The notes under the pieces: model-generated
Databases searched by the model: none
Seen by the model: only the letters and a program-made list of their open reading frames with translations
What the model was told of the DNA's origin: nothing
Program-made: the position numbers and the translations under genes
Source of the DNA: Limnobacter humi
GTDB lineage: Bacteria > Pseudomonadota > Gammaproteobacteria > Burkholderiales > Burkholderiaceae_B
NCBI RefSeq assembly: GCF_024518835.1
Contig: NZ_JANIGO010000004.1
Location: 62,001-126,000 of the forward strand
Direction: 5' to 3'
DNA: 64,000 nt
Shown: positions 1 to 64,000 of the stretch, one piece after another
Layout of the letters: every line of letters starts with the position of its first letter
How positions within the stretch are numbered: position 1 is the stretch's first letter

Positions 1-1037
1 GTGTCAGGTCGCAACCATTCAAACTGGGCAGTGACCTGCACCATCCGGCTTCTCCAGTCGGCTGTCGGCAATGACTGACCCGACAAGAGATCCACAAACG
101 GTTTGACCACCAACTGAAAGGCCAAGGCGCTGGACACGGGGTTGCCCGGCAAACCGAAAAACCAGCAAGGGCTTTGCCCAGCCCGGTCAATTTTTCCAAA
201 CGCCATGGGCTTACCAGGCTTCATAGCAATCTTCCAAGCCTGAAGCTCGCCCACTTGTTCCACCGCTGGTTTTACATGGTCCTCTTCACCAACCGACACG
301 CCACCGGAACTGATCACCAGATCACAATCGGACAGCGACTTCAAAGCCTCCACCGTGGCTCGCAAGTTGTCTGGAACAATGCCAACGGAGCGCACTTCAC
401 AACCCATCTGCTTCAACAAACCCAACCACACAAATTCGTTGGAATTGTATATTTGTCCAGGCTCAAGCGATGAGCCCGGGTTCTTCAGTTCACTACCGGT
501 GACCATAACCCCGGCTCGAAGCGGGCGGTACACCGGGACTTCAGCAATACCGATGGAGGCCAGCAGTGCCACTCGGACCGCATTCAACGTGGCGCCCATT
601 TCGACCACCACCTGACCGCGGGCAATGTCTTCACCAGCCCGACGTATCCACGCGTTAAGCTTGGGCAGGTGGTTGAAGTGCACTCGGCCGTCGTCCAGCA
701 ATACAGTGTCTTCTTGCATCACAATGGCATCTGCACCGGGCGGAATGGGCGCACCTGTAAAGATTCGCGCCACAGTGCCAGGCTCCAAAGGCTGGGGTGT
801 TTTGCCTGCGGGAATGCGTTGGGATACCGGAAACACCATGCCCTGAAGGAAATCGGCGCATCGCACGGCGTATCCGTCCATGCCGGAGTTGTCATGTTGA
901 GGCACTTGAATGGCTGAGTGCTGTGAGTCAGCCAAAACGCGACCGTACACCTGCTGCAAAGGCAGTGTTTCAATGGCGGGTTTGTATTGCTGGGCCTGAG
1001 GCCACAGCTGCATCAGGAGATCATCCAGTTCAATCAT
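1..1037 (-). CDS. moeA: molybdopterin molybdenumtransferase MoeA (3' end cut by window edge)
   Basis: MoeA inserts molybdate into adenylylated molybdopterin in the last step of molybdenum cofactor synthesis in the cytoplasm. Reading from ATG at 1037, about 345 codons are present and the C-terminus lies outside the window; the family is about 400 residues. Diagnostic stretches are visible: MDGYAVR near residue 55, and FTGAPIPPGADAIV near residue 100. The start overlaps the end of mobB by 8 bp, so the two are probably translationally coupled. There is no strong ribosome binding site, which fits coupling. Identity is secure; only the missing C-terminal domain cannot be assessed. Confidence 0.93.
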   Translation of the reverse strand, partial: MIELDDLLMQLWPQAQQYKPAIETLPLQQVYGRVLADSQHSAIQVPQHDNSGMDGYAVRCADFLQGMVFPVSQRIPAGKTPQPLEPGTVARIFTGAPIPPGADAIVMQEDTVLLDDGRVHFNHLPKLNAWIRRAGEDIARGQVVVEMGATLNAVRVALLASIGIAEVPVYRPLRAGVMVTGSELKNPGSSLEPGQIYNSNEFVWLGLLKQMGCEVRSVGIVPDNLRATVEALKSLSDCDLVISSGGVSVGEEDHVKPAVEQVGELQAWKIAMKPGKPMAFGKIDRAGQSPCWFFGLPGNPVSSALAFQLVVKPFVDLLSGQSLPTADWRSRMVQVTAQFEWLRPD

Positions 1038-1539
1038 GCGTTTTACCCACAATGCGGGCGAGAATGAATTGTGCAATGGCGGGTGGATCATTCAGGGGCA
1101 AGACGGGCAGCCCCTTGCAGTCCATGGCTTCGTCCGATGCCACTGCAATGATATTGGGGTCTTGAGGATACAACAGCGGTTTGCCGTTTGCAGCGCGGTA
1201 CACCTCAATTTTGGGAATCAAGGAACGCTTGAAACCTTCCACAATCACCAAATCACAGGGCGACAGTCGAGTCAGCTGTTCCTCCAGTGTGGGCTCTGGT
1301 TCATCACGCAATTCATGCATCAGCACCCAGCGGCGGTCCGCCGTGATGAGCACTTCATACGCACCCGCCTCTCGATGGCGATAGGAATCTTTACCCGGTC
1401 GATCAATGTCGAAATCATGATGAGCATGCTTGATCACCGATGTTCTCACGCCCTCCCGGGTGATCAGCGGAATCAGTTGTTCAATCAATGTTGTTTTGCC
1501 AACACCGGAAAAACCGGCAAATCCAAATACCTTGGGCAC
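1030..1539 (-). CDS. mobB: molybdopterin-guanine dinucleotide biosynthesis protein MobB
   Basis: MobB is a P-loop GTP-binding protein that assists MobA in attaching GMP to molybdopterin. The Walker A motif GFSGVGKTT lies at the N-terminus and the family signature HAHHDFDIDRPGKDS follows. I chose GTG at 1539 because AAGGA stands 7 nt upstream; a TTG at 1554 would add five residues and overlap the kinase stop codon (TTGA). About 169 residues, normal for MobB. It sits between a sensor kinase gene and moeA, overlapping moeA by 8 bp, so all belong to one transcript. The ribosome binding site overlaps the kinase stop codon. Confidence 0.92.
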   Translation of the reverse strand: MPKVFGFAGFSGVGKTTLIEQLIPLITREGVRTSVIKHAHHDFDIDRPGKDSYRHREAGAYEVLITADRRWVLMHELRDEPEPTLEEQLTRLSPCDLVIVEGFKRSLIPKIEVYRAANGKPLLYPQDPNIIAVASDEAMDCKGLPVLPLNDPPAIAQFILARIVGKTHD

Positions 1540-1550
1540 GTCTGCATCCT

Positions 1551-3710
1551 TCAATAAAACTGTCTTTCAATCAACAGTGCCCGTTGCTGCCCAGACTCCT
1601 TGAGAATATCTGCTGTCGGACGGGCGTGACAACGAATCAACACGTCAAATCGGGCGCCACAGTGCGGTGCATCGGCAGGCCAGGCTGGGCTTGTGGCCAG
1701 CAAATCGCCCCCATACCGTTGGACCAGCATGCGTGACACTGGCAAACCAATACCGCTGCCACGGCCAGCCAGCTTTGTGGTGTAAAACATCTGAAAAATC
1801 AGTGGTAGGCGCTCAGGCTCAATGGCCTGTCCATTGTTGCTCACAGACACCACGATGCCTTCAGACCCATCGCCCCAATCATGATCGCGCGTCTGAATAT
1901 CGATGATGCGCTCGCCCACATCGGCCGATTCAACATTCACAGTTTCCACTGCATGGGCCGCATTGATGAGAAGATTCACCATGATCTGCTGCAATTCAGT
2001 TTTGCTGATTTGTACCCAACGCGAGGCCTGAAAGTCCAAATTGACCTGCGCACCGGCGTTGCTCAGCTCCGATTTGGCAAACAGAAGGCTGTCCTGTATA
2101 ACCTCACGCACATCCAGACTTGCTGTATAAGACGCGAACTCATCGGGCCGACAGAACTGAAGCAATTTCTGCACAATCTGCCGCATGCGCTGAATTTGCT
2201 CATCGAGCATGCGCAGGGTTTTCTGGGTATCCTGCGGCGTGGCCGACATGCGCAGCAAGTCCAGGTGCCCCATCATGATGGCCAGTGGATTGTTGAATTC
2301 ATGCGCAATCCCAGCGGTCAATTGTCCCATCACCGCCAATTTTTCAGCGGCCAATAACTGCTCCACCGCTTGGTGCAGTTTCTGGTTGGCGGCATGCAGA
2401 TCGGCTGTCCGCTCATTGACCCGCGCATCCAGATCGGCATTGAGGATCTCCAATTCGCGCCGTCGTTGCTCCAGCTGGTCCAGCAAAGCATCGAAGTGTT
2501 CAGCAAGGTCAGCAAATTCGTCAGCCCGCTTCAAGTCACCCACACGCGCTTGGGTGTCCCCCTGCTCTTGGCGGCTCATGATGTAGTTCATGCGGCGCAA
2601 CGGGTAAAAAATACCCGACACCAAACGGGCAACCATCACGCTGCCAACACCCATGGCAGACAACACCGCCAGAAAAAACAACACGGCCAGCTGCTTTCGA
2701 ATGGCCGCATAGGGTGCTTCCAGAAAGCCCACATACAACATGCCAATCCTTGACCCGTCGGGGCTGACCAGCGGTGCGTAAGCGGCCAAGTACCAATCGT
2801 TCACCACAAAAGCCCGCTCGAGCCACACCTGACCGCGCCCCAGTACGGTTTCACGAACCTCCTCAGACACCCGGGTTCCCAAGGCGCGGGTTTGGTCAGA
2901 CCGGCGCACGGTGGTGGCAACCCGCACATCCTCCAGAAAAATGGTGGCTGTTCCAAACGACCCCTCAAGCAAGGTGTCTGGCGAATAGATCAGGTTGTTC
3001 AGATTGTCCACCATGGACAGGTTTTTATTGACCAGGATGCCAGCCTCAATGTAGCCGGTTAGTCGTCCGTCCATATACTGCGGATGGTGAAACTGCAGCA
3101 CCAAGCCCCGATGCTCCACAGTTTTGTCGGACGGTCTGGCATTGGGCGTGTCCACCACCGGCTGCGCGGCCAGTTTCGCCAATTCGGGCGAAATACGGTG
3201 CATCTCGTCCTCACTCATCAGAACAACCTGACGACTGGAATCCCGGCGTCGTATTTCTTTCAAGGTGATGGGGTCGACGGTGTAGACAGCTTGTGATGGT
3301 GACGAAGCCGACACTTCGCCGTTCAATGCAATAAAGCGAACATAGGAGAATTCCTGCTGTTTGCGAAGCCCGTCCAGATCTGCATCATCAAGTTTGCCTG
3401 CATTTTTTTGCAGCACATTTCGCACGTAGGCGCTGTCGGCCCAGGCTTTCAGCGCCAACAGCTTGGTGTCCTGCAAGTCCACAAACTCTTTTTCAGCCAA
3501 CACCAGATCACTGCGCACTTTGGAAATGAGGATTTTGTTGTAAGCCGCCTGTCCGGCTGACCAAACCAACATGGCCACCACAGGGATCAACACCAGAAGC
3601 GGTATGCCGGCGGTCACCAGAAGCTTGGTTTTGACCGTCCAATGGCTTGGCCAAAAGTGGCCCCGGGCTGGGCTTGGGCGGGTTTCTATTCTTGACTCCA
3701 GGCCATGCAC
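1551..3710 (-). CDS. membrane sensor histidine kinase with periplasmic Cache-type sensor
   Basis: Predicted inner-membrane kinase of 719 residues. A transmembrane helix at about 30-50 is followed by a periplasmic domain (51-340) whose end, IGMLYVGF, resembles double-Cache sensors; the second helix is about 341-362, then a HAMP linker, a coiled coil and the phosphoacceptor His470 in GIAHEFNNPL. The ATPase domain has an N box (NLLINAAHAV, about 580) and GSGIGL near 652, but the G1 box reads SNNGQAI rather than DxGxG. The start is GTG at 3710, overlapping the regulator gene by 25 bp. The partner is clearly the upstream NtrC-type regulator. The ligand is unknown; the linkage to mobB-moeA suggests a molybdoenzyme-related signal, which is only inference. 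Confidence 0.9.
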   Translation of the reverse strand: MHGLESRIETRPSPARGHFWPSHWTVKTKLLVTAGIPLLVLIPVVAMLVWSAGQAAYNKILISKVRSDLVLAEKEFVDLQDTKLLALKAWADSAYVRNVLQKNAGKLDDADLDGLRKQQEFSYVRFIALNGEVSASSPSQAVYTVDPITLKEIRRRDSSRQVVLMSEDEMHRISPELAKLAAQPVVDTPNARPSDKTVEHRGLVLQFHHPQYMDGRLTGYIEAGILVNKNLSMVDNLNNLIYSPDTLLEGSFGTATIFLEDVRVATTVRRSDQTRALGTRVSEEVRETVLGRGQVWLERAFVVNDWYLAAYAPLVSPDGSRIGMLYVGFLEAPYAAIRKQLAVLFFLAVLSAMGVGSVMVARLVSGIFYPLRRMNYIMSRQEQGDTQARVGDLKRADEFADLAEHFDALLDQLEQRRRELEILNADLDARVNERTADLHAANQKLHQAVEQLLAAEKLAVMGQLTAGIAHEFNNPLAIMMGHLDLLRMSATPQDTQKTLRMLDEQIQRMRQIVQKLLQFCRPDEFASYTASLDVREVIQDSLLFAKSELSNAGAQVNLDFQASRWVQISKTELQQIMVNLLINAAHAVETVNVESADVGERIIDIQTRDHDWGDGSEGIVVSVSNNGQAIEPERLPLIFQMFYTTKLAGRGSGIGLPVSRMLVQRYGGDLLATSPAWPADAPHCGARFDVLIRCHARPTADILKESGQQRALLIERQFY

Positions 3711-5101
3711 TTGCGTTCAAGCGTTTTGCGAGACACACCCAGTCGGCGCGCAGCCTCGGACTTGTTGCCCTGGCAGGCACTCAATACCTTAAGGATGTGC
3801 GCTTTCTCAACTTGCTCCAGCGACTCATTGGCTGCCAACAGGTCGCTGGGCTCCGGGGCATCATCCATGTTCAAGTTCAGGGGCAAGTCCTCTTTGGGGA
3901 AGTAACCCAAAATCAACGACCGTTCAATGAAATTCCGAAGTTCACGGACATTGCCTGGCCATTCATAGGCTTGCATGCGCGCCATTAAATCTGCGCTAAT
4001 GGCCAAAGCCTCAATGCGCAACTTTCTGGAAAAAATCTGAATGAAATAGTTCGCGAGCAGTCCGACATCTTCAGGACGGGTCCGCAGGGGCGGCATCTCA
4101 ATCGGTAGCACTTGCAGTCGATAATAGAGGTCTTGGCGGAACCTTCCCCGTTTCACCTCAATGTCCAGATTGACGTTGGTGGCCGCCACAATCCGCACAT
4201 CCACATCCACTTCTCGATTGCTGCCCACAGGGCGAATACGGCGATCCTCCAGCACGCGCAACAACTTGGTTTGCATGCTGAGCGGCAGTTCGCCGATTTC
4301 ATCCAGAAACAAGGTTCCACCTTGGGCGTAGTAGAACAGGCCTTGATGGGCATCTGTGGCGCCGGTGAACGACCCTTTCACGTGACCGAACAACTCACTC
4401 TCGATCAACTCTGGCGAAATGGCACCACAATTCACCGGCACAAAAGGTCGGTCACTGCGTCGGCTCATGCTGTGCAAGGTTCGGGCCAATACCTCTTTGC
4501 CAGAACCGGACTCACCGGTCAGCAACACCGTAGAATCGGTGGGGGCCACTTTGGCCACGAGCTTTCTTAACTGCCGAATCATGGGGCTTTCGCCCACCAT
4601 GACCTGGTCATTTTGCTGAAGGCTGGAGACCGCACGTTTTAGCACAAAGTTTTCACGCTTCAACCGGTTTTGGTCAGCCGCCCGGTCCAGTGCGTACCAC
4701 AACTGATCGATACGGAAGGGTTTTTGAAGAAAGTCTTGCGCGCCTGCCCGAAGCGCGCCGATGGCGGTGTCCATGTCGGCATAGCCCGTGATGAGAATGA
4801 CATCACCCTCATACCCCCCCAAACGCAACTCGTTGAGCCAGTCCAGGCCGCTTCGGCCCGGCAAGCTCACGTCCAACACGATGGTGCTGTAATCATTCTG
4901 ATCAAACAGGGCCTTGGCCATTTCCACCGAGCCAGCTGTGTCCACTCGGGCAAACCGGGTTTCCAGTGCTTTTTCAAGGAAGTGCCGCATGCCGGGCTCA
5001 TCGTCCACCGCCAGCGCTGACAGGCCCTTTCTGGGGGCCAGGGTGCTACTGTGGGCGCTGGTCGAATCGATGCCGTCCAGGGTAATGGGGATGCTGCTCA
5101 A
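3686..5101 (-). CDS. sigma-54-dependent response regulator, NtrC family
   Basis: Three domains are seen: a receiver (about 28-145, phosphoacceptor Asp77 in LDVSLPG), an AAA+ activator (about 165-390; Walker A GESGSGKE at 196, the sigma-54 contact loop as GSFTGA at 243, Walker B LFLDE at 264) and a Fis-type helix-turn-helix at 445-465. It should activate sigma-54 promoters when phosphorylated by the overlapping downstream kinase. The only extended start is TTG at 5101, with no good ribosome binding site, so the first 25 residues are uncertain. It heads the unit regulator-kinase-mobB-moeA. Targets are not evident in the window. Confidence 0.92.
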   Translation of the reverse strand: MSSIPITLDGIDSTSAHSSTLAPRKGLSALAVDDEPGMRHFLEKALETRFARVDTAGSVEMAKALFDQNDYSTIVLDVSLPGRSGLDWLNELRLGGYEGDVILITGYADMDTAIGALRAGAQDFLQKPFRIDQLWYALDRAADQNRLKRENFVLKRAVSSLQQNDQVMVGESPMIRQLRKLVAKVAPTDSTVLLTGESGSGKEVLARTLHSMSRRSDRPFVPVNCGAISPELIESELFGHVKGSFTGATDAHQGLFYYAQGGTLFLDEIGELPLSMQTKLLRVLEDRRIRPVGSNREVDVDVRIVAATNVNLDIEVKRGRFRQDLYYRLQVLPIEMPPLRTRPEDVGLLANYFIQIFSRKLRIEALAISADLMARMQAYEWPGNVRELRNFIERSLILGYFPKEDLPLNLNMDDAPEPSDLLAANESLEQVEKAHILKVLSACQGNKSEAARRLGVSRKTLERKCMAWSQE

Positions 5102-5212
5102 AACGATTGGGAAATCAATGGGTTCACAATGGCCTTATTGTTCACCAATGCGGCATCACCCGCAAGTTAGGGAAATCCTATCAATCGTTTGAAAGCGATA
5201 TGCAGAAAATGC

Positions 5213-6628
5213 TTACAGATGGGTGTGTGTGGCAATGAACTGCTTCACAGCATCCACTGAAATCGGCATGTTGACCACGCGCTGGGGCAGTTTCTCGATG
5301 CCCTCAAAAGCCTTGGGTACAGGCGGAACCTGCCCAGTCGCTTCCTCGATGGTTTCCGCAAATTTCACGGCCAGGGCAGTCTCCAACACCACCATGGGCA
5401 CACCCACTTCAACATAGGGCTTGGCCACTTTGACTGCATCGGCAGTGTGCGTATCAATCAAAGTACCGGTGCGCTGGTAAACCTCACGAATGGTGTTCAA
5501 ACGGTCTGCATGGGTGGAGCAACCCGACACAAAACCGTACTTGGCTTCCACCTCTTTGAACCGTGGGTCTGCGGACAAATCAAACTTGCCGTCCTTGGCC
5601 AATTGATCCCACAACGCTTTTAAAGCCTTGGGGTCACGGCCCATCAAGTCGTATACAAATCGCTCAAAATTGGAAGCCTTGGATATGTCCATGGATGGAC
5701 TGGAGGTAATGTGCGTTTCCTTCGAGGTTCGGGGCCGGTAAACACCCGTCTTGAAGAACTCATCCAACACATTGTTTTCGTTGGTGGCCACCACCAGCTT
5801 GCGAATGGGCAAGCCCATCATGCGGGCAATGTGCCCCGCCAGCACGTTGCCGAAATTGCCAGAAGGCACAGCGAACGACACCGGGTCACCGACCTTGGCA
5901 GCCACCCGCAAATAGGCGTTGAAGTAATACACCACCTGGGCGGAAATGCGGCCCCAGTTGATGGAATTCACAGTACCGATTTTTTGACGACTCTTGAAAG
6001 GCAAGTCTTCCGACACGGCCTTCACAATGTCCTGACAGTCATCGAACAGGCCTTCGACCGCAATGTTGAAAATATTGGGGTCCTGAAGGCTGTACATTTG
6101 CGCACGCTGGAAGGCACTCATTTTTCCAGCGGGGCTTAACATGAATACCCGCACACCCTTCTTGCCACGCATGGCGTATTCGGCCGCCGAGCCGGTGTCG
6201 CCACTGGTTGCGCCCAAAATATTCAACTCTTGACCCACGCGCGCCAACTGGTATTCAAACAGGTTGCCCAGCAACTGCATGGCCATGTCCTTGAATGCCA
6301 AGGTTGGGCCGTTGGACAATTCCAGCACCTTCATGCCATCAAACAAGTCGCGCACCGGTGTGATCGCCTCTGTGCCATACACCGCCTCGGTGTAGGTTTT
6401 GGTCGTCAGCGCTGTCAGATCGGCTTGCGGAATATCGGTGGCGTAGTGCTTCAATACCTCAAAGGCCAACTCGCCATAGCGGAGGTTTTTCCAGCTTTCC
6501 AATGTGGCGAGACTGACTTGCGGATAGTGATCGGGTACAGCCAGACCCCCATCGGGCGCCAGGCCTTCCAGCAAAATTTCAGAAAATGACTGGGGTTGCA
6601 TGCCCCCACGGCTGCTGAAGTATTTCAT
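5213..6628 (-). CDS. thrC: threonine synthase
   Basis: A PLP enzyme converting O-phosphohomoserine to threonine, the last step of the pathway. The 471-residue length fits the longer class of threonine synthases (E. coli/fungal type). The N-terminal MKYFSSRGG and the PLP lysine context PTLAFKDMA are characteristic, as is the phosphate-binding SGDTGSAA. ATG at 6628 lies one base after the hom stop codon, so hom and thrC are cotranscribed. No terminator hairpin is obvious in the 111 bp between it and the regulator gene downstream, so some readthrough is possible. Confidence 0.96.
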   Translation of the reverse strand: MKYFSSRGGMQPQSFSEILLEGLAPDGGLAVPDHYPQVSLATLESWKNLRYGELAFEVLKHYATDIPQADLTALTTKTYTEAVYGTEAITPVRDLFDGMKVLELSNGPTLAFKDMAMQLLGNLFEYQLARVGQELNILGATSGDTGSAAEYAMRGKKGVRVFMLSPAGKMSAFQRAQMYSLQDPNIFNIAVEGLFDDCQDIVKAVSEDLPFKSRQKIGTVNSINWGRISAQVVYYFNAYLRVAAKVGDPVSFAVPSGNFGNVLAGHIARMMGLPIRKLVVATNENNVLDEFFKTGVYRPRTSKETHITSSPSMDISKASNFERFVYDLMGRDPKALKALWDQLAKDGKFDLSADPRFKEVEAKYGFVSGCSTHADRLNTIREVYQRTGTLIDTHTADAVKVAKPYVEVGVPMVVLETALAVKFAETIEEATGQVPPVPKAFEGIEKLPQRVVNMPISVDAVKQFIATHTHL

Positions 6629-6629
6629 T

Positions 6630-7952
6630 TCAGCTCAAATCCTCTACACGAATTCGGGCCACCGAGCCGTGAACAGTCGGCAAGGCCTCAATGGCGGCAA
6701 TGGCCTTGTTCACATCGCCTTCAATACAACGGTGGGTCAGCAGCACGATTTCGGCGGTGTTGCTTTCATCATTGGCCTGACGCTGAATCATGGCTTCAAT
6801 CGAGATGTGTCCCTTGGCCAAAATTTGGGTGAGTTCGGCCAACACGCCCGGCTTGTCATCCACCTTCAGGCGCATGTAAAACGCGGTTTCCACCTTGTCC
6901 ATGGACAGCACGTCGGACTGGGCAATCCGATCTTTCTGGAAGGCCAGCACCGGTGTACGGCTGTCCAACGGTGCGTCTTTTAAACGGGCGATTTCGATCA
7001 AGTCTGCCACCACGGCCGAGGCTGTGGGCAGGCTACCGGCACCCGGCCCGTAAAACAGGGTGGGACCCACCGCATTGCTTTTCACCAACACGGCGTTCAT
7101 CACGCCTTCCACGTTGGCAATCAAGCGTCGGGTGGGGATCAGCGTGGGATGCACGCGCAGTTCCACACCCGCGGCGGTGCGTTTGCTGATCCCCAAAAGC
7201 TTCACGCGGTAGCCCAATTGCTCCGCAAATTCAATGTCTTCCTTGGTCAGTTTGGTAATGCCTTCCACATAGGCCTTACCAAAGTTGACCGGCACACCAA
7301 AGGCCAGGCTGGAGAGCAAGGTGATTTTGTGGGCCGCATCGATGCCTTCAATGTCGAAGGTGGGGTCGGCCTCGGCGTAACCCAGCGCCTGAGCCTGAGC
7401 GAGCACGTCGGCAAAGGGCAAGCCTTTGTCCCGCATTTCCGACAGGATAAAGTTGCAGGTGCCATTGATGATGCCAGCCACATATTCGATCTGGTTGGCC
7501 GCCAAACCTTCCTTAATGGCTTTGATCACCGGGATGCCGCCGGCCACCGCAGCTTCAAAAGCCACCATGACTCGGGCTTTCTCGGCAGCTGCAAAAATTT
7601 CATCACCATGCACGGCCAACAATGCCTTGTTGGCCGTAACCACATGCTTGCCTGCTTCAATGGCCGCCAGCACCACTTTTTTGGCGATGGTGTAGCCACC
7701 AATCAGCTCCACCACCACATCAATGTCGGGGCGGCTGACCAGAGCGAACGCATCATTGGACACCTCCACACCCGGCCCAGCCAGTTCGCGGGCCTTGTCC
7801 ACATTCAGGTCGGCAATGGCCTTGATTTCAATGGGAAAACCCACGCGACGCGTAATTTCGTCGGCGTTCATGTTCAGCACATTGAAAGTGCCTGAGCCCA
7901 CAGTGCCCAGGCCAACCAGGGCCACTCGGAGAGGTGTTGTCATAGTGTTCAA
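6630..7952 (-). CDS. hom: homoserine dehydrogenase
   Basis: NAD(P)H-dependent reduction of aspartate semialdehyde to homoserine. The N-terminal nucleotide-binding motif is GLGTVGSGT, the catalytic domain includes GIINGTCNFIL, and a C-terminal ACT domain (about 350-430, starting near MRLKVDDKPGVLAE) should give threonine feedback control. 440 residues is typical of the monofunctional enzyme. It overlaps the aminotransferase stop by 4 bp (ATGA) and is followed immediately by thrC, forming an aminotransferase-hom-thrC operon as in other betaproteobacteria. Confidence 0.96.
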   Translation of the reverse strand: MNTMTTPLRVALVGLGTVGSGTFNVLNMNADEITRRVGFPIEIKAIADLNVDKARELAGPGVEVSNDAFALVSRPDIDVVVELIGGYTIAKKVVLAAIEAGKHVVTANKALLAVHGDEIFAAAEKARVMVAFEAAVAGGIPVIKAIKEGLAANQIEYVAGIINGTCNFILSEMRDKGLPFADVLAQAQALGYAEADPTFDIEGIDAAHKITLLSSLAFGVPVNFGKAYVEGITKLTKEDIEFAEQLGYRVKLLGISKRTAAGVELRVHPTLIPTRRLIANVEGVMNAVLVKSNAVGPTLFYGPGAGSLPTASAVVADLIEIARLKDAPLDSRTPVLAFQKDRIAQSDVLSMDKVETAFYMRLKVDDKPGVLAELTQILAKGHISIEAMIQRQANDESNTAEIVLLTHRCIEGDVNKAIAAIEALPTVHGSVARIRVEDLS

Positions 7953-9175
7953 CCAGCGTGTTTTTTACGGTAACTGTCCAGGAAACGTGCAATTCTACCC
8001 ATTGCGTCGGTCAGGTCGTCGGTGTTGGGCAGGAAAACCACCCGGAAATGATCGGGCGTGGGCCAATTAAAACCAGTGCCCTGCACCACCAGCACTTTTT
8101 CCGCCTCCAGCAATTCCAGCACGAAGCGCTGGTCGTTCTGGATGGGGTACACCTTGGGGTCCAGCTTTGGAAACAGGTAAAGGGCCGCTTTGGGCTTGAC
8201 ACAGCTCACGCCTGGAATGGCGGTGATGAGGTCATAAGCCAAATCGCGTTGACGGGCCAGTCGCCCGCCGGGGCCAACAAGGTCATTCACACTTTGGTAG
8301 CCGCCCAGCGAGGTTTGAATGGCATATTGACCGGGCACGTTGGCACACAAGCGCATGGAAGCCATGATGTTCAAACCATCGATGTAGTCCATGGCGTGAC
8401 GCTTGTCACCCGAGATCACCATCCAGCCGGCCCGGTAACCACAGGCACGGTAGTTCTTGGACAGTCCGTTCATGGTGATGAACAGCACATCGTCGGCCAA
8501 CGATGCGATCGACGTGTGTTCCGCACCGTCGTACAGCATCTTGTCGTAAATTTCATCAGCAAAAACAATAAGCTGGTGCTTGCGCGCAATCTCAATCATT
8601 TCCTTCAACAAGCTTTCCGGATACAGGGCACCCGTCGGATTGTTGGGGTTGATGATGACCAATGCCTTGGTCTTTTCTGTAATTTGGGCGCGCAGGTGGT
8701 TCAAGTCCGGATACCAGTCAGACTGCTCATCGCACAGGTAATGGCGCGGCGTTCCGCCGGCCAGGCTGACCGCGGCCGTCCACAAAGGGTAATCGGGGGC
8801 TGGCAACAAGACCTCGTCTCCGTTGTTGAGCAAACCTTGCATGCTCATCACAATGAGTTCAGACACGCCGTTGCCCACAATGATGTCATCCAGCGTCACC
8901 CCTTTGATATTCTTCTGCTGGCAGTAGTGCATGATGGCTTTGCGAGCGGCAAACAGCCCTTTGCTGTCACTGTAACCACTGGCTGCTCCCAGGTTCAGAA
9001 TCACATCCTGACGCACTTCATCTGGGGCTTCAAAACCAAATGGGGCGAGGTTTCCGATGTTCAGCTTCAGAATGCGATGCCCCTCCTCTTCCAGCTGGCG
9101 CGCTCGCTGCATCACCGGACCGCGGATGTCGTAGCACACGTTCGCCAGCTTGGCCGATTTGAGGATGGGTTTCAT
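7949..9175 (-). CDS. alaA: alanine/glutamate-type aminotransferase (AlaA/AlaT-like)
   Basis: Fold-type I PLP aminotransferase of 408 residues, closely resembling the AlaA/AlaT group that makes alanine from pyruvate and glutamate. Visible features are the substrate/PLP segment NPNNPTGALYP, the PLP-phosphate and Asp region VFADEIYDKM, and the Schiff-base lysine in NGLSKNYRACGYR. It is the first gene of the operon with hom and thrC (4-bp overlap with hom), conserved synteny in Burkholderiales. Substrate specificity cannot be proven from sequence; alanine synthesis is family knowledge. The symbol is assigned by similarity. Confidence 0.88.
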   Translation of the reverse strand: MKPILKSAKLANVCYDIRGPVMQRARQLEEEGHRILKLNIGNLAPFGFEAPDEVRQDVILNLGAASGYSDSKGLFAARKAIMHYCQQKNIKGVTLDDIIVGNGVSELIVMSMQGLLNNGDEVLLPAPDYPLWTAAVSLAGGTPRHYLCDEQSDWYPDLNHLRAQITEKTKALVIINPNNPTGALYPESLLKEMIEIARKHQLIVFADEIYDKMLYDGAEHTSIASLADDVLFITMNGLSKNYRACGYRAGWMVISGDKRHAMDYIDGLNIMASMRLCANVPGQYAIQTSLGGYQSVNDLVGPGGRLARQRDLAYDLITAIPGVSCVKPKAALYLFPKLDPKVYPIQNDQRFVLELLEAEKVLVVQGTGFNWPTPDHFRVVFLPNTDDLTDAMGRIARFLDSYRKKHAG

Positions 9176-9246
9176 GTTGACCTGTTATTTCAGTGATTGG
9201 GTGGTGAAAGGCTTTGCAGCCCGCACTATTGCGAGAAGCAAAGTCT

Positions 9247-9252
9247 TATAAT
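9247..9252 (+). promoter_or_regulatory. -10-like hexamer upstream of the Mth938-like gene
   Basis: A perfect TATAAT lies about 60 bp before the start codon at 9310, in the 134-bp divergent region with the aminotransferase gene. No good -35 hexamer is found at 16-18 bp, so the assignment is tentative. Confidence 0.35.
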
Positions 9253-9309
9253 TTAACCGTTTAAGGCCCGCTGCGACAAGGCTGGGCCTATTCCCGGAGC
9301 ATCTTTCGA

Positions 9310-9687
9310 ATGAAATTTCAACCAGAAGCCTTGGGTGCCGCACTGGTGGTTCAGGCGTACGACGAACAGGGTGTCGTCATCAGTGGGGTGCAATACCAGC
9401 ACAGCGTGGTGTTTGGTGTGGACCGGGCACCGCTGGCTTGGCCCAAACCTGGTGCGGAGCCCATTAACCTCGACGATGCGCAATGGTTATTGAGCCAATG
9501 TCCAGCCAGCATGGAAGTGTTGCTGCTGGGTACAGGCCCAAAGCAGGTGTTTCCACCCATTGAGGTTCGTCGCCACTTCTTGAACAAACGGTGCCCGGTC
9601 GAATTCATGGACAGCCAAGCCGCTGCCCGCACCTACAATATTCTGGTCGGCGAAGGCCGCCAGGTCGTCGCTGCCCTTCTCTTGTAA
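9310..9687 (+). CDS. Mth938-like domain protein (DUF498/NDUFAF3 family)
   Basis: A 125-residue protein with the whole Mth938-like fold, including the conserved LLLGTGPKQVFPP segment (about 80) and the C-terminal region containing AARTYNILVGEGR. The family includes the mitochondrial complex I assembly factor NDUFAF3, but the biochemical role of the bacterial members is not established. It starts at ATG 9310 and lies 8 bp before the small transporter gene, so the two are likely cotranscribed. It is diverged from the aminotransferase operon. Confidence 0.85.
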   Translation: MKFQPEALGAALVVQAYDEQGVVISGVQYQHSVVFGVDRAPLAWPKPGAEPINLDDAQWLLSQCPASMEVLLLGTGPKQVFPPIEVRRHFLNKRCPVEFMDSQAAARTYNILVGEGRQVVAALLL

Positions 9688-9695
9688 GGCCATTC

Positions 9696-10067
9696 ATGAC
9701 CGTCTATGCCTTTGGCTTGGTACTCACAGGCGTTTTGCTCAATGCAATTGCCCAGTTTCTATTGAAAATGGCTACCAATAAAGTGGGGGTGATCGAGGTG
9801 AGCAGCGCCGTCAGTTTATCGGCCCTGTCAGCGCTGTTTTTTCAATGGCCCATGATGCTCGGACTGCTGTGCTACGGTGTTTCACTGCTGGTGTGGCTCA
9901 TGGCCTTGTCGCGTGTGGACGTCACATTGGCCTACCCCATGCTGGCCATTGGTTATGTGGTCAATGCGCTGGCAGCACAGTATTACCTGGGTGAGGTTGT
10001 CAGCCTTCAACGATGGCTGGCCATCGGTATTATTCTAGTGGGCGTGGCATTGCTGGCCAGAAGCTGA
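9696..10067 (+). CDS. small EamA/SMR-type membrane transporter
   Basis: A 123-residue hydrophobic protein with four predicted transmembrane helices (about 3-20, 33-55, 60-80 and 100-120), the size of half of an EamA protein and similar to SMR efflux subunits or ArnE/ArnF-like lipid-linked sugar flippase subunits. I placed the start at ATG 9696, directly after the preceding gene; upstream in-frame residues are the antisense-like tail of the other frame. The motif LAYPMLAIGYVVNAL is typical of the family. It would have to act as an oligomer. Substrate unknown. Confidence 0.78.
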   Translation: MTVYAFGLVLTGVLLNAIAQFLLKMATNKVGVIEVSSAVSLSALSALFFQWPMMLGLLCYGVSLLVWLMALSRVDVTLAYPMLAIGYVVNALAAQYYLGEVVSLQRWLAIGIILVGVALLARS

Positions 10068-10189
10068 TTTTTCATGCCCTGGCCGCGCCGGTCACGGTCG
10101 ACACCGCAACACCTGTGGTTATACTGGGTCGGTCTTTTAAACCAACCCGCTTGATCAAACAAGCGTTCACGACAACCAGGAGTTTTGAC

Positions 10190-10657
10190 GTGTCGATTGA
10201 ACTCAACAGCAAAGTACCCGACTTCACAGCCGCCAGCACGGGCGGTGAATTCAAGCTGTCTGCCCTCAAAGGCAAATCGCTGGTTCTTTACTTTTACCCA
10301 AAAGACAACACCCCAGGCTGCACCACGGAAGGTGAAAACTTCCGCGACTTGTACGCACAGTTTGCAGCGGTGGGTTGCGACATCGTGGGCGTGTCTCGCG
10401 ACTCCCTGAAAAGCCACGAAAATTTCAAGGCCAAGATGGAATTTCCGTTTGAGCTGATCTCGGACCCGGACGAAACACTGTGCAACTTGTTTGACGTCAT
10501 GAAAATGAAAAACATGTACGGCAAACAGGTGCGCGGTGTGGAAAGAAGTACCTTTGTTATCAACAAGAAAGGTGTTTTGACCCAGGAGTGGCGCGGTGTA
10601 AAGGTACCGGGCCATGCACAAGCTGTGCTTGACTTTGTGGGCACAATGAAGGACTAA
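10190..10657 (+). CDS. bcp: thioredoxin-dependent peroxiredoxin, BCP/PrxQ type
   Basis: Reduces hydrogen peroxide and organic hydroperoxides using thioredoxin. The peroxidatic cysteine is in the motif KDNTPGCTTEG near residue 45, with the normal N-terminal PDF segment. Start chosen at GTG 10190, preceded by AGGAG at 7-8 nt; earlier in-frame codons overlap the transporter gene and look non-coding. Length 155 residues matches the family. The classic second (resolving) cysteine five residues later is absent (CTTEGENF), so this looks like a 1-Cys variant, or one using a cysteine elsewhere. Followed 66 bp later by the PhoH-like gene. Confidence 0.92.
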   Translation: MSIELNSKVPDFTAASTGGEFKLSALKGKSLVLYFYPKDNTPGCTTEGENFRDLYAQFAAVGCDIVGVSRDSLKSHENFKAKMEFPFELISDPDETLCNLFDVMKMKNMYGKQVRGVERSTFVINKKGVLTQEWRGVKVPGHAQAVLDFVGTMKD

Positions 10658-10723
10658 TACCACATGGGCGCAGGCGTGACGACCCTGCGCAAAACTAGGC
10701 TTCCCTCTCTTTTGATCGTTGAC

Positions 10724-12406
10724 ATGCCTCTGCCCAAAGAACCCAGCAAACTCGCCACCACACTGACCGACATTCCACCGATACCCGCCACCAAGGCGAA
10801 CAAGCGCGACACCAAAAAATCCGCCCTATTACAAAGCCCAGCACCTGTGGTAACGCCGGTGGGCAAGGCTCACTCGCCTGCGTTGACGCTGGCCAGCAGC
10901 AACCCTGTGGTTGCTCGCGGCGAAAAACCTGCACCCACGGCAAAACCCCCTCATACATCACTGGGTAGCCACACCAAATCGCGCAAAGGTACAGAAGTGA
11001 ACCGGTCGAAGCGACAAGTATCTGGCGCAGGGCAAAAAATTTATGTGCTCGACACCAATGTGTTGATGCACGACCCCACCTCCATGTTCCGTTTTGAAGA
11101 ACACGATGTGTTTCTTCCACTGATCACCCTGGAGGAACTGGACAACCACAAAAAGGGCATGTCTGAAGTGGCTCGCCACGCACGTCAGGTTAGCCGATCC
11201 CTCGACGCCTTGATGGAAAATGTCGAGAGCATTGAACAGGGTGTACCGCTGAACAAGCTCGGCAACACCGATGCGCTGGGCCGTCTGCTGGTGCAAACCA
11301 CCGAACTGACTGCTGAATTGCCGAAAACCCTGCCAGTGGGCAAAGCCGACAATCAAATTCTGGGTGTGGTGTTTGCACTGGCTCGTCAGCACCCAGACAA
11401 AGAAGTGGCGTTGGTGTCCAAGGACATCAACATGCGCATCAAGGCGCGGGCCCTGGGCCTGTTGGCAGAGGACTATTTCAACGATCAGGTGCTAGAAGAC
11501 CGCGACCTGCTGTACTCAGGCCACCTTGAATTGCCTGCAGACTTCTGGGAGAAAAACAGCAAGGGCATTGAAAGCTGGCAACAAGCAGGGTCGACGTACT
11601 ACCGCATCAGCGGTCCAGCCGTAAAAGACATGATGGTGAACCAGTTTGTGTACTGCGACACTGGCATGCCCCTGATTGCCCAGGTGATTGAGTTGGCTGG
11701 CCGCACGGCAGTGCTCAAAACCCTGCGTGATTTCAGCCATAACAAAAACAGCGTTTGGGGCATTACCGCCCGCAACCGTGAACAGAATTTTGCACTCAAC
11801 CTGCTGATGAATCCGGAATGCGACTTCGTCACCTTGCTGGGTCAGGCAGGCACGGGCAAAACGCTGCTGGCGCTGGCCGCTGGGCTTTCACAAGTGCTGG
11901 AGAGCAAACAGTATTCCGAAATCATCGTGACACGGGCCACCGTGCCGGTGGGCGAAGACATTGGCTTTTTGCCAGGCACGGAAGAAGAAAAAATGGCCCC
12001 CTGGATGGGCGCATTTGAGGACAATCTGGAAGTGCTGAACAAGCCCGACCCCAGCGCGGGTGATTGGGGACGGTCTGCAACTGCCGACCTCATTCGCACA
12101 AAAATCCGGATCAAATCGATGAACTTCATGCGTGGACGCACCTTCATCAACAAGTTTTTGATCATTGATGAAGCGCAAAACCTGTCGCCCAAACAAATGA
12201 AAACCCTCATCACCCGTGCTGGCCCCGGTACCAAGGTGGTGTGCCTGGGTAACCTGGCACAGATTGACACGCCTTACCTCACCGAGGGCTCATCGGGCTT
12301 GACCTATGTGGTGGACCGTTTCAAAGGTTGGCCGCATGCTGGGCATATCACGCTGCAACGCGGGGAACGTTCACGATTGGCAGACTTTGCGTCCGATAAT
12401 CTGTAA
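10724..12406 (+). CDS. PhoH-like protein with N-terminal PIN domain (PhoH2 type)
   Basis: About 560 residues: a Pro/Ala/Lys-rich low-complexity N-terminus (1-105), a PIN nuclease domain starting at IYVLDTNVLMHDP with conserved acidic residues, and a C-terminal PhoH ATPase with Walker A GQAGTGKT and the Walker B-like FLIIDEAQN. PhoH2 proteins are described as RNA helicase/ribonucleases, so a role in RNA turnover is likely. I prefer ATG 10724 (MPLPKEP, as in related betaproteobacterial proteins); ATG at 10664 would add 20 residues. Neither has a clear ribosome binding site. A strong terminator follows. Confidence 0.88.
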   Translation: MPLPKEPSKLATTLTDIPPIPATKANKRDTKKSALLQSPAPVVTPVGKAHSPALTLASSNPVVARGEKPAPTAKPPHTSLGSHTKSRKGTEVNRSKRQVSGAGQKIYVLDTNVLMHDPTSMFRFEEHDVFLPLITLEELDNHKKGMSEVARHARQVSRSLDALMENVESIEQGVPLNKLGNTDALGRLLVQTTELTAELPKTLPVGKADNQILGVVFALARQHPDKEVALVSKDINMRIKARALGLLAEDYFNDQVLEDRDLLYSGHLELPADFWEKNSKGIESWQQAGSTYYRISGPAVKDMMVNQFVYCDTGMPLIAQVIELAGRTAVLKTLRDFSHNKNSVWGITARNREQNFALNLLMNPECDFVTLLGQAGTGKTLLALAAGLSQVLESKQYSEIIVTRATVPVGEDIGFLPGTEEEKMAPWMGAFEDNLEVLNKPDPSAGDWGRSATADLIRTKIRIKSMNFMRGRTFINKFLIIDEAQNLSPKQMKTLITRAGPGTKVVCLGNLAQIDTPYLTEGSSGLTYVVDRFKGWPHAGHITLQRGERSRLADFASDNL

Positions 12407-12424
12407 CACCTCCGGACTTCACAC

Positions 12425-12452
12425 AAAAAAGGCAGCTTGGGCTGCCTTTTTT
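12425..12452. terminator. bidirectional intrinsic terminator between phoH-like gene and dnaB
   Basis: Perfect stem GGCAGC/GCTGCC with a 4-nt loop, flanked by A6 on the left and T6 on the right, so it can terminate both the plus-strand PhoH-like gene and the minus-strand dnaB. Confidence 0.92.
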
Positions 12453-12485
12453 CATGGTGCAATGCCTCGGTGGTACAGCGCCAGG

Positions 12486-13895
12486 TTATTCACTTTCGGG
12501 TTGTGGGCCAGCGTAATTTTCAAACTTGGTGTACTGCCCCAGGAAGGTCACGCGCACAGCACCAATGGGGCCGTTACGCTGCTTGCCGATGATGATTTCA
12601 GCCGTGCCTTTATCGGGCGAATCGGGGTTGTACACCTCATCCCGGTAAATGAACAGAATCACGTCCGCGTCCTGCTCAATGGCACCCGATTCCCGCAAGT
12701 CACTCATCACAGGCCGTTTGTTCGGGCGTTGCTCCAGCCCGCGGTTCAACTGCGACAGTGCAATCACCGGACACCCCAACTCTTTGGCCAAGCCTTTCAA
12801 AGACCGGGAAATTTCCGAAATTTCGGTGGCGCGGTTTTCTCCAGGCGATGAGGAACCCATCAACTGCAAGTAATCAATGATGATCAAACCCAGTTGACCG
12901 CATTGTCGCGCCAAACGGCGACAGCGGGCCCGCACTTCCATGGGTGACAATGCGGGCGTTTCGTCGATAAACAACTGCGCATTCTGCATCTTCTCCACGG
13001 CATAGGTCAGGCGTGGCCAATCCTCGTCGTTCAAACGCCCGGTACGCAGCCGGTGTTGGTCCAAACGCCCCACCGAACCCAGCAGACGCATGGCCAACTG
13101 CGTTGCCGCCATTTCCATGGAGAATACGGCCACCGCATGGCCCTCTTCCACCGCCACATGCTCACCAATGTTCAGGCTGAACGCGGTTTTACCCATGGAG
13201 GGGCGCCCTGCCACGATAATGAGGTCGCCTGGCTGAAGACCAGAAGTTTTGGCATCCAGATCGGCAAAGCCGGTTGAAATACCGGTGATGTCATCCTGAT
13301 TGTCGCGATGGTACAGCTCGTCAATCCGCTCCACGACTTTTCCCAGCACCGGTTGAAGCTCCTGAAACCCACCCGCGCCCCGCGCACCATCTTCTGCAAT
13401 CTTGAAAATCTTGCTTTCGGCTTCGTCCAGAATGGCTTTGGTGTCTTTGCCTTGGGGATTGAGCGCGGAAGTGCAAATCTCGTCTGCAATCGTGATCAAT
13501 CGGCGAAGCACAGCACGATCCCGCACAATTTCGGCATATCGACGAATGTTCGCGGCCGACGGCGTGTTGGTCGCCAAGGTGTTGAGGTAGGCCAAGCCAC
13601 CCACATCGTCGGCCTTGCCCGACGACTGCAAGGCCTCGTACACCGTAATTACGTCTGCCGGTCTGGAGTTGTCAATCAGCTTGGCAATGTGTTCAAAAAT
13701 CAGGCGGTGATCATACCGATAAAAATCGTCAGCGCGAATGACGTCGCCAATTCGATCCCAGGCCTGGTTATCCAACAACAAACCACCCACCACGGATTGC
13801 TCAGCCTCGAGCGAATGCGGTGGCACCCGCAGATTACCCAGCTCACTGGTCATGTTGGGTGGATTGGGCGACGTGTCAGACAGATAAGCGTTCAT
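12486..13895 (-). CDS. dnaB: replicative DNA helicase DnaB
   Basis: The hexameric replication-fork helicase, 469 residues. The N-terminal domain begins near VPPHSLEAEQSVVGGLLLD and the RecA-like motor has Walker A GRPSMGKT and Walker B LIIIDYLQLM; the arginine-finger region SLKGLAKELGCPVIALSQLNR is intact. ATG at 13895 is preferred over a TTG two codons upstream. The gene follows the ribosomal operon rpsF-priB-rpsR-rplI, the usual arrangement, but a hairpin with a T-run separates them. No intein or insertion is present. Confidence 0.97.
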   Translation of the reverse strand: MNAYLSDTSPNPPNMTSELGNLRVPPHSLEAEQSVVGGLLLDNQAWDRIGDVIRADDFYRYDHRLIFEHIAKLIDNSRPADVITVYEALQSSGKADDVGGLAYLNTLATNTPSAANIRRYAEIVRDRAVLRRLITIADEICTSALNPQGKDTKAILDEAESKIFKIAEDGARGAGGFQELQPVLGKVVERIDELYHRDNQDDITGISTGFADLDAKTSGLQPGDLIIVAGRPSMGKTAFSLNIGEHVAVEEGHAVAVFSMEMAATQLAMRLLGSVGRLDQHRLRTGRLNDEDWPRLTYAVEKMQNAQLFIDETPALSPMEVRARCRRLARQCGQLGLIIIDYLQLMGSSSPGENRATEISEISRSLKGLAKELGCPVIALSQLNRGLEQRPNKRPVMSDLRESGAIEQDADVILFIYRDEVYNPDSPDKGTAEIIIGKQRNGPIGAVRVTFLGQYTKFENYAGPQPESE

Positions 13896-13935
13896 GGACA
13901 ACCGTTGGGAATGGGAACTGAGACATCAGAATAAG

Positions 13936-13961
13936 AAAAGGCCACCCTGGGGTGACCTTTT
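13936..13961 (-). terminator. intrinsic terminator after rplI
   Basis: Imperfect 11-pair stem: AAAAGG then one mismatch then CACC on one arm, with a CTGG loop. The minus-strand transcript ends in CCTTTTC. It lies between the rplI stop and the dnaB start, ending the S6-L9 operon. Confidence 0.8.
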
Positions 13962-14040
13962 CAGAACTTGGGCTGGTTTCAGTATAACCGAGACCAGCCT
14001 TTGTTTTTTACCCTTGACCGTGAGGTCTAAGGTCGGTTTC

Positions 14041-14493
14041 TTAGGCAGCTTCGCCAGCCACAACCACCTTCACGTCTACAACCACATCAGGGTGCAGCGC
14101 AACGGTCACTGTGTGCTCGCCTGCAATTTTCAAGGCGCCGTTGGGCATGCGAACCTGAGCCTTGCTCACTTGCAAACCAGAAGCCAGCAACGCAGCAGAA
14201 ATGTTGTGGTTGGTCACCGAGCCGAACAATCGACCATCCACCGCGGCCTTTTCGCTCAGTTGAACCACATGGCTGGCCAACTTAACACCCAATGCTTGGG
14301 CTTCAGCCAGCTTTTCAGCGGCAGCTTTTTCCAGTTCCGCGCGGCGTGCAGCAAACTCAGCAATGGCCGATTCAGTGGCGCGCTTGGCTTTGCCATAAGG
14401 AATCAGGAAGTTGCGGGCGTAGCCGTCTTTCACGCGTACCACGTCACCCAGTTGACCCAGGTTGGGCATCTTTTCAAGAAGAATAACTTGCAT
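14041..14493 (-). CDS. rplI: 50S ribosomal protein L9 (bL9)
   Basis: Full-length 150-residue bL9: the N-terminal signature [32 protein letters not shown]-like segment, a long connecting helix (about 40-75) and a C-terminal domain ending in VVVAGEAA. It is the last gene of the rpsF-priB-rpsR-rplI operon, 18 bp after rpsR. Confidence 0.98.
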
Positions 14494-14511
14494 GGTGTTC
14501 TCCCGTGCTGC

Positions 14512-14781
14512 TTAGTGGTTGTCGGTGTAAGGCAGCAGAGCCAGGAAGCGAGCGCGCTTGATGGCTGTGTCCAGCTGGCGCTGATAGTGCGCCTTGGTGC
14601 CTGTGATGCGAGCAGGCATGATTTTGCCGTTTTCGCTGATGAAATCTTTGAGAGTCTCGATGTCTTTGTAATCGATCTGCTCAACCTTGCCTACTGTAAA
14701 ACGGCAGAACTTCTTGCGCTTGAACAAGGGGTTCTGCTGTGGACGACGTCCTTTGCGATCATTTTTACGACCAAAAGCCAT
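14512..14781 (-). CDS. rpsR: 30S ribosomal protein S18 (bS18)
   Basis: 89-residue bS18 with the conserved core [26 protein letters not shown] and [16 protein letters not shown] at 14781 is chosen because GGAG sits 7 nt upstream; a TTG four codons earlier includes that site. S18 pairs with S6 (same operon) on the small-subunit platform. Confidence 0.98.
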
Positions 14782-14808
14782 AATGTTCTCCAACGGTTTA
14801 AGCCTTCT

Positions 14809-15138
14809 TCACGTGCGCACTGCGCAAACATGGAAGCGAAGACTTTTTGATGTATGCGAACGAAGAGCCATAAAACCAACCCAAACGCGCTCAACTCCCA
14901 GTGGCAAACCTTCAACTTGATGGGCCGCTGCACCCAACGCAACTGCGCGAACGGTGCAACGAACCTGTCTGGGTTTGGTGGCCTCCAGCTGAACACTGTC
15001 GTGTTCAATCTCGAAATCACACACCGGGAGCCCTGCAGGGGTGTAGCGCAGCACCGACTTCGCAATCAGCTTTGCACTCAGCGTGAATTCATTCACACCC
15101 TGGGGTTCTCGATTTTCCTGCTCTTCCTCCAAATTCAT
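14809..15138 (-). CDS. priB: primosomal replication protein N (PriB)
   Basis: Single-stranded DNA-binding OB-fold protein of 109 residues used in replication restart. The core NEFTLSAKLIAKSVLRYTPAG and VCDFEIEHDS is recognisable. The first 14 residues are an acidic tail (NLEEEQENRE) beyond the usual start; ATG at 15138 is the only good start. Position between rpsF and rpsR is the normal place for priB in beta- and gammaproteobacteria and supports the assignment. Confidence 0.9.
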   Translation of the reverse strand: MNLEEEQENREPQGVNEFTLSAKLIAKSVLRYTPAGLPVCDFEIEHDSVQLEATKPRQVRCTVRAVALGAAAHQVEGLPLGVERVWVGFMALRSHTSKSLRFHVCAVRT

Positions 15139-15161
15139 TCAGTGTGGATGCACGTCAACGA

Positions 15162-15572
15162 TTACTCGTTGTCGTCCGCATCATCGTCTGAATCGGCGCT
15201 GTCGTCACTGGCGGCTGCTGTGGCGGCGGCGGCTTTACGCTCTTGCTCGCGCTGAACTTCCTTCATCATGGGAGAAGGCGCTGTTTCAGCCTTCTTCATC
15301 TGGATGGTCAGGTGGCGCAGAACGGCGTCGTTGAATTTGAATGCGGTTTCGAGCTCTTCCAGAACAGCTTGGCTGCACTCAATGTTCAGCAGAACGTAGT
15401 GCGCCTTGGCCAGCTTCTGAATTGGGTAAGCCAGTTGACGGCGGCCCCAGTCTTCGTGACGGTGTACTTTTCCGCCGTTGGATTCGATGATTCCTCTGTA
15501 CTTCTCAACCATGGCGGGAACTTGTTCGCTCTGGTCGGGATGCACGATGAAAGCAATTTCATAGTGACGCAT
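15162..15572 (-). CDS. rpsF: 30S ribosomal protein S6 (bS6)
   Basis: 136-residue bS6: [18 protein letters not shown] at the N-terminus, then [18 protein letters not shown], and a C-terminal tail (about 110-136) that is first Ala-rich then very acidic ([15 protein letters not shown]), longer and more acidic than in E. coli, where S6 is post-translationally glutamylated at its end. ATG at 15572 follows an AGGAG motif at 6-8 nt. First gene of the S6-PriB-S18-L9 operon with its own promoter and structured leader. Confidence 0.97.
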
Positions 15573-15588
15573 GGATAGCTCCTGTGGA

Positions 15589-15633
15589 TTTTCCAAAATT
15601 GGAAAAGCTTTCACACCCCCGTGGCATGAAAGC
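15589..15633 (-). promoter_or_regulatory. structured rpsF leader, candidate S6:S18 autoregulatory element
   Basis: The roughly 65-nt leader folds into two stem-loops on the minus strand. The first (15607-15633) has a 7-bp stem GCTTTCA/TGAAAGC with a 13-nt C/G-rich loop containing CCACGG. The second (15589-15606) is a near-perfect palindrome TTTTCCAA/TTGGAAAA ending about 10 nt before the ribosome binding site. rpsF leaders bound by the S6:S18 complex are known in many bacteria; correspondence of this loop to that motif is inferred. Confidence 0.5.
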
Positions 15634-15645
15634 AGGTAACCCAAG

Positions 15646-15674
15646 ATTATAAATCAGTTCTCAGAATGCAACAA
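15646..15674 (-). promoter_or_regulatory. sigma-70 promoter of the rpsF operon
   Basis: On the minus strand: TTGTTG (15674-15669), 17-bp spacer, perfect TATAAT (15651-15646). The predicted start is about 65 nt before the rpsF ATG. Confidence 0.75.
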
Positions 15675-15705
15675 GCCCAGAAGCCAATTTAAGCCGCTGG
15701 GCTTG
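15672..15705 (-). terminator. candidate terminator hairpin after fadD
   Basis: Perfect 9-bp inverted repeat CAAGCCCAG/CTGGGCTTG with a 16-nt loop, 24 bp past the acyl-CoA ligase stop. The tail (TTGCATT) is only weakly T-rich. Its distal arm overlaps the -35 box of the rpsF promoter. Confidence 0.5.
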
Positions 15706-15728
15706 CAGGAATTGCTTAATCGCGAAGA

Positions 15729-17411
15729 TTATTGGGCAAGTCGCTTCTTTTCCATGTCACGCAACTCCCGGCGCAGCACCTTGCCCACCGGGCTCTTGGG
15801 CAACTCTTTCATAAACTCCACATGCCGGGGAATCTTGTAAGCGGTCATGTGTTTGCGGCAATGTTCAATCATGGCCTCCGAGGTCAACTCATCGTCCTTT
15901 TTAACCACAAACAGCTTCACGGCCTCGCCGGTTTTGGAGTCAGGCACGCCGACTGCGGCAGCCTCAAACACAGCCGGGTGCAAGGTGGCCACGGCCTCAA
16001 TTTCCTTGGGATACACATTAAACCCGGAGACCAGAATCATGTCTTTCTTGCGGTCGGTGATGTAGAAATAACCGTTCTCATCCATGTAAGCAATATCGCC
16101 CGTTTTCAACCAGCCGTCTTGCGTCAGGATTTCGGCAGTCTCGCGCGGTTTGTTCCAGTAACCGCGCATCACCTGGGGGCCTTTCACGCACAACTCCCCT
16201 TCTTTGCCCACGGGCAATTCATTGAAGTCGTCATCGCGAATGGACACTTGGGTGGAAGGCACAGGCAAACCGATGGAGCCGTTGTATTCCTCATGCAGTG
16301 GATTGATGCAGACTGCGGGCGAGGCTTCGGTCAAACCATAGGCTTCCGACAGACGCGTGCCGGTGGTTTTCTTCCAACGCTCAGCCACCGAGGGCTCGAT
16401 GGCTGCCCCACCACCCAACACCAGCTTGACATGGGAAAAATCAACTTGCGCAAAAGCTGGTGCGTTCAGCAGGCCGTTGAACAACGTATTAACACCCGTT
16501 AGCGCCGTGAATGGCACTGAGGCCAGCGTTTTGACAAAAGCCTGTATATTGCGGGGGTCGGTGATTAGCAGGCAATGCCCACCCACTTTCATGAACACCA
16601 GGATGTTGGCTGTCAAGCAGAAGATGTGATACATCGGCAAAGCCGTGATGGCAATTTCCTTGCCCTCTTCAATGTCCTGATTCAACCAGCTGGAAGCCTG
16701 CTGGAGATTGGACACAATGTTGCCATGGGTCAACATGGCACCTTTGGACACCCCGGTTGTACCACCGGTGTATTGTAAAAAGGCCAGATCATCATGGGTC
16801 AAACCGACCGCGCGCAGTTCTTTGCCACGCCCCAGCGCGAGCGCCTTCCGAAAATTGATCGAACCGGACAATGTAAATTTTGGCACCAATTTTTTGATGT
16901 ACCGCACAACGATATTCAGCAGGTTCCGTTTGAAGAACCCGTGCATTTCCCCAATGGAGGTCACCACCAGGTGTTCAACCGGGGTGTTCTTGATGACCTT
17001 CTCCAGCGTGTGAGCCACGTTTTCGAAGATCACAATGACCTTGGCGCCAGAATCCCGCAGTTGGTGCTCCAGTTCGGTGGGGGTGTAAAGGGGGTTCACG
17101 TTCACCACCACAAACCCAGCTCGCAATGCGCCCAGCATGGCCACCGGGTACTGCAACATATTGGGCATCATCAGCGCAACACGATCCCCCTTACGCATAC
17201 CGGGCAATGACTGCAAGTAGGCGCCGAAATCGCGGGTCAATTCGTCCATGCGGGCATAAGTAAGCGCCGTGCCCAGGTTACTGAATGCGGTATTTCCGCC
17301 GAACTTTCGGCAAGACTCTTCAAAAATATCTCGAATGGAGCCGTATTGGCCCAAATCAACTTCCTCGGGCACGCCGGGTGGATAACTCTGGATCCATGCC
17401 TTGTCTGTCAC
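15729..17411 (-). CDS. fadD: long-chain fatty acid-CoA ligase
   Basis: 560-residue AMP-forming ligase activating long-chain fatty acids to acyl-CoA at the inner face of the membrane. The P-loop YTGGTTGVSKGA (about 215), the motif YGLTEASPAVC and the hinge YFYITDRKKDMILVSGFNVYP are all present, as is the final lysine region PKSPVGKVLRR. The start is GTG at 17411 with AGGAG 6 nt upstream. It lies 88 bp after the conserved FFLEELY-type gene and may share its transcript. It opens a region rich in acyl-lipid genes. The match to FadD is strong; chain-length preference is unknown. Confidence 0.93.
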   Translation of the reverse strand: MTDKAWIQSYPPGVPEEVDLGQYGSIRDIFEESCRKFGGNTAFSNLGTALTYARMDELTRDFGAYLQSLPGMRKGDRVALMMPNMLQYPVAMLGALRAGFVVVNVNPLYTPTELEHQLRDSGAKVIVIFENVAHTLEKVIKNTPVEHLVVTSIGEMHGFFKRNLLNIVVRYIKKLVPKFTLSGSINFRKALALGRGKELRAVGLTHDDLAFLQYTGGTTGVSKGAMLTHGNIVSNLQQASSWLNQDIEEGKEIAITALPMYHIFCLTANILVFMKVGGHCLLITDPRNIQAFVKTLASVPFTALTGVNTLFNGLLNAPAFAQVDFSHVKLVLGGGAAIEPSVAERWKKTTGTRLSEAYGLTEASPAVCINPLHEEYNGSIGLPVPSTQVSIRDDDFNELPVGKEGELCVKGPQVMRGYWNKPRETAEILTQDGWLKTGDIAYMDENGYFYITDRKKDMILVSGFNVYPKEIEAVATLHPAVFEAAAVGVPDSKTGEAVKLFVVKKDDELTSEAMIEHCRKHMTAYKIPRHVEFMKELPKSPVGKVLRRELRDMEKKRLAQ

Positions 17412-17499
17412 GGGTGTCTCCTGACGGGAACCGGCTTTTCGTTGAAACAGCCGCCGGTTTTGTGAATAAGCAAATGATGATGAATTCTAATCCACCGGC

Positions 17500-18225
17500 C
17501 TAGCCTGCGGTGGGATGAGGCTGAAAACCCTGAAGTTCGCCGTTGAATATTGCTTCCATCAACGCCAACTCGCGGTCCACGATGGTCTGAAAAAAGTCTT
17601 CAGGGCGCTTCAAACTGGCGAAAGCGGACAATCCCGCCCGCAGAAAATCGTGGAAATCTTCTAATTCAGCCTTGCGCGCCGCACCACGCGTCATGCGCAG
17701 TACAGATGACAACAAAGGCACCCGTGTGAGCTTGACCAACGATCGGCCAACCTCGGGAACCAGCAAAACCTGTTGTTGGCGAACAGTTTGCTCACCGGTA
17801 TTTCGAAACAATGTGATGTAAGTTTTTTCATCAAGCAATACTTTAGGATTAATAGTTAACTCCATCATTTTTTGAGCCAATTTTAAATCCATTTCTTCGG
17901 CCAAATGGTCCATGTAGATCACCTTGGCAAGCACTTGAACCGCCGCCTGCGGCAAGTATTTCTCGGCCTTGGGCAATACCCGCTCCACTTGTTGATCGCG
18001 GTCTTGAAGATCTCGTGGGGTGTACAGATAGTCCAGAAAGAAGCGACAGGCTGCCTGGGTGTCCTTATTATCAAGTAAATCCTGATAAGTCATTTTTAAT
18101 CGATTGTTTTGAAATGATTTTATCTCAATCAAACACCGCAACAATTCAGGATTGGCCGTGGTCATACGGCGCATTTGACGAACGGACCGTTGTAATTCCG
18201 AAGGGCTGGCAGAGGTTAAATTCAT
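17500..18225 (-). CDS. conserved protein resembling the FFLEELY-motif family
   Basis: 241 residues, no signal peptide or membrane segment. The stretch ACRFFLDYLYTPRDLQDRD (about 60-78) matches the FFLEELY...RD motif of a family of unknown function widespread in beta- and gammaproteobacteria. The rest is predicted helical. ATG at 18225 is chosen because the residues encoded upstream overlap the divergent promoter region. A block within the gene (about 17800-17910) is noticeably AT-richer than the surroundings. It precedes fadD on the same strand and is divergent from an aldehyde dehydrogenase gene. No function is proposed. Confidence 0.75.
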   Translation of the reverse strand: MNLTSASPSELQRSVRQMRRMTTANPELLRCLIEIKSFQNNRLKMTYQDLLDNKDTQAACRFFLDYLYTPRDLQDRDQQVERVLPKAEKYLPQAAVQVLAKVIYMDHLAEEMDLKLAQKMMELTINPKVLLDEKTYITLFRNTGEQTVRQQQVLLVPEVGRSLVKLTRVPLLSSVLRMTRGAARKAELEDFHDFLRAGLSAFASLKRPEDFFQTIVDRELALMEAIFNGELQGFQPHPTAG

Positions 18226-18357
18226 GAATTTCGACCGTTGAAAAGTGACATTGGGGGCAACCGCCGGTGCTGCAGCGCAACATTCAAAGCCCGTGGTCAA
18301 ACGCCCCAAAGTATGTTTACATTCGTTAATGGCAAATCCGGAGACAGAGACACAATC

Positions 18358-19809
18358 ATGAATGCCCCTTCCACACACATCGGTCAAGAACTCTCAGCAG
18401 CAGAACTGAAGGCGACCCTTGAATCACTGCGCCAAGCCTACCGCATCAACCCCTATCCCAGTTGGAATCAGCGTCGAGAGTGGCTTCAAAAACTCAGCGA
18501 CATGATATACGACAACAAGATGGCCTTTGCAGCGGCGATTTCAGAGGATTTTGGTTACCGCTCACCCAACGACACGCTGCTGGCCGAGGTATTCCCGAGC
18601 CTGGAAGGCATACGTCACGCCATCAAACATGGCAAATCCTGGATGAAGGTCCGCAAGCAGGGCGCCAGCATCTGGTTCAAGCCGGGCTCCACTGCACTGA
18701 TGCCACAACCACTGGGCGTGATCGGCGTGATTGTGCCTTGGAACTACCCACTGTTTCTGTCCGCAGGCCCGCTGGTGGCCGCGCTGGCCGCCGGCAATCG
18801 CGCATTTATCAAGATGAGCGAATACACCCCCCGCTTTTCCGCATTGCTGGACCAGAAGCTGGCTCAGTATTTGGGTCGGGATGTGGTGCAAGTGGTCAAC
18901 GGCGGCCCTGAGGTGGCTGCGGAATTCTCTCGCCTGCCCTTTGACCACATTCTGTTTACCGGGTCTACCCCAGTGGGCAAGATGGTCATGAAAGCCGCCG
19001 CCGAGAACCTGGTGCCGGTGACCTTGGAACTGGGTGGCAAAAGCCCGGCCATCATCACTGCTGAAACCGCCGCAAACGACGCCCGCCTGAAAAATGCGGT
19101 GGGCCGCGTCATTTCGGGTAAGTCAATCAACGCCGGTCAAACCTGTATTGCCCCAGACTACCTGTTGGTCCCCGAAGGCTGTGAGGACCGCGTACTTGCA
19201 CATGCCAAAGACATCGTCAGCAGACGGTTTCCGGACGGTGTTTTGTCCAAGGACTTCACAGGCATTGTGTCGGACCGACATGCCACGCGCTTGCAACGGC
19301 TGACGGACGAAGCGGCTGAGACCGGTGCCCGTATTGTGAACCTGATGAAAACCGGCGATAACCCGGGCCGCAAGGTGCCATTGACTTTTGTTCTGAATGC
19401 CAAGAACGACACTGGCTTGATGCAGGAAGAAATTTTCGGTCCGATATTGCCCATCGTCACGTACAAGAGGCTAGACGATGCATTGGCCTACGTGAACGCA
19501 CGTCCACGTCCACTGGCCTTGTACCTATTTGATGACAACAGCAAGACTCAAGAACTGGTGATGCAACAAACCATCGCCGGTGGTGTGTGCATCAACGAAA
19601 CCTTGTTCCACATAGCCCAAGAAAACCTGCCTTTCGGTGGCGTGGGTGATTCGGGCATGGGCCACTACCACGGCAAGTATGGCTTTGACACCATGACCAA
19701 ACTCAAACCCATCTTCAAGCAAGCCCGGTTCAACAGTGCTGAAATGCTGGCACCCCCCTACGGCAAGACCATCAAAATGTTGCTCGATATTTTGACCCGC
19801 AAGGTGTGA
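18358..19809 (+). CDS. coniferyl/fatty-type aldehyde dehydrogenase
   Basis: 483-residue NAD(P)-dependent aldehyde dehydrogenase closest to the coniferyl aldehyde dehydrogenase (CalB) group, which is short like class 3 fatty aldehyde dehydrogenases. Catalytic residues are intact: Asn129 in PWNYP, Glu224 in LELGGKSP, Cys263 in NAGQTC. ATG at 18358 is chosen; codons upstream lie in the divergent intergenic region. A C-terminal hydrophobic segment typical of membrane-bound FALDH is not clear. Next to lipase, acyl-CoA reductase and fadD genes, it may oxidise fatty aldehydes to acids rather than coniferyl aldehyde; this is inference. Confidence 0.87.
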   Translation: MNAPSTHIGQELSAAELKATLESLRQAYRINPYPSWNQRREWLQKLSDMIYDNKMAFAAAISEDFGYRSPNDTLLAEVFPSLEGIRHAIKHGKSWMKVRKQGASIWFKPGSTALMPQPLGVIGVIVPWNYPLFLSAGPLVAALAAGNRAFIKMSEYTPRFSALLDQKLAQYLGRDVVQVVNGGPEVAAEFSRLPFDHILFTGSTPVGKMVMKAAAENLVPVTLELGGKSPAIITAETAANDARLKNAVGRVISGKSINAGQTCIAPDYLLVPEGCEDRVLAHAKDIVSRRFPDGVLSKDFTGIVSDRHATRLQRLTDEAAETGARIVNLMKTGDNPGRKVPLTFVLNAKNDTGLMQEEIFGPILPIVTYKRLDDALAYVNARPRPLALYLFDDNSKTQELVMQQTIAGGVCINETLFHIAQENLPFGGVGDSGMGHYHGKYGFDTMTKLKPIFKQARFNSAEMLAPPYGKTIKMLLDILTRKV

Positions 19810-19876
19810 ACATCCAAGCGTGAACCTGCTGGCCCGGCCCTGGTCGGGTTGAGATTGAACAGAAGGAAAGCCTGCT

Positions 19877-20875
19877 GTGATCAGAACCCTCAACCGACTC
19901 TATTGGGTCGGTTATTTTTTGTTCGCGTACACCCTGTACTTCGTCATGCGGGTATGGGTGCACCTGTCCATCAACAACGCCTTGACGCTCTCGATCAGCC
20001 TAACGTTTGGCCTGCTGTTTCTGGCCCACGTGGGTTTCAACATTTCCGGCTTCGCCTTGTCATTCAGCGTGCGGCAACTGCCACAAGTGCGAGACAAAGG
20101 CTTGCCATTTCACAGCGCCGAGGGCGAGGGGTTCCACAGCCTGAACACATGGCGGTGGATCAAGGCTGTCTTGGCAGAAAGCCTGGCCAGTTTCAAACTC
20201 ATCATGCTTCAGCAACCCTGGTTCAACATTGATGAGGGGATCCGCCTGGCACCCAAAGCCTGGAAAAAGAAAAAGCCGCTACCGGTGCTGTTGATCCACG
20301 GTTACCTGTGTAATGCAGGCGTTTGGTCTCACACCCGCAACATGCTGGAAAAAGCCAACGTGACCACGCATGCCATCACGCTGGAACCAGCCATCGGATC
20401 CATTCGACGGTATTCAACCCAAATTCACGACGCCATAGAAGATTTGTTGAAAGCCACAGGGGCTCCGAGGGTGAAAATACTGGCCCACAGCATGGGGGGC
20501 GTGGCGACGCGCTACCATGTCACAGAATATGGCCATCATCGAATCGCCGGCCTGATGACCTTGGGCAGCCCACACTTTGGCACGGCTTTGTCCTCACTGG
20601 GTGTGGGCAAGAATGTTCGCCAAATGGCATGGGGTAGTTATTTCCTGCGACACTTGCGAGAGCACCCCAGCGACCGTGAATTTCAGGAAAAAATCATTTC
20701 ACTGTGGACACCCCAGGACAATATCGTGTGTCCACCTTCCTCCTGCAAACTGGAATTCGGACGGAACATTGCGGTCCCCGGTTGTGGCCACGTGAGCTTG
20801 GTCACAGATTCCACCACCGAAGACCTCATCCTCAACTGGCTGGCTGAGGATGCCCAAGCGTACGGTCAGAAGTGA
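19877..20875 (+). CDS. membrane-anchored alpha/beta-hydrolase lipase
   Basis: 332 residues. Two hydrophobic helices near the N-terminus (about 10-30 and 37-60) suggest membrane anchoring; the hydrolase domain begins at VLLIHGYLCNAGVW with the nucleophile in AHSMGG (about residue 206) and LGSPHFGTALS after it. The final His is probably in GCGHVSL near 302. It resembles esterase/lipase proteins that release fatty acids. The start is GTG at 19877 with GAAGGAAAG 7 nt upstream. Its 3' end overlaps the convergent acyl-CoA reductase gene by 10 bp, with no terminator between them. Confidence 0.85.
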   Translation: MIRTLNRLYWVGYFLFAYTLYFVMRVWVHLSINNALTLSISLTFGLLFLAHVGFNISGFALSFSVRQLPQVRDKGLPFHSAEGEGFHSLNTWRWIKAVLAESLASFKLIMLQQPWFNIDEGIRLAPKAWKKKKPLPVLLIHGYLCNAGVWSHTRNMLEKANVTTHAITLEPAIGSIRRYSTQIHDAIEDLLKATGAPRVKILAHSMGGVATRYHVTEYGHHRIAGLMTLGSPHFGTALSSLGVGKNVRQMAWGSYFLRHLREHPSDREFQEKIISLWTPQDNIVCPPSSCKLEFGRNIAVPGCGHVSLVTDSTTEDLILNWLAEDAQAYGQK

Positions 20876-22851
20876 ATACCCTGCAGCAAGGTGGTGAAGG
20901 CCACCTGGTCGGCCGTAGGCCCACCACTCTTCTTGCCCTTGGCCGCCGACTCTGAATCGGGGAACATCCGGAACGATGTGTTCATGAGGATTTGCGCTGG
21001 GCGCGGCACCAAAGCATGCATGACCTGCCCCAACACGCCCAAGCGCGTTGCAATGCGAACCGGCCTATGAATAACAGCCTTGGCCACCATATCTGCCGCC
21101 TGTTCTGGCGTTAGCGTGGGCACATTGTTGTACAACTTCGTGGGCGCAATCATGGGTGTACGCACCAGCGGCATGTTGATGGTGGTGAAGTGGATATTCA
21201 GGTCAGCAAACTCGGACGCTGCACAGCGCGTCCAGGCGTCCAGCGCCCCTTTTGAAGCCACATAGGCTGAAAAGCGCGGTGCGTTGGTCAGTACACCAAT
21301 CGATGAGATATTCACCACATGGCCTTTGCGGCGCTCCATCATTTTGGGCAGCAAACCATAGGTCACCCGCAGCGCACCAAAATAGTTGAGTTGCATGGTT
21401 CGTTCCAGGTCGTGGAATCGATCGAAGCTGTTTTCAATGCCTCGGCGAATGGATCGCCCCGCATTGTTCACCAACACATCCACGTGACCAAAATCTTTCA
21501 GCAGCAATGCGACGAATCGATCGCAATCGTCCATGTCGGCAATGTCCACTGCATAGGTGTGTACTGTGCCGCCCTCGGCTTGAATGAGCGCCTTCGCTTC
21601 GGCCAGTTTGTCGGCATCTCGGCCGCAAATCACCGTGATGGCCCCTGCCGCTGCAAATTTTTGCGCGGTGGCCAAACCGATGCCGGATGAGCCGCCAGTA
21701 ATCAGCACCACCTTGTCTTTGACCGTGCCACTGAGGCTTCGGTCCACAAAGAGGTCGGGGTCTAGGTTACGTTCCCAATAATCCCAAATCACCCAAGCGT
21801 AATCGTCGAGCTTGGGGCACTCGATGCCACTGCCTTCCAGCGCAGCCAATGTGTCGCGGCAATCGTAACGGGTTGGCCAGTTGATGTAGCCAAACACTTC
21901 TTCAGGCAAGGCCAGGTCTTTGAGCACTGCATTGCGAATGCGCCGCACCGGTGTCAAGCTCATCAAGCCCTTCTTCACCGCCCCTGGAATAAAACCAAAC
22001 ATGGCCGCATTCACACGCAGTTCCATTTTCGGCGCATGGGCGGCTTTGGCGAATATGTTCATCACATCGCCGATGCGCTTGGCATTCGGGTCCACCAAGT
22101 GAAATGCTTTGCCATCCAGACCTGGTTTGTGCGCAATATGGTCCATGGCATTGACCACAAAGTCCACTGGGACCAGGTTGATTCGGCCACCTTCCAGGCC
22201 AATTGTTGGTACCCAAGCTGGCAGCAGTTTGCGCATTTTCTGGATCAGCTTGAAGAAATAATATGGGCCGTCAATCTTGTCCATTTCGCCGGTTTTGGAA
22301 TCGCCCACAACAAAGGAGGGGCGATACACCCGCCAAGCGCCTTTGCAGTGTTTTCGAACAAGGGCTTCAGCGTCGTGTTTGGTCCGGAAGTATGGATGGT
22401 CCAGGTTTTCAGCTTCCTCAAACATGTCCTCACGGAAAATACCCTCGTACAAACCCGCTGCGGCAATGGACGAAACATGCTGAAAGCAACCAACACCCAG
22501 TGCATTGGCCAAGTCAACTGCGTTTTTGGTGCCTTGAATATTGGTTTGGATTTGGCTTTCCGCATCGGCAGCCAAATCGTAAATGGCTGCCAAATGAAAG
22601 AAATGGTCCACTTGTTTGGTCAGCATTTTCACATCCGCTGCCTTTAAACCCAACTTCGGTTGATTGAGATCACCCACCACCGGCACGCACTGGCCTTTCT
22701 TGGCACCCCAGTACTTTTGAAGCTCTGGCACCTTGTCAAGGCTGCCCTCTCGAATCAGGAAATAAATGATGCCTTTCCGCTTGTTGTGAACAAGGCGTTT
22801 AACCAAGCGCTTTCCGATGAAACCGGTTGCGCCGGTAACAAAATAGTTCAT
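20866..22851 (-). CDS. two-domain fatty acyl-CoA reductase (Marinobacter Maqu_2507-like)
   Basis: 661 residues, the same length as the Marinobacter fatty acyl-CoA reductase that converts acyl-CoA to fatty alcohol in two NADPH-dependent steps, and recognisably homologous along the whole length. The N-terminal extended-SDR domain has TGATGFIG (6-13), HLAAIYD (about 86) and YFRTK (154-158). The linker includes WDYWERNLDPDLF (about 356). The C-terminal classical SDR domain has TGGSSGIG (385-392), NNAG (462-465), SS516-517 and YVASK (530-534). Both active sites look intact. ATG at 22851 has AGAGGG upstream. It is divergent from a phasin gene and convergent with a lipase. Confidence 0.9.
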   Translation of the reverse strand: MNYFVTGATGFIGKRLVKRLVHNKRKGIIYFLIREGSLDKVPELQKYWGAKKGQCVPVVGDLNQPKLGLKAADVKMLTKQVDHFFHLAAIYDLAADAESQIQTNIQGTKNAVDLANALGVGCFQHVSSIAAAGLYEGIFREDMFEEAENLDHPYFRTKHDAEALVRKHCKGAWRVYRPSFVVGDSKTGEMDKIDGPYYFFKLIQKMRKLLPAWVPTIGLEGGRINLVPVDFVVNAMDHIAHKPGLDGKAFHLVDPNAKRIGDVMNIFAKAAHAPKMELRVNAAMFGFIPGAVKKGLMSLTPVRRIRNAVLKDLALPEEVFGYINWPTRYDCRDTLAALEGSGIECPKLDDYAWVIWDYWERNLDPDLFVDRSLSGTVKDKVVLITGGSSGIGLATAQKFAAAGAITVICGRDADKLAEAKALIQAEGGTVHTYAVDIADMDDCDRFVALLLKDFGHVDVLVNNAGRSIRRGIENSFDRFHDLERTMQLNYFGALRVTYGLLPKMMERRKGHVVNISSIGVLTNAPRFSAYVASKGALDAWTRCAASEFADLNIHFTTINMPLVRTPMIAPTKLYNNVPTLTPEQAADMVAKAVIHRPVRIATRLGVLGQVMHALVPRPAQILMNTSFRMFPDSESAAKGKKSGGPTADQVAFTTLLQGIHF

Positions 22852-23006
22852 GGTGGTATCCCTCTCTGTTCTGATGGTTTGTGGGTAAAAACTCTCATGG
22901 GGTTTAGTATGCCTTCTCTAGTCCCGCATGAATAAACTATTAGAATAGACAAAAATGAAAGGGTTCGCTGCGCCAGCCGCGAACACACCACCAGGAGAGA
23001 CAAACA

Positions 23007-23462
23007 ATGACCGGCAAGAAAAAATCCATTGAGAATCCGATCAAAGGTGCTGTGGACAGCGCGCAGCAACTGTTGAATGCTGGCCTGGGTGCCATCACCA
23101 AGGCACAGGAAGAAAGTAATCGGGTGTTGGAAAACCTGGTCAAGGAAGGGCAGGAAATTCAGGAGCGAACAGTGAAATTTGCCAATCAGAAAGTCGTTGA
23201 AGTCACTGGCGAAGTGACAGGCAAGGTGAGCAAATTGGCTGGCTCTGTCTCCAGCAAGGCCACCCAACACTGGGACAAGCTGGAACAAGTCTTTGAAGAA
23301 CGCGTTGCACGCGCCTTGGGCCGCTTGGGTGTACCCACCAACAAGGATGTTCAGCAACTGTCAGACCGGATTGAACAGCTGTCAGCGGCCATAGCCCAGC
23401 TGACAGGCCAAAAACCGGAGGCTGCTGCCAAAAAAACCGTCAAAGGCAAAAAGGGCGAATAA
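23007..23462 (+). CDS. phasin, PhaI/PhaF-type granule-associated protein
   Basis: 151 residues, almost entirely helical. The central part (NRVLENLVKEGQEIQ ... RALGRLGVPT) matches poly(hydroxyalkanoate) granule-associated proteins of the PhaI/PhaF family; a leucine-zipper-like segment (DVQQLSDRIEQLSAAIAQL) and a short Lys/Ala tail follow. Phasins coat PHA granules and control their size and number. AGGAG lies 8-10 nt before ATG 23007. It is divergently transcribed from the acyl-CoA reductase across 155 bp and is followed by a strong terminator. Confidence 0.9.
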   Translation: MTGKKKSIENPIKGAVDSAQQLLNAGLGAITKAQEESNRVLENLVKEGQEIQERTVKFANQKVVEVTGEVTGKVSKLAGSVSSKATQHWDKLEQVFEERVARALGRLGVPTNKDVQQLSDRIEQLSAAIAQLTGQKPEAAAKKTVKGKKGE

Positions 23463-23500
23463 GCGCCCGGCACGTGTGTCGAACACCTTCGGTTTCGAAC

Positions 23501-23530
23501 AAAACCGGCTCCACTTGGGCCGGTTTTTTT
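23501..23530 (+). terminator. intrinsic terminator after the PhaI-type phasin
   Basis: Perfect 9-bp stem AAAACCGGC/GCCGGTTTT followed by a run of T to 23530. Confidence 0.92.
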
Positions 23531-23565
23531 GACCCTGCATCACCCCTTCATCCTGTGCCCACCCC

Positions 23566-24819
23566 ATGACAATCGAACCCAAACAACCCAAAATCGGACT
23601 GGCATTGGCTGGTGGCGGACCATTGGGTGCCATTTATGAAGTGGGTGCCCTGGTGGCTTTGTCGGAAGCCATCGAAGGCTTGGACCTCAACGACATGCGG
23701 GTGTATGTCGGTGTGTCGGCCGGTGGAATTGTGGCCACCGGTTTGGCTCACAACCTCACGCCCATTCAAATCTACAAGCTGTTCATTGAGGGCGAACCCG
23801 CTGACTTTGCATTCGACCCCTCCATCCTGCTGAAACCGGCCTTCAAGGAATACTGGACCCGACTGAGAAAAATCCCCAGTTTACTGGCCACCGCCGTGTC
23901 CGATTACTTCTTGCGCGACGATGCCACCTGGGTCAGCTGCATTGAACGACTTGGGGCTGCCATTCCAACAGGCCTGTTCAATGGGGACGAGCTGCATGAA
24001 TGGATGGCCGATTTAATCGCCAAAGGTGGTGGTACCAACGATTTCCGAAGCCTGAAAAACCGGCTTATTCTGGTGGCCACTGACTTGGATTCCGGCGAAT
24101 CCATTCCATTTGGCATGCCAGGGCATGATGATGTGCCGATTTCAAAAGCGGTTCAAGCCTCGGCCTCTCTGCCTGGCCTGTTCCCGCCCGTTCGAATCGG
24201 TAACCGTCACTATGTGGACGGTGCACTGAAAAAAACGCTGCATGCATCCACGGCCCTGAAAGAAGGTGTTGAGCTGTTGATTTGCCTGAATCCGCTAGTG
24301 CCCTATGACGACCGCATGAACCCGCGCAACCACCGACGCCGGGCCAAGGGCAAGGCTTTTCAGCCCGGTTCACGACTATACGAAGGCGGATTGCCGCTGG
24401 TGCTGTCGCAGACCTTTCGCTCCATCATCCATTCCCGGATGGACATCGGCATGGAACGGTATGCACACCTGTATCCGAATGCGGATATTGTTCTGTTTGA
24501 GCCACAGCATGGCGATGGAGAATTTTTCTTTACCAACCCCTTTAGCTATGCCAGCCGCCGGCGGCTATGCGAACATGCATACCAGCGAACACGGGAAGAG
24601 CTCTGGAACCGTCGTCACGATCTGTCCGAGAAGCTGGCACGCCACGGACTTGAACTGAATTTGGAGGTGTTGAAAGACCCCACCATGCGACTGGCCAACA
24701 AACCAGCCAAACGCCCAGCCCGAGCTGGCTCCGTGGTGGCCAAGTTTGACCAGCTCGAAGACTCGCTCAACGAGCTGGACCGTTACCTCCGAATTGCAAA
24801 AACACGTCAAATTGCATGA
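23566..24819 (+). CDS. patatin-like phospholipase
   Basis: 417-residue cytosolic-looking lipid acyl hydrolase. The oxyanion loop LAGGGPLG (about 14-21), the nucleophile Ser51 in GVSAGG and the catalytic Asp218 in YVDGAL form the patatin Ser-Asp dyad. The C-terminal 150 residues are basic and helical, ending in a coiled-coil-like QLEDSLNELDRYL. Patatins hydrolyse phospholipids or, in PHA accumulators, may sit on granules. It stands alone between a terminator and the TetR promoter. ATG at 23566 has no strong ribosome binding site. Confidence 0.9.
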   Translation: MTIEPKQPKIGLALAGGGPLGAIYEVGALVALSEAIEGLDLNDMRVYVGVSAGGIVATGLAHNLTPIQIYKLFIEGEPADFAFDPSILLKPAFKEYWTRLRKIPSLLATAVSDYFLRDDATWVSCIERLGAAIPTGLFNGDELHEWMADLIAKGGGTNDFRSLKNRLILVATDLDSGESIPFGMPGHDDVPISKAVQASASLPGLFPPVRIGNRHYVDGALKKTLHASTALKEGVELLICLNPLVPYDDRMNPRNHRRRAKGKAFQPGSRLYEGGLPLVLSQTFRSIIHSRMDIGMERYAHLYPNADIVLFEPQHGDGEFFFTNPFSYASRRRLCEHAYQRTREELWNRRHDLSEKLARHGLELNLEVLKDPTMRLANKPAKRPARAGSVVAKFDQLEDSLNELDRYLRIAKTRQIA

Positions 24820-24849
24820 CACAATCGCAGGGTTTTTGCGGATTCCCTT

Positions 24850-24878
24850 TTGTCGATGATACGAAAACCACGTATGCT
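24850..24878 (+). promoter_or_regulatory. promoter of the tetR-ACBP operon with an embedded inverted repeat
   Basis: TTGTCG (24850-24855), 17-bp spacer, TATGCT (24873-24878). Within it is the inverted repeat ATACG (24859-24863) / CGTAT (24871-24875) separated by 7 bp, in the position expected for a self-repressing TetR operator. The arms are only 5 bp, so the operator is a hypothesis. Confidence 0.55.
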
Positions 24879-24961
24879 TACAGCTTGAATAAAACCAATA
24901 AAAACTGCCCACCTGGCTGGGTTACGAGTGCCCTCCGGGCTCGACAGGAGACGACCTGAGA

Positions 24962-25630
24962 ATGGAACGCAAGCCTCCAAGAAGAACAAGAGAACGAATT
25001 CTCGATTTGTCACTGCGGCTGTTCAATGAATTCGGTGAACCAAACATCACCACCACGGTGATTGCCGATGAAATGAACATCAGCCCGGGCAATCTCTACT
25101 ACCATTTCCGCAACAAAGACGACATCGTCAACAGCATTTTTGCCGGCTTCGAGAAAGAGATTGATGGATTGCTGGATGTACCTGGCAACCGGCAAGCCAA
25201 CATCGAAGACGCTTGGCTGTACCTGCAGGTGTCGTTCGAACTGATTTGGCGTTACCGGTTTTTGTACCGGGACCTGAACGACTTGCTGTCGCGCAACCGA
25301 ACCCTTGAAATCCATTTCAAACGCATTCTGAAACACAAGGTCGATGTGGCCCGCAGGCTTTGCGAAGGGTTGGTTGAAAGTGGCGACATGATGGCCAGCC
25401 AAACGCAAATCAATGCGCTGGCCACGAACATGGTGGTGGTGGCCACTTACTGGTTAAGCTATGAATACGTGCGAGACCCACGCCATTTCAATGACGAAGC
25501 CACCATGAGTGCAGCCTTGGCCAATGGCGTTTACCAGGTGATGTGCCTGCTTGCACCCTACTTGCAAGGCAACGCCAAGGAATTGTTTGAAAGCCTTGCA
25601 CAGTCATTTTTGACTGAAGACAACACATAA
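24962..25630 (+). CDS. TetR-family transcriptional regulator
   Basis: 222 residues. The DNA-binding domain at 8-55 contains the helix-turn-helix ADEMNISPGNLYYHFRNKDDIV; the C-terminal ligand domain is Tyr/Leu-rich and of unknown specificity. An AGGAG motif lies about 12 nt before ATG 24962. Only 20 bp separate it from the acyl-CoA-binding protein gene, so they form an operon. An inverted repeat in the promoter spacer suggests autoregulation. An acyl-CoA or fatty acid ligand would make sense from the neighbours but is inferred. Confidence 0.92.
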   Translation: MERKPPRRTRERILDLSLRLFNEFGEPNITTTVIADEMNISPGNLYYHFRNKDDIVNSIFAGFEKEIDGLLDVPGNRQANIEDAWLYLQVSFELIWRYRFLYRDLNDLLSRNRTLEIHFKRILKHKVDVARRLCEGLVESGDMMASQTQINALATNMVVVATYWLSYEYVRDPRHFNDEATMSAALANGVYQVMCLLAPYLQGNAKELFESLAQSFLTEDNT

Positions 25631-25650
25631 CAACATGGAGAGAGACCCCA

Positions 25651-25908
25651 ATGAGTGACTTGAAAGCCCGTTTTGAAAAGGCTGTTGCAGAGTCGAAATC
25701 ACTGCCATCACGGCCGGATAACCAAACCCTGCTGAAAATTTACGCCCTGTTTAAACAAGCATCTGAAGGCGACAACACGGGTAAGCGCCCAGGCTTTACC
25801 GACATTGTGGGCCGCGCTAAATACGATGCCTGGAAGGGCCTTGAAGGTACCAGCAAAGATCAAGCGATGCAAAATTACATTGATTTGATCGAATCGCTGA
25901 AGGGCTAA
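25651..25908 (+). CDS. acyl-CoA-binding protein (ACBP)
   Basis: 85 residues, the size of animal and yeast ACBP, a four-helix protein that binds long-chain acyl-CoA with high affinity and buffers and transports it. Ligand-contact residues are kept: Tyr31 and Lys35 in IYALFKQAS, the segment GKRPGFTD, Lys57 in RAKYDAWKGLEG, Tyr76 in NYI. GGAGAG lies about 10 nt before the ATG. ACBPs are common in eukaryotes and patchy in bacteria, where lipid-accumulating proteobacteria often have them. Operon with the TetR gene; a bidirectional terminator follows. Confidence 0.95.
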   Translation: MSDLKARFEKAVAESKSLPSRPDNQTLLKIYALFKQASEGDNTGKRPGFTDIVGRAKYDAWKGLEGTSKDQAMQNYIDLIESLKG

Positions 25909-25913
25909 TTTCC

Positions 25914-25942
25914 AAACAGGCTCAACCCATGAGCCTGTTTTT
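25914..25942. terminator. bidirectional terminator between ACBP and arsR-type genes
   Basis: Perfect 11-bp stem AAACAGGCTCA/TGAGCCTGTTT with a 5-nt loop and T-runs in both directions; the two genes converge here. Confidence 0.93.
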
Positions 25943-25944
25943 CT

Positions 25945-26295
25945 TTACATGTTCCCTTGGCGAAATACTTCGGCGGCTTGTCTGCTCTCCACAGCGACGC
26001 TGTCCATTTTCGCAGCCACGTGCACACACACTGTACGACACAACTCCACAACAGTGGGCTCTTTCACTTGGTACATGACCAGCGTGCCCTCTTTGCGCCG
26101 TGACAGCACCCCTGCCCGGTACATCAGGTTCAGATGTCTGGATACGTTGGACTGTGTAGACTCCACACCTTCAACAATGTCATTGACCGATTTTTCACCG
26201 TCGCACAAAACGCGGATGATTTTTAACCGGGTCGGCTCAGACAGCACCGAAAAAAAACCGGACACTTGCTCCAGCAGGGAATCCAATTCACTCAT
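25945..26295 (-). CDS. ArsR/SmtB-family regulator with three cysteines
   Basis: 116-residue winged-helix repressor. The recognition region TQSNVSRHLNLMYRAGVLSRRKEG is typical. Cysteines occur at 31 (VLCDGEKSV), 86 and 90 (LCRTVC). The classic ArsR metal motif ELCVCDL is not present; instead the Cys31 context resembles the C..GEKSV of thiol/persulfide sensors such as BigR/SqrR, with the partner cysteine(s) in the C-terminal helix. ATG at 26295 is chosen. It lies upstream of prfC on the same strand, 74 bp apart from the prfC stop, in reverse order, so its target is not obvious. Confidence 0.88.
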   Translation of the reverse strand: MSELDSLLEQVSGFFSVLSEPTRLKIIRVLCDGEKSVNDIVEGVESTQSNVSRHLNLMYRAGVLSRRKEGTLVMYQVKEPTVVELCRTVCVHVAAKMDSVAVESRQAAEVFRQGNM

Positions 26296-26369
26296 AGATC
26301 TATTCCAAAACAGGCGCGCCCAGGCTCGCCATGGACAGGGTCAGTATGTCAGTCATTAAATCGGAAGCT

Positions 26370-27983
26370 TCAGTGCTTGGCAAGCAAGAGCCCTGCATGC
26401 TCCCGCATCGGGTGAAATTCAATACTTTCCCAACGCTTTTGCATGACATCCAAGTCAAACCGAGAGGTGGCCAAAAACGCCACAGTGTCGGCCGCATCCG
26501 TCACCATGCGGCCCACGTTTGCATCCATGAAGCGGCGCAAATCGGTGGGGTTTTTGCTGGTTACCCAACGCGCACAACTGTAGCGGCTGGGTGCCAAACG
26601 CACGTCAACACCGTATTCAGCTTTGAGTCGGGCTTGCACCACTTCAAATTGAAGTTGGCCCACAGCACCTAGCAACATGTCGGAACCCATCATGGGTTTG
26701 AACACCTGAATCGCACCCTCCTCACCCAGTTCGGTCAAACCTTTCTGGAGCTGCTTGCTGCGCATCGGGTCTTTCAGCTCGACAGCGGCAAACAGTTCAG
26801 GCGCAAAAAACGGCAAACCCGTGAACTGCAGAGACTCCCCTTCACTCAGTGAGTCGCCCAACTGCAAGCCACCATGGGTGGTCAATCCAATAATGTCGCC
26901 AGCAAACGCTTCATCGACCCGGTCGCGGCGTTGAGACAAAAATGTCACCACGCTGGTAGGGCGAAAATCCTTTCCGGTGCGCAAAACCTTAAAGCGCATG
27001 CCCTGTTCGAATTTGCCAGACAGCACCCGCACAAAGGCGATTCGGTCGCGGTGGGATGGGTCCATATTGGCCTGAATTTTGAACACCACACCCGTGAACT
27101 TGCTTTCATCGGGTTGCACTTCCCGCTCCAGGGCCTTGCGCGGACCAGGGCTTGGGGCCACATCCACGAGCGCGTCTAGTACCTCTTGCACGCCGAAGTT
27201 GTTCACGGCCGAGCCAAAAAACATGGGGGTTTGCTGGCCAGCCAAAAAGGCTTCATGGTCGAATGCCGGGGCTGCAGTGGTCACCAGGTCGATTTCCTGC
27301 TCTGCCACTGCAAACTCGGCGCCAAACCGCTCGCGCAACAGTGGGCGATTGTCACCCGCAATCACCTCGTCGTCTTCCCGTCTGCGGTCTTCGCCGGGTG
27401 TAAACACACGCATGTGGTTTTTTCGAATATCGAAAATGCCGTGAAACAGTTTGCCCTGCCCCACCGGCCAGGCAAACGGCACACACGGAATACCCAAAGT
27501 GCTTTCAATTTCATCCATCAACACCAACGGCTCACGCACCTCCCGGTCCAGCTTGTTAACAAAAGTGATGATGGGTGTGTTGCGAGCACGACACACTTCA
27601 ATCAGGCGCAGCGTTTGGGGCTCCACACCATTGGCCGCATCAATCACCATCAAGGCAGCATCCACGGCGGTGAGCACTCGGTAGGTGTCTTCAGAGAAGT
27701 CTTGGTGACCTGGGGTGTCGAGCAGGTTGATGACACAATCGCGATATTCCATCTGCATCACCGACGATGCCACCGAAATACCCCGCTGCTTTTCAATCTC
27801 CATCCAGTCAGACGTGGCGTGGCGCGAGGCTTTGCGCGCCTTGACACTACCGGCAATCTGGATTGCACCGGCGAACAGCAACAGCTTCTCTGTCAGGGTG
27901 GTTTTACCGGCATCGGGGTGGGAAATGATTGCAAACGTTCTGCGGCGTTTGACTTCGGATGGAATGGACACAGCTTGCCCCAC
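26370..27983 (-). CDS. prfC: peptide chain release factor 3
   Basis: RF3 GTPase that recycles RF1/RF2 from the ribosome after termination. G1 motif SHPDAGKTT, G3 DTPGH, G4 FVNKLDR are all intact, followed by the RF3-specific C-terminal domains. The start is taken at GTG 27983 (AGG 7 nt upstream), giving 537 residues; GTG at 27971 is an alternative and gives 533. An ATG at 28040 gives extra residues that do not look like the family. Monocistronic by position. Confidence 0.94.
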   Translation of the reverse strand: MGQAVSIPSEVKRRRTFAIISHPDAGKTTLTEKLLLFAGAIQIAGSVKARKASRHATSDWMEIEKQRGISVASSVMQMEYRDCVINLLDTPGHQDFSEDTYRVLTAVDAALMVIDAANGVEPQTLRLIEVCRARNTPIITFVNKLDREVREPLVLMDEIESTLGIPCVPFAWPVGQGKLFHGIFDIRKNHMRVFTPGEDRRREDDEVIAGDNRPLLRERFGAEFAVAEQEIDLVTTAAPAFDHEAFLAGQQTPMFFGSAVNNFGVQEVLDALVDVAPSPGPRKALEREVQPDESKFTGVVFKIQANMDPSHRDRIAFVRVLSGKFEQGMRFKVLRTGKDFRPTSVVTFLSQRRDRVDEAFAGDIIGLTTHGGLQLGDSLSEGESLQFTGLPFFAPELFAAVELKDPMRSKQLQKGLTELGEEGAIQVFKPMMGSDMLLGAVGQLQFEVVQARLKAEYGVDVRLAPSRYSCARWVTSKNPTDLRRFMDANVGRMVTDAADTVAFLATSRFDLDVMQKRWESIEFHPMREHAGLLLAKH

Positions 27984-28223
27984 AACAAAACCTGCGATTT
28001 TACACCCTTCAGGCCAGGCAAATCGATTCAGGCAATTCAAGTAATCGGTTGGGTTGTATGCACCCTTGTCTGTGACAGAGCTGTTTCAAAAGCCCCATCC
28101 ACCGGCCTTCCACGGCCGTTTTTAGTATAGAGCCTCAGGTTCAAACCCTTTCAATGACAAATCGATTTGCCTATAGTGGCACCTGTCACGACTTAAGACC
28201 ACCGCTACCCCAAGGAGATCACC

Positions 28224-28793
28224 ATGTACGCATTTGAAAAAACAGCTGAACTGCTGAGCAAAACCAATTCCGAACTGAAAGCCCAGCACCAAGTTGCTGC
28301 CAAGGCGCTGAATAGCCTGGTTGAGTCCCAGTTCAGCCTGTTGTCCCAAGGCCTGGGCACCGCATTCACTGCTGCTGAGAAGCTGCCCCTGGCCGACAAA
28401 CCCCTGGTTGCAACCACTCGCACAGAACTGAAGCAAGGTCTGGAAAAAGTGGTGGGTGTAAGCCAGGCATACACACAGAAAGGCGTTGAGTTGTTCGAAA
28501 CACAACTGCCCGTTGTGATCGACAAAGGCTTCTCCTACGCTGCACTGGCGCTGTCACAAGTGGAATCTGTGACTGAAAACGTGGTGACCCTGAGCGTGTC
28601 TGCTCTGGAACAGGCCAAAAAAAACGAAACCCTGAAACCAGCCATTCAGCAAGCCGAACAAATCGCTGAGCAACTGTTCAAGAAAATTGGTGTGAAAGGT
28701 GAAGTGGCTGCGAAAGCAACCAAGAAGCCTGCTGCGAAGAAGGCAGCGCCCCGCGCCAAAAAAGCAGCCGCAGCCCCCAAGGCATCTGTTTAA
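28224..28793 (+). CDS. phasin-family protein with basic Lys/Ala tail
   Basis: 189 residues. Residues 1-150 are amphipathic helices with the phasin-family pattern (VESQFSLLSQGLGTAF, LEKVVGVSQAYTQKGVELFE). The last 35 residues are KPAAKKAAPRAKKAAAAPKA-like, similar to the histone H1-type DNA-binding tail of Pseudomonas PhaF, which ties PHA granules to the nucleoid. AAGGAGAT lies 6-7 nt before ATG 28224, suggesting strong translation. A hairpin terminator follows. It is the second phasin in 6 kb and not obviously a duplicate of the first. Confidence 0.87.
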   Translation: MYAFEKTAELLSKTNSELKAQHQVAAKALNSLVESQFSLLSQGLGTAFTAAEKLPLADKPLVATTRTELKQGLEKVVGVSQAYTQKGVELFETQLPVVIDKGFSYAALALSQVESVTENVVTLSVSALEQAKKNETLKPAIQQAEQIAEQLFKKIGVKGEVAAKATKKPAAKKAAPRAKKAAAAPKASV

Positions 28794-28830
28794 TCAACAG
28801 CGGATCTGCTCAACCGCTTCGGCGGTCAGG

Positions 28831-28865
28831 AAAGCCCTCTCCACAGCGTGGTTGAGGGCTTTTTT
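28831..28865. terminator. terminator between the phasin and the small minus-strand gene
   Basis: Stem AAAGCCCTC/GAGGGCTTT extended inside by CCAC/GTGG, followed by T7 on the plus strand. It may also serve the convergent small gene ending at 28868. Confidence 0.85.
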
Positions 28866-28867
28866 AT

Positions 28868-28993
28868 TCAGCACAGCCACAGAATCAAACCATAACAAAC
28901 ACCACCACCGACCAGGCCAACCAGCCATTCACGCTTGGTTTGAAGCTCAGTCAACTGTGGCAGGGAAAACAAGGCGTTGTTTGAATGGTCCAT
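28868..28993 (-). CDS. 41-residue single-pass membrane protein (unrecognised)
   Basis: ATG at 28993 is preceded by GGAG with a 7-nt spacing and opens a 41-codon frame ending in TGA. Residues 1-22 are polar (LPQLTELQTKREW), and residues 23-40 are one hydrophobic helix with a GGG in its middle (WLVGLVGGGVCYGLILWL). It has a Cys at the very C-terminus. No homologue is recognised. It converges with the phasin gene and diverges from a secreted lipase. Good ribosome binding site, ideal start codon and a plausible membrane topology support a real gene, but without conservation data this is only moderate. Confidence 0.55.
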   Translation of the reverse strand: MDHSNNALFSLPQLTELQTKREWLVGLVGGGVCYGLILWLC

Positions 28994-29118
28994 GTGAACG
29001 CTCCGTTGCATCTATTGAGGGGTGGCATTGGGTTGAAGTGTACGAAGCGCTAAGCCGCTTGTCTTTCCCGCGAATGGGGCCACTGGAAATGGGTGCCCCA
29101 CCCAATTGAAGGAACCGC

Positions 29119-29967
29119 ATGCAAGCATTGATTGCCTGGATCGGCCTGACCTTGAGCTGTCTGGCCACCCACTTGTCCGCTGAACCCTTGCCAAGGCCTG
29201 ACAAGCCAACCATTCCAGAATCCAGCTCATGGACTGAGTCCCTGCTGTCTCGGGTCTTTCTGGGCCATGCAGTACCGGCTGGCGCCAACAACTGGTCCTG
29301 CAGACCCAGTCACGGTGAAAATCCGGTTGTTCTAATCCATGGCACGTTTTCCAGCAGTGCGCTGTCCTTCGGTGCCCTGGCGCCACGCCTGTCCAACGCG
29401 GGGGTTTGCGTGTTTACCTTGAATTACGGTGGGAAATCCGATTCAGACTGGTTTCAGGGCGTAGAGGCGGTGGATGACTCAGCTCAGGAAGTGACGCGAT
29501 TCATCGGACTGGTCAAAGCAGCCACTGGCGCACGCCATGTCACGCTGGTGGGCCACTCACAAGGCGGTCTGGTTGGTTTTTACAGCTTGAAATTTCTGGG
29601 GGCAAGGCAGGACGTCAACCGTTTCATCGCGCTAGCCCCCAGTGTTCAGGGCACGCGCATTGCCAAAACCCCAAAACGATCGGAAGTGGAATATTGCCTG
29701 GCTTGCGCCGATCAGCACCCAAAGTCTGACATTGTGCAATCGTTGAGACAGGGTGGAATCACCGTGCCAGGGGTGAGTTACGCCGTGTTAGCGTCCAAAA
29801 ATGATCAGGTGGTGCTTCCGGTGGAGTCACAATTCGTTCGGGAACCTGGTGTGCAAAATTTATACATTCAAGATGTTTATCCAGAAAAAACCGTGAGCCA
29901 CAGCGGCATGCTCTATGACGACGACAGCCTGACATTGATTGTGGACCTGGTTCTGGGTCGCCGCTGA
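29119..29967 (+). CDS. secreted lipase-like alpha/beta hydrolase
   Basis: 282 residues with an N-terminal signal peptide (MQALIAWIGLTLSCLATHLSA). The domain opens with NPVVLIHGTFSSSALSF and has the nucleophile elbow GHSQGG (about 154); the acid is likely in the SKNDQVVLP region and the His in SHSGMLYD. It resembles triacylglycerol lipases of the class 2/EstA-like type. Two Cys pairs could form disulfides. GAAGGAA lies 8 nt before ATG 29119. Likely releases fatty acids outside the cytoplasm for uptake and activation by the two acyl-CoA synthetases nearby. Confidence 0.85.
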   Translation: MQALIAWIGLTLSCLATHLSAEPLPRPDKPTIPESSSWTESLLSRVFLGHAVPAGANNWSCRPSHGENPVVLIHGTFSSSALSFGALAPRLSNAGVCVFTLNYGGKSDSDWFQGVEAVDDSAQEVTRFIGLVKAATGARHVTLVGHSQGGLVGFYSLKFLGARQDVNRFIALAPSVQGTRIAKTPKRSEVEYCLACADQHPKSDIVQSLRQGGITVPGVSYAVLASKNDQVVLPVESQFVREPGVQNLYIQDVYPEKTVSHSGMLYDDDSLTLIVDLVLGRR

Positions 29968-29994
29968 TCATTCAGCTTGGGCGGTTTACAAAGG

Positions 29995-31761
29995 TCAGAA
30001 CGGCACATAGCTTCCTGCAGCGGTGTCTAGCCGCAACAGGGGATCGGATATCCGGCTTGTGTCCAGCCCCTCTTTTTTCAATGTGGCTTTTTGGTATTTG
30101 AATGTGCCGGTGGTTTCGGGCTGTTGAATCACACGCAAGTATTGCGGCAATGCATACGCGGGCAGTTCTGCCATCAAAAACCGGGCAAGGTCTTGCCAAT
30201 CTGGCTCAACACCCATTTTCAACGAGATGGCTGCCATGCCCGCGCGACCATCGGTGCCAGACACCTGAACACCATAGACCACCGCGTGGTCCAGTGCCGG
30301 GTAACGGGCCAGCACACCTTCAACCTCCGAAGTGGCCACATTCTCGCCTTTCCAGCGGAATGTATCACCCAAACGGTCCACAAATTGAATGTGATGAAAC
30401 CCTTGCCGACGCACCAAGTCTCCCGAATTGAACCAGCAATCACCCTGACGAAAGACGTTGCGCAACAATTTGGCTTCATTGGCCTTGGGGTCAGTGTATC
30501 CATCGAAAGGTCGCAAGGTGGTCACTTCGCTGATCAGCAAACCCACCTCGCCCAAGGCCACTTTGATGCACCGTCCCTTGCTGTCACGCAGGGCCTGCTC
30601 GGTGTCCGTATCGCAAGCCACGATCTGATAAGGCATCGGCGAAAAACCCACGGTCTCCCGCAATCCGAAAGCATTCATGAAGCCAAGATTGGATTCACTG
30701 GCCCCGTAAAACTCAAAGATCTGGTGAATACCAAATCGATCCTCAAAGGAGCGCCAAATTTCGGGTCGAAGTCCATTGCCAACGATAAACCGGACTTCAT
30801 GGTTCTGATCCTCACAACTGACTGGCTGGTTCATGAGGTAACGAAGCAGCTCACCAATGTAACAAAAGGCAGTGGCCTGAAAATGCCGAATACGGCTCCA
30901 AAACCGAGTTGCACTGAATTTTTCGTCCATGGCAAAACAGGCGCCAGCGGCGACCACCATGCCCAGGGATACGGTCAACGCATTGTTGTGATACAGGGGC
31001 AGACAACAGTAAAACACATCCGTCTCACGCAGGCGTGTGGCAGAGTTCATGCCGCACATGGCTTGCAACCAGCGGTAATGACTCATCACGGAGGCCTTGG
31101 GCAAACCAGTGGTCCCCGATGTGAAAATGTAAAAACAGGGCGCTTTGGCAACAATTTCACCAGTCTGCATCAAGTTGTGATCAGCCTGGTTTTCCCAGAC
31201 TGGCCGAAAACTGCTGAACGCCAGGTGGCTGGACTCGATATCAAACCCCAGGAGTTCGCAACCCTTCAACAGACCTGGATCGGCCTCGGCCAAGGTTTTC
31301 AGAATCTGCAGGCCATGGTCACAGGCCACAATCACGCGTGGTTTAACCAAACCGATGCTATGCGCTTGTGCCGAACCAGTTTGGTTGGTGTTCAACAAGG
31401 CAGACACGGCGCCCAGCTTGGCCACTGCAATCACCGCCACCAGCAACTCGGTTCGGTTGCGGGACAGTAAACCCACTGCATCGCCAGACCGTACCCCCAA
31501 GCTTTGCAATCCCCTGGCCATCTGGTTAGCCATGACGTTGGCCTGGCCATAGGTGAGGCATAAACGCCCATCATCAACAAATTTTCGTTGTGCGTGGCGG
31601 GCCGCCTGGTTTTGAAAGACCAAAGCCAGTGAGCGCCGTGACCCTGGGCGCAACGTCGCCAACCCCAGCAAACCCGGCAATAACCTGGGCACATCGGGCA
31701 GATAGGACAATGCACCACGGGCAATGTCCAACGGTGATACAGTTTTGGCGTGCAATCCCAT
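29995..31761 (-). CDS. long/very-long-chain acyl-CoA synthetase (FATP/FadD6-like)
   Basis: 588-residue AMP-forming enzyme. The P-loop FTSGTTGLPKASVMSH and the FATP-like motif FEFYGASESNLGFMN separate it from the FadD at 15.7 kb; the hinge reads GDTFRWKGENVATSEVEGVLARYP, also FATP-type. This group activates long and very-long-chain fatty acids and can couple uptake to activation. An N-terminal hydrophobic segment is weak (about 12-35). It converges with the secreted lipase (27 bp between stops), a plausible functional pairing. Specificity is not determinable. Confidence 0.9.
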   Translation of the reverse strand: MGLHAKTVSPLDIARGALSYLPDVPRLLPGLLGLATLRPGSRRSLALVFQNQAARHAQRKFVDDGRLCLTYGQANVMANQMARGLQSLGVRSGDAVGLLSRNRTELLVAVIAVAKLGAVSALLNTNQTGSAQAHSIGLVKPRVIVACDHGLQILKTLAEADPGLLKGCELLGFDIESSHLAFSSFRPVWENQADHNLMQTGEIVAKAPCFYIFTSGTTGLPKASVMSHYRWLQAMCGMNSATRLRETDVFYCCLPLYHNNALTVSLGMVVAAGACFAMDEKFSATRFWSRIRHFQATAFCYIGELLRYLMNQPVSCEDQNHEVRFIVGNGLRPEIWRSFEDRFGIHQIFEFYGASESNLGFMNAFGLRETVGFSPMPYQIVACDTDTEQALRDSKGRCIKVALGEVGLLISEVTTLRPFDGYTDPKANEAKLLRNVFRQGDCWFNSGDLVRRQGFHHIQFVDRLGDTFRWKGENVATSEVEGVLARYPALDHAVVYGVQVSGTDGRAGMAAISLKMGVEPDWQDLARFLMAELPAYALPQYLRVIQQPETTGTFKYQKATLKKEGLDTSRISDPLLRLDTAAGSYVPF

Positions 31762-31890
31762 TTTGTGTCTTGTCTCCGGCCTTGTTGGCTCATTTTCTTC
31801 AGAGAAAAAGATACACTCATTGGGTCAACGATTAACGACACCATGCCGTTTTTATCAATGTCCTCAGGCAGCACACGCGCGAATTTATCC

Positions 31891-32382
31891 ATGTCATCCC
31901 TGTTTGGTCAACACCGTAGCCTGTCCCTGTTGTTGGGGTTCGCCTTGGCTTGTGGCGCTGGCATCGCCGCGGCTCGCAATTTCATTGGCTACACTGGTAA
32001 GGGATGGGTCTCCGATTACGGCGTTCTAAAAGGTGAGTGCAATGTTCCGGCACTCATCGGGCCTAACAAAAAGCCATTGCCGGCACAAATGGCCATGGTC
32101 GACGTCGACGCGGCATTTGACGCGGTATTGCCCAATGGAAAGAACGACACCGCCCGACAACTGGATGCGCAATGTTTTGGACATACCCTCGAGCTGGTAC
32201 CCACTGGCCAAGCGGTACGCTGGGTAAATCCCTTGAGTGGCAACGGTGTGTATCTCTCACCAGGTGCCAAATCTGACACCTGCCGCACCTACCTGGGCGT
32301 ACTGGCCAGCAGCGGTCAGAAGAGTAAATTTCGAGGCGAGGCCTGCTCGACAGCGCCTGGAGTCTGGAAAATCCAGCCCTGA
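31891..32382 (+). CDS. secreted surface-antigen-like protein (RT0821/Lpp0805 type)
   Basis: 163 residues with a signal-peptide-like start (LSLLLGFALACGAGIAAA). The C-terminal half (LELVPTGQAVRWVNPLSG ... DTCRTY ... GEACSTAPGVWKI) fits the 17-kDa surface-antigen/RT0821-Lpp0805 repeat: a W-x-N-P-x-S/T-G motif, then Cys-rich strands ending in W-K-I. There is no lipobox Cys at the usual distance, so it is probably periplasmic or surface rather than a lipoprotein. Start is uncertain (31843, 31858 and 31891 are possible ATGs; the last best frames the signal peptide). It is divergent from the acyl-CoA synthetase. Confidence 0.68.
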   Translation: MSSLFGQHRSLSLLLGFALACGAGIAAARNFIGYTGKGWVSDYGVLKGECNVPALIGPNKKPLPAQMAMVDVDAAFDAVLPNGKNDTARQLDAQCFGHTLELVPTGQAVRWVNPLSGNGVYLSPGAKSDTCRTYLGVLASSGQKSKFRGEACSTAPGVWKIQP

Positions 32383-32448
32383 GCCACTGACCCCGGTTTG
32401 CCATTTTGCGTTAAGCTAAAGATGTTGTCGGACACCTGCAGCACCGCG

Positions 32449-33033
32449 ATGGCCAAAATTTCCCGAAACAGCTTGCTCAAACCGGGCATTTACGCAGCAC
32501 AACGCCAGCAATGGCGCGATCGTGTGATTCCGTTCAAAAAACTGCGCACTGTGCACATTGGCAAACACGCCACTGTGCTGTTCGAAAACGAACTGACCAT
32601 TCGGTATCAGCTCCAGGAAATGATCCGGGTGGACAAATCCATGGAGCAAGACGCGTTGCATCACGAGCTGGCGGTATACAACGCATTACTACCCGAACAA
32701 CGCGCCCTGAAGGCCACATTGCTCCTGGAATTTGTCGATGCCGATATTCGAGACGCCAAACTGGCTCAGTTGCAAGGTATTGAACACGCGGTATGGATCA
32801 AGGTGGACGGACACCCGCCCGTTCACGGGCAGCCGGTTGCAGGCTTGGATGATCGTCACACCGATCGGGCGGCCTCTGTGTATTTTTTAAGTTTTCAGCT
32901 CAGCCCACAGGCTGCGCAGGACTTCATTGGCGGGGAAGCCGTGGCCATGGGAATCGATCACCCGGCTTACAGACACACCGTGGATGAAATTTCACCTGAA
33001 ACACAGGTGGTATTGATGGAAGACCTGAAATAA
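32449..33033 (+). CDS. DUF3501 family protein
   Basis: 194 residues. The conserved DUF3501 blocks are visible: RVIPFKKLRTVHIGKHATVLFEN-like (about 27-45, shortened here), IRYQLQEMIRVDK, and the C-terminal SVYFLSFQLSP. Function unknown; in many genomes the family is encoded beside rubrerythrin or Fe-S cluster proteins, but here it stands alone, converging with the helicase gene 12 bp away. ATG at 32449 (MAKISRNSL) is preferred to an upstream in-frame ATG at 32398. Confidence 0.82.
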   Translation: MAKISRNSLLKPGIYAAQRQQWRDRVIPFKKLRTVHIGKHATVLFENELTIRYQLQEMIRVDKSMEQDALHHELAVYNALLPEQRALKATLLLEFVDADIRDAKLAQLQGIEHAVWIKVDGHPPVHGQPVAGLDDRHTDRAASVYFLSFQLSPQAAQDFIGGEAVAMGIDHPAYRHTVDEISPETQVVLMEDLK

Positions 33034-33045
33034 ACACCGCTCGAT

Positions 33046-34752
33046 TCATGCGGCCCAATCCCCCGGGCGTAAACCCAAGCTCTGTAGCGTTCCTTGCTCC
33101 ACGACCAGGCTCAAACTCACTGTGGCCCGGGTCATGGCCACGAACAGCTTACGGAAGTCCTGGCGTGAAAACTCCTGCAAAGCAAGCTCGGTAATCACCA
33201 CAGCCTGGGCTGACTGCCCTTTGAATCGGTAAACAGATTCAGCCAGTACACCACCCTGGGTAAACACCTGGCTGCCCTGCTCATCATATTGACCCGTAAA
33301 ATGCCGCAGACTGTAAGGCCCCAACTGTTGCTGCTTCAATACCAGCGACTTTTCATGCCCACGCATGGTCAGGACAACAATCCGGTCCCTTGAAAAACCC
33401 TGCTTCAGACAACGCGTAACGGCCTTGGCAGTTTGGGCCAGCAGCTCGGTTTCGGTGGTGTAGGCCAGGCATTCCAAGGGCAAGCCATCCAGTGGACATG
33501 CAGATTCAATCTCCAAGGGTTGGCCTTGCATACCCTGAAATTTTGCCTGCAGGGTCAACAAGGCATCCACAATGCGCCGGGGGTTTCGATAATTCACCGG
33601 CACCGTCAGCTTTACCCAGCCTGGCAGCGGCACGGCAGGTTGGTCATACAAATTCTGTTCAGGGTCCTCCAGCCAAAGCCAGCGGGTCCTGGTGTGCCCC
33701 AGCCGCAGCAGCACGGGTAACCAGGCTGGATCGAAATCCTGCCCTTCGTCGACCACCACTGTGTCAAATTGCCAACGCAGGTCCACCGGCAAATCCAGTA
33801 CAGCCAGCGGCAACCTCGCAAATGCCCCCTGCTGGCTGTAATCGGGCTCTTGACCTGCATCCCGAAGCATGCGGTCACACAAGGCATGGAAATTGAACAC
33901 CTGAACACCCATGTGCTCAGCCTGGCGCACCAGACCACTCACGTGTGCCGCCAGAGGTCGGTTGTAACACACATACAGGGCACGCGACTTGGCCTGGGCA
34001 GCCTGCCTCAGCTCCCTCAGCGCCAACAGTGATTTGCCACAGCCCGCAGTGCCTGCCACTCGCAATCGAAAGGGTTCAACATCAAGACGAGAGACCCATT
34101 GCTCCAGGCCTTGCGCAAGGCGAGTGACCACAGTGTCGGCAGCCTCGGACAAAGCCCCCACCTCTGGCACCAAATCCAGGGCATTGCACAAAAACTGGTG
34201 CACCTGGTCACTGCTGGCATGGTCGGGCTCAAGCAATGCGCCCGCATTCGCCCAAGCGTCATTGAGTAACTTCAATTTGGTCGCGAGAGTATCTTTTTGC
34301 GCAGCATCCACCACACGACTTGACTCCACCGCCAAGCCCTGCGGGTTGGGCACAGAAAAATCGGGGCAATACAAAACCCAGTCGGTCTTCAGGATTTTGG
34401 TGGGTTGTGCACGCAAAAATTTGTCCTGCAGCTGGGACATTTGACGGTGCAGTGCATTTACAGGGTCTTCCTGAACATTGCCGTGCTGTTTGTACAATCG
34501 CCCGTCTTGAAATGTCATCAAACCGGTGCGCATGAGTAAACCAATTAATAACCCACTGGGACACAGCACCAAAAACTGGATGTGACCCAGCACCGTCATC
34601 CCATGTTCCATCCGGGTCCAGTGCAAACCGTGATACACCACAAAGCCGTCGGGCAAACGGGCTTTTAGTTGCATCAACAAATCCTGCTCTCGCGCCATCC
34701 AGCCTGCAGTCAGCGCTGTGGGTGTCAGGCTGGGGTAAACATGCGCACCCAA
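33046..34752 (-). CDS. superfamily I (UvrD-like) helicase with degenerate N-terminal NERD domain
   Basis: 568 residues. The C-terminal three quarters form a UvrD/Rep-like motor: Walker A GTAGCGKS (about 234), Walker B VVVDEGQDFDP, motif III-like WLWLEDPEQNLYDQP, VNYRNPRRI, and final motif VAMTRAT. The N-terminal 150 residues align with the NERD nuclease-related domain (DLLMQLKARLPDGFVVYHGLHW), but where the family has acidic residues and an E-x-K motif this protein has GHIQFLVL and IGLLMRTG, so nuclease activity is unlikely. ATG/other start at 34752 is one base after the exonuclease stop region, suggesting cotranscription with it. Confidence 0.82.
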   Translation of the reverse strand: MGAHVYPSLTPTALTAGWMAREQDLLMQLKARLPDGFVVYHGLHWTRMEHGMTVLGHIQFLVLCPSGLLIGLLMRTGLMTFQDGRLYKQHGNVQEDPVNALHRQMSQLQDKFLRAQPTKILKTDWVLYCPDFSVPNPQGLAVESSRVVDAAQKDTLATKLKLLNDAWANAGALLEPDHASSDQVHQFLCNALDLVPEVGALSEAADTVVTRLAQGLEQWVSRLDVEPFRLRVAGTAGCGKSLLALRELRQAAQAKSRALYVCYNRPLAAHVSGLVRQAEHMGVQVFNFHALCDRMLRDAGQEPDYSQQGAFARLPLAVLDLPVDLRWQFDTVVVDEGQDFDPAWLPVLLRLGHTRTRWLWLEDPEQNLYDQPAVPLPGWVKLTVPVNYRNPRRIVDALLTLQAKFQGMQGQPLEIESACPLDGLPLECLAYTTETELLAQTAKAVTRCLKQGFSRDRIVVLTMRGHEKSLVLKQQQLGPYSLRHFTGQYDEQGSQVFTQGGVLAESVYRFKGQSAQAVVITELALQEFSRQDFRKLFVAMTRATVSLSLVVEQGTLQSLGLRPGDWAA

Positions 34753-34755
34753 GGG

Positions 34756-35685
34756 TTACACTTCCTTGAACTGCTGTTTGAGGGTTTGTCCAGAATAGCG
34801 ATCCGTGCCAGCTTCAATGCGAAAGCCAAGCATGATCTTCTGGTCGGTGGCGTAGACCTGGGTACGGAGCCATTCGATGACCTCCTTGCCTTCTGAAAAT
34901 CCAATCGCCTGATATTCCCACACACGATCCTCGGCATTCCAGCGAAACCCCCGGGTTTTCAGCACATCCTTTTTTTCGAAAGGCGCTTTCAATGCTGCAA
35001 TCTGGTAGATGGATTCATTGGCGCTTTCGAACAGGACCTGAAATGGCATTCGATGGGAAGTTTTCAACGGTTGAGCCAACACATGCGCCAGCGCATTACA
35101 GTCTTCCACCGCCCTGTGAGCGCCATGAAAAAACCCGCAGTCTGATAACAGGTATTCCAGCTTTCGACCGGTATATCCCTCCTGGGTCCAAGGCAACTCT
35201 TTAAACGTACAGGCCCAAACCGTGTCGCTCAAGCAATCGAACCGACGCATCAGGAATGGTTTGTCAAATGCAGCGTTGTGAGCAACACAGAGGCTGGCCT
35301 GTCGAACCAGATCAGCAAATACCGCATCGTCAAACCGCTGGCCTTTCACCATCTCGTTGGTAATTCCATGGATGGCAGTGCTTTCTTCAGCAATCGGCTG
35401 GCGGGGCTGTTCAAGGCCGCCATACTGACCCAGCAGACGCCCCAGCGCACCGGTGTCTCGATCCACCTCAACCAACAGCGCCCCCACCTCAATCAGTTCT
35501 GAATTGGCCAGCTCAAGACCGGTCGTCTCGGTGTCTACGATCAGCACTGGCACCGGGTTGTTGACCTCACCGCCAAAATTGTCTCGCAGGGCGATACGCC
35601 GAAGGATTTTGAATTGCCCCGTAGACTCCAGCCATTGCGCGATGGTTTCCGGGTCAATGTGGGACCAGTCGGCGGGTTGGGTCAT
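34756..35685 (-). CDS. DnaQ-like 3'-5' exonuclease
   Basis: 309-residue DEDDh exonuclease similar to the epsilon proofreading subunit but not that subunit itself: Exo I VDTETTGLE (about 50), Exo II HNAAFDKPF, Exo III HRAVEDCNA. A 90-residue C-terminal extension (KAPFEKKDVLKTRGFRW ...) resembles small domains found after such exonucleases that recognise nucleic acids or partners. ATG at 35685 is used; an upstream start at 35754 is less likely. The helicase gene starts 3 bp after the stop, so exonuclease and helicase form a pair. Role probably in DNA repair or processing; not demonstrated. Confidence 0.85.
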   Translation of the reverse strand: MTQPADWSHIDPETIAQWLESTGQFKILRRIALRDNFGGEVNNPVPVLIVDTETTGLELANSELIEVGALLVEVDRDTGALGRLLGQYGGLEQPRQPIAEESTAIHGITNEMVKGQRFDDAVFADLVRQASLCVAHNAAFDKPFLMRRFDCLSDTVWACTFKELPWTQEGYTGRKLEYLLSDCGFFHGAHRAVEDCNALAHVLAQPLKTSHRMPFQVLFESANESIYQIAALKAPFEKKDVLKTRGFRWNAEDRVWEYQAIGFSEGKEVIEWLRTQVYATDQKIMLGFRIEAGTDRYSGQTLKQQFKEV

Positions 35686-35787
35686 GGTACAAGCCTGAAC
35701 ACGAGAAAAAAAAGTACGGGGAAAACCAGTCGGAATAGACTGGCGACTGTTCAATCATAACCGAGTGTGACGCGTTGCTGGGTCAAG

Positions 35788-36789
35788 TCAGAATTCGCGT
35801 TGAATTCGGGCCAAACCACGGTGAATCTTCAAGCACCAACCGGAGGTGACCTGCCTGCGCCCGCCCTGTGTGCTAGCCATCAACTGGCGATCCAGTTCCA
35901 GCAGGGCTTCCCGACCGCAGCGAATACCGCCCTGCTCCAGCCAATGCTTGAGAAAAGCTGTTCGGGTGCTTGGGGCCAAGGGCCGCCAAGCGGCCAACTT
36001 CAGTTGCAAGTCCGAGTCGCACAGCGTCATCACCAGAGACTGGTGCGCAAGCGCGTCGGCCTGTACACCCGTTGCAATGTGACGGGCCAGTTGCAGCACC
36101 CCCTGGTCCACTTGCGGAAAGTGTTCTCGCAGTGCGGGCAACAATTCGCGCCGTAACCAATTGCGCCGAATGGATACATCCACATTGCTGGGGTCTTCCA
36201 CCCAGCTCAGGGTGTGGTGCCCTGCATACGATTCCAGATCTCGTCGGGTGCAGTCCAGCAAAGGTCGAACCAGGCTCATACCCACAGCCTGAACACGGTT
36301 AACGCCCATTGGACCGTAGGCACGCATACCCGCCAAGCCTTTGATGCCAGATCCACGGAACAATTGAAGCAACACGGTCTCCACCTGATCATCTCGGTGA
36401 TGTGCTGTGGCCAGCACCGAGCAATCCTGCGCGCTCATCCAGCGTTGCAGCACGGCATAACGTGCTTGCCGGGCGTCCGCCTCCAGTCCAAGGCCAGTGT
36501 CCTGTACCTCCACCGCAAGGCACTCAAACGGGATATTCAACGCAGCGCACAGCGCAGCACAATGGCCAGGCCAATCCTGGGCCGCAGGCTGCAGGCCATG
36601 ATTCACGTGCACGGCAATCAAAGGCCGGCCCGTGGCGTGCAACGCATGCAGGAGGACCGTCGAATCAAGACCACCGGAAAGCGCCACAGCCATAGGCTGT
36701 GTCACCGGCAGATGCTCTCCGTGCAATAAGAAAAAACGATGTATTGCCCTGTTGACCGGATGCTCACGGCCGAGCCCCGATTCAATCAA
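35788..36789 (-). CDS. tilS: tRNA(Ile)-lysidine synthetase
   Basis: Modifies C34 of the CAU-anticodon tRNA-Ile to lysidine so it reads AUA. PP-loop ALSGGLDST (about 35), HVNHGLQ and [19 protein letters not shown] are all present. 333 residues, shorter than the 430 of E. coli: the C-terminal TilS-specific domain is reduced, as in some other bacteria. The start appears to be TTG at 36789, overlapping the accA stop (TTGA), with AAGG 13 nt upstream. Last gene of the cysS-alkA-accA-tilS run. Confidence 0.93.
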
Positions 36790-37754
36790 GATGACTGAAC
36801 AACCTTGAAGTGGCCATAGCTCATCAACCGGTCGTGACGGGCATCCAGCAAGGTCTTCACCTGATAGGTCGTCAGCAGGTTGAGGGCTGCCTTGATCGAC
36901 GCTTTCAGGTTTTGTGCGGTCTCTTGATGATCTCGATGCGCACCACCAAAACTTTCCTTAACGATTTCCTGAATGAGGCTGAGATCACGCAAGCGTTTTG
37001 CTGTAATGCCCAAGGCCTCGGCAGCGTCGGGCGCTCGTTCAGCACTGCGCCACAGAATGGACGCACAACCTTCGGGTGATATCACCGAGTAGGTGGCGTA
37101 TTCCAGCATGATGACATGGTCAGCCACAGCCAATGCCAAGGCACCGCCCGAGCCACCTTCACCAATGATCGCGCTGACAATCGGTACTTCAATTTGAGCC
37201 ATTTCAATGAGGTTGCGGCCAATCGCCTCGGACTGACCACGCTCCTCCGCATCAATCCCGGGGTAAGCGCCCGGGGTATCGACCAAGGTCACAATCGGAA
37301 TCCCGAATTTTTCAGCCGTTTTCATCAACCGAAGGGCTTTTCGATATCCTTCTGGTCGAGACATGCCGAAGTTGCGATGCGTACGCTCCTTGACATCACG
37401 GCCTTTCTGGTGGCCAATCACCATCACGGGCTGTCCATCCAGACGCGCAAGGCCCCCAACAATGGAGGGGTCGTCTGCAAAATGCCGATCACCATGCAAT
37501 TCATGAAAATCGGTGAATGCATGTTCGATGTAGTCCAGGGTGTATGGGCGCTGGGGATGACGCGCCACCTGCGACACTTGCCAAGGGCTCAGCTTGGCGT
37601 ACAACTCTTTGGTGAGTTGATCACTTTTGGTCTCCAAACGCCGAATTTCTTCGGAAAGATCGACCGCTGAGCCGTCTTGAACCAGCCGCAGCTCTTCAAT
37701 TTTGCCCTTGAGCTCTGCAATGGGTGACTCAAAATCCAGGAATGTTTGCTTCAT
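36786..37754 (-). CDS. accA: acetyl-CoA carboxylase carboxyltransferase subunit alpha
   Basis: 322 residues, typical length. Forms with AccD the carboxyltransferase that makes malonyl-CoA, the first step of fatty acid synthesis. Characteristic: [11 protein letters not shown] at the start, [38 protein letters not shown], and [10 protein letters not shown]. It follows the DNA glycosylase gene by 9 bp and overlaps tilS by 4 bp; the accA-tilS pair is common in betaproteobacteria. Confidence 0.97.
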
Positions 37755-37763
37755 GAGGTTCTC

Positions 37764-38411
37764 TTAGTAGTCGACCACGGCTGGATCGAGACTGCGCCAC
37801 AAATACCATGCTGCCACTGTCCGCCAAGGTCTTAATTTTTCCCCGAATTGTAGTGCTTCTTTGGCGGTTATGGGTTGGCCGTTGAAAAATTGGCGGGACA
37901 AGCCCTTCTGGATACCGAGGTCGTCTGCCGGCCATACATCAGGCCGACGCAACCCGAACATTAAAAACATGTGTGCGGTCCAGGGACCGATGCCCTTGAT
38001 GGCACACAGGTGGCGAATGCATTCATCGTCCGTCAAGCCATCGAGTAGGGCAAGGTCCAGTTGCCCGGCTTGGTGAAACTCACTCAGCGCTCGCGCATAA
38101 CTCACCTTGGATCTGGACAAACCAGCGGCCCGGAGACGCTCCTCGGGCAAATTCAGTAGACGGCGGCTGTCTACAACATCACCCAAAGCGGCGACAACCC
38201 TCCCCCACACTGCGTCAGCAGCTTTCACCGATATCTGTTGACCGATCAATGAACGGAGCAAGGTTTCATATGGCGCTCCGCGTGAGCGCAATGCGCGATC
38301 GGCGTGGCGCTCGATCAGGCCAGCCCAGACTGCGTCACGCCGGGCCAGTTCTTGGCAGGCCTGGCGCCAATAATCGGGCGCCTGAGGGTCGAGGTTCACA
38401 CGCGTCGCCAT
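37764..38411 (-). CDS. alkA: DNA-3-methyladenine glycosylase II (AlkA-type)
   Basis: 215-residue HhH-GPD glycosylase that removes alkylated purines. The helix-hairpin-helix and catalytic part are visible: [31 protein letters not shown], where Asp is the catalytic base. Overlaps the end of cysS by 16 bp, so it is translated from the same message. No N-terminal AlkA extension (that domain of the E. coli protein is absent), so it is of the short type. Confidence 0.93.
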
Positions 38412-39799
38412 TGGGTGGGGCCACCGCGCACATCTTCCAATGCAACCCCTTGGTCCAGCAGGCTTTTTCGAATGTCATCGGCCTTGGCAAAGTTTTTCTC
38501 GGCCTTGGCCTGCGCACGCTGTGCAATCAGTGCCTCAATGTCCGCCTCACCCAGCACGGCCTGCTCACCGACTGAGGCTTTCAGGAAAGCCTCTCCGGTG
38601 CGTCCCAGCAAACCCAGCAATTGGGCCAACGCTTTTAACCGGGCGGCCAACGCAAGGTCAGCCTCACGGTTCACCTCATTGGCCATGTCAAACAGCACAG
38701 CTGCAGCCACAGGCGTGTTGAGGTCATCATTCATCGCCAGCGCAAAGCGGGTTTCGAAGTCCAGATTCCAGTCAATGTCTGCCACGGGCTGGACATCACC
38801 CACTGCTTTGTACAGTCGACCCAATGCGGCCTTTGCATCTTGCAGATGCGCCTCAGAGTAGGTCAGCGGGCTTCTGTATTGGGCCCGCAAAATGAAAAAG
38901 CGAATCACCTCGGGATCGTACACTCGAAGTATGTCTCGAATGGTGAAAAAATTACCCAGGGATTTGGACATTTTTTCGTCTTTGCCGTCAGTGACCACGC
39001 GCACAAATCCATTGTGCATCCAGTGGCGCGCAAACTCACCTCCGTTGGCTCCCACACTTTGGGCGATCTCGTTTTCATGGTGTGGAAACTGCAGGTCCGC
39101 GCCTCCGCCATGAATATCGAAATCATTGCCCAACAATTTGCAACTCATGGCTGAGCATTCAATGTGCCAACCAGGGCGACCTTCACCAAACGCCGATGCC
39201 CATTTTGCGTCGGCAGGCTCATCGGCTTTGGCACTTTTCCAGAGAACGAAATCGAGCGGATCATTTTTGGTGCCGGACACCCCAACGCGCTCGCCGGCAC
39301 GAAGTTCATCCACGCTTTTGCCCGACAGGCGTCCGTATTGCGGAAACGCGCGCACCGAGAAATTGACATCCCCCGATTCATCCCGATAGGCCAAGCGCTT
39401 GTCCATCAGCGATTGAATCATTGATTGCATTTCAGCCACATATTCTGTAGCTCGGGGCTCGTGGTCCGGACGTTCAACACCCAGCGCATCGGCATCCTCA
39501 TGCATGGCGGCGATGAACCGATCGGTCAATTCACGGATGGATTCCCCGTTTTCCAGGGCGCGACGGATAATTTTGTCATCAATGTCGGTAATATTACGAA
39601 CGTAAGTAACGGTATAGCCCAGTGCGCGCAACCAGCGTTTCAACAAATCGAAAACCACCATCACGCGGGCATGCCCCAGGTGGCAAAAATCGTAAACGGT
39701 CATGCCGCAGACATACATGCGCACCTGCCCGGGCGCCATGGACACAAACACCTGTTTTTCCCGGGCCAGCGAATTGTAAATTTGGAAAGTTGATTTCAT
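38396..39799 (-). CDS. cysS: cysteinyl-tRNA synthetase
   Basis: 467-residue class I synthetase. Zinc-binding CGMTVYD, nucleotide motif HLGHAR (HIGH equivalent) and the loop [12 protein letters not shown] are intact. ATG at 39799 ([13 protein letters not shown]) is chosen; the 45 codons upstream belong to the intergenic region. Divergent from the TPR gene across 185 bp. Heads the run cysS-alkA-accA-tilS. Confidence 0.97.
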
Positions 39800-39877
39800 G
39801 GGAATGTGTTGAAAGTACCGCGGATGCATGGAACCCCGACAGGTCGGGTGAGCAACCACTCTACCCGCTCCGGGGCT

Positions 39878-39886
39878 TGCTACAAT
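39878..39886 (+). promoter_or_regulatory. extended -10 promoter element for the TPR gene
   Basis: TGCTACAAT fits the extended -10 consensus (TGn-TATAAT) and lies about 98 bp before the start codon at 39985; no -35 is needed for such a site and none is seen. Confidence 0.45.
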
Positions 39887-39984
39887 AGCGGCCGAGTATA
39901 TCATTACCCGATTACCGAGTTTTCCGTACCCCATTCAGTTCTCGAGGCAACCCTTTTGCGAATCGCATGCAGGACACAACAACA

Positions 39985-41127
39985 ATGACAAACACACACA
40001 AAAAGCCGCGCAACACTGCAAGATCCCTGCTGGTGTGTGCGTTGATGGGATTGGCACTGGCCGGCGGCCCCAGCCGCGCTGACGAAGCAGACGAAGTCTC
40101 CAAACTGATTCAGCAAAACCAGTATGACCGTGCGCTGGCCCGGGCCGATGCTTACCTGGCCAACCGACCCAATGATGCTCAAATGCGATTTCTGAAGGGC
40201 TTGATCCTGACTGAGCGGGGCAAAACCAACGAAGCCATCACCATATTTACCAAACTGACCGAGGATTACCCAGAATTGCCCGAGCCTTACAATAACCTAG
40301 CGGTGTTGTACGCAGGCAAGGGGGATTACGAAAAGGCGCGTGAGGCTCTGGAGATGGCGATCCGCACCCACCCCAGCTATGCCACCGCCCATGAAAACCT
40401 GGGCGATGTGTACGCCAAACTGGCGTCACAATCGTATGACAAAGCGCTTCAACTGGATGGTCGCAACCAAACTGCGCAAACAAAACTGGCCTTGGTGCGC
40501 AATCTGATTGCCGGCAAAACGCCAGAAACTCTGGCTGCGGCCACGCCAGCGGCTAGCCCCAAAGCAAAGACAAGCGCACCCGCAGCGGCCCCCCAGACCA
40601 CACCACCGGTGGTTGCCAGTGCCACCCCGGCGGCCACCGACCAGCCGTCTTCGCCCGCAGCACCCATTGTGACGGCAACCGCCAAAGCGCCAGCCGCAGC
40701 AGCAACGGTGGCGGCCGCAACCAGCCTTCCCAGCATTTCTGCAAGCACGCCAAGCAAGGACAAACCAGCCAACAAGCCCACCCTGGGCACAGACACCGAC
40801 GTCCTCAATGCAGTGGAACGTTGGGCAAAAGCCTGGACAGATCAAGACATCAAAACCTACTTGAATTCTTACAGCGAGGAATTTGATACTCCGGGCAAAA
40901 TGAGCCGCGAGAACTGGGAAAAAATGCGTGAACAGCGTATTGTCGGGAAAGAATCCATCCGCGTGGTGGTTGAAAATCCGCTGATCACGATCACCGGCGA
41001 TGAGGCCACCGTCAAATTCAAGCAAAGCTATTTCTCAAACCGTCTGAATAACATTTCCAACAAAACCCTGACCATGAAGCTTGAAAATGGCGCCTGGCGA
41101 ATCACCAGCGAGCGCGTGGGAGGCTAA
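39985..41127 (+). CDS. periplasmic TPR protein with C-terminal NTF2-like domain
   Basis: 380 residues: signal peptide (ARSLLVCALMGLALAGGPSRA), several TPR units (about 35-170: QNQYDRALARADAYLANRPNDAQMRFLKG and following), a long Ala/Pro/Thr linker (about 180-265), and a C-terminal NTF2/SnoaL-like domain (270-380). ATG at 39985 follows AGGA at about 11 nt; ATG at 39967 would add six residues. The next gene starts directly after its stop codon and ends in a similar NTF2-like domain, so they likely act together in the envelope. In related genomes a TPR gene occupies this place between cysS and ppiA. Confidence 0.86.
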   Translation: MTNTHKKPRNTARSLLVCALMGLALAGGPSRADEADEVSKLIQQNQYDRALARADAYLANRPNDAQMRFLKGLILTERGKTNEAITIFTKLTEDYPELPEPYNNLAVLYAGKGDYEKAREALEMAIRTHPSYATAHENLGDVYAKLASQSYDKALQLDGRNQTAQTKLALVRNLIAGKTPETLAAATPAASPKAKTSAPAAAPQTTPPVVASATPAATDQPSSPAAPIVTATAKAPAAAATVAAATSLPSISASTPSKDKPANKPTLGTDTDVLNAVERWAKAWTDQDIKTYLNSYSEEFDTPGKMSRENWEKMREQRIVGKESIRVVVENPLITITGDEATVKFKQSYFSNRLNNISNKTLTMKLENGAWRITSERVGG

Positions 41128-42426
41128 ATGCAGTGGGTTGGCAGGACATGGCGACGATGGAGCAAGGGCATCAAGCTAATGGCGCCCTTGCTGTTCTGGG
41201 GGCTAACCGCAGCGCCCAGCTTCGTTGAGTCCAAAGAAGGGGCATTTGAACTGGCTGGTTATGCCGATGTGCAGACTGGATCCAAGGCCTTGGCAGGACA
41301 GCTGTTTGACCGCCAGGGTTACCGCCCAGTCATCGACACGGCTGTGGAAGACATCTATCTCGCCCTGAGTGCCAACCAACTGGACAAAGCACTCAAACTG
41401 ACCGATCGCTTGCTGGCGGAGTTTCCAAACTTCCACCTGGGTTACATGATTCGGGGTGACATCCTGTCCATGAAAGCAGGTCGGATGGTCCGAAGCATTG
41501 GGGACATTCCAAATGTGCCCAAGTCCAAGCAAGATGACCTGGCCGACCTCAAGGCCGAAGCTGTTGCTCGTTTTCGTGCTGTTCGCGATCGGCCCAAACG
41601 TGACCTGTTGCCTGCCGAGCTGGTTGAACTGGACAGCGACCAGCGGTATGTCATTTTGGTGGACACCTCCCGCTCCCGTCTGTTTCTGTACGAAAACGCA
41701 TTCCCCTACCCGCGCTTGGTGACCGACTTTTACATTTCCCAAGGGCGCATGGGTGCGGTCAAAAGCAAGGAAGGTGACAAGCGAACACCGATTGGCGTGT
41801 ATACCATCACCGAGCTGTTGCCCAAAGAAAAGCTAAGCGACTTTTATGGGCCGATTGCGCTGCCCATCAATTACCCAAACACCTGGGACAAACGACTGGG
41901 CAAAACCGGCAATGGCATTTGGCTACATGGCATGCCCAAAAGCTATGTGAGCCGGCCGCCAAAAGCCAGTGACGGGTGCGTGGTTCTGGCCAACCAGGAC
42001 CTGCTGGCCTTGAAGCAGTTTGTGCGAGTGGGCAATACCCAGGTGCTGATCGCTGAGCGGCTCGACTTTGTACCACAAGACGTTTGGCAGACCCAGCGCA
42101 AGGCATCCATTCGGGTGTTGAAGGCGTGGAAAGATGATCTTGAAAAGGGCCTGAGCAAAGGACTGGCGCACTATTCCAGTGAAGTGAGAATCGATGGAAA
42201 GGACCTGGGTGCCTGGCAGCGAGCCAAGCATCTGGACCAAAAAGGTTTTGGCACCATCAAAATCAATGACATCACCATGATGCGTTATCCAAGCGAGAAA
42301 AATGACATGATGTGGGTGTCATTCCGGCAGGAAGACCGCGTGTCTGGCGAGGTTCGCAAACAGCAATACTGGATGAAAGTGGGTACCCGCTGGCAAATTG
42401 TCCAGGAAGACACCGAAAAACTTTGA
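41128..42426 (+). CDS. L,D-transpeptidase (YkuD) with NTF2-like C-terminus
   Basis: 432 residues. A hydrophobic N-terminal segment ([18 protein letters not shown]) marks export; residues 60-120 look TPR-like; the YkuD domain (about 170-305) carries the catalytic pattern [10 protein letters not shown]...[10 protein letters not shown] (His and Cys). The last 110 residues resemble the NTF2-like domain of the preceding TPR protein (AW..DL...Y....[12 protein letters not shown]). Such enzymes make 3-3 peptidoglycan crosslinks or anchor proteins to murein. Zero-gap start after the TPR gene implies coupling. Catalytic residues look intact. Confidence 0.88.
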
Positions 42427-42442
42427 AGCAGAGGGACACACC

Positions 42443-43045
42443 GTGCAAGACAGCAAAAGAACTCTCCTGAAGTGGTCGCTGATGACGGCATTTGCTGTTA
42501 GCATCGGAACCTCAACAATTTCAACTGCGTTTGCTAAGGCAGGCAAAAAACCCATGGTCAAACTCAAAACGAATTTCGGTGACATCACCATCACTCTGGA
42601 TGCTGAAAAAGCCCCGGCCACTGTGGCCAACTTTCTGGACTATGCCAAAAGCGGCTTTTACAGCAACACCATTTTCCACCGCGTCATCAACGGCTTCATG
42701 ATCCAGGGCGGCGGCTTTGAACCGGGTATGAAACAAAAACCCACCAAAGACCCGGTGAAAAATGAAGCCAACAACGGCCTGAAAAACGAAAAGTACACGG
42801 TCGCCATGGCGCGGACCAATGACCCGCACTCCGCCACAGCCCAGTTCTTCATCAACACTGAAAACAACGAATTCCTGAACTTCAAGAGCCCAACACCCCA
42901 AGGATGGGGATATTGCGTGTTTGGCAAGGTCACTGAAGGCATGGACGTTGTGGACAAAATTGTCACGGTTCGCACCGCATCCAAAGGCTTTCACCAAGAC
43001 GTGCCGGCCGAAGACGTGGTGATCCAGAGCGTGGAAGTGCTGTAA
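42443..43045 (+). CDS. ppiA: periplasmic peptidyl-prolyl cis-trans isomerase (cyclophilin)
   Basis: 200 residues. Start chosen at GTG 42443 with AGAGGG 8-10 nt upstream. The signal peptide ends near STAFAKA; the cyclophilin core [28 protein letters not shown], the active-site F-H-R-V segment ([16 protein letters not shown]) and the [10 protein letters not shown]-type block ([16 protein letters not shown]) are all seen. Catalyses proline isomerisation for envelope proteins. Same operon as the TPR and L,D-transpeptidase genes; a terminator follows. Confidence 0.93.
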
Positions 43046-43066
43046 TCCAACCGCACTGATACCTAG

Positions 43067-43094
43067 AAAGCCTCCGCTGGTCGGGGGCTTTTTT
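43067..43094 (+). terminator. intrinsic terminator after ppiA
   Basis: Stem AAAGCCTCCG.. with ..CGGGGGCTTT (one G-T pair) followed by T-run; it ends the TPR-LDT-ppiA unit before lpxH. Confidence 0.85.
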
Positions 43095-43138
43095 GTATCA
43101 ACCTGACAAATCCAACCAAACTCTCGAATTGAACGATT

Positions 43139-43957
43139 GTGATTGAACTGTCTGACCATTCCACCCTGTATTGCGCATCGGACCTACACCTGTCTCGAGA
43201 TACCCCGCACACCCTTCAAGCCTTTGAAAACTGGCTGGCTGGTGTGGCCACAGAAGATGCCATCGTCTGGCTGTTGGGAGACATTTTCGAGGTGTGGTAC
43301 GGCGATGATTATTCCGATGAATGCACCATGCGGTTTGAAAGGGCAGTCCACAGCGCTGTTGCCGCAGGTGCGACACTGTCGGTCATGCATGGTAACCGTG
43401 ATTTTTTGTTGGGGGAGGACTTTGCAGAACGCTGCGGCATGACCCTGCAACCCGATCCGGAATTTTTTAATATTGCAGGCCGCGTGTTGATGTTAACCCA
43501 TGGTGATGCATTGTGTACCGATGACACAGCCTACCAAGCATTTCGCCGACAAAGCCGGGAGGTGGCGTGGCAAAAAAATCTACTGAGCCAACCACTGAAC
43601 CATCGAATTGCCCTGGCGAAGAGTATCCGGCAGGAAAGTACAGCGCACAAAGCCAACAGCGCCCTGTCCATTCAAGACGTCAATGCAGTGGCTGTTCAAG
43701 AGGCATTCCTCGGACGATGGCCAGACGGTGACTACATTGGACCTTGCCACGCCATGGTGCATGGGCACACACACCGCTGCGCTGTGCACATCGCAGGGGG
43801 CAAAGCCATCCAAGGCTCACACACCGGCCAACTGGTCGACGGTATCCGGATTGTGTTGCCGGACTGGAATTTTGACACCCCAGAACCCGGGCAATCCAAG
43901 GGTGGTTTCTTGAGCATTCAGGCCAACGGCGCCTACGCGCTCACGGTGTTCAACTAG
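43139..43957 (+). CDS. lpxH: UDP-2,3-diacylglucosamine diphosphatase
   Basis: Fourth step of lipid A synthesis: hydrolyses UDP-2,3-diacylglucosamine to lipid X. Metallophosphoesterase motifs: SDLHLS, WLLGDIFEVWYGDD, MHGNRDFLLG, THGDALC, VHGHTHR. 272 residues, some 30 more than E. coli LpxH. The start is GTG at 43139 without a good ribosome binding site; the preceding terminator implies its own promoter, not identified. It confirms an LPS-bearing Gram-negative. Convergent with cysE. Confidence 0.95.
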   Translation: MIELSDHSTLYCASDLHLSRDTPHTLQAFENWLAGVATEDAIVWLLGDIFEVWYGDDYSDECTMRFERAVHSAVAAGATLSVMHGNRDFLLGEDFAERCGMTLQPDPEFFNIAGRVLMLTHGDALCTDDTAYQAFRRQSREVAWQKNLLSQPLNHRIALAKSIRQESTAHKANSALSIQDVNAVAVQEAFLGRWPDGDYIGPCHAMVHGHTHRCAVHIAGGKAIQGSHTGQLVDGIRIVLPDWNFDTPEPGQSKGGFLSIQANGAYALTVFN

Positions 43958-43969
43958 CCAGCCCCCACC

Positions 43970-44770
43970 CTAGTCGTCCACCAACTTGTTGAGGGCTTTC
44001 AATTCCTCACAGTCTTTTGAAACAGGCTCAACCGATGAGCCTGATCTGGTGTTGTTCGCGGACTGGTCTGCAGTCGGTTGTTCAGCCAATGCGCGCTCCA
44101 ATTGCTCGATGCGCTGCTGCTGAACAATCGCCTGGTCAATCAGACCATGGATGGCCTTGATCAAGGGGTCATCCCCATTTTTGGAAACACCGTAGGCCGA
44201 GAATTCAGCCTTGGTTTTAACGGCACCGATTGCTTCATGGGACTGCACATCGGACTCGTCCTTCACAATCATGCGGGCAGGGTTTCCCACCGCCGTTGCA
44301 CCGGCGGGTACAGGCTTGGTCACCACTGCATTGGAACCGATTTTTGCGCCCTCACCCACCGTGAAAGGCCCCAGCACCTTGGCCCCGGCACCCACCACCA
44401 CCCCCCGTTCCAAGGTTGGGTGGCGCTTGCCCTGCTCCAGCGAGGTGCCGCCCAACGTAACACCTTGGTAAATCGTGCAATCGTCCTGAATCACCGCTGT
44501 TTCGCCAATCACCACACCCATGCCGTGGTCGATGAACACGCGCTGACCAATGGTGGCGCCCGGGTGAATTTCAATGCCCGTGAAAAAGCGCCCCAAATGT
44601 GACAAGAAGCGGGCCAGCGTGGTCATTCCCCGCCCCCAGCAAGCATGGGCCATGCGATGCCAGATGAGCGCATGTAAACCGGGGTAGCACAGCAACACTT
44701 CCAGACGTCCGCGTGCAGCGGGGTCTTTTTTGAGAATGTTGTCGATGTCTTCCTGAATACGAACCCACAT
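43970..44770 (-). CDS. cysE: serine O-acetyltransferase
   Basis: 266-residue left-handed beta-helix acyltransferase making O-acetylserine for cysteine synthesis. The hexapeptide repeats and signature [29 protein letters not shown] are clear, and the C-terminal part carries an extra 60-residue tail that ends acidic ([12 protein letters not shown]) and includes a Gln-rich helix ([10 protein letters not shown]). ATG at 44770. Convergent with lpxH. Position among lpxH, trmJ and suhB is the common betaproteobacterial order. Confidence 0.95.
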
Positions 44771-44818
44771 GGCGTGCCGGTGATGAATGATTGGATCGGA
44801 TTGGGCAGTGTACCAGCA

Positions 44819-45640
44819 TCACTCGCTGCGCGACCGTTGGCCGCCCGCTTCGTGGGGGTAAAGCCGCCCGTCGGCCACGCGGACCACATCGCTCAAAAAA
44901 CCCCGTAACATGTCCACCTCCTCCTGCTCCAGTTGGGCTTTACCCAACAAGCGAGACAAACGCTGAATCAGCTTTTTCGGTTTGTCGGGATTGAGAAAAT
45001 CCACCCGCTCCATGGCAGTCAACCAATGGGTCTGCAACTGGGCCACCGCCTCTGCAGTGGCCAGGTTAACTGCAGCAGCCCCTCGCTTTTCTGGATTGGG
45101 CACTTGCGGAACATCGGCCCCAGTTCGCAACTCCCCCTCAACCCGCAAGGCATAGCAAACAATTTGGACCGCTTGGGACAAGTTCAGGGAGTTGTAAACC
45201 GGGTTGGACGGAATGTAGACCTGCCGATTGCATTGCTGCAGTTCCTCATTGGTCAGGCCTGTTCGCTCCGCGCCAAACACAAACGCACTGTTCAGTCCCG
45301 ATGCCCGCGCTTCAAACACCTCCGCTGCGGCCACCGCCGGGCTTTGCAACACCGGCCCCAATTCCCGCAGGCGCGCAGACAGGGCATACGAGCGGTGACA
45401 GTCGTGCAGTGCTTCAGGCAGGCTGTTGTAGACCCGGGCCTGTTGCAACACATCCACGGCTCCGCTGGCCAAGGCAACCGCTTCCTCGTGCGACGCAATG
45501 TCATCAAACCGGGGGCTGACCAGCCTCAAATCGCCCAAACCCATGGTTTTCATGGCCCGAGCCACCGACCCAACATTGCCTGGATGGCTGGTTTTTACGA
45601 GAACAATCGAAATGCTGGCAAGGGAATTGGCTAGGCTCAT
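44819..45640 (-). CDS. trmJ: tRNA/rRNA methyltransferase, TrmJ type
   Basis: 273-residue SPOUT methyltransferase, probably the tRNA (Cm32/Um32) 2'-O-methyltransferase. SAM-knot motifs: SIVLVKTSHPGNVGSVARAMKTMG, FVFGAERTGLTNEEL, IPSNPVYNSLNLSQAVQIV. C-terminal extension rich in Arg and Gly. ATG at 45640. The gene is divergent from suhB across 45 bp, where the suhB -10 candidate lies. Confidence 0.9.
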   Translation of the reverse strand: MSLANSLASISIVLVKTSHPGNVGSVARAMKTMGLGDLRLVSPRFDDIASHEEAVALASGAVDVLQQARVYNSLPEALHDCHRSYALSARLRELGPVLQSPAVAAAEVFEARASGLNSAFVFGAERTGLTNEELQQCNRQVYIPSNPVYNSLNLSQAVQIVCYALRVEGELRTGADVPQVPNPEKRGAAAVNLATAEAVAQLQTHWLTAMERVDFLNPDKPKKLIQRLSRLLGKAQLEQEEVDMLRGFLSDVVRVADGRLYPHEAGGQRSRSE

Positions 45641-45641
45641 C

Positions 45642-45647
45642 TATAAT
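45642..45647 (+). promoter_or_regulatory. -10-like hexamer for suhB
   Basis: A perfect TATAAT lies 38 bp before the suhB ATG, directly beside the trmJ start codon. No convincing -35 at the right distance. Confidence 0.4.
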
Positions 45648-45685
45648 GGTGGGTTAAATGACATTTAGACTTCGAAGGACAGGCC

Positions 45686-46453
45686 ATGCACCCGATGCTG
45701 AACGTGGCGGTTAAAGCCGCTCGCGCCGCTGGAAAAATCATTAACCGGGCGGAACTCGATCTGGACCAGATCAAGGTCGGCGTCAAGGGCCCCAATGACT
45801 TTGTGACTGAAACTGACCAGGCCGCTGAGGCGGCCGTCATTGACGCCCTGAAACAAGCCTTTCCTGACCACGCCATTCTAGCCGAGGAAAGCGGTGCATC
45901 TGGCACCTCCGATTACGAGTGGATCATCGATCCCATCGATGGCACCGCCAACTTCATTCACGGTTACCCTCACTATGCCATTGCCATCGCATTGCGCGTG
46001 CAAGGCGTTGTGCAGCAAGCGGTGGTCTACAACCCCGCCACCAATGACCTGTTTACTGCATCCAAGGGCGAAGGCGCATTTCTCAACAATCGCCGTATTC
46101 GTGTGTCTAAACGCAGCAAACCCAATGAGTTTTTGGTCGGCTTCGCATTTCCCAGTGGCGTCAGCGAAGGCTCCCAGGACGTGAAAAAGAAAATGCTCGC
46201 GCTGACTGAGAGCACCGCTGGCATTCGCAAGTCGGGATCTGCAGTGCTGGACCTGGCCTATGTGGCCTGCGGTCGCCTCGATGGTTACCTGTGCTTTGGA
46301 CTGAAGCCTTGGGACCTGGCCACCGGCGTGCTGCTCGTGTCTGAAGCAGGAGGCCTGATCACTGACCCGCAAGGCAATGGCGACTACATGGACAGCGGCA
46401 ATGCCGTGGCCGGCAACCCAAAGGCACTTCAATACCTGTTGAGTTTCAAGTAA
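45686..46453 (+). CDS. suhB: inositol-1-monophosphatase family protein SuhB
   Basis: 255 residues. Metal-binding motifs: EES near residue 70 (AEESGASG), IDPIDGTANFIHGYPHY, and the C-terminal PWDLATGVLLVSEAGG. In E. coli the protein is also an rRNA transcription antitermination factor; whether this one shares it is unknown. ATG at 45686 with AAGGA 7 nt upstream. mutS starts 27 bp downstream. Confidence 0.94.
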   Translation: MHPMLNVAVKAARAAGKIINRAELDLDQIKVGVKGPNDFVTETDQAAEAAVIDALKQAFPDHAILAEESGASGTSDYEWIIDPIDGTANFIHGYPHYAIAIALRVQGVVQQAVVYNPATNDLFTASKGEGAFLNNRRIRVSKRSKPNEFLVGFAFPSGVSEGSQDVKKKMLALTESTAGIRKSGSAVLDLAYVACGRLDGYLCFGLKPWDLATGVLLVSEAGGLITDPQGNGDYMDSGNAVAGNPKALQYLLSFK

Positions 46454-46480
46454 GCGGACAGCCAGCGAGGCACCAGCAAC

Positions 46481-49162
46481 GTGACCGAACGCACTGTGAA
46501 CGACGGCGCAAACGCCCTGAACACCCCATCGGCTTTTGACAACCACACGCCGATGATGCAGCAGTACCTGACGCTGAAAGCCAGTTACCCGGACAAGCTG
46601 TTGTTTTACCGCATGGGCGACTTTTACGAGTTGTTTTTCGAAGACGCCCAAACGGCTGCCCAGTTGCTTCAAATCACCCTGACCCACCGGGGACAGTCCG
46701 CCGGGCAACCCATTCCCATGGCGGGCGTGCCGTTCCATGCCGCCGACCAGTACCTTGCCAAACTTGTTGCGCTGGGGCACTCGGTTGCCATTTGCGAACA
46801 AGTGGGAACGCCTGGCCAAACCAAAGGGCCTATGGAACGGCGAGTGGCCCGTGTGGTTACGCCGGGCACACTCACCGAAAGTACCCTGCTGCCCGATCAG
46901 GAAAACAAAACCCTGCTGGCCCTGTACTCTGAAAATGGGCACCAATGGGGCGTGGTGTGCATGGCCCTGTCTGCGGGCAGCGTACGCCTGCTGGAATGCG
47001 ATCATGCCGGTTTGAATGCCCACATCAGCCGCTTCAATGCGGCTGAAATCCTCGTGAATAATCGCAGCCTGGCGGCGCAAGCTGGCATTGGACACCCCAT
47101 TGAACGACCAGCCTGGCACTTCGATGCGGGTTTTGCTCAAAACCACCTCAAAAGTGTGCTGCAAGCCGCCAACCTGGACAGTTTGGAGCTGGACAAGGCC
47201 AGTTTGGCCATTCCCGCCATGGGTGCGGCATTGCAATATGCCAAAGAAACCCACCTCAATGTCGACACCTTCAAACACCTGTCCGACATTCAGGTGGAAC
47301 ATGGTAGCGATTATCTGGTGCTGGACGAAGCGGCCAGGCGTAACCTGGAGCTGACTGAAACCTTGCGGGGTGACCCAGCGCCCACGCTGTTTTCCCGCCT
47401 GAACAAAACCGGCAGCGCCATGGGTGCAAGGCGGCTTCGGCAGTGGGTGCTGGAACCCCTGCGTAGCCTGAATACAATTGAGCAGCGTCAAACCGGTATT
47501 GAACGTTTGCAAACCTTGCGCAGCGACAGTGCCGAACCCGTGTGCACAGAACTGACCCGGCACATGCGCCGGCTGTGCGACATGGAACGCATCAGCAGCC
47601 GAATTGCCCTGCAAAGTGCCAAACCGCGTGACTTGCTGGCGCTTCGAGACAGTCTGGCCCTTCTGCCCATACTCGCCGAGTTGCTGGGCAGGCTGGACGG
47701 TGAACTCGAGCACGGCAGCCACTTGAACAACAGCCCAGCCGCGTTTAAAGCAACATGCCAGGCACTGCAATTTCCGTCGGTGTTACTGACTGAGCTCCAA
47801 ACAGCGCTGGACGATAATCCACCTGCCCTCATCCGCGATGGCGGCGTGATTGCCGCTGGCTATCATGCCGAGCTGGACGAACTTCGGGACATTCAAACCG
47901 GCAGCGGCCAATTCCTGATCGAACTAGAGCGGAAAGAACGCGAAGCGACAGGCATTGCGAACCTCAAAGTGGAATTCAATCGCGTTCATGGCTTTTACAT
48001 CGAGGTGTCTACGGCACAAGCTGACAAAGTGCCTGCGCATTACACGCGCCGGCAGACCATGAAGAATGCCGAGCGGTACATCACGGCTGAACTGAAAGCT
48101 TTTGAGGAAAAAGCGCTGTCAGCCAAAGACCGTGCGCTAAACCTTGAGAAAGTGATCTACGAACAACTGCTGGTGTGGTTAGACCCATTCACGCCCGCCC
48201 TGCAGCGCTGTGCCCGAGCCTTGTCCGAGCTGGATGCCTTGTGTGCTTTGGCCACGGTGGCCTTTGATGCCGGCTGGACACGCCCGCACATGGTCAACCA
48301 CCCGGTGTTGGACATTCAGCGTGGCCGTCACCCGGTCATCGAGCAGCAGGTCGAGGTGTTTACACCCAACGATTGCCAGTTGCACCCTGGCAGATCGATG
48401 GCACTCATCACGGGCCCCAACATGGGCGGTAAAAGCACGTACATGCGTCAAACTGCCTTGATTGCCCTCTTGGCTCACATGGGTTCCTTCGTGCCAGCAG
48501 ACCATGCGCAAATCGGCATTCTGGACCGCATATTTACCCGCATTGGAGCGTCGGACGATCTGGCTGGCGGCCGTTCAACCTTCATGGTTGAAATGACGGA
48601 GGCAGCCACCATCGTTCGTCAGGCAACATCGCAAAGCTTGGTGATCATGGATGAAATTGGTCGGGGTACATCCACATTCGATGGTCTGTCCCTGGCTTGG
48701 GAAATCGCGCGTCGCCTGGCCCAACACAACCGCTGCCTTACCCTGTTTGCCACACACTATTTCGAAATCACTCAACTGGCCATGGAACAGGATGGGGTGT
48801 TTAATCTGCACCTGTCGGCCACAGAACATCAGGGCAGGTTGGTGTTTCTCCACCGGGTGGAAGCGGGGCCAGCCAGTCAGAGTTATGGTCTGCAAGTGGC
48901 CAAATTGGCTGGGTTACCGGCCCTGCTGGTGAAAAATGCACAAAAACGACTTGAAAAGCTCGAAGCTGCGCAACACACCAACAATGCGCAGGCTGGGCTG
49001 TTTGACAGCCTAGCCACTGCACCAAACCAAGCACCTGCACTGCCTGAGGAGTTGGGACTCATTCTGGAAAAACTGGCCGAAGTGGATCCAGACGATCTGT
49101 CCCCACGAGATGCACTGCAACTTTTGTTTCACCTGAAAGGTCTACAGCAACAATTTCATTGA
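46481..49162 (+). CDS. mutS: DNA mismatch repair protein MutS
   Basis: 893 residues, normal for MutS. Mismatch-contact motif [15 protein letters not shown] (Phe-x-Glu at about 46-48), Walker [15 protein letters not shown], Walker [15 protein letters not shown], and C-terminal [11 protein letters not shown]. Start at GTG 46481 with GCGAGG about 11 nt upstream; no nearer ATG gives a full N-terminus. It probably shares a transcript with suhB upstream and the metallophosphoesterase downstream. Confidence 0.97.
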
Positions 49163-49185
49163 CCCCTCCTTTCACCACGCTGCGC

Positions 49186-50283
49186 ATGCTGCACAACTTT
49201 CGATCCATGGCCGTCGTGCTAGGCGGCTTTCTGATGGCGGCCTCACCCGTTTTTGCGGACGGGAAAGCCAGTGGCACCCCCGAGGCTCAAATCATGAGCC
49301 CAACCAAAATGCTGTTGGACAAAGCCAGCGAACAGATTCAGCGGTTATTGAACCCGCCCTTTTCATTTGCCCTGATCGGTGACCAACCCTACCACCCGTC
49401 CCAGGAAAAGGCCTTGGACACTCTTCTGAAAGAATTGGATCGCAACCATGATGTGGAGTGGATTCTGCACGTGGGTGACATCAAAGGCGGCAGCGAACTG
49501 TGCACCGACAGCTTGATCAGGCATCGGCTGAACCAACTGAAGAGAATCCAAAAAGCACTGGTTCTGTTGCCAGGTGACAATGAATGGACCGATTGCCATC
49601 GGGATAGCAACGGCAGTTTCGACCCCCAAGAGCGGCTCGCCTACCTGCGCAAACAGGTCTACACCAAGCCATTGACCTTGGGCAAAGCGGCGTTCAAGGT
49701 ACGCCAGCAAACTGCCTTGGGTTTTCCTGAGCATTTGATGTGGCAACAGGGCAGCACACTGTTCATCACCCTGAACATACCTGGCAGCAACAACGATCTG
49801 GTCAACCCCAGCTCACGCGGCCTGCGCGACGAAGAGGTTCAGCGCTTGTTCAATACGCGCCAACAGGCGGTGGATGCCTGGCTTGCGGAGGCTGAACAAC
49901 TGTTCAAAAAAGACGATGCACCCACCGAAACAGTGATTGCCTTCCAGGGCGACCCACTGGATGGGTCGGGTACGCCATTCAGCATGGACCGAATGCTGGT
50001 AAGGCCCGATGGCTACGAACCGCTCATGAAACGATTGGTGCAATTCACCGCGAACACCCATCGCCCCATGCTGATCGCCCACGGTGACACGCACCGATAT
50101 CGATGGGACCAACCCGACTTGAGCAAATATGGCGCAACACCAGAGGTGAATGCGCTGATGTACCGGGTGGAAGGCTGGGGCCATCCATTCACCAACCAAT
50201 GGGTGAAGGTCACCATCACACCCGGCAAACCGAAACCATTCCAGGCCGAGAGCATTCTAGTAAGCACTGAAAACCCAAACTGA
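49186..50283 (+). CDS. secreted calcineurin-like metallophosphoesterase
   Basis: About 365 residues. Signal-peptide-like segment MAVVLGGFLMAASPVFADG. Motifs of the metallophosphoesterase fold: FALIGDQPY, HVGDIKGG, LPGDNEWTDC, FQGDPLDG and AHGDTHRYRW, metal-ligand residues apparently intact. Substrate unknown; periplasmic. ATG at 49186 chosen; a TTG at 49159 overlapping the mutS stop codon is an alternative. Convergent with slyD 21 bp away. Confidence 0.8.
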   Translation: MLHNFRSMAVVLGGFLMAASPVFADGKASGTPEAQIMSPTKMLLDKASEQIQRLLNPPFSFALIGDQPYHPSQEKALDTLLKELDRNHDVEWILHVGDIKGGSELCTDSLIRHRLNQLKRIQKALVLLPGDNEWTDCHRDSNGSFDPQERLAYLRKQVYTKPLTLGKAAFKVRQQTALGFPEHLMWQQGSTLFITLNIPGSNNDLVNPSSRGLRDEEVQRLFNTRQQAVDAWLAEAEQLFKKDDAPTETVIAFQGDPLDGSGTPFSMDRMLVRPDGYEPLMKRLVQFTANTHRPMLIAHGDTHRYRWDQPDLSKYGATPEVNALMYRVEGWGHPFTNQWVKVTITPGKPKPFQAESILVSTENPN

Positions 50284-50303
50284 ACGCCCGGCAGGCTGGT
50301 TAA

Positions 50304-50852
50304 TTAATTGAGTTTATGGGCATCCGGATTGGATGCCACTGAAAACAACGACTGGGCAGCCGCACCATTGGCGATTTCTTCGGCGTTGGCAAGGCGTATG
50401 TCCGTGACCTTCAAGTGATAGCGCAAAGCCATCCCTGCCAGTGGGTGGTTGCCATCCAGCACCACCTTGCCATCCGCAATGTCCGTCACAGTCCACACAC
50501 GACCAAAGCCCGTGTTTTCGGCATTGGCCGGTTCATCGGGCGATGTTTCATCCTCCACCGGCATTTCTTCCAACTGCATGCCAATGCTCAATTCTTCAGG
50601 AAAATTCTCGATGGATTCGATCCGCATCAATTCAGGATCAAAATCACCGAACGCATCCTCGGGCTCCAACTGGATAAAAACCTCCTCACCAACCGCTTTA
50701 CCCTCCAGTGCCTCCTGAAGCTTGGGAAATACCTCATGTTCACCGCCCTGCAGGTAAACAATGGGCTCGCCGCCATGGGGCTGGATTACATCGCCTTGCG
50801 CATCACGCAACTCAAAATCCACGGTCACCACCATGCCTTGTTCTACATTCAT
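50304..50852 (-). CDS. slyD: FKBP-type peptidyl-prolyl isomerase SlyD-like
   Basis: 182 residues. FKBP core with an inserted IF (chaperone) domain, as in SlyD: MVVTVDFELRDAQGDVI, GGEHEVFPKLQEALEGKAVGEE, LEPEDAFGDFD, then NHPLAGMALRYHLKV. It lacks the Cys/His-rich metal-binding tail of E. coli SlyD; the tail here is short and neutral. ATG at 50852. It diverges from the oxygenase gene by 121 bp. Confidence 0.88.
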   Translation of the reverse strand: MNVEQGMVVTVDFELRDAQGDVIQPHGGEPIVYLQGGEHEVFPKLQEALEGKAVGEEVFIQLEPEDAFGDFDPELMRIESIENFPEELSIGMQLEEMPVEDETSPDEPANAENTGFGRVWTVTDIADGKVVLDGNHPLAGMALRYHLKVTDIRLANAEEIANGAAAQSLFSVASNPDAHKLN

Positions 50853-50973
50853 TGCCAAAACTCCGAAAATTAAAGGGCGCAACGCGGTGCACCTGTCAAG
50901 GTGGCCTATGATACGCCTTAATTCCATACCCAAACCGACCGAGCCCACGGGCCAATCGCGATTGAACCAGACC

Positions 50974-52125
50974 ATGATCCCTGCCCTTAGTCACCTGTCC
51001 GGACTACCAGTAGAAACCTTCATGAACGAGGATTGGCATGTTCGCCCTCGTTTATTTCGGGCCGCTTTTCCTGATTTTGAACCGTTGTGCGACCTGGACA
51101 CCATCGCGGAAATGGCTTCTGACGAGGACATCGAAAGCCGGTTGATTCAGCGGAAAGGCGAACAATGGCACCTTGAACAAGGACCGTTTGAGAAACTGCC
51201 TCTCTTGCAAACCAAAGGTTGGACGGTGTTGATTCAGGGTGTTGACCAGGTTCTGCCGGAAGCCTATGAACTGTTGCATCGGTTCCGTTTTATCCCGGAT
51301 GCCCGCTTGGACGATGTCATGCTCAGCCTGGCCAGCGATCAAGGTGGCGTTGGCCCCCATTATGATTCTTATGATGTATTTCTGCTGCAGATGCATGGCA
51401 CGCGTCGATGGAAAATTGGCCCACTGCGAAACGCCCGACTGCGCACAGATACCCCATTGAAAATCCTCGAGGGTTTTGAACCAACCGAGGAATATGTGCT
51501 GGAGCCCGGCGACATGCTGTACCTTCCCCCCAATTATGGGCACGAAGGCATCGCCGAAGGCATTTGCAGTACCTTGAGCATCGGATTTCGGGCACCGACC
51601 CATGCGGAGGTGCTGGGTGGCTTGCTGAGAGACTTGGCCGATACAGTGGAGCACACGGCATCCCTGAAAAATAGCTTATTTTCCGATCCACAGCGCGGTC
51701 AAACCACCACCCCGGCCGAACTACCAACGGACTTGGTGAAATTTGCCAGACAATTGCTGGACGAATTTAAACCCGAAATCCACCAGCTTGAAAAAAGCCT
51801 GGGCTGCTTACTGACAGAACCCAAGCCCCATGTGTATTTTGTACACAACACTGAGGACATGTCACCGTCAGAAATTTTGAAGGTTCTGAAGGCCCGGGGA
51901 ATCGCATTGTCGATGAAAACCAAAATGTTGTTCCGAGGTGACCAGTGTTTTATCAATGGTGAGGCAATCGCGCCGAAAACCGCATCCTGTCTAAAGTTGC
52001 TGCAAATACTGGCAAATGAACACGAAATGGATGTCGATACTGCCGAATCAGCCCTTCAAGACAAAGAATTTCAATATTTTTTAATTGGATTTGCAAAAGC
52101 AGGCTGGGTAGAAACCCTAAATTAA
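50974..52125 (+). CDS. roxA: cupin/JmjC-type ribosomal oxygenase (RoxA/YcfD-like)
   Basis: 383 residues. The Fe(II)/2-oxoglutarate double-stranded beta-helix has the metal motif GPHYDSYDVF (HxD) and GHEGIAEG (distal His), preceded by LEPGDMLYLPP, and a C-terminal helical/winged region. Close to the E. coli enzyme that hydroxylates an Arg of ribosomal protein L16. ATG at 50974 gives the usual length; ATG at 50908 is an alternative. Divergent from slyD. The protein target is inferred from family. Confidence 0.83.
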   Translation: MIPALSHLSGLPVETFMNEDWHVRPRLFRAAFPDFEPLCDLDTIAEMASDEDIESRLIQRKGEQWHLEQGPFEKLPLLQTKGWTVLIQGVDQVLPEAYELLHRFRFIPDARLDDVMLSLASDQGGVGPHYDSYDVFLLQMHGTRRWKIGPLRNARLRTDTPLKILEGFEPTEEYVLEPGDMLYLPPNYGHEGIAEGICSTLSIGFRAPTHAEVLGGLLRDLADTVEHTASLKNSLFSDPQRGQTTTPAELPTDLVKFARQLLDEFKPEIHQLEKSLGCLLTEPKPHVYFVHNTEDMSPSEILKVLKARGIALSMKTKMLFRGDQCFINGEAIAPKTASCLKLLQILANEHEMDVDTAESALQDKEFQYFLIGFAKAGWVETLN

Positions 52126-52202
52126 GTGAATTCATTTAAAATTCGGAACGACTGCGCAAAGTCAATAGAGTTTAGTCTCGAAAATTTGGTCGGAAGAATG
52201 AC

Positions 52203-52230
52203 TTGAATTTACCGGGCTATTCGATAAACT
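52203..52230 (+). promoter_or_regulatory. candidate promoter of the Ala/Pro lipoprotein gene
   Basis: TTGAAT (52203-52208), 16-bp spacer, TAAACT (52225-52230), about 135 bp before the lipoprotein start codon. Local sequence is AT-richer than the surrounding genes. Confidence 0.4.
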
Positions 52231-52241
52231 TTGCAAAGTTT
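52226..52241. promoter_or_regulatory. 16-bp perfect palindrome at the candidate -10
   Basis: AAACTTTG followed by CAAAGTTT, perfect, overlapping the -10 and the expected transcription start. This is a typical place for a repressor operator; no protein is assigned. Confidence 0.5.
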
Positions 52242-52364
52242 TCCGGTCGAGTGCTTGAACACCCGATAGGAAACTGGGTGATTCTGGGTTCTCTTGGGAG
52301 CCTATTTACTCAATAAACGGCGCCTTAAACAAGCGTCCATTTCGTGACCCCAAAAGGAATAAAC

Positions 52365-52583
52365 ATGAAAAACTCGATTCTGATCGCTTCCCTGTTCGCT
52401 GTTGCCCTGGCCGCTTGCGGCAAGAAAGAAGAAGCTGCTCCTGCCGCTCCTGCTGCTGAGCAAGCTGCTCCTGCTGCGCCTGCCGCTCCTGCTGCTGAGC
52501 CAGCACCTGCTGCTCCTGCCGCAGCTCCTGCTGAGCAAGCTCCTGCTGCTCCAGCCGCTGCTCCTGCAGAAGAGAAGAAGTAA
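52365..52583 (+). CDS. small Ala/Pro-repeat lipoprotein
   Basis: 72 residues. Type II signal peptide with lipobox VALAAC (lipidated Cys18), then KKEEA and a run of AAP-type repeats to the end (EEKK). AAGGA lies 6-7 nt before ATG 52365 and a strong terminator follows, both consistent with good expression. No globular domain. Probably a membrane-anchored, periplasm-exposed rod of unknown role; similar A/P-rich small lipoproteins occur in many betaproteobacteria. Confidence 0.88.
   Translation: MKNSILIASLFAVALAACGKKEEAAPAAPAAEQAAPAAPAAPAAEPAPAAPAAAPAEQAPAAPAAAPAEEKK
52434..52570 (+). repeat. short tandem GCTCCTGCC-like repeat tract
   Basis: The coding region is built from near-identical 9-15 bp units (GCTGCTCCTGCC, CCTGCTGCTGAG and variants), encoding Ala-Ala-Pro and Ala-Ala-Glu. 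Such tracts can change length by slippage in multiples of three. Confidence 0.75.
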
Positions 52584-52608
52584 TTCTTCAGTTCTCAACA
52601 GAGAACAC

Positions 52609-52640
52609 AAAAAACCCCGAGTTTATCTCGGGGTTTTTTT
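52609..52640. terminator. bidirectional terminator between lipoprotein and MBL hydrolase genes
   Basis: Stem CCCCGAG/CTCGGGG extended by six A-T pairs, loop TTTAT, T-run on both sides. Confidence 0.94.
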
Positions 52641-52654
52641 ATGTCTGGTCAACA

Positions 52655-53479
52655 TCAGGCTGCCTCAAGGCGACCCGTGTTTAGATCAACCCACTCCAAA
52701 CCGTTGTCCTGTGCGGCAATCCTGAAAGGGATACCCCGGGGGCCCAACACAGCCTCCCAAAGGGCTTGGACGAGTGTTGGGCAGTTGGTGGTTTTGCTCA
52801 AATGCGCTGCAACAACCTGTTGTAGCCGCCCCGAATCCAACCGACTCAGAATGTCACAGGCCACCTGATTGCTCAAATGGCCATAATCGCCACCCACACG
52901 CCTTTTCAGACTCTCTGGATACGGCGACATGGCCAATCGATCCGGGCAATGGTTGGACTCCAGAATCAGCGCATGAGCCCGATTCAACATTTGAACCAAG
53001 TGCGGTGTCGAACTACCGCAGTCGGTGAGAATACCCACCGTGAAACCCGTATCCGATTCAATCAGCAGTTGAACGGGTTCTGCTGCATCATGGGGGACAG
53101 GAAAGGGATGAATAAACAGTGAGCCCACACAAAATGACGTGTGACTGTCAATCAAACGCACGCGCCCGGTGTGGAGGTACTCAGGTGCGCTGAGTTTGGA
53201 GCGAAGCGCTGCTCTCCAGGTACCGTGGGTGAGAAAAACCGGGGTACCAAATTTTCTGCTGAATTTAAACACCCCACCAATGTGATCGTCGTGCTCATGG
53301 GTCACGACAATCCCATCGATATCAGCTGGGCTGAGACTCATCCGATTCAAACGGGCCACGGTCTCCTTGACCGCAAAACCACAATCCACCATGACCCTGA
53401 CCAGACGATCGCTTTGCTGACTCTCAAACAGCCAGCTATTGCCCTCGCTGCCGCTGCCCAAACTGCAAAATCGAATCAT
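52655..53479 (-). CDS. MBL-fold metallo-hydrolase (YycJ/WalJ-like)
   Basis: 274 residues. Metal motif THEHDDHIGG, SLGSGSEGNS at the N-terminus, and Asp/His in ILTDCGSS and ESNHCPDRL. It resembles the WalJ/YycJ nuclease-like group. ATG at 53479 is preferred to an upstream TTG. Last gene of the nine-gene minus-strand operon; ends at a shared terminator. Function in DNA metabolism is inferred from the family. Confidence 0.83.
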   Translation of the reverse strand: MIRFCSLGSGSEGNSWLFESQQSDRLVRVMVDCGFAVKETVARLNRMSLSPADIDGIVVTHEHDDHIGGVFKFSRKFGTPVFLTHGTWRAALRSKLSAPEYLHTGRVRLIDSHTSFCVGSLFIHPFPVPHDAAEPVQLLIESDTGFTVGILTDCGSSTPHLVQMLNRAHALILESNHCPDRLAMSPYPESLKRRVGGDYGHLSNQVACDILSRLDSGRLQQVVAAHLSKTTNCPTLVQALWEAVLGPRGIPFRIAAQDNGLEWVDLNTGRLEAA

Positions 53480-53505
53480 GGTAGATGTTTTCAAACCACC
53501 GTGAC

Positions 53506-54669
53506 TTATTGGCGCAGCTTGGCGGCCAGTCGATTGGAAGCCTCTTCAGACACCTTGGGATCGATGGCTGCGCCACGCTCGGAGGTGAACTTGACGGATG
53601 TGGCCTGGTCATTCTGGGATGCGACAACAACCTGGAACCGTTGATCAGCTTTCAGGTTTTTGGTGCCGGCATCTCCGCCAAACAGTTTGCCAAAAAAGCC
53701 AGTTTCCTTCTTCTCGGCCGATGCAGAGTCCGGTGTGTACTTCACATAATAAACACCATTGGAACGGTCTCGGTCTTCCACGATGAAACCAGCCCGATCC
53801 AAACCAAACCCAACACGACGCCAAGCAGACGGGAAGTTTTCCGCCAACACAATGGCCGCACCGTTTCCGTCTTTCTGGACAGTGATCAACTGTTGGCCCA
53901 CCGATCGTCCGGCATCTTTGGCCGCTTGTTCGTCACCGGTCAGCTTGGCCATCAAGCGGTTCATCATTTCCGCTTCCAGTTCCGGGTCTTCAGGTCGATT
54001 CATCCACTGAAGGGTGGTCTGGCTTTTGTCGGTGTAGTTTTCTTCCATGCCACGGTGTGTGATGAACACCTCCACACCGGTTTCAGTGGGTTCCACACGG
54101 GTCCGATACCGATCTCGCTGGTTACTGGAATACATCCCATCAAACACTCGGCCAATCACCTTGCGAATACCATCCATGGGGATATTGGCTCGGTTTTCTG
54201 CCCAGTTGGTCTCCATCAGGCCAATCTTGGGATCATCCGTTGACAGCTCAAAACCATTTTCTTTCCAGAAATCCCGAAGCCTGGGCCAGAGTTGCTCCGG
54301 CGGCATTTTCACTTCCAGAGAGCGCACATTACCCGTCTTTTTGATCTTCACGTCAGCAGTCGACACCAACACCGGTTCGGACTTGACCGCGCGTGAGCCA
54401 GCCACAGCACCGCCACCGGCACGATTGCTGTAATAGGACGATGCTGACACGGCCCCGTTGGCAGACTCGCCGGGAATTAAAAACTGCTCATCTGCAGACT
54501 GTGCAGTCAAATCTGGGGGAACATCCAGGCCAGTCTCCCGCTTTTCAGCAGTCTTGTAGGCCACTTTCTGGCCCTCCACCATGTTGGTGTACGTGGAGCA
54601 ACCGGCCAGCGCAGCCACAGCAGCCACCAGCACCAATTGTTTCAATGGTCGGTTCACAATCAATTCCAT
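53506..54669 (-). CDS. bamC: outer membrane protein assembly factor BamC-like lipoprotein
   Basis: 387 residues. Lipobox LAGC, an N-terminal unstructured part (GQKVAYKTAEKRETGLDVPPDL) that in E. coli contacts BamD, and two helix-grip domains (about 150-250 and 280-385: RSLEVKMPPEQLWPRLRDFW and SAWRRVGFGLDRAGF). Outer-membrane protein insertion complex. ATG at 54669. 25 bp after dapA, the usual bamC position next to dapA in proteobacteria. Confidence 0.9.
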   Translation of the reverse strand: MELIVNRPLKQLVLVAAVAALAGCSTYTNMVEGQKVAYKTAEKRETGLDVPPDLTAQSADEQFLIPGESANGAVSASSYYSNRAGGGAVAGSRAVKSEPVLVSTADVKIKKTGNVRSLEVKMPPEQLWPRLRDFWKENGFELSTDDPKIGLMETNWAENRANIPMDGIRKVIGRVFDGMYSSNQRDRYRTRVEPTETGVEVFITHRGMEENYTDKSQTTLQWMNRPEDPELEAEMMNRLMAKLTGDEQAAKDAGRSVGQQLITVQKDGNGAAIVLAENFPSAWRRVGFGLDRAGFIVEDRDRSNGVYYVKYTPDSASAEKKETGFFGKLFGGDAGTKNLKADQRFQVVVASQNDQATSVKFTSERGAAIDPKVSEEASNRLAAKLRQ

Positions 54670-54694
54670 GTCAGAAGTCGCCTTCGGTGAAGCT

Positions 54695-55573
54695 TCAATC
54701 AATCAGTTGGTGGGCGCGCAACGCCGCATCAACTACAGGGTGATAATTCGTTTCCAGCCGAGTCAACGGCAACCGGATACCGGGCGCCATCAAACCCATT
54801 TTGGCCAGCGCGTATTTCACTGGAATGGGGTTGGCCTGGCAAAACATGGCTTTGTGCAAGTCCAACAATGACAGGTTGATGGCGTGGGCGGTCTGGGCAT
54901 CACCAGCCATCGCCGCTACACACAATTGATGCATCAACCGAGGTGCAACGTTGGCAGTTACGGAAATATTGCCTTTGCCACCCATCAGCATCAAATTCAC
55001 CGCAGTGGGGTCATCACCGCTGTACACAGCAAAGTGTTTGCTGCAATCCCGAACCAGCCAAGCCCCCCGCTCCAGATTGCCGGTGGCCTCTTTAATACCC
55101 ACGATACCAGGCACCTGACTCAAACGAACCACGGTCTCGTGCGCCAAGTCGGCAACGGTACGACCGGGTACGTTGTACAACACCACCGGCAAATCAACCG
55201 ATTCCGCCACTTTTCGGAAGTGTTGATACATGCCTTCCTGGGTGGGCTTGTTGTAATAAGGGACCACTTGCAAACTGGCAGCCGCTCCCACTTTTCGGGC
55301 GTACTCGGTCAGCTCGATGGCCTCGGTCGTGGAGTTTCCGCCTGTGCCCGCAATCACCGGAATGCGCCCTGCGGCTTGCTCGACAGCCACACGAATTAAC
55401 TCGCCATGCTCTTCCACATCAACGGTGGGCGATTCTCCGGTGGTGCCAACCGCCACAATGGAATCAGTGCCTTCCTGAATGTGCCAATCGATGAGCTTGC
55501 GGTAGCTGTCATAGTCCAGCGAACCGTCTTCAAACATCGGCGAAACAATCGCAACAATGCTGCCTGTGATCAT
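54695..55573 (-). CDS. dapA: 4-hydroxy-tetrahydrodipicolinate synthase
   Basis: First committed step of lysine/diaminopimelate synthesis, 292 residues. TIM-barrel with the catalytic lysine in [11 protein letters not shown], tyrosine in YNVPGRTV, and TTGESPT near 45. ATG at 55573. Also supplies diaminopimelate for peptidoglycan. Confidence 0.97.
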
Positions 55574-55585
55574 TGAGTCCCTTCA

Positions 55586-56164
55586 CTAGAATGTATGCGT
55601 TTCAGATTGTATCTCAGACCATGGACCCGTAATGGCCACCAGTCGTTGAATCATCGCTGGACCCGGGGTGGTTCTTCGACCCTGTTCAAAACGCATGACC
55701 TGGGTTGAGGATAGACGCTGAAGAAGCTCACCGGGTTCCAGCAGAAAATCAGGATTTTTCGGTGACCCGAAACGGGCGTTGCCAGCCATGAATGTTTCAT
55801 AAACCAACACCCCGCCAACCGGCCTCAAACTCGCCAACAAAGCCTCAAAATGTGGTCGATACAAATAATTGGTAACCACAATGAGATCGTAGTGTGCCAA
55901 CGGCAATGGCCATTCGGGCTGTTCAAGGTCTAATTGTTCAAACCGGACATTGGCAGGCCAACGGGCGCGGTCCGGCACTTGACGGTCAACCGCATGCACA
56001 TCAAAGCCCAATTGTGCAAGATACCGCGAATGTCGCCCCGAACCACAGGCCAGATCAAGCGCCCTCAAGCCCTGACAAGGCCGGTGAGTGCCCCAAACCG
56101 ACTGGACAGCCGAAACCACCCAATCGGACGGGGTGCCCAAATCGCTGTGATTCATCCCCAACAC
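55586..56164 (-). CDS. class I SAM-dependent methyltransferase
   Basis: 192 residues. SAM motif I ALDLACGSGRHSRYLAQLGFDVHAVD and motif II-like region LPLAHYDLIVVTNYLYRPHF. Small-molecule or tellurite-type methyltransferase group; substrate unknown. The start is GTG at 56164 with GAGGG 4 nt before; ATG at 56155 is an alternative. 7 bp after trpS. Confidence 0.8.
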   Translation of the reverse strand: MLGMNHSDLGTPSDWVVSAVQSVWGTHRPCQGLRALDLACGSGRHSRYLAQLGFDVHAVDRQVPDRARWPANVRFEQLDLEQPEWPLPLAHYDLIVVTNYLYRPHFEALLASLRPVGGVLVYETFMAGNARFGSPKNPDFLLEPGELLQRLSSTQVMRFEQGRRTTPGPAMIQRLVAITGPWSEIQSETHTF

Positions 56165-56171
56165 AGCGCCC

Positions 56172-57374
56172 TCAGGTGTAACTCAAGCCCATGCTTTGCC
56201 GCACATCCCGCATGGTTTCCTGGGCAATCTGGCGGGCGCGCTCACAGCCGTCGGCGATGATATTTTTCACCAGCGTGGGATCCTCGCTGTACATGGCGGC
56301 ACGCTCACGCATCGGCGCCAGTTCGCGAACCACGGCGTCAATCACGGGTTCCTTGCATTCCAGGCAACCAATGCCAGCCGACTTGCACCCTTGCTGAACC
56401 CAGGCTTTTTGCTTCTCGTCGGAGTACACCTCGTGCAATTGCCACACCGGACATTTTTCGGGGTCGCCCGGGTCTGTCCGCCGCACCCGCTGAGGATCTG
56501 TGGGCATTTTGCGAATTTTCAGGCTGATGTTTTCCGGTGTTTCACGCAGTGACAAGGTATTTTGGTAACTTTTGGACATTTTCTGACCATCCAGCCCCGG
56601 CATCTTGGAAGCTTCGGTCAGCATGGCACGAGGCTCGGTCAAAATCAGTTTTCGAGCGCCTTCCAGATACCCGAACAAACGTTCGCGATCGGCGACACTC
56701 AAATTCTGCGTTTCACCCAACATGGCACGGGCCTGTTCCAGTGCGGCTTCATCACCCTGCTCTTGGAAACGGTTTCGCAAATCCAGCACCAGTTTCATGC
56801 GTTTGCTGCCGAGTTTTTTGGCAGCCTCCAACGCTTTGGCTTCAAAGCCTGGCTCCCGGCCGTACAAATGGTTAAAACGGCGCGCAATCTCACGGGTTAA
56901 TTCAATGTGCGGCACTTGGTCTTCACCCACCGGTACTTGAGTGGCTCGGTAAATCAGGATGTCTGCGGACTGCAACAACGGATAGCCCAGAAAACCATAG
57001 GTGGCCAAGTCTTTCTCGGACAATTTCTCCTGCTGATCTTTATAGGTCGGCACTCGTTCCAGCCAACCCAGTGGTGTGGACATGGACAACAACAAGTGCA
57101 ACTCCGCATGTTCGGGCACCTTGCTCTGGATGAATAGTGTGGCCTGGGATGGGTCGACACCGGCAGCCAGCCAATCGATCACCATGTCCCATACATTTGC
57201 CTCGATGATTTCGGGCGTTTCATAATGGGTGGTCAAGGCATGCCAGTCGGCCACGAAAAACAGGCAGGGAAACTCGTTTTGCAGCTTCACCCAGTTTTTC
57301 AACACACCGTGGTAATGCCCCAGGTGCAACAAGCCAGTTGGGCGCATGCCCGACAATACGCGTTCAGCAAACAT
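56172..57374 (-). CDS. trpS: tryptophanyl-tRNA synthetase
   Basis: 400-residue class I synthetase. Motifs: SGMRPTGLLHLGHYHGVL (HIGH region), GEDQVPHIELTREIARRFN, and KMSKS. A 60-residue C-terminal addition with Cys (QQGCKSAGIGCLECKEPV) is an insertion compared with the 334-residue E. coli enzyme, and typical of the longer betaproteobacterial form. ATG at 57374. Confidence 0.97.
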   Translation of the reverse strand: MFAERVLSGMRPTGLLHLGHYHGVLKNWVKLQNEFPCLFFVADWHALTTHYETPEIIEANVWDMVIDWLAAGVDPSQATLFIQSKVPEHAELHLLLSMSTPLGWLERVPTYKDQQEKLSEKDLATYGFLGYPLLQSADILIYRATQVPVGEDQVPHIELTREIARRFNHLYGREPGFEAKALEAAKKLGSKRMKLVLDLRNRFQEQGDEAALEQARAMLGETQNLSVADRERLFGYLEGARKLILTEPRAMLTEASKMPGLDGQKMSKSYQNTLSLRETPENISLKIRKMPTDPQRVRRTDPGDPEKCPVWQLHEVYSDEKQKAWVQQGCKSAGIGCLECKEPVIDAVVRELAPMRERAAMYSEDPTLVKNIIADGCERARQIAQETMRDVRQSMGLSYT

Positions 57375-57377
57375 GGT

Positions 57378-58040
57378 TTAAAGATTCAACAAAAAAGAAA
57401 GGACACCGACACCCGCCTGAACCACCGGTTGAATGAACACCGGCAAGACATTGAGCATCAACAGTGCGATGAGGATGATCATGCCATAGGGCTCGGTGCG
57501 GCTGAAACCGTAGGCTGCAGAACTGGGCAGGAAGCTAAACAGAATGCGTCCCCCATCCAGCGGCAAAATCGGCAACAGGTTCAGGGCGGCCAACACCAAG
57601 TTGACCATGATGCCGGCTCGCGCCATTTCCACAAAGAACGGCTCAGGCATGTTCAGCACCACCAACGCCTTCAGCAACAAGGCCCACAATAAGGCCATGA
57701 CAAAATTGGCCCCGGGGCCTGCAAAAGCCACGTACCGAATGTCGCGTTTGGGGTTTTTCAATTGCCCAAAGTTGACCGGTACAGGTTTGGCCCACCCAAA
57801 CAACATGGGTCCAGCCCCAACCAGGCTGGATGTGATCAAGATCAAGATGGGTAACGCCACAGTACCCATCGGGTCAATGTGCTTCAACGGGTTTAATGTA
57901 ATCCGTCCCGCCCACAAGGCGGTCTTGTCGCCATACAGGCGGGCCACATAACCATGGGCAGCTTCATGCAGCGTGATTGCAAACAGCACGGGAAGTGCAT
58001 ACACCGCAATGGTTTGAATGATGGAACCGTCCATGTTCAC
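57378..58040 (-). CDS. site-2 protease (M50-family) membrane metalloprotease
   Basis: 220 residues, about five membrane segments. Zinc motif HEAAH (25-29) and the third ligand in NLLPILPLDGGR (about 160). The group is the small FtsH-like SpoIVFB-related/S2P set; targets unknown. Start GTG at 58040 overlaps the upstream stop codon (GTGA); ATG at 58034 is possible. 3 bp before trpS. Confidence 0.87.
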   Translation of the reverse strand: MNMDGSIIQTIAVYALPVLFAITLHEAAHGYVARLYGDKTALWAGRITLNPLKHIDPMGTVALPILILITSSLVGAGPMLFGWAKPVPVNFGQLKNPKRDIRYVAFAGPGANFVMALLWALLLKALVVLNMPEPFFVEMARAGIMVNLVLAALNLLPILPLDGGRILFSFLPSSAAYGFSRTEPYGMIILIALLMLNVLPVFIQPVVQAGVGVLSFLLNL

Positions 58041-58702
58041 AAGGCCTCTTGTTCGTCGATTTCGATGGGTTCCAGTGGCCCCGTCAATGGCCCTGCCCCC
58101 AAACGCACCACCACTGGCTCATCGCTGGTCCAGTCAATCACCGTGGTGGGCAAAGCGCCGCAATATTCGCCATCATCCACAATCAAATCGAGATCATGGC
58201 CCATGGCCTCTTCCACTTCCCAACCACTGCGGCAGGGTTCATCCATGCCGGGCAATTGGGCTGTGGTGGCAATAAGGGGGCCGTTGGTGTGTTCCAGCAA
58301 GGCTTGAACCACTGCGTGATTGGGCACACGCAGGCCAATCGATTTTTTGGACGGATGAGACACTCGTTTGGGCACCTCACGGGTGGCTTCCAGAATAAAG
58401 GTGTAAGGCCCCGGGTAGATGGACTTCAACAGCCGGTATTGAACATTGTTCACCTTGGCATAACTGCCCAGGTCGCTCAAGTCTTTGCACAACAGCGCCA
58501 AATGCTGTTTTTCAGAAATCCCCTTTAAGCGACGCAAACGCTCTACCGCGTTTTTGTCATCCAGCTGGCACACCAGGGCGTAACAACTGTCTGTCGGTAT
58601 GGCCGCAATGGCCCCGCCGTTGATGAGGTCGGCAGCCTGTTTGCAGGTTCGGGGTTGGGGGTTGTCAGGATGAACGTTGAAAAACTGGGCCAAAAGAACC
58701 AC
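58037..58702 (-). CDS. Sua5/YciO/YrdC-family protein (YciO type)
   Basis: 221 residues. The N-terminal nucleotide/tRNA-binding motif GGAIAAIPTDSCYALVC and KGISEKQHLALLCKD are typical of the family that makes threonylcarbamoyl-AMP for tRNA t6A. This one looks more like the YciO branch than TsaC, so its role in t6A is not assured. GTG at 58702; stop overlaps the protease start. Confidence 0.82.
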   Translation of the reverse strand: MVLLAQFFNVHPDNPQPRTCKQAADLINGGAIAAIPTDSCYALVCQLDDKNAVERLRRLKGISEKQHLALLCKDLSDLGSYAKVNNVQYRLLKSIYPGPYTFILEATREVPKRVSHPSKKSIGLRVPNHAVVQALLEHTNGPLIATTAQLPGMDEPCRSGWEVEEAMGHDLDLIVDDGEYCGALPTTVIDWTSDEPVVVRLGAGPLTGPLEPIEIDEQEAL

Positions 58703-58708
58703 GCCTTG

Positions 58709-59635
58709 TTACGAGACCAGATGGGCCCAATTATCCCAGATTGGTACGCACCCATCCGGCAGGGGCGGCAATTCGCCCAGATTTACGCGTGACTCCGTGG
58801 GCCCATGAAAATCCGACCCGCGAGAGGCTTTCAGACCACAACGCACCGACTTGGCAGCGAAGTATTTGTACTCATCCACCGTGTGGCTACCCGTCACCAC
58901 TTCAATGCCCGTTCCTCCCAGTGCGATGAACTGATCAATCAAGGCATCCATCTGAAGTGGACTTAAACGATATCGACCGGGGTGTGCAATAACAGCCTGT
59001 CCGTTAGACTCCAGAATCCATCGAACCGCGTTGGCCAGGGTGGCCCATTCGTGCGGCACATAGCCCGGTTTTCCAGGGGTCAGGAAGCGTTCAAAGACTT
59101 CGCGCACCTCGGTGCAAACGCCCGTTTCCACCAAATGACGCGCAAAGTGGGTTCGACTGATCAGCGCCGGATTGCCGACATACGTCAATGCCCCCTCATA
59201 GGCCCCTTCAATACCCACTTTGGCCAGCAAACGGCCCATTTCACGGGCCCGTTCGGTGCGACCATCCCGCACGCTGGCCAATCCTTCTGCCAGAGCAGAC
59301 TGCTCAAACTCTACATTCAAACCCACAATGTGCAGGGTTTCGCCAGCCCAAGTGACGGAGATTTCGACACCGGGGATAAACACCAAGCCATGGGCTTGCG
59401 CGGCGGCTTTGGCCCGCGCTAGGCCACCCACTTCATCATGGTCGGTCAGCGACCACAGTTGTACACCGTTGGCCGCAGCCCGTGCCGCCAAGTCTTCCGG
59501 GGTCAGGGTACCATCGGACACCACTGAGTGGCAGTGCAAATCCGCGTTGATGCGATGAGGATCCACCCAAGCGGATCGACTCAAGGCTTGGGCGGGATTG
59601 CGGTATGGCGTTGTTGCGTGAACTTCGTTCATCAT
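58709..59635 (-). CDS. PHP-domain phosphatase (3',5'-nucleoside bisphosphate phosphatase-like)
   Basis: 308 residues. PHP metal motifs: DLHCHSVVSDG, LTDHDEVGG, PGVEIS, IAHPGRYRL, SDFH. The family includes RNase AM / TrpH, which degrades pAp and short RNA 5' ends. ATG at 59635 or the adjacent 59632. Upstream in the nine-gene operon, between DUF455 and YciO genes. Confidence 0.86.
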   Translation of the reverse strand: MMNEVHATTPYRNPAQALSRSAWVDPHRINADLHCHSVVSDGTLTPEDLAARAAANGVQLWSLTDHDEVGGLARAKAAAQAHGLVFIPGVEISVTWAGETLHIVGLNVEFEQSALAEGLASVRDGRTERAREMGRLLAKVGIEGAYEGALTYVGNPALISRTHFARHLVETGVCTEVREVFERFLTPGKPGYVPHEWATLANAVRWILESNGQAVIAHPGRYRLSPLQMDALIDQFIALGGTGIEVVTGSHTVDEYKYFAAKSVRCGLKASRGSDFHGPTESRVNLGELPPLPDGCVPIWDNWAHLVS

Positions 59636-59649
59636 CTGATCTTACACCC

Positions 59650-60453
59650 TCATTGCTGGGCCAGTTCAATTTGGTGCAACCAGGCCAGTTCCAATTCGCT
59701 GAAACCGGCATCCCGACGTGCTGGATAATTGAATGGCGACCGTGGAGCTGGTGCGCTGTATTGGGCCAGCAATTGTTCAAAGGCTGCCACAGGTTCAAGA
59801 CCTTGATGTTGGCACTGCACATTAAACCAACGGTTGCCAATGGCCACATGACCAATCTCGTCCCGAAGAATGATGTCCAGCACTTGGGCGCTGTGCAAGT
59901 CCCCCGCTGATTTGAGCTTGTCCCGAATGGCGGGCGACACATCCAAGCCCCGAGCCTCCAGCAAACGGGGCACCAAGGCCAGTCGAGCCATCAAACTACC
60001 CGCTGTTTTTTCCGCCATTTGCCACAAACCATCGTGGGCGGGGTAATCGCCATAAGCCACGCCATAGTCTGCCAAGCGTTCGCACAACAGGGTGTGGTGA
60101 TAAGCCTCCTCACGGGCCACCTGTAGCCACTCACGATAAAAATCAACTGGTTGCCCCGCAAACCGCACCACCAGGTCCAAAGCCAGGTTAATGGCATTGA
60201 ATTCAATGTGCGCCAGGGCATGCAACAACATGCCCCGCCCGGTGTCGTCCCCCACACCACGGGTCGGCACCTCACGAGGATGAACAAGTCGCGGTTTGTC
60301 CGGCCGCCCAACCCGGGGAGTCAGCACAGCCGCTGGGTCAACTGGCCCATCCACTGCCAAACCCAGCACGGCATTCACCTTGTCAGACGGATTGACATGG
60401 GACAGCGCGCTGGCGGCTTGGGTGCGGATTTCAGGCAGTACAACAGGGGTCAT
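59650..60453 (-). CDS. DUF455 ferritin-like protein
   Basis: 267 residues, helical. Ferritin-like metal residues look present: ALAHIEFNAINLALD, REEAYHHTLL, LRDEIGHVAIGNRWF. Diiron protein of unknown function, some relatives in tRNA or Fe-S metabolism. ATG at 60453. Likely first gene of the nine-gene minus-strand operon; diverges from the gamma-carbonic anhydrase across 68 bp. Confidence 0.85.
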   Translation of the reverse strand: MTPVVLPEIRTQAASALSHVNPSDKVNAVLGLAVDGPVDPAAVLTPRVGRPDKPRLVHPREVPTRGVGDDTGRGMLLHALAHIEFNAINLALDLVVRFAGQPVDFYREWLQVAREEAYHHTLLCERLADYGVAYGDYPAHDGLWQMAEKTAGSLMARLALVPRLLEARGLDVSPAIRDKLKSAGDLHSAQVLDIILRDEIGHVAIGNRWFNVQCQHQGLEPVAAFEQLLAQYSAPAPRSPFNYPARRDAGFSELELAWLHQIELAQQ

Positions 60454-60521
60454 GGCGATGGGGCAGCAACATCTCTCGTGGTATTTTAGTTCATCCCCTC
60501 AACATTCGCAGGACTACACGC

Positions 60522-61046
60522 ATGGCAAAGTATTCAGTCGATGGCGTTGCCCCTATCGTTCACAGCAGCGCCTATGTGGCCGACATGGCCAGCATTATCG
60601 GTCAGGTTCAACTGGATGAAAACACCTCAGTGTGGGACTTTGCTGCACTGCGCGGCGACAACGAACTCATTCACATTCAGGCAGGCAGCAATGTGCAGGA
60701 AGGCGCTGTGCTGCACACCGACATTGGATTCCCTTTGACCGTGGGCAAACTGGTGACCGTGGGCCATCAAGCCTGTTTGCACGGTTGCACGGTGGGGGAT
60801 GGAAGCTTGATCGGCATTCGGGCCGTGGTGCTCAATGGCGCAAAAATTGGAAAACACTGTATCATCGGCGCCGGCGCACTCATCACCGAGGGCAAAGAGA
60901 TTCCGGACCGCTCGCTGGTGGTGGGATCTCCTGGAAAAATCGTCCGCACATTGAGTGATGAAGATGTAGCCCGCCTGATTGGCGCACAGTTTTATATTGA
61001 AAAGGCCAAAGTCTTTAAAAACACCCTGGCACGTCTGCCTGACTGA
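60522..61046 (+). CDS. gamma-carbonic anhydrase family protein
   Basis: 174-residue left-handed beta-helix, of the YrdA/CaiE type. Hexapeptide repeats run from residue 15 to 130, with metal His residues in HTDIG and VGHQACLHGC. Whether it hydrates CO2 is uncertain: several YrdA relatives are inactive. ATG at 60522. hslO follows 30 bp downstream. Confidence 0.87.
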   Translation: MAKYSVDGVAPIVHSSAYVADMASIIGQVQLDENTSVWDFAALRGDNELIHIQAGSNVQEGAVLHTDIGFPLTVGKLVTVGHQACLHGCTVGDGSLIGIRAVVLNGAKIGKHCIIGAGALITEGKEIPDRSLVVGSPGKIVRTLSDEDVARLIGAQFYIEKAKVFKNTLARLPD

Positions 61047-61075
61047 CCGGGGTGCCATTTGTATGCTGGATTGTC

Positions 61076-61993
61076 ATGACCGATACCCTTCGCACCCTTG
61101 TTTTTGAAACAGCCAGTGTACGGGCTCAATTGGTGAGCCTGAACGACAGCTGGACAGCCATCGCAAGAAACCACGATCACCCACCTGCTGTGCTAGAAAT
61201 GTTGGGGCAGTTGGTGGCCGCCAGTGCGGTTCTGTCCGCGTCACTCAAATTTGAAGGGTCGCTGATTTTGCAAATCCAGGGAGATGGGCCGGTGAAACTG
61301 GCTGTGGCCGAGTGCAACAGCCGTTTGGGATTAAGGGCCACCGTCAAAATTGCCGAAGGCACAACAATCGCCCCCGAGGCAACCTTCGCGGAATTGGTCA
61401 ACCAGCAGGGCAAAGGCATCTGTGTGATTGTGCTGGATCCGCGCAACCGCCTACCGGGACAATCACCGTATCAAGGGGTTGTTCCTTTGGTGGGCAACAG
61501 CGTGGCCGATGCGCTGGAGGCTTACATGCACAGCTCCGAACAGCTGGAAACCCGCTTGGTGCTGAATGCCGATGCCACCAAAGCCAGCGGCTTGATGCTG
61601 CAACAAATGCCGACCAGCGGCGGCAAATCGGTAGAAGCCCAGTTTGACCCAGATGGCTGGCCTCGTTTGGTCGCACTGGCCAATACACTGCAAGCAGATG
61701 AGCACTTGTCCACAGCGTTGGATGAGCTCGCAACACGCCTTTTTTGGGAAGAAAACCCGGCCGTGCTTGCTGACCGCCATCCCCACTTTGAATGCAGTTG
61801 TTCGGCAGACAAAGTGCGATCCATGTTGGTCACCCTGGGTGAAGCGGAAGTGAGGGAAGCATTGTCAGAGAATCCCACATTGGAAGTGCAGTGTGATTTC
61901 TGTGGAACAAATTACAGCTTCAACCAAGCTGATTGCCTGGCTTTGTTCAAAAATGACGAAGGCAGCGACGAGGAAAAACCCACGCTGCATTGA
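61076..61993 (+). CDS. hslO: redox-regulated chaperone Hsp33
   Basis: 305 residues. The zinc/redox switch at the C-terminus is intact: CSC (FECSCS) and CDFC (VQCDFCGTNYSF). Oxidation releases zinc and activates holdase function. ATG at 61076 (MTDTLRTLVFE) is chosen; the residues upstream are not conserved. Convergent with ftsB. Confidence 0.95.
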   Translation: MTDTLRTLVFETASVRAQLVSLNDSWTAIARNHDHPPAVLEMLGQLVAASAVLSASLKFEGSLILQIQGDGPVKLAVAECNSRLGLRATVKIAEGTTIAPEATFAELVNQQGKGICVIVLDPRNRLPGQSPYQGVVPLVGNSVADALEAYMHSSEQLETRLVLNADATKASGLMLQQMPTSGGKSVEAQFDPDGWPRLVALANTLQADEHLSTALDELATRLFWEENPAVLADRHPHFECSCSADKVRSMLVTLGEAEVREALSENPTLEVQCDFCGTNYSFNQADCLALFKNDEGSDEEKPTLH

Positions 61994-62003
61994 AAGAAAT
62001 CGT

Positions 62004-62372
62004 TCAGTCGTCCAGCGCAGGGCTGTCTGATTTGTTTCCCTTGTTGGCAGGTTTGGCCCCCGGAATGCTCGGTACCGAGGTGGTTACACCGGGCTTTGGA
62101 TCGATCAGCTGGATAAACGTCTCGCCAGGCTTGACCATGCCGAAGTCGTTTCGGGCACGCTCCTCGACAGCTTCAACGCCATCGCGCAAGCTGCGCACAT
62201 CGCCTTCCAACTGCTGATTGCGCAAGCGCAACGACTCATTGACTTTGCGTTGTTGGGCCAACTGCTGTTCCAGTTCGTGGACGCGCATCAACCCCCCTTT
62301 TCCAAACCACAAGGGATACTGCAACAGGGCCAGCAAAGCCAACAGGGTGAACGAGAGGATTCGGCGATTCAT
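62004..62372 (-). CDS. ftsB: cell division protein FtsB
   Basis: 122-residue divisome protein: single membrane helix (SFTLLALLALLQYPLWFG), a coiled coil (VHELEQQLAQQRKVNESLRLRNQQLEGDVRSL) and the C-terminal ERARNDFGMVKPGE motif. ATG at 62372. Downstream of eno, as in most gamma- and betaproteobacteria; the two are separated by a strong hairpin. Confidence 0.95.
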   Translation of the reverse strand: MNRRILSFTLLALLALLQYPLWFGKGGLMRVHELEQQLAQQRKVNESLRLRNQQLEGDVRSLRDGVEAVEERARNDFGMVKPGETFIQLIDPKPGVTTSVPSIPGAKPANKGNKSDSPALDD

Positions 62373-62378
62373 GCAAAG

Positions 62379-62400
62379 AGGCCCTGCTTTCGCAGGGCCT
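62379..62400 (-). promoter_or_regulatory. hairpin between eno and ftsB
   Basis: Perfect 9-bp stem with a GAAA loop on the minus strand, ending 7 nt before the ftsB ATG. It contains AGGG, which could pair away the ftsB ribosome binding site. No T-run follows, so it is not a usual terminator. Confidence 0.6.
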
Positions 62401-62414
62401 GATCAAGCTGGGTT

Positions 62415-63716
<1,302 letters not shown>

Positions 63717-63727
63717 TCAGATTCTGT

Positions 63728-64000
63728 TCAGGATTTCATCAAATCTTGTTCAGCCAGGGGCTGGGCTTTGACCAGTCGGTCCAGTGCCTGAAGGGTTTGC
63801 AACAGGGCTTTCATGCGGGGCAAAGGCCAAGCGTTGGGCCCATCGGACATGGCTTTGGCAGGGTCCGGGTGGGTTTCCATGAACAGACCAGCCACACCCA
63901 CAGCCACGGCGGCACGGGCCAGCACCGGAACAAATTCACGTTGACCACCGGAGGCAGTGCCCTGCCCGCCTGGCAATTGCACACTGTGTGTTGCATCGAA
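63728..64000 (-). CDS. kdsA: 3-deoxy-8-phosphooctulonate synthase, C-terminal part (start outside window)
   Basis: About 91 codons of the C-terminus are in the window, starting at [14 protein letters not shown] and including [13 protein letters not shown], both characteristic of KdsA. The N-terminal two-thirds lies past 64000. It makes KDO-8-phosphate for LPS. 29 bp before eno. Confidence 0.95.

Follow-up and report, generated by a model that had tools for sequence, protein, structure and literature searches.

A predicted alcohol-forming fatty acyl-CoA reductase of Limnobacter humi, its co-occurrence with WS/DGAT genes and its divergent PF05597 phasin neighbour

The 64,000-nucleotide stretch of the Limnobacter humi genome analysed here (the window; contig NZ_JANIGO010000004.1, positions 62,001 to 126,000) very likely encodes an NADPH-dependent, alcohol-forming acyl-CoA reductase of the maFACR type, which would feed wax-ester storage by WS/DGAT enzymes. 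We take maFACR, the enzyme of Marinobacter aquaeolei VT8, to be Maqu_2220. By analogy with maFACR, as described in the accessible portion of PMC7573125, the C-terminal SDR domain would convert long-chain acyl-CoA to fatty aldehyde and the N-terminal domain would carry the aldehyde on to fatty alcohol. One or both of two WS/DGAT enzymes encoded elsewhere in the genome may then esterify the alcohol with a second acyl-CoA, and the resulting wax ester would be stored in inclusions. Limnobacter thereby gains a complete predicted wax-ester pathway alongside its PHA pathway.

The reductase open reading frame is intact and begins with ATG. Residues 1-661 of its product align with model positions 1-657 of 657 in NCBIfam NF005539 (983.9 bits, cut-off 549), a family match far above chance level; the N-terminal half matches Pfam NAD_binding_4 (PF07993; residues 5-236, 161.5 bits) and the C-terminal half adh_short (PF00106; residues 380-570, 180.7 bits), the size and layout of maFACR-type enzymes (about 650-665 aa, NAD_binding_4/extended SDR plus classical SDR). 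The reading frame, the 661-residue length and the motifs YFRTK (154-158), YVASK (530-534) and TGGSSGIG (385) given in a preliminary description were all confirmed, and TGATGFIG (at 6), NNAG (at 462) and NISS (at 514) were also found. That description's call of a two-domain fatty acyl-CoA reductase likewise stands as a prediction from the Pfam and NF005539 matches and the catalytic residues. Chance or artefact as the source of this reading frame is ruled out by its intactness and by protein identities of 82-88% in the 10 nearest loci among the best 80 relatives. The protein is a newly found representative of an already known enzyme type, and its gene neighbourhood is given in Table 1.

Table 1. 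Features of the reductase neighbourhood (positions within the window)
Feature	Position	Strand	Basis
Long-chain fatty acid-CoA ligase (FadD type), 560 aa	15729..17411	-	PF00501 322.9 bits
FFLEELY-motif protein ORF, start uncertain	17500..18387	-	NF047641 206.6 bits (cut-off 55); tblastn 19/80
Aldehyde dehydrogenase ORF, start uncertain, probably downstream of 18238	18238..19809	+	PF00171 274.4 bits
Alpha/beta hydrolase, 332 aa	19877..20875	+	low Pfam scores; tblastn 19/80 loci
Predicted alcohol-forming fatty acyl-CoA reductase, two-domain, 661 aa	20866..22851	-	ORF, Pfam, NCBIfam NF005539, motifs
Gap between divergent reductase and phasin start codons, 155 bp, presumed shared promoter region	22852..23006	.	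sequence
PF05597 phasin, 151 aa, proposed wax-ester inclusion coat	23007..23462	+	Pfam
Patatin-like phospholipase/lipase, 417 aa	23566..24819	+	PF01734 95.7 bits; tblastn 53/80 loci
TetR-family regulator, 222 aa	24962..25630	+	PF13972 156 bits, PF00440; tblastn 71/80 loci

The available text of PMC7573125 has maFACR running to residue 661 and gives its mutated catalytic residues as S126/Y152/K156 and S515/Tyr527 (as printed)/K532. Compared through these published residue numbers rather than by sequence-to-sequence identity, S128/Y154/K158 and S517/K534 of the reductase correspond to S126/Y152/K156 and S515/K532 at a constant shift of +2. Y530 set against the printed Tyr527 would require +3, and we consider 527 a numbering slip because a YxxxK motif with its lysine at 532 has its tyrosine at 528; all six mutation-mapped residues have counterparts. 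All 25 aligned relatives have these residues unchanged, and a wider alignment of 100 rows (comprising 96 distinct sequences, one of them from the window's own locus) keeps them in 99, the C-terminal set S517, Y530 and K534 occurring in 99, 100 and 99 rows, respectively; the sole deviating row, locus L076, is a wrong ORF there and the correct ORF in the 25-relative alignment. R34 and R411, found in 98 and 99 of the 100 rows, presumably fit NADPH use by the rules for SDR enzymes. An AlphaFold model built from 25 sequences (mean pLDDT 67.8, pTM 0.54) falls below pLDDT 50 at residues 130-152 and 518-532, which adjoin or cover catalytic residues, and is therefore too weak to serve as an independent check of active-site geometry. 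None of the solved structures among the best 60 of 612 phmmer matches spans both halves of the protein; the best stretch per structure is one half, nearly always the C-terminal one, and MxaA covers residues 4-349.

A search of the genome for wax-ester synthase/DGAT, which the preliminary description had proposed, found two WS/DGAT genes (240.2 and 228.7 bits, cut-off 23.6) carrying the HHxxxDG motifs HHSLMDG and HHALVDG, and the wax-synthase step is on this basis present in the host. Both genes lie on contigs other than that of the reductase, outside its cluster. Of 16 genomes of the genus, 14 have WS/DGAT, and the two without a match are 85% and 65% complete. In a draw of 300 genomes of the order (presence scored at E <= 1e-150 for the reductase, 1e-15 for WS/DGAT and PhaC and 1e-8 for PF05597, weaker homologues being uncounted), 40 carried the reductase, 42 WS/DGAT and 39 both. 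All 18 reductase genera among the 134 drawn also had WS/DGAT. The Fisher values calculated for these data leave phylogeny out of account; the genus counts, together with 10 families that hold both reductase-positive and reductase-negative genomes, ease in part only the effect of kinship on the co-occurrence. The single reductase genome with no WS/DGAT match (G201) is 84% complete, and three WS/DGAT genomes (G231, G305 and G340) had no reductase match. In 27 of the 40 genomes the reductase has a WS/DGAT gene no more than 12 kb away. Alcohol-forming reductase and WS/DGAT thus travel together through the order, and this co-occurrence ties the reductase to wax esters: the two WS/DGAT genes of the host and the WS/DGAT genes in 39 of 40 reductase genomes support the wax chemistry that had been suggested for the organism. 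The accompanying hint that a betaproteobacterium is an unexpected host for such an enzyme was not supported, for the 40 carriers span 12 families and a reductase homologue near WS/DGAT had already been reported on betaproteobacterial scaffolds in the accessible part of a survey (PMC10351704). We accordingly rejected the notion of the reductase as exotic in betaproteobacteria; it is not rare in this order. A class-wide draw placed the family in 12 of 369 genomes, two of them from the order. Our literature search found no paper mentioning both "Limnobacter" and "wax ester".

The phasin family that adjoins the reductase is normally assigned to bioplastic (PHA) storage, and this pairing is the less expected part of the arrangement. 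The preliminary description had remarked on phasins in the organism, and that remark proved weightier than it realised. The neighbour belongs to PF05597 (120.3 bits, cut-off 28.8), scores 88.0 bits against TIGR01837, below the 94.7 cut-off, and is the sole PF05597 match in the Limnobacter genome. Of 80 related loci, a set biased to close relatives because it comprises the best 80 of at least 586, 79 have a phasin gene in divergent orientation upstream of the reductase. In the order draw, 24 of the 40 reductase genomes had a divergent PF05597 gene no more than 1.5 kb upstream, eight of these being partial, low-scoring matches (38-68 bits, cut-off 28.8), including the only PF05597 match of genome G422; a WS/DGAT gene held the divergent upstream position in 11 of the 40, and neither gene did so in five. 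Among the 12 loci of the class-wide draw (L104-L115, short flanks), tblastn with the window phasin as query detected a neighbouring phasin in two only, L105 and L104, the latter belonging to the order; the phasin-reductase link is therefore shown at the level of the order and not of the class.

At the thresholds used, every one of the 40 reductase genomes and of the 42 WS/DGAT genomes in the order draw carried PF05597, as against 46 of 200 PHA-synthase genomes, and PF09361 phasins were found instead in all 39 tested PhaC genomes without PF05597; the PF09361 test covered 79 of the 200 PhaC genomes, namely the 40 with reductase and every fourth (39) of the 154 without PF05597. This distribution suggests that the PF05597 phasin may coat wax-ester inclusions in these bacteria. 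PF05597 does not appear simply to track PHA synthase: every PF05597 genome has PhaC, but 154 of the 200 PhaC genomes lack PF05597 at the threshold used. We tentatively propose, as plausible but somewhat short of probable, that in wax-ester-forming Burkholderiales PF05597 mainly coats wax-ester inclusions, often from a divergent promoter shared with the reductase, while PF09361 serves PHA. It is a real possibility, if not a probability, that the PF05597 phasin is instead an ordinary PHA-granule protein, linked to the reductase via shared storage regulation only. All 46 PF05597 genomes, Limnobacter included, also carry PhaC; three of them have neither reductase nor WS/DGAT; and in five of the 40 reductase genomes PF05597 may serve PHA because a PF09361 match is absent there. 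In addition, a figure legend in the accessible part of one review (PMC5658603) assigns the Ralstonia eutropha PHA phasin PhaP1 to PF05597, and an expressed Limnobacter phasin was read as PHA-related in the part of PMC4557100 available to us. Against this stand the many PhaC genomes that manage without PF05597 and the occurrence of PF09361 in those tested. The tight link among reductase, WS/DGAT and phasin makes this phasin family a concrete candidate, open to test, for the coat of wax-ester inclusions in Proteobacteria, and it cautions against reading a PF05597 phasin as a sign of PHA alone; if the coat reading is true, many annotated PHA phasins would be mislabelled lipid-droplet proteins.

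The remaining neighbours bear on whether the reductase serves mainly in turnover or detoxification, balancing alcohol, aldehyde and acid pools or recycling acyl chains, with wax esters a minor product. In Limnobacter the gene does lie near an aldehyde dehydrogenase, an alpha/beta hydrolase and a FadD-type ligase. The hydrolase, convergent with the reductase and overlapping it by 10 bp, is a possible neutral-lipid or ester hydrolase (best Pfam match Palm_thioest, 35.1 bits, cut-off 26.8), and the FadD-type NCBIfam models cover the length of the ligase yet score below their cut-offs. This company is poorly kept elsewhere: by tblastn the ligase recurs in nine of the 80 loci, all Limnobacter-type, the dehydrogenase in 11 (nine Limnobacter-type and two distant, weaker) and the hydrolase in 19, against 79 for the phasin and 71 for the TetR gene, all lower bounds because flanks extended at most 10 kb and some were shorter. 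As the reductase also follows WS/DGAT across the order (39/40), a main role in turnover is unlikely, and no result favoured the separate acyl-chain recycling role raised in the preliminary description. The TetR-family protein is a candidate regulator of the cluster. An operator search of the reductase-phasin gap in the window found no palindrome by the test used. The dyads TTAGG-N8-CCTAA and CGCCG-N2-CGGCG each occur in seven of 71 upstream regions, where 20 shuffles reach two at most; because these regions are related by descent, we draw no conclusion from them.

Comparison with characterised enzymes also bears on substrate. In a plasmid collection, four Acinetobacter baumannii records hold an SDR protein that shares 51.2% identity with residues 377-661, which establishes the C-terminal homology to the Acinetobacter protein. 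We assume this to be the Acr1-type characterised reductase, the one annotated record naming only an SDR. Such an aldehyde-forming enzyme matches the C-terminal half of the reductase only, and the same part of maFACR is 53% identical to the Acinetobacter aldehyde-forming reductase in the available text of PMC7573125. A generic two-domain SDR oxidoreductase acting on another substrate, such as another thioester or carbonyl, its likeness to maFACR being architectural only, would suit the bare NCBIfam name of NF005539 ("SDR family oxidoreductase"), the strong scores of single-domain SDR models and a maFACR likeness drawn from residue numbers and layout rather than measured identity, but is very improbable given the full-length NF005539 match, the six catalytic positions, the Acinetobacter-like C-terminal half and the co-occurrence with WS/DGAT.

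The predicted Limnobacter reductase resembles several known systems. In Mycobacterium tuberculosis, the 650-aa acyl-CoA reductase FCR1 (Rv3391) provides fatty alcohol for wax esters and, in the accessible part of PMC3522743, has its acyl-CoA reductase part annotated at the C-terminus, as predicted for the Limnobacter protein; its lineage is distant and the comparison is by description. Actinobacterial matches, from Tsukamurella within the plasmid collection, were 41% identical. Closer to Limnobacter, the accessible part of PMC10351704 describes two betaproteobacterial scaffolds with WS/DGAT and a reductase homologue that shares about 59% identity with Maqu_2507, and a further scaffold with a phasin, which the survey assigns to PHA metabolism; no mention of PF05597 pairing with the reductase across genomes was found in that part of the text. 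The nearest counterpart in design is maFACR itself, which, according to the accessible portion of PMC7573125, shares with the Limnobacter enzyme a length of 661 aa and an N-terminal extended-type SDR followed by a C-terminal classical SDR; the Limnobacter reductase differs in being known here from sequence and in belonging to a betaproteobacterial host.

The preliminary description had placed an open reading frame for a two-domain reductase at this position and had quoted several motifs from it; the frame is intact, and all of the motifs are present at the positions given. The product contains the Pfam domains NAD_binding_4 (residues 5-236) and adh_short (380-570), and the equivalog-type NCBIfam model NF005539 covers the entire protein (983.9 bits vs a cut-off of 549). 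As the model's name says no more than 'SDR family oxidoreductase', fatty-alcohol formation will probably be masked in automatic annotation.

Coordinates of the reductase and phasin genes in the window
Feature	Position	Strand	Details
Reductase	20866-22851	minus	ATG start, 661 aa
PF05597 phasin	23007-23462	divergent from reductase	Pfam

Among the matches listed, the ten closest reductase loci are 82-88% identical, six of them belonging to records with Limnobacter in the title and the other four to metagenome-assembled genomes whose titles are broader; named genomes with the reductase also include Massilia, Acidovorax, Hydrogenophaga, Ramlibacter, Polaromonas and others. Within the window's family, 8 of 151 genomes exceed the NF005539 cut-off, 7 of which belong to the window's genus. 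The gene is sparse in the class (12/369 genomes). In the order it was found in 40 of 300 evenly drawn genomes, spread over 12 families, so that the suggestion that it is unusual in a betaproteobacterium does not hold. The reductase is a typical representative of an established family and is not rare in this group.

There is strong genomic evidence that the reductase would feed wax-ester synthesis, because the wax-ester synthase gene (WS/DGAT) co-occurs with it across the order and often lies near it. In the order draw, 42 genomes have WS/DGAT and 40 the reductase, with 39 having both; the one reductase genome without WS/DGAT (G201) is 84% complete, and three genomes have WS/DGAT without the reductase (G231, G305 and G340). 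At the level of the 134 genera drawn, all 18 reductase genera are among the 20 WS/DGAT genera, and the two genes are at most 12 kb apart in 27 of the 40 genomes. A wax-ester synthase/DGAT search of the window's own genome, as the preliminary description had advised, yielded two genes (240.2 and 228.7 bits vs a profile cut-off of 23.6; ORFs of 515 and 480 aa; motifs HHSLMDG and HHALVDG), located on contigs other than that of the reductase. Of 16 genomes of the genus, 14 carry WS/DGAT, and the two lacking it are 85% and 65% complete. With WS/DGAT in 39 of the 40 reductase genomes, the earlier reading of wax chemistry is well supported. A search of mostly open-access literature found no paper with both Limnobacter and 'wax ester', and broader searches gave no such tie among the matches listed.

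The divergent phasin gene is the only PF05597 match in the window's genome. Among related loci (the best 80 of at least 586), a phasin is found in 79, always upstream of the reductase and on the opposite strand; in the remaining locus (L079), the sequence starts merely 12 bases before the reductase. In the order draw, where co-occurrence counts are only partly controlled for phylogeny, PF05597 is present in 46 genomes, including 40/40 with the reductase and 42/42 with WS/DGAT. PHA synthase is present in 200 genomes, 154 without PF05597 and 46 (under a quarter) with it. All 46 PF05597 genomes carry PHA synthase, and the predicted wax makers here would thus make PHA as well. A search of 79 genomes for the second phasin family, PF09361, found it in 35 of the 40 with the reductase and in all 39 with PHA synthase and no PF05597. 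By these counts, therefore, PF09361 follows PHA synthase generally and PF05597 follows wax-ester genes. The single PF09361 match of the window's genome is on contig C12, ~158 kb from PhaC, and the reductase is on C24. In 11 of the 40 reductase genomes (G170, G181, G216, G225, G259, G267, G297, G333, G363, G392 and G421), WS/DGAT occupies the divergent position in place of the phasin, with PF05597 downstream on the same contig in 7 and on another contig in 4, which suggests that divergent partners have been swapped at a single promoter region. What this study adds is a genome-scale, three-way association of reductase, WS/DGAT and phasin family.

These counts suggest that the PF05597 phasin may coat wax-ester inclusions; that it is instead a PHA-granule protein is quite possible, if short of probable. 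Five reductase genomes (G187, G203, G272, G343 and G372) have no PF09361 match, and PF05597 may therefore have a PHA role in them as well; three genomes (G378, G430 and G439) have PF05597 with neither reductase nor WS/DGAT; and among the 24 genomes with a divergent phasin, 8 have a partial, weak match to the family. In the available text, a review legend assigns PhaP1, a PHA phasin, to PF05597 (PMC5658603), and phasins in such organisms are interpreted as PHA proteins (PMC10351704, PMC4557100); the former of these two is, among the matches listed, the nearest prior note on a phasin with wax ester or reductase. As to whether a phasin can bind neutral-lipid inclusions, the accessible portions of two papers describe such binding by Ralstonia eutropha PhaP1 when TAG-storing bacteria express it (PMC6273058, with reference to Hanisch et al. 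2006) and isolation of a Rhodococcus ruber phasin from lipid inclusions (PMC5658603, a review). A sea anemone holobiont survey, in its available part, gives a 489-bp phasin as the most represented Limnobacter transcript (PMC4557100). Read from the longest ATG frame, the PF05597 gene measures 447-528 bp in the window and in 11 Limnobacter-type loci, and two PF09361 ORFs are 555 and 576 bp; since 489 bp fits the former range and not the latter two, this transcript may, judged by length, be the PF05597 gene.

The other neighbours, counted in the best 80 of at least 586 relatives, are lower bounds, because no flank exceeded 10 kb and a number of loci are truncated: after the phasin, a TetR regulator is commonest (at least 71), followed by a patatin-like lipase (at least 53), a hydrolase and an FFLEELY protein (at least 19 each, about half of each outside Limnobacter-type loci), an aldehyde dehydrogenase (at least 11, two distant and weaker) and a FadD-type ligase (at least 9, all Limnobacter-type). 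These neighbours could, we infer, serve wax-ester breakdown and fatty acid reactivation. Hydrolase and aldehyde dehydrogenase are separated by ~2 kb in most Limnobacter-type loci (L004-L011 compared) and are adjacent in the window (18238-20875) and in L012. A 189-aa ORF at 28224-28793, conserved at 72-86% in 8 of the 80 loci, has an Ala/Lys-rich end and no match in Pfam or NCBIfam; by composition only, its product looks phasin-like. Upstream of the reductase (71 regions: the window gene and L012-L082 except L079), dyads such as TTAGG-N8-CCTAA (7/71) and 9-mers common to up to 30/71 could be candidate operator sites, the regions being related and this relatedness not removed.

Relative to the Marinobacter fatty acyl-CoA reductase (maFACR), which we take to be Maqu_2220, the counterpart residues in the window's reductase are S128, Y154 and K158 in the N-terminal domain and S517, Y530 and K534 in the C-terminal domain. 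In maFACR, which extends to residue 661, the available text of a mutational study places the N-terminal aldehyde reductase site at Ser126, Tyr152 and Lys156 and the C-terminal acyl-CoA reductase site at Ser515, Tyr527 and Lys532 (PMC7573125). The six positions do not vary across 25 aligned relatives, and each is kept in 99 or 100 of the 100 rows of a wider alignment (96 distinct sequences, window and its own locus included), whose sole exception, the row for L076, comes from a wrongly chosen ORF; L076 in its correct reading belongs to the invariant 25. In a plasmid collection, Tsukamurella proteins are 41% identical to the reductase over nearly its full length, and an Acinetobacter SDR protein, presumably Acr1, is 51.2% identical to residues 377-661. 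The latter match parallels the 53% identity to the Acinetobacter enzyme published for maFACR residues 370-660, as given in the accessible text of PMC7573125.
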